In this document: piece by piece, positions 1 through 34,044 of the stretch | Layout: each line of letters starts with the position of its first letter | Numbering within the stretch: position 1 is the first letter of the stretch | Origin: an uncultured Lachnospiraceae bacterium | GTDB lineage: Bacteria > Bacillota > Clostridia > Lachnospirales > Lachnospiraceae | Assembly (NCBI GenBank): GCA_947063675.1 | Contig: CAMSTM010000019.1 | Location: forward strand, 1 to 34,044 | DNA length: 34,044 nucleotides | Direction of reading: 5' to 3' | Notes under the pieces: model-generated | What the model was told of the DNA's origin: nothing | The model's input: the letters and a program-made list of their open reading frames with translations, nothing else | Database searches by the model: none | Program-made: the position numbers and the translations under genes

Positions 1-12
1 ATCCCCTCATTT

Positions 13-1827
13 CTACTTCGGTAGACTATTTTCGACACAAATCGACCCATACCCCACCTTTGCATTCGGATACACCCTCTCCCCCCGAATCGGCTTCGCG
101 CCCCGCCTTAAATACGCCTTCACCTTCTCCCCATACAAAAACACATCATTCCCCCGCACAATCCCCCACTCCATCAAAAGTGCCGCGCTCCCCGTCACAA
201 ACGGCGTGGCAAAAGACGTGCCCGAGACCTGCACGAAAGTATTATTCGGGCCGATAGTACTAATATTCGTTCCCGGCGCGGCAATATCCGGCTTCACATC
301 TCCCTGGGAGATTCTCTCTCCCGGGATGCTCATAAGTGGATAACCTCTTCCCGAAAAATCTGCATATCCATCAAGCGCTGCATTATAAGCGCCCACCGTT
401 ATCACCTTCGCGGCCGTGGAAGGGATTGTCAGCGTCTTGTCCGGTGTGGGGGTAAAAAAGCGTGTACCGGTACTTAGCACCGTATTGCCCGGCAGATACA
501 AATCATAGTTTCCTGTTACTGTCCTTATGGGATACAAATTAATTGTCCATATTCCTTCTGTGACATACCTGTTTTCGGGCAGAAAATCAAAATAAATCTC
601 CTGATTCACAGAATAAGGCGACGGTTCTCCCACATAGATTAAAACCTGTGTGCTCTCCAGCGTAATACTTCTTCCTCCGGTCGCCTGTATGTCAATATTG
701 GTCCGCCTGCCTCCCGGAGAAATCAGCTCAATCCCCAGAATATCCACATATTCCTTCCAGAGCTGAACACTGAAAGAGGTCTGGTAATTGCCCACGCTCA
801 GCTCAATCCGGCGCATATCCGTCCTTTCGGCATCCGGCCCGAAGCTGCCGGACACATGTCCTCCGGCGGCTCCTTCATTGCCGCTTCCAACGCATACAAC
901 GCACCGGCCGATTTCGGCAGCGTTATCAAGAAAGCGTTCCACAAGCGAGGTTCCGTCATGAGAGCCGTAGGTGTTGCCAAAGCTCAGATTAATGGCGATA
1001 GGCCGTCCCAGCTCCACCGCTTTCTTTACCACATAGGTCACAGCCCTCATCAGCTCCGTGGTTTTGGGGAAAGAATCGGGTCTGGGTGTTCCCATTTTCA
1101 CAATTAACAGCCCGCATTCCGGCGCAACTCCCTGATATCTGCCGTCCGCAAGTCTTCCGCCGGCTGCCGCTATGGCTGCAACTGCCGTTCCATGCCCGGA
1201 AGCGTCCGTACTGGGAACGACCCTCTTTGGGAAACGGCTCTTTAACGCCGCGTCAATCCGGTATTTTGAAAACTCCACTCCTCTGCCGAATCCCTCCGGC
1301 GGAGCTGCTTTCCCCGCAAATTCTTCATCTTCTTCCGGCAGCTGACCGTTCACCTGTTCCGCGCTTAATGTCTGGTCCCATAAAAACTGGATTCTGGAAT
1401 TTCCCTGTGCATCCCGGAATTCCGGGCTTTCAAAATCAATTCCCGAATCGATTACCGCTATCAGAACATCCCTGCCGGTTAAATACGGTTCCCGCAAAGT
1501 TACCGGGAAAATACAGGAAGCCTGCTTTCCCTGAAGGGTGGAAAAATAAAGTCTTTTGGGCTTTTCCACATATTCCACTTCGTCCAGTAGCGTGAATGTG
1601 TCAATCAGTTCTTCCGGTATAGTGACAATCGCATATCCCGCTATCAGTTCCTCCACCTGAATCACGTTGCTTTGCAGCCTTTTGATATCCCCGTTATATT
1701 TTACAATCAGCTCCCACTTTCCGGTATCTTCAAGATAACCGACTCCCAGCTGCCCGGATTTTTGGCGCTGTGTTTCCTCTACTTCAAGCGCCAGATTAAG
1801 CAGATTTTCCAGTTTCTGATTTGCCAT
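13..1827 (-). CDS. Csp-like S8 subtilisin family serine protease
   Basis: A 604-residue subtilase. The catalytic triad is visible: Asp127 in AVIDSGID, His212 in GHGTAVAA and Ser538 in SGTSFATPFV, with the oxyanion Asn317 in GSGNEG. About 150 residues (roughly 330-475) rich in beta-strand-like sequence separate Asn317 from the serine region. This matches the jelly-roll insertion known in clostridial CspB-type germination proteases, and the total length also fits that family. There is no signal peptide; residues 1-100 look like a prodomain. The start is ATG at 1827 with GGAGG five bases upstream. The gene follows the HD-GYP operon but lies beyond that operon's terminator, so it is probably transcribed separately; I could not identify its promoter. 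By family analogy it may process a cortex-lytic enzyme or another spore protein, but that role is inferred. All catalytic residues are present, so it should be active. Confidence 0.9.
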   Translation of the reverse strand: MANQKLENLLNLALEVEETQRQKSGQLGVGYLEDTGKWELIVKYNGDIKRLQSNVIQVEELIAGYAIVTIPEELIDTFTLLDEVEYVEKPKRLYFSTLQGKQASCIFPVTLREPYLTGRDVLIAVIDSGIDFESPEFRDAQGNSRIQFLWDQTLSAEQVNGQLPEEDEEFAGKAAPPEGFGRGVEFSKYRIDAALKSRFPKRVVPSTDASGHGTAVAAIAAAGGRLADGRYQGVAPECGLLIVKMGTPRPDSFPKTTELMRAVTYVVKKAVELGRPIAINLSFGNTYGSHDGTSLVERFLDNAAEIGRCVVCVGSGNEGAAGGHVSGSFGPDAERTDMRRIELSVGNYQTSFSVQLWKEYVDILGIELISPGGRRTNIDIQATGGRSITLESTQVLIYVGEPSPYSVNQEIYFDFLPENRYVTEGIWTINLYPIRTVTGNYDLYLPGNTVLSTGTRFFTPTPDKTLTIPSTAAKVITVGAYNAALDGYADFSGRGYPLMSIPGERISQGDVKPDIAAPGTNISTIGPNNTFVQVSGTSFATPFVTGSAALLMEWGIVRGNDVFLYGEKVKAYLRRGAKPIRGERVYPNAKVGYGSICVENSLPK

Positions 1828-1994
1828 AAAGCCTCCGTCTGCATCGTGTCCGCATCACATCTGCCCGACAGTCTCTCATCAGAAAATCACAGCTGTCATT
1901 TGGTATCTGTCCGGCAGTTTCACAGACCGTTTCAATTATTTTTACTTTATGCAGCGCCTCTGGTTCTGTGCGGCTTCCTTCTCTTATTTCACAT

Positions 1995-2032
1995 AAAAAA
2001 AGCTGCCGCGTATGAAATTTTAACGCAACAGC
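1995..2032 (-). terminator. Rho-independent terminator after the HD-GYP gene
   Basis: On the minus strand a nine-pair stem (GCTGTTGCG with CGCGGCAGC, two G-U pairs) is followed by seven Ts. The arms are at 2024-2032 and 2002-2010, about 30 bases after the stop of the response regulator gene. It separates that operon from the subtilase gene. Confidence 0.75.
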
Positions 2033-2061
2033 CATTTTCTAAATTAATATCTTTTAATGTT

Positions 2062-3153
2062 TTATGAGTAATTGTCCGCCAGACGGAAAAATTCTTCCTT
2101 AACGGCAAGAAAAGCATCCAGAAGCCTGGGTGAAAAGCATCCGCATTCTCCGTTGAGAATCATATTGTAAGCCGTTTCCTTGTCAAAAGCTTTTTTGTAG
2201 ACTCTCTCCGCCACCAATGCGTCAAAAACGTCGGCGATAGACACTATCTGCGCCGCAATATTGATTTCGTCTCCCTTCAGCCCGTCAGGATACCCGCGTC
2301 CGTCATATCTTTCGTGATGATGGCGGCAGATATCATAACAATAGCTGAAATATTCCTCATCATCCAAATGGACAAAAGAAGCTATCATTTCAGAACCCTT
2401 GGAAGTATGCTCCTTCATCACCTCAAATTCTTCTTTGGTAAGCCTTCCCGGCTTTAACAAAATACCGTCCGGCACCGTGATTTTTCCGATATCATGCATT
2501 GCCGCCGCCTGGCTGATAATATCTATTTTCTCTGTCGTCAGTCCATACTCCGGGAATCTTTTCTCGATTTCTTCTGCCAACGCTCTGGTAAAAACACGGA
2601 TTCGTTTAACGTGCAGCCCGGACTCCATATTCCTGAATTCCACCACATTACTCATGGCTTCTATCATAGCGTCATTTGCATTGCGGAGCTTTTGCGCCTG
2701 CGCTTTCAGAAGGGCGTTCTGTTCTTCCAGTTCCGCCGTCTGCGATTTCACAAGGGACTCTAACTGGGTCTTGTAAGAATACAAATCAATATTGTTTTTG
2801 ACCATCTGCTTTACTACAGGCGCATGATACGGCTTGTGGATGTATTCCACCACCCCGTATTCATATCCCCGGCGTTCGTATTCAACAGATGTTTCGCCTG
2901 TTATCATAATAATGGGGATTTGGGGAATCAAATCCTGATTCTTTAACTGTTCAAGCACCTCAAAGCCGTTCATGACAGGCATCACCACGTCAAGAAGCAC
3001 AGCCGCCACAGTATCAATATTTTCCATCAGCATACGGAGACCTTCTTCCCCGTTTTCCGCCTCCAGAATCTCATACTCATCCCTGAAAATTTCCGCCAGC
3101 ATCTCGCGGTTTATTTCCATATCTTCAACGATTAGTATTGTATTCTTCTTCAT
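2062..3153 (-). CDS. Response regulator with HD-GYP domain (cyclic-di-GMP phosphodiesterase type)
   Basis: A 363-residue two-domain signalling protein. The N-terminal receiver domain (about 1-125) has the acidic ED pair at 10-11, phospho-acceptor Asp55 in LLDVVMP and Lys107 in HKPY. A coiled-coil linker follows (about 125-165). The HD-GYP domain (about 165-363) has HD at 220-221 in MHDIGKI, HHHER near 278 and GYP at 287-289. All metal-ligand motifs are intact, so c-di-GMP hydrolysis is expected from family knowledge. The frame extends 34 codons upstream, but I chose ATG 3153 because GGAGG sits eight bases before it and the receiver domain begins immediately. The upstream FMN enzyme gene ends 22 bases before this start, so the two are probably co-transcribed. 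No histidine kinase is in the window, so the input partner is unknown. Confidence 0.93.
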   Translation of the reverse strand: MKKNTILIVEDMEINREMLAEIFRDEYEILEAENGEEGLRMLMENIDTVAAVLLDVVMPVMNGFEVLEQLKNQDLIPQIPIIMITGETSVEYERRGYEYGVVEYIHKPYHAPVVKQMVKNNIDLYSYKTQLESLVKSQTAELEEQNALLKAQAQKLRNANDAMIEAMSNVVEFRNMESGLHVKRIRVFTRALAEEIEKRFPEYGLTTEKIDIISQAAAMHDIGKITVPDGILLKPGRLTKEEFEVMKEHTSKGSEMIASFVHLDDEEYFSYCYDICRHHHERYDGRGYPDGLKGDEINIAAQIVSIADVFDALVAERVYKKAFDKETAYNMILNGECGCFSPRLLDAFLAVKEEFFRLADNYS

Positions 3154-3175
3154 TGCTAGCCTCCACTTATATGAT

Positions 3176-4033
3176 TCAAATTTGCCAGAGCACTGTTTTA
3201 TCCACATGCAAAAGATTATGGCATCCCGTTTGTGCCATAAAGCTCTTAAGTTCATTATTCATATTGGTTATCTTTTCAAAAAAATCTTTTGTCCCGTTTA
3301 CCCCCGGGGACTCTGCAAACGCCCGCTTCATAAATACTGCTGTCGCCCCTGATGCAAGCGCTTTAAAGACATCCAGGCCGTTTCTTATTTCACAGTCCAC
3401 AAATACCGGTATCCGTACGTCTACCGCCTTTAAAACATCCGGCAATGACATGAAAGGTGAAACTGTATACCTTAAAAGGCTGTCATGAGCCGACATCACG
3501 ATTCCTCCCACACCTGCCATGGCACATTTGTAGGCGTCTTTTTTGCTCAGGATTCCTTTTACAATAAAGGGAACCGATGCGGCGGAAACGAATTCGCGGA
3601 TTTCTTCCATGCTTTTAGATGCCTCTTCCTTCCCCAGGCCATAGGAAAGGTCTATTCCAACCGCAAGCGCCCCGCACTTTTGCGCCTGCTCAATTTGAGA
3701 AAACACAACTCTGTTATCGGCATAAGGTCTGATAATCTTGATAGCTGCGGCGCCTGTATCTGAAATTTCTGAAAGCTTTTCTTTTTCCTCCGTGCCGACC
3801 CAGCAGAGCACACCGGCCTTTTCGGCTTCTCTGGCCGTTTCAATGACATCCGTTTTATGTACATCCTCTATATTGGCCGGCATCGACACCATAATAGGAG
3901 AAGTAAATTTTTTCCCATATATGGCAAACGAAGTATCGGGCTCCCCGCTGTCAATATACCGTGTTTCCAAAAGCAGCGAATCAAAATAATCTCTTGTATA
4001 GAGACCGGAACCGCCCTGTTTTTCGTACTCCAT
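3176..4033 (-). CDS. FMN-dependent alpha-hydroxy-acid dehydrogenase/oxidase-like protein
   Basis: A 285-residue TIM-barrel protein of the lactate/glycolate oxidase superfamily, shorter than the usual 350-400. Visible motifs are FTSPIMVSMPA near 43-53 (the barrel start, usually PI..AP), Lys159 in FIVKGI (flavin N1 contact), His183 in MSAHD (position of the catalytic His in the usual SNHGGRQ) and the FMN-phosphate segment VDCEIRNGLDVFKALASGA (212-230). The GGR part of the substrate-binding SNHGGRQ motif is replaced by DSLLR, and the N-terminal helical region is reduced. Flavin binding is therefore likely, but the substrate is uncertain and could differ from a 2-hydroxy acid. The start ATG has AGGAG seven bases upstream. 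It is the first gene of a two-gene unit with the HD-GYP regulator, driven by the promoter at 4066-4094. Confidence 0.8.
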   Translation of the reverse strand: MEYEKQGGSGLYTRDYFDSLLLETRYIDSGEPDTSFAIYGKKFTSPIMVSMPANIEDVHKTDVIETAREAEKAGVLCWVGTEEKEKLSEISDTGAAAIKIIRPYADNRVVFSQIEQAQKCGALAVGIDLSYGLGKEEASKSMEEIREFVSAASVPFIVKGILSKKDAYKCAMAGVGGIVMSAHDSLLRYTVSPFMSLPDVLKAVDVRIPVFVDCEIRNGLDVFKALASGATAVFMKRAFAESPGVNGTKDFFEKITNMNNELKSFMAQTGCHNLLHVDKTVLWQI

Positions 4034-4065
4034 GGCTGCACTCCTGTTTTCTCATGTGTGTTTTT

Positions 4066-4094
4066 ATCTTAACGGATATCACTAAAAAAGTCAA
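4066..4094 (-). promoter_or_regulatory. Sigma-A promoter for the FMN enzyme / HD-GYP operon
   Basis: Reading the minus strand, TTGACT (4089-4094) and TAAGAT (4066-4071) are 17 bases apart. The -10 lies about 32 bases upstream of the ATG at 4033. Spacing and position are ideal. Confidence 0.7.
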
Positions 4095-4123
4095 TAACCC
4101 TACCATATTCTGCAGGATAAACT

Positions 4124-4151
4124 ATTGGAATACCCATTTGGGATTACCAAT
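4124..4151 (-). terminator. Imperfect inverted repeat at the end of the T7SS operon, possible terminator
   Basis: The arms ATTGG...CCC and GGG...CCAAT form a 28-base imperfect hairpin that abuts the stop codon of the DUF2974 gene. The following bases (AGTTTATCC on the minus strand) are only weakly T-rich, so termination here is plausible but not certain. Confidence 0.4.
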
Positions 4152-4152
4152 T

Positions 4153-5541
4153 TCAGATTACTGTATCCCACTTCCGGTAGCTCTTAGCAGCCTCCTCCTG
4201 AAACTGCGCAATCTGAAACAATCCCTTCGTGACTTTATCCAGTTCTATTGCAGAAAGCTTGACCCCATGATACAGTCCGGCATGGCCTTTTACATAAACC
4301 GGGATTGCATCCGCCGTCTTTCGCACTTCACGGACAAGCGTATCTATCCGCAGAGTCAGACTTCTGGTCTGCTCTGCCTGTCTGAAAAGCTGCCCGTAAT
4401 CCACCTGCAGATGAAAGGCGGCCGGAAGCTCCCCTTTAAAATATTCCTTATCCAACAGGGAACATAAAAATTTTCTTCCCTCTTCCTTCTTAAAAAGACT
4501 TCCGGCAATCAGAGGAATTCCCTGAATCGTAAAATCTTTCATATCCTCTAACGTCAGCCTTTCGCCGTTTATCCCCTTTTTTTGTCCCCTTGAAGCTTCC
4601 ATTAACTGCATAATAACGGCCGCACATCCGTCTCTCTCCCCCGGCGTCAGCTTCATCATACCGGAGGAGAGGGCGGCTGCATATTCTCCAAGCTCTCCCC
4701 GGTTTGGCACATCGCAGTTTTTTCTTCCATGAAAAGTTGTGATATAATTTCCTGTTTCCTCATCAGCGGTCAGCGATGCAAACATATACTTAATGTCGTG
4801 ATATCCTGCAAAATTCGTTTTTTCCACAGGAGTCTTTATATATCTGATATGTCCTGCTAAAATAACAGAGCTTCCCAGAACGCTTACATAATCGTTTTCC
4901 CCGTGGATACCGTATATCTTTTCCCTCCTCTTATCATATTTTTCATTCCCGTATCTGTCTTTCCATTTATTTATGGCGGCATCTGAAAATCCCTGTCCGT
5001 CCACGGAATAGCAGGCGTCCACAAGATTCACGTATCTGGTTTCCATTGTAACAAACTGCGCTTTGTTTCCTCCTTTTGAATGTCCCGTTACGATAACCTG
5101 ATTTTCCTTTCCGATATCCATCTGCTCCACCACCTCCTCAAAATAAGAAAGGGCGCGGTTCTGCTGAATGGTTGCGGCGTCTGTCATCCCGATTCCGTTG
5201 TCCGGCCACTCCCCGTCCCCGGTTCCCCGGTAGACGACATAATAGCTGTTTCCGTCGCTGCTTTGAAATGTACATGCCGCGGTTCCTGAATCATATCCCA
5301 TATTGGCGCTCTGGCAGCAAATTTTAAGGCTTCCTATCTCTTCGTTTTTTACAGCCTCCCGCAGCACTGTATATTCTCCAAAATGCGCCCCGCCTCCCCC
5401 GTAATCGGGGACTGTCTCCAGATTATCTATAATGTCCCTTAATGCAAGGCCGTCTTCGGCTTCCCTGTAATCCAGATACATGAAGGTATCCAGCACCATA
5501 CTGATTTCCGCTTCCGAAATTTTCTCACCGATTTCAAACAT
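4153..5541 (-). CDS. DUF2974 (Mbeg1-like) alpha/beta-hydrolase, candidate T7SS-associated lipase/esterase
   Basis: A 462-residue protein with an alpha/beta-hydrolase core. YRGTGDG (104-110) fits the oxyanion strand, and VTGHSKGGNKAQ carries the nucleophile elbow GxSxG with Ser155. A later segment, HGENDYVSVLGS followed by FAGYHDIKYMF, could supply the Asp and His. The C-terminal part (about 300-462) is helical. There is no signal peptide or transmembrane segment. It is the last gene of the type VII secretion operon, 90 bases after a WXG100 gene, which makes it a candidate effector or accessory enzyme; that role is inferred from position only. ATG 5541 has an AAGGGAG site just upstream. A second DUF2974 protein with the same GHSKGGN elbow is at 25250-26350. 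Confidence 0.82.
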   Translation of the reverse strand: MFEIGEKISEAEISMVLDTFMYLDYREAEDGLALRDIIDNLETVPDYGGGGAHFGEYTVLREAVKNEEIGSLKICCQSANMGYDSGTAACTFQSSDGNSYYVVYRGTGDGEWPDNGIGMTDAATIQQNRALSYFEEVVEQMDIGKENQVIVTGHSKGGNKAQFVTMETRYVNLVDACYSVDGQGFSDAAINKWKDRYGNEKYDKRREKIYGIHGENDYVSVLGSSVILAGHIRYIKTPVEKTNFAGYHDIKYMFASLTADEETGNYITTFHGRKNCDVPNRGELGEYAAALSSGMMKLTPGERDGCAAVIMQLMEASRGQKKGINGERLTLEDMKDFTIQGIPLIAGSLFKKEEGRKFLCSLLDKEYFKGELPAAFHLQVDYGQLFRQAEQTRSLTLRIDTLVREVRKTADAIPVYVKGHAGLYHGVKLSAIELDKVTKGLFQIAQFQEEAAKSYRKWDTVI

Positions 5542-5566
5542 CTCCCTTCAAGTATCCTCCCGGAAA

Positions 5567-5587
5567 GGTGGCGCGTACCGCGCCGCC
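5567..5587 (-). other. GC-rich hairpin between WXG100 gene and DUF2974 gene
   Basis: A nine-pair stem (GGTGGCGCG / CGCGCCGCC on the plus strand, one G-T pair) with a three-base loop. On the transcript it is followed by only TTTCC, so it may act as a partial terminator or as an mRNA 3' end stabiliser that lets the WXG transcript exceed the downstream gene. Confidence 0.5.
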
Positions 5588-5631
5588 TGCCGCTTTACCG
5601 TCCGTTAATCCACAGCCGCCCTGCAATGATG

Positions 5632-5946
5632 CTATACTACCACGTTACTGTTAAGGCTTCCGCCCTGCTGAGCGTTTCCTGCCTCCGCCTTCTGGTACAG
5701 CGCCGCCATTTCCTGCAAATCCTTCACGTGCTCCTGTACCATGCGGTACAGCTTGTCCATATCCGTCTGCAGCGACTGAAATTTATTCCCATAGGCGCTT
5801 GCCGCTTCTCCCTGCCAGATTCCTTTCATTCCCTGCACCAGCGACATCATTTCACTGGTGAGACTTTTCATCTGATTTCCCGTAGTTGCAAATTCCCCTG
5901 AGGTCTGAATCAGCTTTTCCGGTGTTACCTTTAAAATTCCTTCCAT
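5632..5946 (-). CDS. WXG100 family type VII secretion substrate (EsxA-like)
   Basis: A 104-residue, almost wholly alpha-helical protein of the ESAT-6/WXG100 family. The helix-turn-helix signature WQG is at 44-46 (KGIWQGEAASAYGNKF), near the middle as in the family. A YxxxE export motif, YQKAE at 84-88, follows near the end of helix 2, with a flexible Gly/Asn/Ser tail. The start ATG has a strong AGGAGGAAGG site. It lies 15 bases after another WXG100 gene, and the two could form the usual heterodimer. It is presumably recognised by the EssC ATPase encoded upstream. Of the five small proteins here it is the closest to canonical EsxA. Confidence 0.9.
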   Translation of the reverse strand: MEGILKVTPEKLIQTSGEFATTGNQMKSLTSEMMSLVQGMKGIWQGEAASAYGNKFQSLQTDMDKLYRMVQEHVKDLQEMAALYQKAEAGNAQQGGSLNSNVVV

Positions 5947-5961
5947 AAATATACCTTCCTC

Positions 5962-6261
5962 CTAGTAATTTCTTGCCGCCGCAATTTCCCTGTTTCTCGC
6001 CTCTGCCTGCTCATACCTTGCCGCAATCTCCAAAAGCGCCTGCACATACTGTGCAATCAACTGATGGAAAACATCCATCTGCTGCTTATCCCTGGTAAAT
6101 GCCTGGTGAAAAGCATCTCTTGCCTCACCCTCCCACATGCCGCACAGGGCGCTCTCCTGCTCGCCTAAAACGGTTGTCTTTGATTTGAACTGGCCGTTTA
6201 ATTCTGTTATTCTTCCCGCTCTGTTCCGTAGTTCTGATGATGTTACACTGAAAAAAGCCAT
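5962..6261 (-). CDS. WXG100 family type VII secretion substrate (EsxB-like partner)
   Basis: A 99-residue helical protein with WEG at 43-45 (CGMWEGEARDAFHQAF) and the C-terminal export motif YEQAE at 83-87. Both are hallmarks of secreted WXG100 proteins. The start ATG follows AGGAGG by five bases. It sits between a divergent helical gene and the second canonical WXG100 gene, all in the same direction with gaps of 15-21 bases, so co-translation and heterodimer formation are likely. No cleavable signal peptide is present, as expected for this pathway. Confidence 0.9.
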   Translation of the reverse strand: MAFFSVTSSELRNRAGRITELNGQFKSKTTVLGEQESALCGMWEGEARDAFHQAFTRDKQQMDVFHQLIAQYVQALLEIAARYEQAEARNREIAAARNY

Positions 6262-6282
6262 ATGTCCTCCTGTTTAAAGTTC

Positions 6283-6594
6283 CTACAAATATACTCTCAC
6301 TGTTGCCAACTGGTTACTCAGCATTTCTGCCTGATACATTTTCTTTGCCCGCTCCTCCATTTCCTCCGCTATCTTTAAGATTCTTTCCGCCTCCGAAATC
6401 AGAAGCATGCCCAGCTTCACCTCCTTTCCTGCCAGCACATCGCTGCATTCGCTTATCCAGTATCGTTTTCCTTCGCCGGCAAGGCGCATCAAATCATCCT
6501 CGCCCGCCGACTTTAAGGCTTTGGCAAGCTCTGCAAGCTGCTCCGAAAGCTGCTTCACCTCCGCAAAATGCATTTCAATCGTCCGCAATGACAC
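6283..6594 (-). CDS. Small helical T7SS-locus protein, divergent WXG100-like
   Basis: About 103 residues, nearly all helical, with the size and two-helix layout of WXG100 proteins. The central motif is degenerate: Trp46 is present in KRYWISECSD, but there is no W-x-G turn. MYQAEM near 86-91 resembles a worn export motif. I chose GTG 6594 rather than the longer frame from 6633 because AAAGGAG lies eight bases before the GTG, while the longer frame starts with an unsupported TTG. The start overlaps the end of the preceding gene by 20 bases, suggesting coupling. It could be a chaperone-like partner or non-secreted subunit instead of a substrate. Confidence 0.72.
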   Translation of the reverse strand: MSLRTIEMHFAEVKQLSEQLAELAKALKSAGEDDLMRLAGEGKRYWISECSDVLAGKEVKLGMLLISEAERILKIAEEMEERAKKMYQAEMLSNQLATVRVYL

Positions 6595-6982
6595 CTGTAT
6601 TTCTCCTTTCCGCCTCCTCGTAAACCGTGGCAATCAAATCTGCCTTCTCAAGATGCCTGCAAAGCAGAGCAAATACCTTTTCTCCCTCGCTCCCCACAGC
6701 CATAAAATCCGTTTTCAGGCTGCCGGAAGCCTGTCCGAAAAAGCAGTCCTCCAACTTTGCCGCAATATCCTCTGCCGACCCAAACGCGCACTTTGCCTGC
6801 CGGGCGGCATCCAGCCACCCCTTTTGTCTTTCCTTTAAAAGCTGCGTTGTTACCCTGATATTTTCCGTCAGAATTTCATCCCCTTTCCTCATTTGTCTGC
6901 GCCGGACGTTTCCTCCAAAATCCTTCCGCTGTCCGCGCCGGATGTTTTCCTCCACAGTCCTTCCGCCGTCCGCGCCGGACAT
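6575..6982 (-). CDS. Small helical T7SS-locus protein with repeated 5' end, WXG100-like
   Basis: A 135-residue protein. Residues 31-135 are helical and WXG100-sized; the turn reads CFFGQASGSLKTDF, with Phe replacing Trp, and YEEAE near 122-126 matches the YxxxE export motif. The first 30 residues are low-complexity, basic and glycine-rich. They are encoded by a 36-37 base tandem repeat that carries copies of the ribosome binding site and start region. ATG 6982 has AGGAAGG immediately upstream and is the best-supported start. An internal ATG at 6892, which would begin at the conserved-looking part, has its nearest GGAGG 19 bases away. It lies nine bases after the previous small gene and overlaps the next. 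Confidence 0.7.
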   Translation of the reverse strand: MSGADGGRTVEENIRRGQRKDFGGNVRRRQMRKGDEILTENIRVTTQLLKERQKGWLDAARQAKCAFGSAEDIAAKLEDCFFGQASGSLKTDFMAVGSEGEKVFALLCRHLEKADLIATVYEEAERRNTGVIADD

Positions 6983-6990
6983 TTCCTTCC
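6895..6990 (-). repeat. Tandem repeat (36-37 base unit, about 2.6 copies) duplicating a ribosome-binding/start region
   Basis: Copies begin at 6895 (36 bases), 6931 (37 bases) and 6968 (partial). Each copy contains GTCYGCGCCGGA followed by a CCTCC or CCTTCC block; read on the minus strand this is a purine-rich ribosome-binding block followed by TCCGGCGC. Only the copy at 6968-6990 has ATG before TCCGGC; the other two have ACA and ACG there. Confidence 0.8.
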
Positions 6991-6991
6991 T

Positions 6992-7291
6992 TTACAGCCC
7001 TTCAACCGCCTGCTTCATAATTTTCTCCATTTTTGTCAGCGCCTTCGCCCGCTCTTTTGCCTTTCCTGTAAGAGCCTCCATTTGAGCTACACAATCCGCC
7101 GCCTGCCCCAATACCCTTTGCAACTCCAGTCCCCACTCTTTCCCTGCGCTGCTTTCCCATATTTCGGAAAGTCTTCTCTCCTCCTCTGAAAGAAGCGCAA
7201 GCCTGTCCTTTGCCCTGGTGATTTCCTCTCCCATAGCTTCCATCCACCTGTTAAATTCCTGCGCCTTCAAATGTATCTTCCCGTCTTCCAT
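6992..7291 (-). CDS. Small helical T7SS-locus protein, WXG100-like
   Basis: A 99-residue helical protein. Trp45 occurs in SEIWESSAGKEW, at the expected central position, with Ser replacing the Gly of W-x-G. No YxxxD/E motif is visible at the C-terminus, so it may not carry the export signal itself and could ride as a partner of another small protein. ATG 7291 is preceded by GAGG at seven bases. It begins nine bases after the EsaB/YukD-like gene, placing it third in the T7SS operon. Confidence 0.75.
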   Translation of the reverse strand: MEDGKIHLKAQEFNRWMEAMGEEITRAKDRLALLSEEERRLSEIWESSAGKEWGLELQRVLGQAADCVAQMEALTGKAKERAKALTKMEKIMKQAVEGL

Positions 7292-7300
7292 TTCCGAACC

Positions 7301-7546
7301 TCAAATCAGTATCAGCCTGTCTCCGTCTCTTATTCCCTGCTGTTTCAGAGTTTCATGCCCTGTTAAAATCCCCTCCTGTCCGGGAACATAAAGATACATC
7401 TTCCCCGCATCTTCACAGTCAAGCCCTTCCTGCCCGGCAATTAATTCCTGAATCTCCTCAAGAACAGCATCCGCACAGGCTTCTTCGTCCAGTTCAAAAT
7501 CAAATATTTTATCCAGTACCGGCACCTGTATATCCACTAAAATCAT
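7301..7546 (-). CDS. EsaB/YukD-like ubiquitin-fold protein of type VII secretion
   Basis: An 81-residue acidic protein with a beta-grasp pattern: strands at 1-8 and 13-18, a helix around 24-37, then TLKQQGIRDGDRLILI at the C-terminus, which is the typical ending of YukD/EsaB. Its ATG overlaps the essC stop codon (ATGA), indicating translational coupling to the ATPase. In Staphylococcus aureus and Bacillus, EsaB/YukD is a small cytosolic component of the T7SSb needed for normal secretion. The family, size and position all agree. Confidence 0.85.
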   Translation of the reverse strand: MILVDIQVPVLDKIFDFELDEEACADAVLEEIQELIAGQEGLDCEDAGKMYLYVPGQEGILTGHETLKQQGIRDGDRLILI

Positions 7547-10500
7547 TCTGCTTCTCCTTTCCCGTATAGCGGCAGCAAAAGCCTTCTGGTTTCCCTGCCG
7601 GCAGCTTCCTTAAAATATCCGATACCCGGCCTCTCCGGCTGGTTCAGTTTTGCATAGCCCAAATCGTCAAAGGACAGCACCCTCTGCTCCCCGGCATTTC
7701 CTCCTAAATGAATCCCCTGACGCCACGCGGTAAATTCTCTGAAAAATCCGCATACCGCCGCTTCATAATCCCTCTTTGGATGGTAAATTCCGGCCAAAAA
7801 TTCAATCCCGTTATCACCTCCGGCAGCCTTTTCCCAAAACGCCTCTCTTTCCTCCCGCATGGCGCCGGACTCATAAAGATATTTACAAAAACGCCCCATA
7901 TCACTGATAAAAACGCTGATTTTCTTCTTGCTTTCTCCTTTCTCCGCCTTATTTCCGCTTCCCTTTTCTCCAGGCTCCCCGCCTTTCTTTTCCCCTTCTG
8001 TTTTGGCGTTTTGGATTGCCAGCCGCCATTTTTCCACTGATTCCCCGTTTTCAAGATACGTAATTTCTTTCTCCTTCCCGAAATCTTGCAGTTTCCCTTC
8101 AAAGTCCACTATCACTACCTGGCTTTTCAAAAGTAGCATTCCCTTCGCCAGACAGCTTAAAAGATTGGTCTTTCCGCATCTCTCATTTCCCGATATCAGA
8201 AAGCAATGACTTTTCCGCGGTGTAATCGCACAGATTTCTCCCGTTGTCAGGCAGTATCCTAAGGGTAGTTTCCCGCTTTTCCAGTCAAACGCCGCAGCAA
8301 GCCGGTTAAAGGCAGGTTCCGCCGGTATCTTTGGGAATTTTTCCGGTAACGCAGTTCCCTCCTTATCCATAACGATTCTCATTTTTCTTCCGGCCTCCTC
8401 AATCATCTCCGCACAGCCGAATCCTGCCTGCTTTTCATCAAACAGCGCGGTCTGAAATTCCAGAATCCTTCCTTCCTCCCGGCAAAGTCCCCTGCCCTTT
8501 TGATTTTCCTTTGGCAGCACAGGGATATGATATTGTCTTAACACATCCCCGTACTGAAACCTGTCGCTCATCTCCAGCGAAAAAGCCGTCTTTATTTTTT
8601 CATACAGCTTTCCGCCGATATCGCTGATATCTGAGGCTGATATTATCAGCGTAAATCCCAGGGAAAGTCCCTCACAAGCCAGCCGCATTATGACCTCCTC
8701 CTCTTTTTCCTCAAGCAGAGTTTTTAACGCTCCATAATTGTCAATCACAAGAAAAATACGCGGCAGCCTTTCTTTTCCGGACAGGTTATACTGTTCAAAG
8801 CTGATTCCCGACAGTAATTTTTTGCGCCTGCCTACCCTTTCCTTCAGATGGTGGAAAAACACCTCCCGCCCCGCTTTATCTGTGAGCGCTCCCATGCAAT
8901 GAGGCATAGACGCAAAGCTTCCCGTGCCTTCCCGGCGCATGTCAACCACCGCAAACAGCGCCTCCTCTGCTGTAAAATCTGTTCCAATCTGCCACAAAAC
9001 CGTCTCAAGAAAAACGGTCTTGCCGGTGGCCGGACCTCCGCAGACTGCCAGATGCCCCTGAGCGGAGGGGTAATACACAAGGGGAAAGCTGCATTGATTT
9101 TCAGGGTCGTCGCAAAGCCCGATAATCATTCCCTTTTCCCTCTGTCCGGCCAAATTCTCCCCCTGATTTTCCTTCGCCGGCAAACCCTTTCCTGCCAGCT
9201 CCTTTAACAATATTTTTTCGGGCAGCTCCGGGAGCCAGAGCGGGGATGCCGGCAAGTATCTGCTGTTATCCGCCGTCTTCCGTATGTATTCTATCAGCGC
9301 GTCCATCTGGCTTTTAAAAACCCCGTTTTCTTTTTCTCTGTTTTCTGTCCTCTTTCCTGTATCTGAAAGAAGAACCGCTTTTGCTTTTTTCTCCTCCCCT
9401 GCCCTGTATGGCTCCCCGCAATATCCTGCCTGGAAAAGCTCAAAGTACTCGTGGTTTCCAATCTGCAGATAACATTGTCCCGGAGCGGTCAGGGCCGCCG
9501 CCTCGTCGCTGTGAAGCATGTCAAGGCTGTCCTGTCTGTCCTGGACCCGAAGGCACAGACGGAATCTGGCATTGCTCCATATTTTATCATCCACTGTCCC
9601 CGCCGGCTTCTGGGTCGCCAGAATCAAATGCACTCCAAGGCTTCTTCCCACCTGTGCCAGTGAAATGATTTCCCGCATAAATTCCGGCTCCTCCTTTTTC
9701 AGCTCCGCAAACTCGTCCACCACCAGCAGCAAATGAGGCATTGCGGATTTCGCCTCTCCTTTCCGGTAAAGCTTTGTATACGCATCGATATGGTTCACGT
9801 GAAAATTACTTAAAAGCCGTTGTCTTCGCCTGTTCTCGCTTGCAATAGCCGACATGGCCCGTCTGATTTGTTTCCCCGATAAATTAGATATGACGCCCGC
9901 ACAGTGGGGCAGACTTTTTAAAAGATTTCCTGTACCTCCGCCCTTGTAATCAATCATGAAAAAACTGACATCCTCCGGGCTGAAATTAATCGCCACAGAC
10001 AGCAGGTAAGTCTGTAAAAGCTCGCTTTTGCCGGAGCCGGTGGTTCCTGCTACAAGGCCGTGGGGACCATGGAACTTCTCATGGACATCAAGGCTGACCA
10101 GACGGCCTCCCGCCCCGAAGCCTATGGGAACCTTAAGGCGTTCTCCTGTTTCCGATACTTTCCATCTTCCGCCACTTTCCAGTTCCTCCACCCGACTGCA
10201 TCCATAGAGCTGCAAAAAATCCGCCTTTTCCGGGAGCCGGCTGTTTTCCTGCGTCTCCCGCGCTCCAAAGCCTGCGATGCTTCGGATATACCTTAGCGCC
10301 GGTTCTGTATGGCAGCTTTCCAGGGACAGCGTCTTTTTCTCCGCATTTCCGTTTCCCGGATTTAAAATTTCTCCTTTTCCGTTTTCCCCTGTCAAAAAGA
10401 GCCGGCAGCATTTAGGAAGCGCTTCCCTTTCTTTTCCCACAAATACCGCGCTTACGGGATAAATCCCCTCAGGTTCTGTAAGGCAGCGGTACAGCGGCTC

Positions 10501-12219
10501 CCCCTGTATCAATTCTTCATTTAATATGAAAGCAATGTACCACGGAATCCTGACGCCTTCCTTCCGCTCTCTGTCATCCAACATAAGCTCTCTTGTCAGG
10601 ACAGGAAGAATCTCGCCGGCTTCCAGCTCATTTCCTGCAAGAAATCTCGTTCTTCTGTCCGACGACCAGCTATGGGACAGCCATCTGAAGCAATCGGCAA
10701 TTTCCCTTTCAGGACCTCTTTCCTTATGATAAAAGCAGACCGTCTTTACCTCTGTATGGCAATGGCTTACTGCAATCTGCATCATAAGCATCATCACTAT
10801 CCCCAAGGCCTCTTCAAAAGCCTGATTTCCCCATACGCCAATCTGCCTGTCCTCATAAAGATTCACACCCACAGGCGCATTTTCCAGAACGGCAAACCTC
10901 TCCGCCAGCCGCTCCGCCTCCCCGGTAAGCCTTCTTTGCACAATACTTTTTGATTGCCCGGAAAGCTTTATTTTCATATGAAAAGGAATGTCTCCGCTTC
11001 CCAACCGGAAGAATAAAAAATCCTTCTGTCTGTAATAACGGTTCCATAAAACGGCAGGCTCTTTGCCGCCTTCCTCCAAAAAGAATTTCATGGACGGATA
11101 TTTTTCCTCAAGAATCCTGCAGTTTTCATCCTGATAAAAGGAAATCTCCTCCTCCATTCCCTCCAGATATTCTCTGTACTGCCTCTCCTTTTCCTTCCTC
11201 TCCCTCCTGCCTGAGTACTTTTCATATCCATGTCCCAGAAATCCCCAGAAAAGGGCAAGCAGAGCGCTGCACCCGCTCATAAGCGCAGACAGATAATAAA
11301 ACCCGCCCCCTGTTCCCTCCATATATCCATTCATCATCCAGGCCATAAAAAGCATAGGCAGAACCATTGTAACTGTAGGCCCCATGCTCAGGAAAAGAGG
11401 GTGACTGCGTTCTGCTGAGGGGATTTCCGGCAGTAAAATCTCCACTTCGCCGGTATGAAGGCTCTCCTCCTGTCCATAAGCCTTCTTTGTTATCACTTTG
11501 TCTTTGTGGATTTTCTTAAAGGTATCCGGTTTCACAGGAGTATACCTGCCCGCCACCCGGCAGATTCCGCAAAACGCGGTGCAAATTACGGTTTCCTTTA
11601 ATATAAGAAGATGAAGTCCGTAAATATCCACTCTGTCGCCGCTTTGCAAAAGCCCTTTGCCTGTAAACGCTTTCTCATTCAGATAAACCCCCTCGTTCCC
11701 GGCATTATCAATAACCATTCCCTGCTCCGTGGCATGTATTTCCAAGTGCACCTCGCTAACCAGAGAAAAACATTCAAAAAAGATTTGATTCTTAAAGGAG
11801 CTCCCAGCCTTAAAGCTTTCTTCTCTTTGCATCGCCAGTCTTTCACATGGCCTAAAATGCAGCTTTCCCGACAATAATAACAGTAGTTTTTCATTTTTTT
11901 CGGTATAGAAATAGAAAGGCGCCCTACTGTTTAACTCCCTACCGTTGATGTGCAAACTTCCGCCGGAAAACAGCAGCTCCATTGCCGTATCCTCCAAAAA
12001 GCCCGTATCAACAGCCATCAGTACAAGCCTGTATCTCCCTTCCGTAATGTCGGGTAACGGCTTCCTTATACAGGCTCTTTTGCTGAAAATCAGCAAAATC
12101 CTGCTATCTCTCTCATTATTTTCCTTATTAACGATAACAATGTCACCTCCGATTTCATCTTTTGCTTTGGAAATCATCTGATAACGGACATCAATGCATT
12201 TCAAAGATGTTCCATCCAA
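7543..12219 (-). CDS. essC: EssC-type FHA/FtsK-SpoIIIE ATPase, type VII secretion motor
   Basis: Up to 1558 residues. The N-terminal cytosolic part includes an FHA-like domain (about 140-210, ending LLQSGDRVDIYGLHLLIL). Two transmembrane helices follow (about 280-298 and 306-330), then a charged stalk and three P-loop domains. Domain 1 has Walker A GTTGSGKS (725-732) and an intact Walker B VVDEF (833-837). Domain 2 has GGPATGKT (1061-1068) but Walker B is VIDNY. Domain 3 has GNERCGKT (1344-1351) with ISDMG as a weak Walker B and a Lys/Glu/Gly-rich insertion at 1406-1433. This is the EssC/YukBA layout: a hexameric membrane motor that exports WXG100 proteins. It is the first gene of the operon. 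The start is uncertain: the frame opens with TTG 12219, the first ATG is at 12177, and neither has a good ribosome binding site; the region resembling other EssC N-termini begins near residue 40. Confidence 0.92.
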   Translation of the reverse strand: MDGTSLKCIDVRYQMISKAKDEIGGDIVIVNKENNERDSRILLIFSKRACIRKPLPDITEGRYRLVLMAVDTGFLEDTAMELLFSGGSLHINGRELNSRAPFYFYTEKNEKLLLLLSGKLHFRPCERLAMQREESFKAGSSFKNQIFFECFSLVSEVHLEIHATEQGMVIDNAGNEGVYLNEKAFTGKGLLQSGDRVDIYGLHLLILKETVICTAFCGICRVAGRYTPVKPDTFKKIHKDKVITKKAYGQEESLHTGEVEILLPEIPSAERSHPLFLSMGPTVTMVLPMLFMAWMMNGYMEGTGGGFYYLSALMSGCSALLALFWGFLGHGYEKYSGRRERKEKERQYREYLEGMEEEISFYQDENCRILEEKYPSMKFFLEEGGKEPAVLWNRYYRQKDFLFFRLGSGDIPFHMKIKLSGQSKSIVQRRLTGEAERLAERFAVLENAPVGVNLYEDRQIGVWGNQAFEEALGIVMMLMMQIAVSHCHTEVKTVCFYHKERGPEREIADCFRWLSHSWSSDRRTRFLAGNELEAGEILPVLTRELMLDDRERKEGVRIPWYIAFILNEELIQGEPLYRCLTEPEGIYPVSAVFVGKEREALPKCCRLFLTGENGKGEILNPGNGNAEKKTLSLESCHTEPALRYIRSIAGFGARETQENSRLPEKADFLQLYGCSRVEELESGGRWKVSETGERLKVPIGFGAGGRLVSLDVHEKFHGPHGLVAGTTGSGKSELLQTYLLSVAINFSPEDVSFFMIDYKGGGTGNLLKSLPHCAGVISNLSGKQIRRAMSAIASENRRRQRLLSNFHVNHIDAYTKLYRKGEAKSAMPHLLLVVDEFAELKKEEPEFMREIISLAQVGRSLGVHLILATQKPAGTVDDKIWSNARFRLCLRVQDRQDSLDMLHSDEAAALTAPGQCYLQIGNHEYFELFQAGYCGEPYRAGEEKKAKAVLLSDTGKRTENREKENGVFKSQMDALIEYIRKTADNSRYLPASPLWLPELPEKILLKELAGKGLPAKENQGENLAGQREKGMIIGLCDDPENQCSFPLVYYPSAQGHLAVCGGPATGKTVFLETVLWQIGTDFTAEEALFAVVDMRREGTGSFASMPHCMGALTDKAGREVFFHHLKERVGRRKKLLSGISFEQYNLSGKERLPRIFLVIDNYGALKTLLEEKEEEVIMRLACEGLSLGFTLIISASDISDIGGKLYEKIKTAFSLEMSDRFQYGDVLRQYHIPVLPKENQKGRGLCREEGRILEFQTALFDEKQAGFGCAEMIEEAGRKMRIVMDKEGTALPEKFPKIPAEPAFNRLAAAFDWKSGKLPLGYCLTTGEICAITPRKSHCFLISGNERCGKTNLLSCLAKGMLLLKSQVVIVDFEGKLQDFGKEKEITYLENGESVEKWRLAIQNAKTEGEKKGGEPGEKGSGNKAEKGESKKKISVFISDMGRFCKYLYESGAMREEREAFWEKAAGGDNGIEFLAGIYHPKRDYEAAVCGFFREFTAWRQGIHLGGNAGEQRVLSFDDLGYAKLNQPERPGIGYFKEAAGRETRRLLLPLYGKGEAE

Positions 12220-12260
12220 CCGATAATGCGGCTGTCAAAACAGGCCGGCATTAAATAACA

Positions 12261-12280
12261 TTTGTATTTTTAAATACAAA
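12261..12280. repeat. AT-rich palindrome in the essC leader
   Basis: Arms TTTGTATTT and AAATACAAA with a two-base centre. It lies about 40 bases before the possible essC start. It could be a regulatory site or a leader hairpin; there is no T-run after it on the essC strand. Confidence 0.5.
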
Positions 12281-12322
12281 GAAGAAACTTCCGTCCGGAT
12301 TCGGACTCCTGAAAGTATATTT

Positions 12323-12351
12323 ACCTTAACAGACTTGACACTTCCTGTCAA
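12323..12351 (-). promoter_or_regulatory. Possible essC promoter overlapping a palindromic operator-like site
   Basis: On the minus strand a perfect TTGACA (12346-12351) lies 17 bases before TAAGGT (12323-12328). The -35 is one arm of the inverted repeat TTGACA-GGAAG-TGTCAA (12335-12351). The -10 is poor, so the call is tentative; an alternative -10, TATACT, is at 12314-12319. Confidence 0.4.
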
Positions 12352-12424
12352 TAACTTATTGAAAATTTACAAATATTTTATAAATAAACTTTTATTTTAT
12401 AGGATTTTTGCACAATTTTAATAT

Positions 12425-13219
12425 TTACCCCAAAGCCACATCCAGAATCATCATAATCAGGAATCCCGCCATAACGCCCGCTGTCCCAAGATTGGAATGG
12501 CTGCCCAGATTTGCTTCCGGTATCAGTTCTTCCACCACTACATAAATCATTGCTCCTGCCGCAAAAGCAAGAAACCATGGCATATACGGGGAAATCCATG
12601 TGGCAATCAGCGTAATGCCGACCCCGAAAACCAGCTCAACCAGCCCGGACAGACTGCCCAGGAGAAAAGCCCGCCATCTGCTCATACCTTCCTGCCGAAG
12701 GGGAAGCGAAATAGCGGCGCCCTCCGGAAAATTCTGTATACCTATTCCCAACGCAAGTGCAAAGGCAACTGCAAAAAGAGAGGCGTCCTCCGGGTGCTGC
12801 GCCGCCATGGCAAAAGCAAGCCCTACCGCCATGCCCTCGGGAATATTGTGGAGCGTTACCGCCAAAACCAGCAGGGTGGTTCTGTGAAAGGAATTTTTCA
12901 TGCCCTCCGGGCTTTTTTCGCCTAAATGCAGATGCGGCATTACCAAATCCAGCAAATATAAGAAAATTCCGCCAAAAACAAACCCGCCTGCCGCCGGAAC
13001 CCATGCCGTCTTTCCCATCTTCTCCGCATCTTCTATTGCAGGCAAAAGCAGTGACCACACGGACGCCGCCATCATTACCCCCGCCGCAAATCCCAGAAAT
13101 ATTCTCTGAACATTCTTGCCCATATCCTTCTTAAAAATGAATACCACGCTTGCGCCGACAGCAGTCATCAAAAACGTAAATCCTGTTCCCGCTCCGGCCC
13201 ATCCGATTGCCTGATTCAT
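12425..13219 (-). CDS. ZIP family metal (zinc) transporter
   Basis: A 264-residue polytopic membrane protein of the GufA/ZupT-like branch of ZIP transporters, with about eight hydrophobic segments. The metal-site motifs are visible: HNIPEG (about 134-139) in TM4 and QNFPEGAA (about 172-179) in TM5, plus EELIPE in a late helix. A His-rich bit, MPHLHLGE, lies in the loop after TM3. It probably imports Zn2+ or related divalent cations. ATG 13219 is preceded by AGAGGG. It stands alone, 205 bases upstream of essC in the same direction, so read-through into the T7SS operon cannot be excluded. I saw no recognisable metal-responsive site or riboswitch in the 283 bases upstream. Confidence 0.88.
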   Translation of the reverse strand: MNQAIGWAGAGTGFTFLMTAVGASVVFIFKKDMGKNVQRIFLGFAAGVMMAASVWSLLLPAIEDAEKMGKTAWVPAAGGFVFGGIFLYLLDLVMPHLHLGEKSPEGMKNSFHRTTLLVLAVTLHNIPEGMAVGLAFAMAAQHPEDASLFAVAFALALGIGIQNFPEGAAISLPLRQEGMSRWRAFLLGSLSGLVELVFGVGITLIATWISPYMPWFLAFAAGAMIYVVVEELIPEANLGSHSNLGTAGVMAGFLIMMILDVALG

Positions 13220-13401
13220 ATTTCCCTCTTTCCGCGCATTTCCGGCATACAGAGACGCCGGGCGCTTAGCTCTATTTTATTAATATACGCTGATTTTAAT
13301 AGTGTGCCTGTTTCAGGGGCAGGAATATGCATGGTATTTTTTGTTTTTTATAAGGTTCCTCATACGGAGAGTAATTCCTCCGTGGCTACAGCCAATTCAT
13401 A

Positions 13402-13437
13402 AGAAAAGCCTGAATCACAACCGACCCAGGCTTTTCC
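13402..13437 (-). terminator. Rho-independent terminator of the kdu operon
   Basis: A perfect nine-pair stem AAAAGCCTG / CAGGCTTTT (13404-13412 and 13427-13435) lies 66 bases after the kdgK stop. On the minus strand it is followed by a short U-rich tail (TTTTCTT). It cleanly ends the kduI-to-kdgK unit before the ZIP gene. Confidence 0.8.
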
Positions 13438-13502
13438 GATACTTTGTATTCCTTTAACTTCAAGCACCCTCTAAATAACATTTCGTCCAAAAATAACATT
13501 TG

Positions 13503-14534
13503 TTATCTCTGTACTCTCCCCGATGCGTCGCCGCCCGCAAGAGTCTCGACTTCCTTCCTTGACACCAGATTGAAGTCGCCCGGAATGGTATGCTTAAGCG
13601 CAGATGCCGCAACGCCGAATTCCAGAGCGGATTTAAAATCCTTGCCGTCCACCAGACCGCAGATTACGCCGCCTGCAAAGGAATCGCCGCCGCCTACGCG
13701 GTCCACGATGGGATGAATGCTGTATTCCTTTGAATGGTAAAATTCCTTTGTATCTCTGGAATAAATGCAGGCCGACCATCCGTTGTCGGAGGCGGAATGG
13801 CTTACACGCAGAGAAGATACGCAGTATTCAAAATTGAATTTCTCTACCATCTGTTCAAAAATTGACTTGTACCCTGCAAGCTCGAGCTCGCCGCTGGTAA
13901 CGTCCGTTTCTCCCGGCTTAAAGCCAAGCACCAGCTCCGCGTCCTCCTCGTTTCCGATGCAGACATCCACATATTTCATCAGGTTTGTCATAACCTTCTG
14001 AGCTTTCTCGGAGGTCCACAGCTTCTTGCGGAAATTCAGGTCCACGGATACCTTCACGCCGTGTTTTTTGGCAGCAATAAGAGCCTTTTCTGTAAGAAGC
14101 GCCGCGCTGTCAGATACCGCCGGTGTAATTCCTGTAAAGTGGAACCAGTCGGCTCCTTCAAAAATCGCGTCAAAATCAAAATCCGCTTCCGTTGCCGTGG
14201 AAATAGACGAATGCGCCCTGTCGTAAACTACCTTTGAAGGTCTCATGGCGGAGCCTGTTTCCAGATAGTAAATCCCAAGTCTCTCGCCGCATTTTGCAAT
14301 GTGTCCTGTGGCCACATTGTATTTCCGAAGCGCCGCAACTGCGCATTCCCCGATTTCATTGTCGGGAACTGCGGTCACAAATTCCGCGTCATGACCGTAA
14401 TTCGCCAGCGAAACGGCAACATTGGCTTCTCCTCCGCCGTAATTGATATCAAACTCGTCAGCCTGAATAAATTTTTCATTATTAGGTGTGGATAATCTGA
14501 GCATTATCTCGCCCATAGTAATAACTTTTGCCAT
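13503..14534 (-). CDS. kdgK: 2-keto-3-deoxygluconate kinase (PfkB family)
   Basis: A 343-residue PfkB/ribokinase-fold sugar kinase. The N-terminal GGGEANVAVSLA segment (33-44) matches the substrate lid region, and the second PfkB signature DRVGGGDSFAGG (278-289) contains the catalytic base Asp284. It phosphorylates 2-keto-3-deoxygluconate (KDG) to KDPG with ATP. Its position, last in an operon with kduI, kduD and the KDPG aldolase, supports KDG as substrate over other PfkB sugars. The start ATG has GGAG four bases upstream. It is 37 bases after the aldolase gene, and a terminator follows. Confidence 0.93.
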   Translation of the reverse strand: MAKVITMGEIMLRLSTPNNEKFIQADEFDINYGGGEANVAVSLANYGHDAEFVTAVPDNEIGECAVAALRKYNVATGHIAKCGERLGIYYLETGSAMRPSKVVYDRAHSSISTATEADFDFDAIFEGADWFHFTGITPAVSDSAALLTEKALIAAKKHGVKVSVDLNFRKKLWTSEKAQKVMTNLMKYVDVCIGNEEDAELVLGFKPGETDVTSGELELAGYKSIFEQMVEKFNFEYCVSSLRVSHSASDNGWSACIYSRDTKEFYHSKEYSIHPIVDRVGGGDSFAGGVICGLVDGKDFKSALEFGVAASALKHTIPGDFNLVSRKEVETLAGGDASGRVQR

Positions 14535-14571
14535 TCTTCTCCATTCCTTCTCTTATATATTAAATCCAGAT

Positions 14572-15537
14572 TTACTTTTGCACAAGATGAACTGCAAATC
14601 CCCCGATTTCCTCTTTCAGATAAATGGCTTTCAGGTTGCCCTTATCGTCTTTCTTTGCAGATTCCTCATTAAACTCAACGCCAAGCACTGTGGAAAGATA
14701 GTTGACCGCTCTTTCAATATAATTTGTACGGACTGCAATGTGTCCGTTCTTTCCAAGATAAGGACTCTTCATAACCTCGAGAGCCGTTCCTGTAAAGATA
14801 GAGCTGTTGCCCGCCTTTGCAGGCATGCCGAAGATGAATGCAAATCTGTTTGCCGCTTTTAACGCTTCCTCTTCGTTTTCCGCATTGATGCCGACGTGAG
14901 CCAGTTCAAATCCAAGCATGGTCTGAACCGCTTCTCTTGTGAGCTGTTCAATCTTGTCCCACTCTCCTGCGTTAATCAAATCTCCGGGAACCATCCAGGA
15001 GCCGCCGCATGCAATAATCTTGTTAAAATCAAGATAAGAGGTTAAATTCTTTGCGTTAACGCCGCCTGTAGGCATAAATTTCATATTCACATAAGGAGCC
15101 GCCATAGCCTTAATCTTTGCCAGCCCGCCTGACTGTTCCGCCGGGAAGAATTTCACAACCTCAAGACCTAATTCAATGGCCTGCTCGATATCGCTGGGGC
15201 TTGACGTGCCGGGTGTAATCGGTACGTTCTTTTCGATACAGTATTTTACCGTCCTGGGATTAAGGCCGGGGCTTACAATAAACTTTGCGCCCGCCTGAAC
15301 CGCCGCGTCCACCTGAGCCGCATTTAAAACGGTGCCTGCGCCTACGCACATATCCGGAAAATTTTCCGTCATAATTTTGATTGCCTCCGCAGCGGCGTCC
15401 GTACGGAATGTCACCTCCGCACAGGGAAGCCCGCCTGCGCAGAGAGCCTTTGCCAGAGGAAGCGCATCCTCCGCCCTGTCAATCTTCACCACCGGAACAA
15501 TACCGATTTTTTTGATTTGTTCTAATACTGGTTCCAT
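14572..15537 (-). CDS. eda: KHG/KDPG aldolase with fused C-terminal glyoxalase/VOC-like domain
   Basis: A 321-residue protein. Residues 1-205 are a class I KDPG aldolase: Glu41 and Arg45 in AEVTFRTD, the Schiff-base Lys129 in EVVKFFPAE, and PTGGV near 156-160. It splits KDPG to pyruvate and glyceraldehyde-3-phosphate. Ordinary Eda is about 205-215 residues; here about 110 extra residues follow. The segment GHIAVRTNYIERAVNYLSTV (265-284) and the ending GGFAVHLVQK resemble a vicinal-oxygen-chelate (glyoxalase-like) fold, though no full metal-ligand set is evident. I chose ATG 15537 because GGAGGTG precedes it by eight bases; a longer frame of ten codons has no such site. It precedes kdgK by 37 bases. 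Confidence 0.9.
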   Translation of the reverse strand: MEPVLEQIKKIGIVPVVKIDRAEDALPLAKALCAGGLPCAEVTFRTDAAAEAIKIMTENFPDMCVGAGTVLNAAQVDAAVQAGAKFIVSPGLNPRTVKYCIEKNVPITPGTSSPSDIEQAIELGLEVVKFFPAEQSGGLAKIKAMAAPYVNMKFMPTGGVNAKNLTSYLDFNKIIACGGSWMVPGDLINAGEWDKIEQLTREAVQTMLGFELAHVGINAENEEEALKAANRFAFIFGMPAKAGNSSIFTGTALEVMKSPYLGKNGHIAVRTNYIERAVNYLSTVLGVEFNEESAKKDDKGNLKAIYLKEEIGGFAVHLVQK

Positions 15538-15565
15538 AAAAAACACCTCCATACTTAGTCCCGCC

Positions 15566-15668
15566 AAAGTCCTTCCAACGCACCTTCAAAAGGTCAGCAC
15601 CCCGTATCAGGCTCGGGGCATCCAACTTGCAGCACAGCAAAGCTGCGAGGTATGTGCCCCACGCGTTG
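15566..15668. repeat. Structured intergenic element between the RpiB-like and aldolase genes
   Basis: The 160-base spacer folds into several helices: an outer pair CAACGC (15576-15581) with GCGTTG (15663-15668), a CCCCG/CGGGG hairpin (15600-15618) and a GCAGC/GCTGC hairpin (15629-15646). It contains the core AGCTGCGAGGTATGTG (15641-15656), which resembles segments at 16414 and 21400. The core reads opposite to the operon. Confidence 0.5.
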
Positions 15669-15697
15669 TATGGGCTTTCGCTGTCACATTATACAGT

Positions 15698-16339
15698 TTA
15701 CGCTCCCAAAATCTCTCTTACGCACTCTGCAATTTTGTCGCATTTGCAGTTGGCAAAAAAGTATTCCTGAAACTTATCCCCTGACAATGCGCCCTTCACA
15801 AGCTCGCCGTCGAGATTTTTAAGAATCGTCACAATATCAGTATGTGTGACTTCCTTGACTTTGTCAAGAATCTTCTTATTTCTTTGCTCCGGCTCCACTC
15901 TTTCCTTCGGGTATCCGCCGCCGCCCGGCGCGCAGAACAGCTTTTCAAAAATATATTCCAGATTTAATTCTCCGCCCCATCCGAAATTTTCCGCAAAAGG
16001 AAGGGCAATGCAGTTTCCGTCGTTTACCTGCGAAAACAGATAAGCATCTAAAGGGGAGGTGATATGGCCGCAAAGCACCTTCGGAAAGGAGTTGCATGCC
16101 AGCATGGCGCCCTCGCCGGTTCCGCAGCCGGTAATCACGTAGTCGGCCGCGCCGGAATTTAAAAGAACCGCCGCCAGAATCCCGTTCTGTACATAGGTAA
16201 GCTGATGGGCATCCTCCGCGGAATACATTCCGTAGTTAAACACCTCATGCCCCATGGGCTCCGCTACCTTTTTCAGGGTGGCGCAAATCAATTCGTTCTT
16301 TGCCGCCTGACTGTTTTCGTTAATCAATGCTATCTTCAT
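15698..16339 (-). CDS. RpiB/LacA/LacB family sugar isomerase, DhuI-like (unsaturated uronate isomerase candidate)
   Basis: A 213-residue protein of the RpiB/LacAB family with the signature GCGTGEGAMLACN (71-83), containing the likely catalytic Cys72. The N-terminus reads LINENSQAAKNE instead of the usual SDHAG, so it is not a standard ribose-5-phosphate isomerase. It is longer than RpiB (about 150), with a C-terminal extension (about 140-213). In streptococcal glycosaminoglycan clusters an RpiB-family enzyme of this size, DhuI, isomerises 4-deoxy-5-keto-uronate, the same reaction as KduI. Here it lies between kduD and the KDPG aldolase gene, so that role is the best guess. The start ATG is preceded by AAAGGCGGA. 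Spacers of 108 and 160 bases flank it, both with strong hairpins. Confidence 0.82.
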   Translation of the reverse strand: MKIALINENSQAAKNELICATLKKVAEPMGHEVFNYGMYSAEDAHQLTYVQNGILAAVLLNSGAADYVITGCGTGEGAMLACNSFPKVLCGHITSPLDAYLFSQVNDGNCIALPFAENFGWGGELNLEYIFEKLFCAPGGGGYPKERVEPEQRNKKILDKVKEVTHTDIVTILKNLDGELVKGALSGDKFQEYFFANCKCDKIAECVREILGA

Positions 16340-16385
16340 TATAAAATCCGCCTTTCTGTGTATATTCCTCCTGCTTCGGCCTTAT

Positions 16386-16434
16386 GGTCTTTCGCCGCAG
16401 GCGGCAGACCGCTGACTGCCGGTATTTGCCGCCT
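16386..16434. repeat. Alternative hairpins in the kduD/RpiB-like spacer
   Basis: Two hairpins share the same bases. One pairs GGTCT-GCCGC with GCGGC-AGACC (16386-16410). The other pairs AGGCGGCA with TGCCGCCT (16399-16406 and 16427-16434). They cannot form together. The core CTGCCGGTATTTGCC (16416-16430) resembles segments at 15641 and 21400. Confidence 0.5.
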
Positions 16435-16447
16435 CCGGGAAACCGCT

Positions 16448-17254
16448 TTAGCCCGGCTGTTTTCCGATGTAAGCCAGAATACCGCCGTCCACGTAAAGCA
16501 CATGGCCGTTTACAAAATCGGAAGCCTCCGATGCCAAAAATACTGCCGGTCCCTGCAAATCTTCCGCATTCCCCCAACGGGCCGCCGGCGTCTTTGCAAT
16601 GATAAACTGGTCAAAGGGATGTCTGCTTCCGTCAGGCTGAATCTCGCGCAAAGGCGCTGTCTGAGGGGTTGCAATATAGCCGGGTCCAATGCCGTTGCAC
16701 TGAATGTTGAACTCGCCGTATTCAGAAGCAATGTTTTTGGTCAGCATCTTAAGTCCGCCCTTGGCAGCCGCATAAGCGGAAACCGTCTCGCGTCCAAGCT
16801 CACTCATCATGGAACAGATGTTAATAATCTTTCCATGGCCCTTCTTTATCATGCTGGGAATAACAGCCTTGGACACAATAAAGGGCGCGTTCAAATCCAC
16901 GTCGATTACCTGACGGAACTGGTCTGCCGTCATTTCGCACATAGGAATTCTCTTGATAATTCCCGCATTGTTTACAAGAATATCAATCACTCCCACTTCC
17001 TTTTCAATCTGAGCCACCATAGCCTGTACCTGCTCTTCATTTGTAACATCGCATACATAGCCGTGCGCCCTGATGCCTTTTTCTTCATAAGAAGCAAGCC
17101 CCTTGTCCACCAGCTCCTGCCTGATATCGTTAAATACGATTGTGGCGCCCGCCTCGGCATATGCGGTTGCAATTGCAAAACCGATTCCGTAGGATGCTCC
17201 CGTTACCAGTGCAACCTTGCCTTCCAGTGAAAATTTCTTTGTAAATTCGCTCAT
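16448..17254 (-). CDS. kduD: 2-deoxy-D-gluconate 3-dehydrogenase type SDR (2-dehydro-3-deoxy-gluconate 5-dehydrogenase)
   Basis: A 268-residue short-chain dehydrogenase/reductase. The NAD(P)-binding motif TGASYGIG is at 18-25, NNAGI at 95-99, and the catalytic Ser148, Tyr161 and Lys165 (YAAAKGG) are all present. It reduces 3-deoxy-2,5-hexodiulosonate to 2-keto-3-deoxygluconate with NAD(P)H. SDR sequence alone is not specific, but the location 18 bases after kduI and upstream of kdgK and the KDPG aldolase gene makes KduD the clear choice. The start ATG is preceded by an AAGGAGA site. Streptococcal DhuD has the same role, so an equivalent name would be DhuD. Confidence 0.92.
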   Translation of the reverse strand: MSEFTKKFSLEGKVALVTGASYGIGFAIATAYAEAGATIVFNDIRQELVDKGLASYEEKGIRAHGYVCDVTNEEQVQAMVAQIEKEVGVIDILVNNAGIIKRIPMCEMTADQFRQVIDVDLNAPFIVSKAVIPSMIKKGHGKIINICSMMSELGRETVSAYAAAKGGLKMLTKNIASEYGEFNIQCNGIGPGYIATPQTAPLREIQPDGSRHPFDQFIIAKTPAARWGNAEDLQGPAVFLASEASDFVNGHVLYVDGGILAYIGKQPG

Positions 17255-17272
17255 TGTTTTTCTCCTTTTCTT

Positions 17273-18133
17273 TTACATCAAATCCTTCATTGCCACATGG
17301 TCCATATCGTCAAAATCCTGATTCTCCCCGACCATACCCCAGATAAAGGTGTATGCTCTTGAACCGCTTCCCGCGTGAATGGACCAGCTCGGTGAAATCA
17401 CCGCTTCCTCGTTTCTCATTACGATATGCCTTGTTTCCGTGGGTTCTCCCATATAGTGCATGACAAAGGCGTCCTCGGGCATCTCAAAGTACAGATAAAC
17501 CTCCATCCGTCTGTCGTGGGTATGGCACGGCATTGTGTTCCAGACACTTCCCGGCTCTAACTTTGTCATTCCCATAACCAGCTGGCAGCTTTCCACCTGT
17601 CCCGGCAGAATGTATTTGCAGATGGTGCGGTGGTTTGCATCCTCCAAGAACCCCAGCTCCACTTTATTTTCATTCTTAACTATGACTGTGCCCTCCTCCG
17701 GTGTGCCTTCAGGCTTAATCAGAACCGTGGGATAGGTCGTGTGGGCAGGCGCACTGTTGATATAAAATTTGGCAGGCGTCCCAACATCCGCGCTCTCAAA
17801 AACGATGTTCTTCGCGCCCATACCGATATACATGCCTTCCTTGAAGCCGACCTCGTATTTCTTACCGTCTACCGTGACGGTTCCGGCGCCGCCGATATTA
17901 ATCACTCCCATTTCCCTTCTCTGCAGAAAATATTCCGCGCGCAGCTCCTCGCCCGCCGTCAGGGTAAGCGGTTCTACAGGTACTGCCGCCCCCGTAATGA
18001 TTCTGTCAATGTGGCTGTACACCAGTTTGATTTCCCCCGGCACAAACAGATTTTGAATCAGGAACTCTTCCCTTAATCTTTCTGTCGTGTAATGCTTCAC
18101 ATCTCTCGGTGAAGCCGCTGTTCTCAGCTCCAT
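17273..18133 (-). CDS. kduI: 5-dehydro-4-deoxy-D-glucuronate isomerase
   Basis: A 286-residue bicupin isomerase, close to the family length of about 280. The Zn ligands are visible: His204 and His206 in CHTHDRR, Glu211 and His253 in SIHAGSG. It converts 5-dehydro-4-deoxy-glucuronate, released from pectin or glycosaminoglycan unsaturated uronates, to 3-deoxy-2,5-hexodiulosonate in the cytosol. The frame extends 13 codons upstream; I chose ATG 18133 because AAAGGA is eight bases before it and it matches the usual N-terminus (MELRTAASP). ATG 18142 is possible. It is the first gene of the operon and is divergent from an AraC regulator. Confidence 0.93.
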
Positions 18134-18198
18134 ATCACCCATCCTTTCTCCAGATAAAATACCTTCTGGCATTGCTGAATATTACCTTAACAATTATT

Positions 18199-18227
18199 AG
18201 TATACATTAAAAAATTGTCTATGTCCT
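18199..18227 (-). promoter_or_regulatory. kduI: kduI operon promoter with flanking inverted repeat
   Basis: On the minus strand AGGACA (18222-18227) and TATACT (18199-18204) are 17 bases apart, about 65 bases before kduI. The half-sites AACAATT (18189-18195) and AATTGTC (18213-18219) lie either side of the -10 and could bind a regulator. Confidence 0.55.
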
Positions 18228-18247
18228 TTCAAATATTTCTATAAACA

Positions 18248-18276
18248 TTGCAAATTTTGAACTGTTAATATATAAT
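18248..18276 (+). promoter_or_regulatory. Sigma-A promoter for the AraC regulator next to kduI
   Basis: TTGCAA (18248-18253), a 17-base spacer and a perfect TATAAT (18271-18276). It leaves an untranslated leader of about 80 bases and is divergent from the kduI promoter, so one bound regulator could affect both. Confidence 0.65.
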
Positions 18277-18362
18277 TTTTATAAGCTTCAAACTGCTCTG
18301 GCAGCCGGACAGATTTATTCTCACAGACGCTTAGTATGGAACGGACATAAAGGAGATAACAA

Positions 18363-19220
18363 ATGAACGAGCTTCTTTCCTGCCGTCAGGCCATGGAAAA
18401 CTGCATGGCAACCCAGACCTTTGCCATCGCCCATTTATATAAGGAAGAAAAAACCATGGACATGCATATCCATGACTGCCATGAAATTTATTATTCCATT
18501 TCCGGCGGAAAACAATTTCTCATTGACAACAAAATTTACACCATTGAGCCGGGCGATATTTTCATTATCAATCAATATGAGAGCCATAAAATAACCCAGG
18601 TGGATAAAATGGTTCACGAGCGGATTGTGCTTTCCATCCACCCGGAATATACCAGACGGCTTTCCACGGCGCAGACGGATCTGGACGCCTGTTTTTCAGA
18701 CAGGGCAGAAGGATTCAGCCACAGAATCCCGCTAAACAAAGAACAGCAGAACCGCTTTTTATACTATATCAGTAAAATTACGGACGCCGGAGGATACGGC
18801 CAGGATCTTGTGGAGCAGACCGCTTTTACGGAGCTTCTGCTGCTGATTAACGGAGCCGTCCGCACCATCCATCTGCCGGAGGCCGCCGAAAGCCGCACCT
18901 ATAACCATCAGGTGGACGATATTCTTGCCTATATCAATTTAAATATCGCTTTCCCGATTACCATTGAGCAGCTTTCAGGTGAATTTTTCTTAAGCGAATC
19001 CTATATCTGCCGGATTTTCAAATCGGCCACCGGCACCACCATCAACAAGTACATCAGCGCCCGCCGAATCAGCATTGCCAAATCCCTTCTGCGGGACGGC
19101 GCCAGCGTCACCGAAGCCTATGAAAAAAGCGGATTTTCGGATTACAGCAACTTCTTCAAAACCTTCACAAAGGCAGTCGGCATTTCTCCGAAAAAATATG
19201 CCCAGTGCAGTGTCAGCTGA
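18363..19220 (+). CDS. AraC family transcriptional regulator, candidate regulator of the kdu operon
   Basis: A 285-residue regulator. The N-terminal cupin-like sensor domain (about 25-110) shows HIHDCHEIYYSISGG and YTIEPGDIFIIN. The C-terminal double helix-turn-helix (about 185-285) includes SESYICRIFKSATG and VTEAYEKSGFSDYSNFFKTF, the AraC signature. The start ATG is preceded by AAGGAG at about eight bases. It is transcribed divergently from the uronate catabolic operon, which is the usual arrangement for a pathway-specific regulator, so an uronate intermediate is the likely ligand; that is inference. A terminator overlaps its last codons. Confidence 0.9.
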   Translation: MNELLSCRQAMENCMATQTFAIAHLYKEEKTMDMHIHDCHEIYYSISGGKQFLIDNKIYTIEPGDIFIINQYESHKITQVDKMVHERIVLSIHPEYTRRLSTAQTDLDACFSDRAEGFSHRIPLNKEQQNRFLYYISKITDAGGYGQDLVEQTAFTELLLLINGAVRTIHLPEAAESRTYNHQVDDILAYINLNIAFPITIEQLSGEFFLSESYICRIFKSATGTTINKYISARRISIAKSLLRDGASVTEAYEKSGFSDYSNFFKTFTKAVGISPKKYAQCSVS

Positions 19221-19238
19221 CATCGCACCGGGCTTTTT
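19200..19238 (+). terminator. Rho-independent terminator overlapping the AraC stop codon, probably bidirectional
   Basis: The stem GCCC-A-GTGC / GCAC-C-GGGC (19200-19208 and 19225-19233) has an inner palindrome TGTCAGCTGACA, followed by TTTTT. It begins inside the AraC gene. On the opposite strand the same hairpin is followed by ATATTTTTTC, so it can also serve the convergent FliD-like gene. Confidence 0.85.
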
Positions 19239-19267
19239 GTTAAAATCAGGATATCTGCAAATCTTTC

Positions 19268-20053
19268 TCAGAACCCGTAATCAAAAATTCCGCCTGAAGT
19301 GTAGGCATTGTTATAAAGTCCGTTGTAGTTATAAGTGTCCGCTTTAGTAGCTTCCACATTGGCCGTATGGTCGAGCATGGTCGCCTGGGCGGAAATCCTG
19401 TCGGCATAGGATGCGTTTCCGTTAAACAGCGTCTTTACCGTATTCATATCCGCTGCCTTGAATGCCTTTTCGTCAATGGAAAGGGTCTTGTTCTCGTTGA
19501 TGGAAATACCAACCTTCGCTAAAAGCTTTTCGTTGGCCTCTGTGGCGACCGTCATGGACTTCGCTCTGTTCTGTATGCTGGTGGTCTCTGCGGAGCCTGC
19601 CTGCCTGATTACAGAGTTATAATCGTCCACAAAATCAGAAACAGCCTTATAAATCGCATTGGTATCATACCCCTTGGTTGTGGATGTAACGCCGTTTTCA
19701 TCCTTGGTCTCAATATCAACCTTATTAAATACAGACTTGCTTCCCTTTGCCGTTAACGTATCTGCGGATTTCTTAAGTTCCTCCGCCGCGCTCTCAATAG
19801 AGGACAGCGTCTTTGCGGAATCCTTTGCCGCCGCCGTCGTCCTCTGGTTCTTCTGTTCTACTATGGAGGACACTTCATTGCCTGAACGGTGGCCGGGGCT
19901 GTAATATGCTTTCATCAGCTTGCCATAACTGCCGTTCTTGATGCTTGCATAGTCCGAAAGAAAATTCAGACTTGCGGAATTGCCGCCTGTCATACTCTGA
20001 AACAGATAAGAATAATCCGGTTTTAAATTTCTTACATTAATACCTATTCCCAT
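19268..20053 (-). CDS. Orphan protein resembling the C-terminal part of flagellar cap protein FliD
   Basis: A 261-residue protein. A helical stretch (about 65-105) is followed by SDFVDDYNSVIRQ (near 139-151) and LAKVGISINENKTLSIDEKAF followed by VKTLFNG (about 185-220). These resemble the C-terminal half of FliD (hook-associated protein 2), where VxxYNxLI and GI...GTLSLDE are typical. It is shorter than FliD (usually above 400), and the N-terminal part does not look like FliD. ATG 20053 has AAAGGAG eight bases upstream; the longer frame lacks such a site. There are no flagellar genes nearby, so its role (cell-surface or filament related) is unknown. Confidence 0.7.
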   Translation of the reverse strand: MGIGINVRNLKPDYSYLFQSMTGGNSASLNFLSDYASIKNGSYGKLMKAYYSPGHRSGNEVSSIVEQKNQRTTAAAKDSAKTLSSIESAAEELKKSADTLTAKGSKSVFNKVDIETKDENGVTSTTKGYDTNAIYKAVSDFVDDYNSVIRQAGSAETTSIQNRAKSMTVATEANEKLLAKVGISINENKTLSIDEKAFKAADMNTVKTLFNGNASYADRISAQATMLDHTANVEATKADTYNYNGLYNNAYTSGGIFDYGF

Positions 20054-20104
20054 AATCTTCACTCCTTTGATAATGAACATCCTGATATTTATGTTCTGCC
20101 GCCT

Positions 20105-20156
20105 GTCCGCAGCGCTTCACGCGGACAATTACTGCTGTGGAACCTCCGTGTTCCAC
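20105..20156. other. Two hairpins in the leader of the FliD-like gene
   Basis: GTCCGC/GCGGAC (20105-20110 and 20121-20126) and GTGGAAC/GTTCCAC (20137-20143 and 20150-20156). Both stems are perfect. They lie 50-105 bases upstream of the FliD-like start; no T-run follows them on the minus strand. Confidence 0.5.
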
Positions 20157-20294
20157 ATATTTCCCTGATTAGTTTATCGTCAGGAATACTCTTATAGTTA
20201 AGATTATTGTAGCATTTTGGAAGTAAATTTTCAAGAGCCGCGAAAAACATTTCATTACATCTATGTGACATTTCGTCCATTGACTTTTTTTCTA

Positions 20295-20300
20295 TATAAT
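20295..20300 (+). promoter_or_regulatory. Probable -10 box for the second AraC gene
   Basis: A perfect TATAAT 40 bases before ATG 20341. The -35 region 17 bases upstream is poor; a TTGACT lies only nine bases away, too close to pair with it. An activator-dependent promoter is possible. Confidence 0.4.
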
Positions 20301-20340
20301 GATAGCTTTTTTACAACGATTACACAAAAGGAGCAGTCTT

Positions 20341-21261
20341 ATGGAACACCAGCCTTCCATTTTAAAAGAAATCCGTCCTCACGGCACCAAATCCTTTCCC
20401 TGCGCCATTTATCGCACCCACTCCGTGGGAAAAGGCACTCTTGTCAAGCATCACTGGCATGAGGAGGTTGAAATTCTGTACTTTTCCGGCGGGAAATTCC
20501 GTCTGGAGGTGAACATGGAATCCTTTCCCCTTCCCTCAGAGTGCTTCTGCTTCATCAACCCCGGCGAGCTGCACAGCATCATCACGGAAACCTCGGACAG
20601 CCATTTTGAGGACGCCGTGGTCTTTTCCCTGGGAATTTTGAGCTTTGACTCCTATGACGAGGCGCAGATTCACCTGCTGCGGCCCATTCAAAACGGAAAG
20701 CTCCTTTTTCCCCGCTGTATTGCCCCGAATCACCCGGCCTTTGTCCCGGTCAGAAACGCTTTCACGGATATTATGCATTCCTTCAGGCAGTCGCCGGCAG
20801 AAGGCTCTTTTGACAGCCAGCTTGTCACGGACAACTTTACCAGCCAGCTTTATATCAAGGCTTCCCTGCTGTATATTCTTGCCACCCTTTCCTCCCACAG
20901 GCTCTTTACGCCTACCGAAAAGGATTTGGATAAGCGTGTGGAAAGCATCAAGACGGTGCTGACCTATATCAGCGACAACTACCAGAACAAAATCTATATA
21001 TCGGATTTGGCAAGACAGGTAAACTTAAACAGTCAGTATTTCTGCCGCCTCTTTAAAAAAGCAATCGGCCGCTCCCCGATGGCGTATATCAACGAATACC
21101 GCATTAAGCAGGCAAAACAGCTGCTTGAAAATACGGATATTGCCGTGACGGAGGTGTGTCTTGAATGCGGGTTCAATAACCTCGGAAATTTTATGCAGGA
21201 GTTTCGCAGGGCTACCGGCACTACGCCATTACAGTACAGAAAAAAAGTCATAATACCGTAG
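20341..21261 (+). CDS. AraC family transcriptional regulator, candidate regulator of alpha-glucoside genes
   Basis: A 306-residue regulator. The N-terminal cupin-type domain (about 20-100) has HHWHEEVEILYFSGG and FCFINPGELHSI. The C-terminal AraC DNA-binding domain (about 200-306) has INLSQYFCRLFKK-like first helix-turn-helix residues (NLNSQYFCRLFKKAIG) and VTEVCLECGFNNLGNFMQEFRR as the second. ATG 20341 has AAAGGAG seven bases upstream; the longer frame from 20299 has none. It precedes the two GH13 genes on the same strand, separated by a 241-base structured gap, so control of those genes is a reasonable inference. No terminator was seen right after it. Confidence 0.88.
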   Translation: MEHQPSILKEIRPHGTKSFPCAIYRTHSVGKGTLVKHHWHEEVEILYFSGGKFRLEVNMESFPLPSECFCFINPGELHSIITETSDSHFEDAVVFSLGILSFDSYDEAQIHLLRPIQNGKLLFPRCIAPNHPAFVPVRNAFTDIMHSFRQSPAEGSFDSQLVTDNFTSQLYIKASLLYILATLSSHRLFTPTEKDLDKRVESIKTVLTYISDNYQNKIYISDLARQVNLNSQYFCRLFKKAIGRSPMAYINEYRIKQAKQLLENTDIAVTEVCLECGFNNLGNFMQEFRRATGTTPLQYRKKVIIP

Positions 21262-21342
21262 TTTTTAATCAAATAACTGTAAGACTTTCTCATCTCATGT
21301 CACTAAAATGAATCTAACAAAACGGTACTGCAGGACAATGCC

Positions 21343-21460
21343 GCCAGGCGATACGGCCTTGCAATACCGGAACAGACGAGAAGTCAAAACCCGCAGCAGA
21401 GCTGCGGGGTATTGACCCTGCGGCAGTCGCCAAATGTGCATGCAAGCATGCCCGCCTGGC
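21343..21460 (+). other. Multi-branched structured element upstream of the GH13 genes
   Basis: A closing stem GCCAGGCG (21343-21350) / CGCCTGGC (21453-21460) encloses a strong hairpin: GTCAA-aa-CCCGCAGC, loop AGA, GCTGCGGG-gta-TTGAC (21383-21416). It also encloses a GCATGC-AA-GCATGC repeat (21438-21451). It ends about 30 bases before the GGAGGTG of the first GH13 gene. Its core, AGCTGCGGGGTATTG (21400-21414), resembles those at 15641 and 16416. Confidence 0.6.
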
Positions 21461-21502
21461 TCGTTGCCCGCAGAAATAAAAAGTCCCACAGGAGGTGCGG
21501 CA

Positions 21503-23167
21503 ATGACAAAAAAATGGTGGCATGACAAGGTAGCATATCAGATTTATCCCAAGAGCTTTTATGACTCAAACGGAGACGGCATAGGAGATATTCCGGGTAT
21601 TATCAGCAAACTGGATTATCTGCACGATTTGGGCGTGGATATCGTGTGGCTTTCTCCCTGTTACAAGTCTCCCCTGGCGGACCAGGGCTATGATATCTCG
21701 GATTATTACAGCATAGACCCCCGCTTCGGAACCATGGAGGACATGGAAAATCTGATTGCCGAGGCAAAAAAGCGAAACATGTATATCCTCATGGATTTGG
21801 TGGTAAACCACTGCTCCGACGAGCATGAGTGGTTTCAGAAAGCATGCCAGGACCCGGAAGGCAAATACGGCAATTTCTTCTATTTAAGAGACAAAAAGGA
21901 GGGGGAGCTTCCCACAAACTGGCGCTCCTATTTCGGCGGCCCCGTGTGGGAGGATTTACCGGGCACCGGCAAGCAGTACCTCCACGTGTTCCACAAAAAG
22001 CAGCCCGATTTAAACTGGGAAAATCCCGAACTCAGGGAGGAAGTCTACAAAAACATCAACTGGTGGCTTGACAAGGGCCTGGCAGGCTTTCGGATTGACG
22101 CCATTATCAACATCAAAAAGGCTCTGCCCTTCCGCAATTATGCGCCTGACAGGGAAGACGGGCTTTGCAGCATCAATGAAATGCTGAAAGAAGCCAAAGG
22201 CATTGGCGAATTTTTAGGCGAAATGCGCGACCGCACCTTTAAGAAATACGACGCCTTTTCCGTGGGGGAAGTCTTTAACGAAAAGCCGGAGGAGATTCCC
22301 GATTTTATCGGCGAGGACGGCTATTTTTCCAGCATGTTTGATTTTAACGAGACCATTTTCGGCGCAAGCGGCAAGGGCTGGTACGACGCTGCACAAATCT
22401 CGCCGGACGATTACAGAAACTGCTGCTTTGAATCCCAGCGGAAGGTGGGCGAAACCGGATTTTTATCTAACATCATAGAAAACCACGACGAGCCCAGAGG
22501 CGTTTCCCGTTATATTCCCGAAGGTGACTGCTGTCTCGAAAGCAAAAAGATGCTGGCGGCCCTGAATTTCATGCTGCGCGGCCTCCCCTTTATCTATCAG
22601 GGACAGGAGCTTGGAATGGAAAACGTGTCCTTCTCCTCCATCGACGAGGTTGACGATATCTCCTCCCTGGACGAATACAAGGTTGCGCTGGAAGCCGGGC
22701 TTACTCCCGAGGAGGCTTTAAAGGCAGTGGCCAGATTCAGCAGGGACAACGCCCGCACCCCCATGCAGTGGTCGGACGAGGCAAACGCCGGATTTACCAC
22801 CGGCTCTCCCTGGCTTAAGGTCAACCCCAACTATACGGCCATCAATGCGGCGGCGCAGCTCTCTGACCCGGATTCCGTCTGGAATTTTTATAAAAAGCTG
22901 ATTGCCCTGCGCAAAAATCCGGCCTATAAGGAAACCATCGTGTACGGCGCATTGGAGCCGGTATGGGAGGAACGCCATAACCTGATGGCCTATTACAGGA
23001 AAGGCGACAGGACGCTTCTGGTAATCGGCAACTATCAGCAAAAGGAACAGGAGGTTATTCTCCCCTCTGAATGCCGGAAGGTGCTTTTAAACAATTATCC
23101 TGATATGGTTATGGAGAACAACGTACTCAAATTGCACGGATATCAGGTACTTATTCTGGAACTGTAA
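21503..23167 (+). CDS. GH13 alpha-glucosidase (oligo-1,6-glucosidase/maltase subfamily), paralogue 1
   Basis: A 554-residue cytosolic glycoside hydrolase of the GH13_31 type. Conserved regions include DLVVNHCSDEH (98-108), nucleophile Asp199 in GFRIDA, acid/base Glu256 in SVGEVF and the transition-state Asp in ENHDEPR (near 330). It hydrolyses terminal alpha-linked glucose from short oligosaccharides. The residue after the nucleophile is Ala200; in this family Val there goes with alpha-1,6 and Thr with alpha-1,4 preference, so the specificity is unclear. ATG 21503 has GGAGGTG just upstream; the frame is open further upstream into the structured element but lacks a signal. It is 37 bases ahead of paralogue 2. 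Confidence 0.92.
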   Translation: MTKKWWHDKVAYQIYPKSFYDSNGDGIGDIPGIISKLDYLHDLGVDIVWLSPCYKSPLADQGYDISDYYSIDPRFGTMEDMENLIAEAKKRNMYILMDLVVNHCSDEHEWFQKACQDPEGKYGNFFYLRDKKEGELPTNWRSYFGGPVWEDLPGTGKQYLHVFHKKQPDLNWENPELREEVYKNINWWLDKGLAGFRIDAIINIKKALPFRNYAPDREDGLCSINEMLKEAKGIGEFLGEMRDRTFKKYDAFSVGEVFNEKPEEIPDFIGEDGYFSSMFDFNETIFGASGKGWYDAAQISPDDYRNCCFESQRKVGETGFLSNIIENHDEPRGVSRYIPEGDCCLESKKMLAALNFMLRGLPFIYQGQELGMENVSFSSIDEVDDISSLDEYKVALEAGLTPEEALKAVARFSRDNARTPMQWSDEANAGFTTGSPWLKVNPNYTAINAAAQLSDPDSVWNFYKKLIALRKNPAYKETIVYGALEPVWEERHNLMAYYRKGDRTLLVIGNYQQKEQEVILPSECRKVLLNNYPDMVMENNVLKLHGYQVLILEL

Positions 23168-23204
23168 ACAAAAATTTTTTATTGCCTGACAGGAGGACAA
23201 AAAA

Positions 23205-24896
23205 ATGAACAGAACCTGGTGGAAAGAAGCGGTTATTTATCAGATTTACCCCCGCAGTTTTATGGACAGCAACGGGGACGGCATCGGCGATTTACAGGGA
23301 ATTATCAGCCGTCTGGATTACCTGAAATATCTGGGCATCGACGTTATCTGGCTGTCACCCGTTTACAAATCCCCCAACGACGACAACGGCTACGATATCA
23401 GCGATTATCAGGCCATCATGGATGAATTCGGCACCATGGAGGACTTCGACGAACTCCTCGCAAAAGCCCATGAGCGGGGCATCCGCATCGTCATGGATTT
23501 GGTAGTAAACCATACCTCCGACGAGCACAGGTGGTTTGTGGAAAGCCGCAGGTCCACAGACAACGAATACCGCGATTACTATATCTGGCGGGAAGGAAAA
23601 GATGAAAAGACCCCTCCCAACAACTGGGGCGCCTGCTTCGGCGGCTCCGCATGGCAGTACGACGAAGCTACCGGTATGTACTACCTGCATCTTTTTTCAA
23701 AGAAACAGCCTGACTTAAACTGGGATAACCCGAAGGTGCGGCAGGAGGTTTTCAACATGATGACCTGGTGGTGCGAAAAGGGGATTGACGGCTTCCGCAT
23801 GGACGTTATCAGCATGATATCCAAAACCCCGGAAATGCCCGACGGCGAGGTTCACGACCTTTACGGCGATTTTGCGCCCTACTGTATCCACGGCCCCAAT
23901 GTCCATAAATATCTGCAGGAAATGAACGCAAAGGTGCTTTCCAGATACGACATTATGACCGTAGGGGAAACGGCCGGGGTTACCACTCGGCAGGCGATGC
24001 AGTACGCCGGGGAAAATACCCGCGAGCTGAATATGGTATTCCAGTTCGAGCATGTGGAAAGCGACGGGAAATACGGCAAGTGGACGGATGAAAAGATTCC
24101 CCTCACCACTTTGAAAAAGACTCTCTCCCGCTGGCAGAACGAGCTTTACGGAAAAGCGTGGAACAGCCTGTTCTGGGATAACCACGACCAGCCAAGAGCC
24201 GTCTCCCGCTTCGGCGACGACAGACCCGCGTACCGCGAGGTTTCCGCCAAAATGCTTGCCACCTGCCTGCATATGCTGCAGGGCACGCCCTACGTTTATC
24301 AGGGGGAGGAGCTTGGCATGACCAATTATCCCTTTAAAGGCCCGGAAGATTTCCGCGATATTGAAAGCATCAACGCCTACAGGGAATGGTGCCAGGAGGG
24401 TCCTCTCTCCCATGAGGTATTTTGGCCCTGCATGCTTTTCAAGAGCCGTGACAACGCCAGGACACCCATGCAGTGGGACGAGAGCGCGCAGGCCGGATTT
24501 ACCTCCGGCACGCCCTGGATTGCGGTGAATCCCAATTATACGGAAATCAATGCCAAAGCGCAGACCAAAGACCCCGATTCCGTATTTCATTACTATAAAA
24601 AGCTGATTGCGCTGAGAAAAGAAACACCCGCTATGGTATATGGAAAATATGAGCAGCTCCTTGAGGACAGCGAAGAGCTTTTCGTTTATACCAGAACGCT
24701 GGAAGACGGCGCCGGGGACACTTCCCAGCCTGAAAAACTGCTGGTGGTGTGCAGCTTCTGCGACCATGAGACGGACTTTACTCTGCCCGATGAATTTGTG
24801 GGGGCGCCCTGCCTGATTTCCAATCTGGAAAATACCTATGACAGGAAGGACATTACCGTGAAGCCTTACGAGGCGTTTGTACTTTATAAAAAGTAA
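23205..24896 (+). CDS. GH13 alpha-glucosidase (oligo-1,6-glucosidase type), paralogue 2
   Basis: A 563-residue GH13_31 enzyme. Nucleophile Asp200 is in GFRMDV, acid/base Glu255 in TVGETAG and the third acid Asp328 in DNHDQPR. The calcium-loop-like DSNGDGIGD is at 21-29. Val201, just after the nucleophile, is the residue typical of enzymes that cleave alpha-1,6 bonds (isomaltose, panose), so this copy is the better candidate for oligo-1,6-glucosidase. No signal peptide is seen, so it acts in the cytosol. ATG 23205 is preceded by AGGAGG. It shares an operon with paralogue 1 and is followed by a strong terminator. Confidence 0.93.
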   Translation: MNRTWWKEAVIYQIYPRSFMDSNGDGIGDLQGIISRLDYLKYLGIDVIWLSPVYKSPNDDNGYDISDYQAIMDEFGTMEDFDELLAKAHERGIRIVMDLVVNHTSDEHRWFVESRRSTDNEYRDYYIWREGKDEKTPPNNWGACFGGSAWQYDEATGMYYLHLFSKKQPDLNWDNPKVRQEVFNMMTWWCEKGIDGFRMDVISMISKTPEMPDGEVHDLYGDFAPYCIHGPNVHKYLQEMNAKVLSRYDIMTVGETAGVTTRQAMQYAGENTRELNMVFQFEHVESDGKYGKWTDEKIPLTTLKKTLSRWQNELYGKAWNSLFWDNHDQPRAVSRFGDDRPAYREVSAKMLATCLHMLQGTPYVYQGEELGMTNYPFKGPEDFRDIESINAYREWCQEGPLSHEVFWPCMLFKSRDNARTPMQWDESAQAGFTSGTPWIAVNPNYTEINAKAQTKDPDSVFHYYKKLIALRKETPAMVYGKYEQLLEDSEELFVYTRTLEDGAGDTSQPEKLLVVCSFCDHETDFTLPDEFVGAPCLISNLENTYDRKDITVKPYEAFVLYKK

Positions 24897-24915
24897 ACGA
24901 CTGATTTAATTAATA

Positions 24916-24954
24916 AAGCCGGACGAGGGTACTGCAATCCCGTCCGGCTTTTAA
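24916..24954 (+). terminator. Rho-independent terminator after the GH13 pair
   Basis: A perfect ten-pair stem AAGCCGGACG / CGTCCGGCTT (24916-24925 and 24941-24950) followed by Ts, 20 bases after the stop codon. Confidence 0.9.
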
Positions 24955-25036
24955 ATTTCAAAAAAGCAAGTGTACAGTTCTTTTTAACCATGCGGTTATC
25001 GTGTCTTTAATGAACTTCCAGATGCAATAACAAATA

Positions 25037-25062
25037 AAGAAGCCTCATTTCTAAGGCTTCTT
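25037..25062 (-). terminator. Terminator of the tRNA-Leu gene
   Basis: A perfect eight-pair stem AAGAAGCC / GGCTTCTT with a ten-base loop, four bases after the tRNA 3' end, followed on the minus strand by TTTATTTGTTATT. Confidence 0.8.
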
Positions 25063-25065
25063 CCA

Positions 25066-25149
25066 TGCAGGAAAAGAGACTTGAACTCTCATGGTATTGC
25101 TACCACACGGACCTGAACCGTGCGCGTCTGCCAATTCCGCCATTCCTGC
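25066..25149 (-). tRNA. tRNA-Leu (anticodon CAG)
   Basis: An 84-base cloverleaf with a long variable arm, as in leucine tRNAs. The acceptor stem pairs GCAGGAA with TTCCTGC, discriminator A. The anticodon stem CACGG/CCGTG encloses the loop TTCAGGT, giving anticodon CAG for CUG codons. The variable arm is GGTA-GCAA-TACC, and the T arm is GAGAG-TTCAAGT-CTCTT. CCA is not encoded. It has its own promoter and terminator. Confidence 0.97.
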
Positions 25150-25160
25150 GAACAAAAAAT

Positions 25161-25189
25161 ATTATATCGGGCTTTCTCAAATATGTCAA
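25161..25189 (-). promoter_or_regulatory. Consensus sigma-A promoter for tRNA-Leu
   Basis: On the minus strand TTGACA (25184-25189), a 17-base spacer and TATAAT (25161-25166), 11 bases upstream of the mature tRNA 5' end. All 12 consensus bases match. Confidence 0.9.
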
Positions 25190-25249
25190 CCACTTTCTGA
25201 AAAAAATCTAAAAAAATCCAAACTTTTGTCATTTTATCATTCAGGCCGT

Positions 25250-26350
25250 TCAACTTTGAAAAAGTCCGCTTTTCATATTTTCCAGCATCATTTCAAACAG
25301 GGAACGAATCATTTTCTGCAGCGTTTTCCGTGTACTGTCATCCACTTCCCTTGCCGCGGTCGCCACGTTTTGAAGGCTCTTTTTCAAATCGGCGCCGAAT
25401 TCAAACACATCGGAAGCCTTTGAGGCGGAAATCACATCATAAAGCGTATCTATAAACAGATGTATCTCCTCCTCGGAAAGAGACAGTATCCACTCGTTTA
25501 AGGCGGCGTCACGCTTAATTTTGGCGCTGGTCATATTTTTCGCCCTGACTATGGTTCCGTCCTTGATTTTCCATGTGTAGGTATTATGCTGAAAGGTTCC
25601 GATTCCCCGGCTCTCCACAATTTCATATTTTCCGTGATTCTCCAGTATCATTCCCACCAGAGAGGAACGGGGAATAAACTTAATTACTCTGTCCTCAATG
25701 GCAGAATAATTTCCCTGCTCCCGGATTTCCGGCCGAAATCCCGGGCCGTCGTTATTAAATACCTTAATCAGCCTCTTTCTTGTCTCTTCCCGGCAGTTCA
25801 TTGCAGCATAAACCGCAAGATTTCCCCCTTTAGAATGGCCTCCCACATAGAAATCCCCTTCGAAGGCCTCCGCCGCCTTTTCCAGATATTCTACTGCCAG
25901 GTACTGGCTGGGAAGGGGTTTTGAAAATGCCAGGTTCAAATCTTCCTTCCACCCCACAAGAGTCGCGTCGGTTCCCCGATAAGCGACATAAATGCCCCCG
26001 TCCTCCAGAAAATAGGTCATTGCCGAAAACTGTGTCTCCTCTTCCTCATTGATAACATTGACATAAGCATTCATTTTCAGTCTGCCGAACCTCACGGACT
26101 CGGCAAGCGCCGCAAACAGCTCCTTATTATTCTGCCGATACCAGTAATCGTCAAGAATCACGTCCCTTTCAGGATGGGAATAAATACTTTGTATACTCAC
26201 CGGCTCTTTTTTCTCCTCCCGCCCCGGAACGAATTTTTCATAATTTAAGTATACAAGCTGGCATAAAATCAGACTGTCCACCTCATTAAACGGTCTTTCT
26301 GACAAAGGATACCTTCCCCAGTCTTTGATATAAGAAATAATATTTTCCAT
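25250..26350 (-). CDS. DUF2974 (Mbeg1-like) alpha/beta-hydrolase
   Basis: A 366-residue protein with the alpha/beta-hydrolase signs YRGTDATLVGWKED (124-137, oxyanion region) and GGHSKGGNLAVYAAM (170-184) with nucleophile Ser173. SSLVGMILENH followed later by FQHNTYTW is the usual Mbeg1-like C-terminal pattern, and the His there is a candidate for the triad. There is no signal peptide. The likely activity is lipase/esterase-like hydrolysis of an unknown substrate. ATG 26350 is preceded by AAAGGAG. It follows the DUF3810 gene by 39 bases in the same direction and is likely co-transcribed. It shares the GHSKGGN elbow with the T7SS-locus protein at 4153-5541 but is shorter and not near T7SS genes. 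Confidence 0.85.
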   Translation of the reverse strand: MENIISYIKDWGRYPLSERPFNEVDSLILCQLVYLNYEKFVPGREEKKEPVSIQSIYSHPERDVILDDYWYRQNNKELFAALAESVRFGRLKMNAYVNVINEEEETQFSAMTYFLEDGGIYVAYRGTDATLVGWKEDLNLAFSKPLPSQYLAVEYLEKAAEAFEGDFYVGGHSKGGNLAVYAAMNCREETRKRLIKVFNNDGPGFRPEIREQGNYSAIEDRVIKFIPRSSLVGMILENHGKYEIVESRGIGTFQHNTYTWKIKDGTIVRAKNMTSAKIKRDAALNEWILSLSEEEIHLFIDTLYDVISASKASDVFEFGADLKKSLQNVATAAREVDDSTRKTLQKMIRSLFEMMLENMKSGLFQS

Positions 26351-26389
26351 AAAATTCTCCTTTCCGGCAAACGCAGTAAATATTTAATT

Positions 26390-27550
26390 TCAATATAATT
26401 TTCCGTCATAGTATCTAAGCAGGAGCCTGACCACCCGGCTGTAGCTGACGGTGCCGTCTGATACGCCGTTCAAAGTCAGGTTAGTGTCAAGAAAGGCGTC
26501 CGCCGCCCGTTTTACGGTTTCCGTCTTTAAAACCGCTTTTCTTTCCACCTGCTCCCAGCTCTCCTTAGTAAGAAACTTCTTATCCGCTGCAACCTGCCCG
26601 TCAATCTGCGGATGGGCGGCATATATTTCCCCGTCCTCCCCGATTGCCTTAACGAAGTCCCTGTCCAGATAGCCGATAACGCTTAAATAAGCGCTGTAGC
26701 GGAACAATTCGTCCTCTGAATCCACACAGGCAAGGAAGCCTAAAAAATTTGCCTCATCCTCCAGGATAAAGCCCTTTAAGTGGGACAGCTCATGACACAT
26801 GGAAACCGGCATATTGGTAATATACATCTGTCTGTTGTAATTGGCCTCCATGGAAAAGGGGAAATAATATCCCATGATACTCTGCTGGCTGTAAAACCCC
26901 GACAGACAAAGCCCCTTGGGCTTTGGATAATAGCCCTGCAAATTTTCAAAGGTTCCGCCCAGCCTCCTCATTTCCTGCCGGGCTTTCTCCCTGATATCTT
27001 CCTTATATATAATATACCCCTTTTCGTCCCTCTCAAAAGAAGGCGCCAGGGCATTGGCCTGCTCCACCACATAATCCCGAAGGGCGGCAATCTCCTCCGT
27101 CCCGTATACCTTATCCGGGCTTCCCCCTATCTCATACCTGACCGTAATCGGCGAAACCTGATACAGGAGAAAGCAGTTCAGCATCATAATCACGCTCACA
27201 ATTCCAAGCACCCAATAGAGAAATAACACGTATCTGCCATACAGTTTCTTAAAGAATATCAGCCTTGCAGGCGGCATTACCGACGGTAATTTCCGCTTCA
27301 AAACCAGACAGACAGTAAAGATAATGCCGGCTGCCGCCAGGACGAAAACCAGTACTGCCGCCAGATACAGCATCCATTCCCCTACAGAAAAGGGAAAACT
27401 CCCGGTGATTCTTCCGTAAGTCTCCACCCAGAGGGGAAAAATGTTATCCACATAAAAATCACTGAATCCTTCCCACACTCTTCCTGCCATATTAAGCCCT
27501 GCCGCAAATAAAATCAATATCCCCGGCGTCCAAAGCTGCCATTTCTTCAC
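26390..27550 (-). CDS. DUF3810 membrane protein with HExxH-type metalloprotease motif
   Basis: About 386 residues. Three N-terminal membrane segments (near 8-22, 58-82 and 106-130) precede an extracytoplasmic-type domain with CHELSHLKG (His253, Glu254, His257) and a downstream EDEANF (a possible third-ligand region), as in the DUF3810 family of putative zinc metalloproteases. The substrate is unknown. The frame is open up to TTG 27655, but GTG 27550 is preceded by AGGAG at eight bases and directly precedes KKWQLW and the first membrane segment. The longer form would overlap the divergent symporter gene region and include promoter-like sequence (TTGACA at 27650-27655), so I reject it. It is followed by a DUF2974 gene. 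Confidence 0.82.
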   Translation of the reverse strand: MKKWQLWTPGILILFAAGLNMAGRVWEGFSDFYVDNIFPLWVETYGRITGSFPFSVGEWMLYLAAVLVFVLAAAGIIFTVCLVLKRKLPSVMPPARLIFFKKLYGRYVLFLYWVLGIVSVIMMLNCFLLYQVSPITVRYEIGGSPDKVYGTEEIAALRDYVVEQANALAPSFERDEKGYIIYKEDIREKARQEMRRLGGTFENLQGYYPKPKGLCLSGFYSQQSIMGYYFPFSMEANYNRQMYITNMPVSMCHELSHLKGFILEDEANFLGFLACVDSEDELFRYSAYLSVIGYLDRDFVKAIGEDGEIYAAHPQIDGQVAADKKFLTKESWEQVERKAVLKTETVKRAADAFLDTNLTLNGVSDGTVSYSRVVRLLLRYYDGKLY

Positions 27551-27669
27551 TTTCTTTTCTCCTGCCGTTCTCTGCCCCACACTTTTCCCTTCTCTTTTCA
27601 GAAAACAATCATATCCTTTTCCGAATGCTACTATATTAATAATAAGAGTTGTCAAGGCTGCGTAAACCT

Positions 27670-28980
27670 ATGCAAAATGCATTTACCTTTTTAAAATCCG
27701 CCAATCAATTTTTATGGAGCGGTCCTCTTTTACTTCTGCTGATGGGTACACATCTTTATTTTACCATGAAACTTCGCGTTCCGCAGAAAAATATTTTAAA
27801 AGCAATCCGCCTTTCCGTCACCCCGTCGGGAAAAAAGGACGGAAACAATCTTTCTGTCTTTGCCACTTTAGCCACTACCCTGGCGGCTACTCTGGGAACC
27901 GGCAATATTATCGGCGTTTCCACCGCCGTCGCTCTCGGTGGCCCGGGCGCCATCTTCTGGTGCTGGATAACCGGGATTTTAGGCATGGCGACGGCCTATG
28001 CGGAATGCTTTTTAAGCGTCCGTTTCCGAAAAAAGGACAAAGACGGCGTCTATCAGGGCGGTCCCATGTATGTGTGGGAAAACGGCCTGGGCATGCCTTC
28101 CGTGGGAAAATTTTACGGTTTCCTGACGCTGATTGCAGCCTTTGGCGTCGGCTGCACCACCCAGGCCAACTCTATCACCCAGACCACCACCTTAAGCTTT
28201 GGCCTTAATCCACACATTGCCGGATTTGCCGCCGCCATTTTAGCCGGGCTGGTGATTGTCGGCGGGATTCGCTCCATCGGAAACGTATGCATGAAGCTGG
28301 TGCCTTTTCTTGCCATTCTCTACACGGCAAGCTGCGTATTTCTTCTTATTATAAACAGGGAAGCCCTCCTGCCCGCAATCCGGCTGATTTTGGCGCACGC
28401 CCTTGCTCCCAGAGCGGCTCTCGGCGGCGCTGCCGGCTCCTCCCTGATGCTTACCGCCCGCTACGGCATTGCCAGAGGGCTTTTTACCAACGAAGCCGGT
28501 ATCGGAACCGCGGCAATCGCAGCCGCAGCCTCTGACACTGATAATCCCTCCCATCAGGCTTATGTCTCCATGACTGCCGTATTCTGGGATACCGTCGTCA
28601 TGTGCCTTCTGAGCGGTCTGGTGATTGTGACCAATATGCTGCTGCACCCGGCTTCCGTCCTCAGTGTCAATGAGGCCGGACTGACAGAAGCCGCCTTTTC
28701 TTATCTCCCTGTGCTTGGAAATGTGTTTTTATCCCTTTGCCTTGTGGCTTTTGCCATCACTACCCTAATCGGCTGGTCTTATCTGGGAGAGCAGGCCTTC
28801 CGCTATATGACCGGCAATAAAGGGCTTTTCATCTACAAGGTCGCCTATATCGTGATGATTTACATCGGCGCGGTTCTGCCCTTAAATCTGGTCTGGGAGT
28901 GCACCGACTTAATCAACGCCCTGATGGTGATTCCCAATGTGGCGGCGCTGTTTCTTCTCCGGAAATATTTACATTCTTAG
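27670..28980 (+). CDS. AGCS family sodium:alanine/amino-acid symporter
   Basis: A 436-residue polytopic membrane protein with about 10-11 hydrophobic segments. The family signature GTGNIIGVSTAVALGGPGA is near 77-95, and TNEAGIGTAAIAA near 277-289 is also typical of AGCS transporters, which import alanine, glycine or related amino acids with Na+ or H+. I chose ATG 27670 because it begins MQNAFTFLKSANQFLW, the usual N-terminus; a TTG 21 bases upstream is possible. The ribosome binding site is weak (AAGG about 12 bases away). It is divergent from the DUF3810 gene with an AT-rich shared upstream region. Confidence 0.9.
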   Translation: MQNAFTFLKSANQFLWSGPLLLLLMGTHLYFTMKLRVPQKNILKAIRLSVTPSGKKDGNNLSVFATLATTLAATLGTGNIIGVSTAVALGGPGAIFWCWITGILGMATAYAECFLSVRFRKKDKDGVYQGGPMYVWENGLGMPSVGKFYGFLTLIAAFGVGCTTQANSITQTTTLSFGLNPHIAGFAAAILAGLVIVGGIRSIGNVCMKLVPFLAILYTASCVFLLIINREALLPAIRLILAHALAPRAALGGAAGSSLMLTARYGIARGLFTNEAGIGTAAIAAAASDTDNPSHQAYVSMTAVFWDTVVMCLLSGLVIVTNMLLHPASVLSVNEAGLTEAAFSYLPVLGNVFLSLCLVAFAITTLIGWSYLGEQAFRYMTGNKGLFIYKVAYIVMIYIGAVLPLNLVWECTDLINALMVIPNVAALFLLRKYLHS

Positions 28981-29010
28981 AATACACGCATGTGTGCATT
29001 TCCGAGAATA

Positions 29011-29039
29011 TTGACTATTCCGCTTTCATTCCGTATAAT
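29011..29039 (+). promoter_or_regulatory. Sigma-A promoter for the first MATE gene
   Basis: TTGACT (29011-29016), a 17-base spacer and TATAAT (29034-29039), 31 bases after the symporter stop and about 75 bases before the MATE start. Confidence 0.75.
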
Positions 29040-29112
29040 ACGGAAATATATGGCTTCACCGGCAGGCAAGTCCGTCTCTGAAATCTGTCCATATAAGAAA
29101 CGGAGGTCATCA

Positions 29113-30402
29113 ATGAAAAAGGAATACTTAAAATACATTCTCCCCTCAACCTTATCTTTTTTACTGACGGGAATCTACTCTATTGTGGACGGTATTTTTG
29201 TAGGCAGGGCCATGGGCGATGCGGGTCTTGCCGCAATCAATATTGCATGGCCATTGGTTGCGCTCATTTTTTCCCTTGGAACGGGCATCGGTATGGGCGC
29301 CGCCGTGGTGATGTCCTTAAACAGAGGGGCGGGGGACGAAAAAAAAGCGGCAAGGGCGGAGGGCAACGCCTTTTTCCTGCTTCTTACCGGCTCGCTTCTG
29401 CTGATAATCCTTCTCTTTTTATTTTCTCCCCTGCTGCTTGAGCTTCTCGGCGCTGAGGGAGAGCTTCACCCGCTTGCCGTTACTTATGTAAGATACATTC
29501 TTCTCGGCGGCGTCATTCAGGTGTTTGCCACCGGCATGATTCCCGTGATGCGCAATCACGGCGCGTCCTTTTACGCCATGTGCGCTATGGCGTCAGGATG
29601 CCTTGCCAATATTTTTCTTGATTACTACTTTGTAATTGCTTTACGCTGGGGACTGGCCGGAGCCGCTCTCGCCACTGTCTTTGGACAGGCTCTCACCCTG
29701 ATATTCAGTATTGCCTTTTTTATGAAAAAAGAGAACCGCGTTGCCTTTTCGGACATGCGTCCTGATAAATCCGTGATTTCCCCTATTTTACAGGTGGCGG
29801 TTTCGCCTTTCGGGCTGACCTATCTGCCCTCCGTCACCATCATTTTCATGAATCTGCAGTCTATGAACTACGGGGGAGAGGAGGCTGTCAGCGCCTATGC
29901 GGTTCTTGCCTATATCATCTCCTTTATGGAGCTTCTGGTTCAGGGAATCGGGGACGGCAGCCAGCCGCTTTTATCTTTAAGCCGCGGGAAAGGGGATGAA
30001 AAATCGCTGAAAACCTATGCACGGTGGACGTTTTTACTGGGGATAAGCGTCGGCGTTCTCGGAGCCGTCCTTTTTGTCCTGTCAGGAAATCTGCTGCCGG
30101 AATTTTACGGAACCTCCCCGGAGGCGGGCGCTTATATTATAAAGGCCACTCCTGCTTTTGCGCTGGTTACCGCCCTTTACGGACTGACCAAACCGGCGGT
30201 TTCCTATTTTTACGCTACCCGGCGCACAACGCGCTCCAATATCCTGGTGTATGGGGAAATCATACTGACGCTCATTCTTATCGTGATTCTGCCCCTCTTT
30301 TTAGGGCTTGACGGGGTCTGGTATACGATTCCCGCCGTGCAGGTGATTCTCGGCGTTCTCTGTGTTGTTTTCCTGAAAATGCCGGATAAAAGGCGGGATT
30401 AA
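29113..30402 (+). CDS. MATE family efflux transporter 1
   Basis: A 429-residue protein with about 12 transmembrane segments and the two-lobe repeat of MATE transporters. The N-terminal stretch LPSTLSFLLTGIYSIVDGIFVGRAMG matches the typical VDxxFVG motif of the family (the DinF/NorM-like branch). MATE proteins export cationic drugs or metabolites using Na+ or H+ gradients. ATG 29113 has CGGAGG eight bases upstream; the frame is open from 28990, but that would include the promoter. The substrate cannot be told from sequence. It has its own promoter. Confidence 0.9.
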   Translation: MKKEYLKYILPSTLSFLLTGIYSIVDGIFVGRAMGDAGLAAINIAWPLVALIFSLGTGIGMGAAVVMSLNRGAGDEKKAARAEGNAFFLLLTGSLLLIILLFLFSPLLLELLGAEGELHPLAVTYVRYILLGGVIQVFATGMIPVMRNHGASFYAMCAMASGCLANIFLDYYFVIALRWGLAGAALATVFGQALTLIFSIAFFMKKENRVAFSDMRPDKSVISPILQVAVSPFGLTYLPSVTIIFMNLQSMNYGGEEAVSAYAVLAYIISFMELLVQGIGDGSQPLLSLSRGKGDEKSLKTYARWTFLLGISVGVLGAVLFVLSGNLLPEFYGTSPEAGAYIIKATPAFALVTALYGLTKPAVSYFYATRRTTRSNILVYGEIILTLILIVILPLFLGLDGVWYTIPAVQVILGVLCVVFLKMPDKRRD

Positions 30403-30416
30403 AGCTCCCGCAAAAG

Positions 30417-30436
30417 CCGGTTCATGCATGAACCGG
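30417..30436. repeat. Perfect 20-base palindrome between the two MATE genes
   Basis: CCGGTTCATG joined to CATGAACCGG without a loop. It lies 14 bases after the first MATE stop and 22 bases before the -35 of the next. There is no T-run after it, so an operator is as likely as a terminator. Confidence 0.6.
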
Positions 30437-30458
30437 GCGGCGGCAAATCAGACATTTG

Positions 30459-30487
30459 TTGACGAAAGAGGCGGGAACCGATATAAT
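30459..30487 (+). promoter_or_regulatory. Sigma-A promoter for the second MATE gene
   Basis: TTGACG (30459-30464), a 17-base spacer and TATAAT (30482-30487), about 56 bases before ATG 30544. Confidence 0.8.
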
Positions 30488-30543
30488 AGCCACAAGCGCT
30501 TTGTTCCCGGTAAGGGCGCATGAATACAAGGGAGAATTCTAAA

Positions 30544-31914
30544 ATGGGAAAACTAATCGACAGATGGAAAAACGACAGATTCTACAGCCAGATTGTAAAG
30601 CTGCTGCTGCCAATCGTATTTCAAAATCTTTTGAGCGCGGCCGTAAGCTCGGCCGACGTGGTGATGCTTAATTATGTGGGACAGTCGTCTATTTCTGCGG
30701 TTTCACTGGCTGCCCAGTACGCCAGCGTACTTTTTATGGTCTATTACGGCCTGGGTACGGGAGCTACCATCCTCTGCGCCCAGTATTACGGAAAAGGCGA
30801 TTTGCGGGCAATTGAAATCGTTGAGGGAATCGCTCTGCGCTTTTCCATTTCCATATCCGTTCTGGCGGCCGGTTTTGCCATGTTTGCCCCCGGCCTTATG
30901 ATGAAGCTCTTTACCAATGACCCTGAGCTGATTGCAATCGGCGCGTCTTATTTGCGTCTTGTCAGCGTCAGTTATCTTTGTTGGGGAATCACGGAGGTTT
31001 ATCTCTCGGTACTGCGCAGCGTGGGCAGAGTCGTCATCAGCACGGCCTTAAACACTCTTGCTTTTACTTTAAATATTCTCTTAAACGCCGTGTTTATTTT
31101 CGGCCTTTTCGGCGCTCCGAAGCTGGGCGCTGCAGGCGTTGCCCTTGCCACCTCTCTTTCCAGGGTAATCGAGCTGATTTGCTGCTTTATCGTATCGGCG
31201 AAAAGCAGGGATATCAAATTAAAGCTTTCCACTCTTTTTATGAGAAATAAGCTCCTGTTTTCCGATTTTATCAGGCTTTCCCTGCCGGCTCTCGGGAATG
31301 ATATCGCCTGGGGCGTTGCCTTTTCCATGTATTCCGTGATTATCGGCCATTTAGGCTCGGACGCCGTTGCCGCCAATTCCTTTGTTATCGTGGTGCGCAA
31401 CTTCGGTACGGTTCTGTGCTTTGGTATCGCCAGCGCCGGCGGCATTTTGCTTGGAAACATTATCGGGGAAAACAGACTGGAGGATGCAAGGCAGGATGCC
31501 AGAAAGCTGATGAAGCTCACCGTTTTAAGCGGAGCCTTCGGCGGCCTCCTCATCCTTGCCATAACGCCCTTTGTGCTTATGTACGCAGACCTTACGGATA
31601 CTGCCATGCATTACCTGAAATATATGCTTTTAATCAATACATACTATGTGATGGGTGCCGCCGTAAACACCACCCTGATTGCGGGCGTGTTCCGCGCCGG
31701 AGGCGATTCCCGGTTCGGCTTTATCTGCGACGTGATTGACATGTGGGTTTACGCCGTTCCCTTAGGATTTCTTGCGGCTTTCGTGTTTAAGCTTCCGGTT
31801 ATGTGGGTTTATTTCCTTCTGTGTACCGATGAATTCGTCAAGTGGCCCTGGGTTATCCGTCATTACAGAAGCGATAAGTGGCTCCACAATATCACCAGGG
31901 ACAATATCGAATAA
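30544..31914 (+). CDS. MATE family efflux transporter 2
   Basis: A 456-residue, 12-segment MATE transporter. LLPIVFQNLLSAAVSSADVVMLNYVG is the typical N-terminal MATE stretch (ADxxMxxxxG), and a similar GxxxxxNIIGE segment occurs in the second lobe. It is clearly divergent from MATE 1, so this is probably not a recent duplication. ATG 30544 has AAGGGAG about nine bases upstream; an earlier ATG at 30520 would put that site inside the gene. It has its own promoter with a palindrome ahead of it, and ends 22 bases from the convergent birA gene. Confidence 0.9.
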   Translation: MGKLIDRWKNDRFYSQIVKLLLPIVFQNLLSAAVSSADVVMLNYVGQSSISAVSLAAQYASVLFMVYYGLGTGATILCAQYYGKGDLRAIEIVEGIALRFSISISVLAAGFAMFAPGLMMKLFTNDPELIAIGASYLRLVSVSYLCWGITEVYLSVLRSVGRVVISTALNTLAFTLNILLNAVFIFGLFGAPKLGAAGVALATSLSRVIELICCFIVSAKSRDIKLKLSTLFMRNKLLFSDFIRLSLPALGNDIAWGVAFSMYSVIIGHLGSDAVAANSFVIVVRNFGTVLCFGIASAGGILLGNIIGENRLEDARQDARKLMKLTVLSGAFGGLLILAITPFVLMYADLTDTAMHYLKYMLLINTYYVMGAAVNTTLIAGVFRAGGDSRFGFICDVIDMWVYAVPLGFLAAFVFKLPVMWVYFLLCTDEFVKWPWVIRHYRSDKWLHNITRDNIE

Positions 31915-31936
31915 ATTTTTCTGAAGATGATACGAA

Positions 31937-32965
31937 TCAATACCCTTGCGGCTGCAGCTTCACGCTGATTTCTCCGCTGGAGAGGTATTCCTCCGTTCCG
32001 TCGTCATAACGCACGTGAAGATGGCATTCATCATCGATTCCCAGAACGGACGCATACTCCCGGTCTGCCCCGCCGGCATCCGCCTGCCGTCCGGGCGCAC
32101 CCTCGGGGGTGACAATACGGACTCTTTTTCCAATGACAAAGCAGCGCTTTCTGTACTCGTCCAGATAATTTCTGGCAGGAAACGCCTTATAATATTCCAT
32201 GAAATTCGTAAGGAACTCCACCGCCACCTGATTGCGGAGGTTTTCACCCGGCCCGTGCCCCTGAAATACGGCTCCGGCTATATTTCTTATTTCCTCCGGG
32301 AAACCGCCTTCCGGCTCATACATGTTGATGCCGATTCCCACAATCACGTATTCCAGCTTTCCTTCCTCCAAAGAGGCCGAGCCTTCCGTGAGAATTCCCG
32401 AAATCTTAAGGCCGCGCATCCAGACATCGTTCACCCATTTAATCATTGCCGGCTCCCCCGACACCTTTTCCACAGCCTTTGCCGCGGCAACCGCCGTCAG
32501 CGTCGTGAGCATCGTGGCTTCCTTTGGCCCGGCGTCTGGATGGAGAAGGAGACTTAAATAAAGCCCCGTCCCCTCCGGGGAATAAAAGGAATGTCCCCGA
32601 CGGCCTCTGCCCGCACTCTGCTGCTGCGCAAGAAGAACCATATCCCGCCTCTCACCGTCCACCACATAACGCTTTAATTCATTGTTGGTAGAATCCACCA
32701 TCTTTTCCACGCGGACATAAAGCGGGATATTTCTTTCCTTAAGCTTCTGCTCAATAAACGCCGCGGAGAGCGCGTCGGTTGCTTTCTGCAGCACATAACC
32801 TCTGTTATTTACCGCTTCTATGTCATAGCCGTCTTTTTGCAAAGCTTTAACAGCCTTCCACACCCCTGCTCTGGATATGGAAAGCTGCTGTGCAATTTCC
32901 TGTCCCGAGAAAAATTCTCCCCGGTGATTTTCCAATAATAACAATACCTGTTCTCTGATTGTCAT
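31937..32965 (-). CDS. birA: Biotin--[acetyl-CoA-carboxylase] ligase with repressor domain
   Basis: A 342-residue bifunctional protein. The N-terminal winged helix (1-60) includes LSISRAGVWKAVKALQ and NRGYVL. The ligase core has SAGRGRRGHSF (117-127, biotinyl-AMP loop), KWVNDVW (176-182) and a C-terminal SH3-like domain. It attaches biotin to carboxylases and can repress biotin genes. The start ATG overlaps the stop of the preceding gene (ATGA), indicating translational coupling; the longer frame would overlap more of that gene and has no signal. The last gene in a three-gene operon. Confidence 0.95.
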   Translation of the reverse strand: MTIREQVLLLLENHRGEFFSGQEIAQQLSISRAGVWKAVKALQKDGYDIEAVNNRGYVLQKATDALSAAFIEQKLKERNIPLYVRVEKMVDSTNNELKRYVVDGERRDMVLLAQQQSAGRGRRGHSFYSPEGTGLYLSLLLHPDAGPKEATMLTTLTAVAAAKAVEKVSGEPAMIKWVNDVWMRGLKISGILTEGSASLEEGKLEYVIVGIGINMYEPEGGFPEEIRNIAGAVFQGHGPGENLRNQVAVEFLTNFMEYYKAFPARNYLDEYRKRCFVIGKRVRIVTPEGAPGRQADAGGADREYASVLGIDDECHLHVRYDDGTEEYLSSGEISVKLQPQGY

Positions 32966-33411
32966 GACTCTGATAACATTTCCTCTATAATTTCGGAAGC
33001 GTCTGCCACCAGCCTGCTGCATGGTCTTGACTCATAGTACTCTTTTGTTCTGGCGGAAGGCTTTGCGCTCTCCTCCATTCCTTCAATGCCGAGCAGCTCC
33101 CGGCAGATAATAGAGTGGTTTTTCTCTTTAAACTTATCCGCCAGCTTTCTGGTAAGGACATAAATCTGCTCCCGCCCCGCTTCATTTTCCGGGTCGGTGT
33201 TCCCTTCCTTTAATCCCGCAAGCAGCGCCATTGCCGATACCACCCCGCAAATCTCCCGCATCCTTCCGACTCCGCCGCCCATAGGGCTTGAGAGCTTTAA
33301 TGCCGTTTCCCTGTCCATACCGAACAAATCGGCGTAAGTGACAAATACCGCCTGGGCACAGGTGTATCCCGACTCAAAGGTTGCAACGGCCTGCGTTACC
33401 CGGCTTTCCAT
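32962..33411 (-). CDS. C_GCAxxG_C_C family protein (redox-type, function unknown)
   Basis: A 149-residue protein of the C_GCAxxG_C_C family. The conserved cysteines are Cys18 (GYTCAQAVF), Cys55 (MGGGVGRMREICGVVSAMALL), Cys103 (SIICRELLG) and Cys131 (SRPCSRLV). The family is widespread in anaerobes and is thought to bind a metal or act in redox chemistry, but no reaction is established. ATG 33411 overlaps the stop of the SEC-C gene (TGATG), and its own stop overlaps the birA start, so all three products are likely made in step. The frame extends 18 codons upstream into the SEC-C gene without need. Confidence 0.88.
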   Translation of the reverse strand: MESRVTQAVATFESGYTCAQAVFVTYADLFGMDRETALKLSSPMGGGVGRMREICGVVSAMALLAGLKEGNTDPENEAGREQIYVLTRKLADKFKEKNHSIICRELLGIEGMEESAKPSARTKEYYESRPCSRLVADASEIIEEMLSES

Positions 33412-33917
33412 CAGCCTTTCTTTCCGCAGCATTTTTTGTACTTTTTGCCGCTTCCGCAGGGACACGGGTCGTTGGGATAAATTTTATCCGGCTTCACAAC
33501 CGTGGTGGAGGATTTCTGCTCTCTGTACAGCTCCTTACGCTTGTCCTCGTCAAAAATTGCTTCCCACTCCGGCAGCTCGTACAGCCAGTCCGCGCCGGCG
33601 GCCACCATATTTTTATACAAAAGCTCCTTGTCAAAGCCAAGGTTTACCTGAGTATCCTCCTCCATCTCCTCGATGGGATTGGCCTCCTTTAAGCTGTCGT
33701 TAATCCCGTCCAGAAATCCTACCATGCTCATAAGGTCGATTTCATATTTGTCTGCAAGCTCCTTCACGGTGCCCTTTACTTCCTCGTCGGGGTTTTTAAG
33801 GAGCTGTGCGTATATCTCCTTTTCCATCTGGAAATACTCGTCCCAGAATCTTCTTAAATCTCCCTTGTTGGCCGTTTCCGAATAAGCCATATCACGCCAT
33901 TTCTTTAATAACGCCAT
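33411..33917 (-). CDS. SEC-C motif-containing protein
   Basis: A 168-residue, mainly helical acidic protein ending in the zinc-binding SEC-C motif [15 protein letters not shown] (150-164; Cys152, Cys154, Cys163, Cys164). The same motif occurs at the C-terminus of SecA, where it binds SecB and ribosomes, but this protein has no ATPase part, so its role is unknown. ATG 33917 is preceded by AGGAGGAAAGG. It is the first gene of the operon with the C_GCAxxG_C_C gene and birA, behind the promoter at 33990-34017. Confidence 0.88.
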
Positions 33918-33989
33918 AATAAACCTTTCCTCCTCATTTGCTTTAAGCTTTCTGATTGCGGGCAGCGCCCGTCTTACTTTTCTTTAAAT

Positions 33990-34017
33990 ATTATACCCTA
34001 TAATTGTAAAAAAGCAA
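33990..34017 (-). promoter_or_regulatory. Promoter of the SEC-C/C_GCAxxG/birA operon
   Basis: On the minus strand TTGCTT (34012-34017), a 16-base spacer and a perfect TATAAT (33990-33995), about 70 bases before ATG 33917. No BirA operator-like palindrome was recognised nearby. Confidence 0.6.
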
Positions 34018-34044
34018 ATTTTTTCATTTTCGGTGTATATTGGC

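Follow-up and report, generated by a model that had tools for sequence, protein, structure and literature searches.

A compact type VII secretion cassette in Lachnospiraceae with its own clade of EssC ATPases and a candidate lipase cargo

The subunits of a type VII secretion system (T7SS) have yet to be sorted into channel components and accessory ones. The question arises in a simple form at a locus in a 34,044-nucleotide stretch of DNA (the window) from an uncultured Lachnospiraceae bacterium. A sequence-only reading of the window had described an operon encoding an EssC-type ATPase in which EsaA, EssA, and EssB, the membrane subunits expected beside it, are missing. It left two possibilities: either the genes for these subunits lie at another site in the genome, or the lineage has a reduced machine that represents a distinct variant.

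The locus runs from 12219 to 4153 on the minus strand, as first described, starting with essC and yukD, continuing with five small genes of WXG100-like type, and ending with a hydrolase gene (Table 1). Profile matches and comparisons upheld each of these assignments. EssC scored 858.6 bits against TIGR03928 (cut-off, 778.4), YukD scored 39.4 bits against PF08817 (cut-off, 27), and the hydrolase scored 48.9 bits against the Mbeg1-like family PF11187 (cut-off, 21.1), formerly named DUF2974. Of the five small proteins, two exceeded the WXG100 cut-off of 27.3 bits, scoring 43.5 and 55.2. The other three (s1, s2, and s3) had no Pfam match above a cut-off and were recognized as WXG100-like by profile-profile comparison (hhalign), with no mutual match between s2 and s3 (0.27%). 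The real start of s2 probably lies inside the open reading frame given here, and the s3 gene also occurs in kinase-bearing T7SS loci. For comparison, we assembled 39 loci of one EssC clade that carry YukD, WXG100, and lipase genes, two of them duplicates. A C-terminal YxxxD/E motif is rare in s1 (1 of 37) and s3 (2 of 36).

Table 1. Features of the type VII secretion cassette, with positions in the window
Feature	Position	Strand	Basis
EssC/TsxC-type ATPase, 1558 aa	7543..12219	-	Profile matches, hydropathy, motif conservation
EsaB/YukD-like ubiquitin-fold protein (TsxB), 81 aa	7301..7546	-	PF08817 over cut-off
s1, small WXG100-like protein without conserved C-terminal YxxxD/E	6992..7291	-	hhalign, 96.8% to WXG1
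s2, small WXG100-like protein with C-terminal YxxxE	6575..6982	-	hhalign, 97.9% to WXG2
s3, small, distantly WXG100-like protein	6283..6633	-	hhalign, 92.9% to WXG1
WXG1, WXG100 protein (TsxA-like) with C-terminal YxxxE	5962..6261	-	WXG100 profile
WXG2, WXG100 protein (TsxA-like) with C-terminal YxxxE	5632..5946	-	WXG100 profile
90-base gap, site of the candidate immunity gene (IMM) in relatives	5542..5631	-	Gene absent here
Reverse-architecture lipase: hydrolase domain and C-terminal helical hairpin	4153..5541	-	PF11187, predicted model

EssC has a degenerate FHA region (residues about 120-220), whose match of 19.0 bits is slightly below the cut-off of 20.7, followed by FtsK/SpoIIIE ATPase domains. 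Conservation of the Walker A motif is strong in D1, holds largely in D2, and is poor in D3. The start codon (TTG at 12219) is uncertain: the EssC of locus L004 aligns from residue 1, and other closer relatives mostly align from residues 7 to 42. When we scanned the cassette proteins for hydropathy in 19-residue windows, EssC had five windows above 1.6, while the maximum of any other cassette protein was 1.16, which agrees with the original claim that only the essC product has transmembrane segments. Judged from sequence, residues 275-293 and 310-328 are likely transmembrane segments, matching EssC topology; the remaining three windows fall in the FHA or ATPase regions. It is plausible that EssC is the sole membrane subunit of the machine. 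In the FHA region, the phosphothreonine motif, scored in the form that we presume it to take, occurred in none of the 35 cassette EssCs tested and was retained in 24 of 47 kinase-linked EssCs.

The hydrolase is predicted to consist of a class-3-lipase-like alpha/beta domain (residues 1 to about 365) with a conserved putative catalytic triad (S155, D217, and H248) and a C-terminal helical hairpin (382-461) with YRKWD near its end. We have fair confidence, from the predicted model and a comparison of folds, that it is a TslA-like reverse lipase, with the lipase domain N-terminal and the hairpin C-terminal. Between WXG2 and the lipase, 20 of 37 cassettes (the window's being one of the 37) encode a protein of roughly 235 aa with a membrane anchor that looks like an immunity protein; its predicted model reached a TM-score of 0.40 against DUF5037 (4gl6). 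In those 20 cassettes, it is a second membrane-anchored product besides EssC. We found no relative of this candidate in the window or in the searched source genome, it is absent from 17 of 37 cassettes, and the copy in the genome of L015 is interrupted by two stop codons. Its absence from these cassettes and from the source genome weakens an antibacterial reading of the lipase.

We then asked whether the usual subunits are encoded elsewhere. Profile searches of the source genome (95.04% complete, 272 contigs) returned no matches for EssB/YukC (PF10140), EssA (PF10661), or EsaA (TIGR03929). The Bacillus subtilis control was over the cut-off for EssB and EssA, and EsaA control matches were obtained in four genomes including B. 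subtilis, one of them over the cut-off. While the EssA and EsaA searches covered the source genome only, EssB was also sought among relatives: it was not found in 35 of 39 genomes bearing the same cassette, each of the remaining four carries a further, canonical EssC, and it was absent from the 30 genomes in which the cassette-type EssC is the only one. Loss of the subunits through contig gaps is therefore unlikely, and the first of the two possibilities is refuted, as far as searched, for all three subunits in the source genome and for EssB in those 35 genomes. More broadly, 61 of 76 EssC-bearing genomes of the family lacked EssB over the cut-off, some of the 61 being incomplete and 5 having a weak match below the cut-off, so the textbook T7SSb is a minority among the EssC genomes sampled.

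The machine might still not be reduced if membrane partners of an unrecognized family were encoded elsewhere, such as the FHA protein whose gene lies with those of the Tad pilus. The FHA region of EssC has been kept although the cassette encodes neither EssB nor a kinase partner, and in three loci (L044, L048, and L050) it forms a gene of its own, whose product matches the FHA2 region of EssC at 98.8% in hhalign; the region therefore probably has a binding partner. Furthermore, a DUF6382-FHA protein is encoded elsewhere in 36 of 39 cassette-bearing genomes. In the source genome, the FHA domain of this protein is preceded by two hydrophobic stretches, with the highest hydropathy windows at 275-280; TsfJ, a component of T7SSf, has been described with the same layout (PMC11217815). 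However, the source copy of the gene sits in a Tad pilus locus, Tad pilus genes surround the gene in 9 of the 10 regions fetched, and 3 of 39 cassette genomes lack it. The lack of the phosphothreonine motif in all 35 EssCs, and of EssB in the 30 genomes with the cassette-type EssC alone, also speaks against a partner acting in trans. We regard such a partner as possible but doubtful.

The cassette itself is conserved. Among the 39 clade loci, s1 is present in 38, s3 in 37, and s2 in 33. In the one pair tested (against L004), EssC had a dN/dS of 0.18 and the lipase one of 0.086, with higher values for s2 (0.39) and WXG2 (0.53, on a dS of 0.015). Gene order is preserved even though EssC identity within the clade drops to 32% in the best segment (L048). 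The recurrence of s1, s2, and s3 and the low dN/dS show that the cassette is more than a chance grouping. These patterns also make it very improbable that the cassette is a decayed, nonfunctional remnant of a larger T7SS. That explanation would fit the lack of genes that a neighboring clade has, namely, those for a kinase, an FHA partner, TsxI, and a phosphatase, as well as the patchy and in one case broken immunity gene. Yet it sits poorly with the dN/dS of EssC and the lipase, despite the higher values of s2 and WXG2, with the stable gene order, and with conservation of the D1 Walker A motif and the putative triad.

Phylogenetically, the cassette EssCs form their own fully supported, monophyletic clade, which falls outside the EssB-bearing group (UFBoot 100). 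The clade is placed near loci with kinase, PPM phosphatase, and TsxI genes, whose content resembles T7SSe/T7SSj; in this comparison, made without named T7SSe/j sequences, the grouping with kinase loci had UFBoot values of 81, 95, and 100 for 34, 35, and 36 taxa. Support is weak for the branching immediately beside the clade, where L152 as sister received 0.933 and a UFBoot value of 79. The six EssCs classed as T7SSf-like from their gene content cluster in a clade of their own (UFBoot 100), and a T7SSg-like EssC (L168, with a TadA match nearby) also lies in a different clade from the cassette EssCs. The cassette could thus be an unreported member of T7SSe or T7SSj whose partner genes have moved elsewhere, and it shares with kinase loci both the s3 gene and the surrounding paired WXG100 layout. 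Profile searches of neighboring genes, however, found no kinase, PPM phosphatase, FHA-component, or TsxI gene in the clade's cassettes, and we consider membership in either subtype unlikely. Single matches near five loci (L048, L015, L019, L018, and L010), namely, a kinase, a TadZ-like gene, and three LytTR genes, lie outside the cassette. Comparing the neighborhoods of EssC homologs thus recovered a separate, conserved arrangement.

We think it reasonably probable that the locus is an export cassette derived from a kinase-type ancestor. EssC would be the ATP-driven channel of the cytoplasmic membrane, onto which YukD would dock. The WXG1/WXG2 pair may serve, through the YxxxE tail, as TsxA-type activator and co-substrate, and the diverged s1 to s3 proteins may partner the C-terminal hairpin of the lipase. 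The lipase would be the dedicated exported cargo, cutting membrane lipids outside the cell, probably those of competing bacteria. The ancestral T7SS probably also had a kinase, an FHA partner, and perhaps a phosphatase, together with a large envelope protein containing Ig domains; their loss would leave EssC as the only cassette-encoded machine subunit with membrane segments. Several observations count against this model: the near absence of the YxxxD/E tail from s1 and s3, the missing match between s2 and s3, the FHA region retained in EssC, the DUF6382-FHA protein encoded elsewhere in most cassette genomes, and the weakly supported branching beside the clade. More tentatively, and with rather less than an even chance of being right, an EssC hexamer and YukD alone may make up the translocon for a single lipase cargo, the kinase, FHA partner, and wall-spanning protein having been discarded.

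If EssC and YukD do suffice, this would be a minimal T7SS, and EssB, EsaA, EssA, and TsxI would be accessory rather than parts of the channel. No T7SS should be easier to reconstitute than a natural one with a single evident cargo and the ATPase as its only encoded membrane subunit. Strain-named relatives include Parablautia muri, Parablautia intestinalis, and Lachnospiraceae bacterium 10-1, all of which, judged by their names, appear to be in culture.

How does the cassette compare with named systems? Like T7SSb (Ess/Yuk) of Staphylococcus and Bacillus, it combines EsaB/YukD and WXG100 proteins with an EssC that scores above the cut-off of TIGR03928; unlike T7SSb, its source genome yielded no EssB, EssA, or EsaA. 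The lack of these three subunits is not enough to define a new type, since Garrett et al. 2024 defined eight subtypes without them, T7SSc to T7SSj (PMC11217815). Consequently, the proposal of a reduced, distinct variant stands for the separate, conserved, and monophyletic arrangement but not for the absence of the subunits, which was already published. T7SSe and T7SSj share with the cassette an EssC with an N-terminal FHA region, a YukD-like protein, WXG100 proteins, and the lack of EsaA/EssA/EssB (PMC11217815). In contrast, our locus lacks the TsxD kinase, the TsxF phosphatase (PPM), the envelope protein TsxI with its Ig domains, and the DUF6382-FHA component TsxJ, and the phosphothreonine motif was not found in its EssC FHA region. 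T7SSf differs by a TadZ-like ATPase and a DUF6382-FHA protein, both absent at the window locus. T7SSg, the simplest published subtype, comprises two WXG100 proteins, a YukD-like protein, and an ATPase, all of which the cassette has, and reverse lipases were reported from one T7SSg locus (PMC11217815). However, TsgC lacks FHA domains and T7SSg is accompanied by the beta-propeller TsgL and Tad genes (PMC11217815), whereas the cassette EssC has an FHA-like region that is conserved and separable; we found no beta-propeller match in the eight cassette proteins and no Tad match in the window. The TslA-TlaA1-TlaA2-TilA module, as far as the available part of its description goes (PMC10730906), likewise combines an N-terminal lipase, a C-terminal helical domain, and adjacent genes for small helical proteins, with an immunity lipoprotein whose membrane-anchored candidate counterpart occurs in 20 of 37 cassettes. 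In lipases of the TslA type, the small helical partners bind the C-terminal domain, and the enzyme is a phospholipase secreted in a T7-dependent manner. The module differs, within that same part, in that the cassette's small genes precede the lipase, the cassette lipase has YxxxD/E near its C terminus, and the source genome yielded no immunity gene. The arrangement therefore matches none of the published ones compared, being set apart from T7SSe and T7SSj by their descriptions. T7SSs without the usual partner proteins were already known; what is new here is a separate EssC clade with a pared-down lipase cassette.

Profile searches of the window's own genome (3.74 Mb in 272 contigs, 95.04% complete) returned no match to EssB, EssA, or EsaA. 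The Bacillus subtilis control scored over the cut-off for both EssB and EssA, and four controls, B. subtilis among them, matched EsaA. These results argue against one option of the sequence-only reading, namely, that the subunits are encoded elsewhere in the genome. A single EssC was over the cut-off; the other match was weak and of FtsK type (110.8 bits). We weighed contig loss by using 39 genomes that carry related loci, and 35 of them had no EssB. The other four (G364, G369, G370, and G381) each encoded a further EssC (>1400 bits), which adjoined EssB in G364, G370, and G381 and lay on a separate contig from it in G369. In 30 of the 39 genomes, the cassette EssC was the sole match at E <= 1e-60, and EssB was found in none of the 30. 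Across the family survey (348 genomes), EssC was over the cut-off in 76 genomes and EssB in 16, of which 15 were among the 76. EssB over the cut-off was missing from 61 EssC genomes, five of which (G002, G082, G147, G207, and G300) had a weak sub-cut-off match. As far as the genomes show, the absence of EssB, EssA, and EsaA is real.

Gene positions confirmed the extent first assigned to the cassette (12219-4153) and place it on the minus strand. Its genes overlap or are separated by 90 bases or less and are consistent with one operon because of this spacing. Scans for promoter-like sites (16 versus 9.1 expected) and terminator-like sites (10 versus 8.8) give weak evidence.

Positions of the cassette genes and of other features discussed (window coordinates unless a locus or genome is named)
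Feature	Position	Strand	Match or remark
essC	12219-7543	-	TIGR03928, 858.6 bits
yukD	7546-7301	-	PF08817 match
s1	7291-6992	-	
s2	6982-6575	-	
s3	6633-6283	-	
WXG1	6261-5962	-	PF06013 passed
WXG2	5946-5632	-	PF06013 passed
lipase (hydrolase)	5541-4153	-	PF11187 passed
second Mbeg1-like hydrolase	25250-26350	-	PF11187, 263 bits
S8 subtilase	13-1827	-	CspB-type prodomain
DUF6382-FHA protein, own genome	L178:3897-5231		444-aa ORF
stand-alone FHA gene	L044:1882-2277		just upstream of shortened essC
stand-alone FHA gene	L048:9624-10010		just upstream of shortened essC
stand-alone FHA gene	L050:9561-9962		just upstream of shortened essC
candidate immunity gene, L015	G360:C1:940789-941433		two internal stop codons

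Hydropathy windows gave membrane-like segments in EssC alone among the cassette proteins, as the sequence-only reading had held. Five EssC windows exceeded 1.6; two of them (residues 275-293 and 310-328) agree with the topology usual for EssC, whose remaining three fall within FHA or ATPase regions. The boldest interpretation that these data permit makes EssC the only membrane subunit of the machine; we consider this plausible but less likely than not.

The cassette stands apart as an arrangement, is conserved, and is under selection. An EssC scan of genome contigs yielded 64 loci, to which we added 94 regions from the family survey (besides the window's own) and 17 from a phylum survey. Gene calling and clustering of the scanned loci revealed the order essC-yukD-s1-s2-s3-WXG1-WXG2-(IMM)-lipase, where IMM is a candidate immunity protein, in a large, mostly Lachnospiraceae group with differing flanks. 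In a tree of 167 EssCs, 42 cassette-type loci (L126 and L153 are duplicates, which leaves 40) were monophyletic with support of 1.0, and 13 members received an ultrafast bootstrap (UFBoot) of 100 in a 68-taxon IQ-TREE analysis. Among 39 clade loci with YukD, WXG100, and lipase genes, s1 was present in 38, s2 in 33, s3 in 37, and IMM in 20. The clade is narrow: L126 and L153 were its sole members among the 94 survey regions, and it occurred in 3 of 348 survey genomes, the window's own included.

All five small proteins were WXG100-like by profile-profile comparison (s1-WXG1, 96.8%; s2-WXG2, 97.9%; s3-WXG1, 92.9%; controls, <= 1.3%), and s2 and s3 did not match each other (0.27%). At locus L029, all five matched the Pfam WXG100 model at E < 1e-3, three over the cut-off, one at it, and one below. 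A YxxxD/E motif lay in the last 40 residues of s2 (32/32), WXG1 (33/34), and WXG2 (34/34), versus 1/37 for s1 and 2/36 for s3. Since the own genome held no further WXG100 match at E <= 0.001, the cassette appears self-contained.

Three groups of EssCs stood apart from the cassette in the IQ-TREE analysis, each with a UFBoot of 100: seven linked to EssB, six T7SSf-like (a label resting on a TadZ-like ATPase and DUF6382-FHA), and five references from outside the family, including the T7SSg-like L168. A 40-leaf clade lies near the cassette clade and carries a kinase (25/40), an FHA protein (27/40), a TsxI-like protein (12/40), and a PPM phosphatase (11/40); the proteins that represent these families are a TPR-containing kinase, a PP2C, and a large protein with Ig domains. 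It resembles T7SSe and T7SSj by gene content, the basis of this comparison. Grouping of the cassette clade with its neighbors had UFBoot values of 81, 95, and 100 for 34, 35, and 36 taxa. The weakly supported sister (0.933; UFBoot, 79), L152, has a lipase, EssC, two WXG100 proteins, a kinase, a TsxI-like protein, and YukD. Given these neighbors, the simplest reading is that the cassette probably arose by loss of the kinase, FHA partner, and envelope protein, and perhaps the phosphatase too. Another T7SS clade (L056-L059, L061, L062, L086, L088, L112, L123, and L124) has three additional conserved small genes, of ~210, 105, and ~170 aa, close to those for YukD, WXG100, PPM, and a kinase.

In agreement with loss of the kinase and FHA partner, GR..S..H..NG, which we take to be the FHA phosphothreonine motif, was found in 0/35 cassette and 0/12 EssB-linked EssCs versus 24/47 kinase-linked and 13/39 other EssCs. 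The FHA region itself is kept, although the cassette encodes neither kinase nor EssB. EssC lacks it in L044, L048, and L050, where a small gene directly upstream matches the region (hhalign, 98.8%; controls, <0.3%). Three related loci (L060, L063, and L064) combine a short EssC (1228-1320 aa) with an FHA protein that has one TM segment and falls in a cluster with vWA-FHA proteins; its gene lies between the lipase and the WXG100 genes.

DUF6382, a domain of TsxJ (PMC11217815), occurred in 36 of 39 genomes, mostly in single copy, the own genome included. There, the ORF has two hydrophobic stretches (top hydropathy windows, 275-280) followed by a C-terminal FHA-like end, the same plan as reported for TsfJ. 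It sits within a run of genes that we take, from their sequences, to be Tad-like, and such a context surrounded the gene in 9 of 10 regions fetched. We regard it as a Tad gene; a link to the cassette system is possible. Its location in a Tad pilus-like locus suggests that T7SSf may have derived its TsfJ and TsfV genes from a Tad system.

The cluster of the second hydrolase occurs in 7 of 65 loci clustered and that of the S8 subtilase in 21 of 65; the latter lies downstream of the lipase in locus maps and shows no sign of T7SS membership. Relatives of IMM adjoin lipases at L168, L169, L093, and L150. These loci resemble T7SSg (with a Tad match close by) and T7SSf, which suggests that the lipase and IMM move as a pair between T7SS types. 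At L015, the candidate immunity gene is interrupted and the lipase stays open, possibly a natural case of immunity loss.

The suggestion of a distinct type VII variant stands in part. Systems without EsaA, EssA, and EssB were already known for T7SSc-j (Garrett et al. 2024, PMC11217815), and the cassette has this absence in common with them, but its composition matches none of them exactly.
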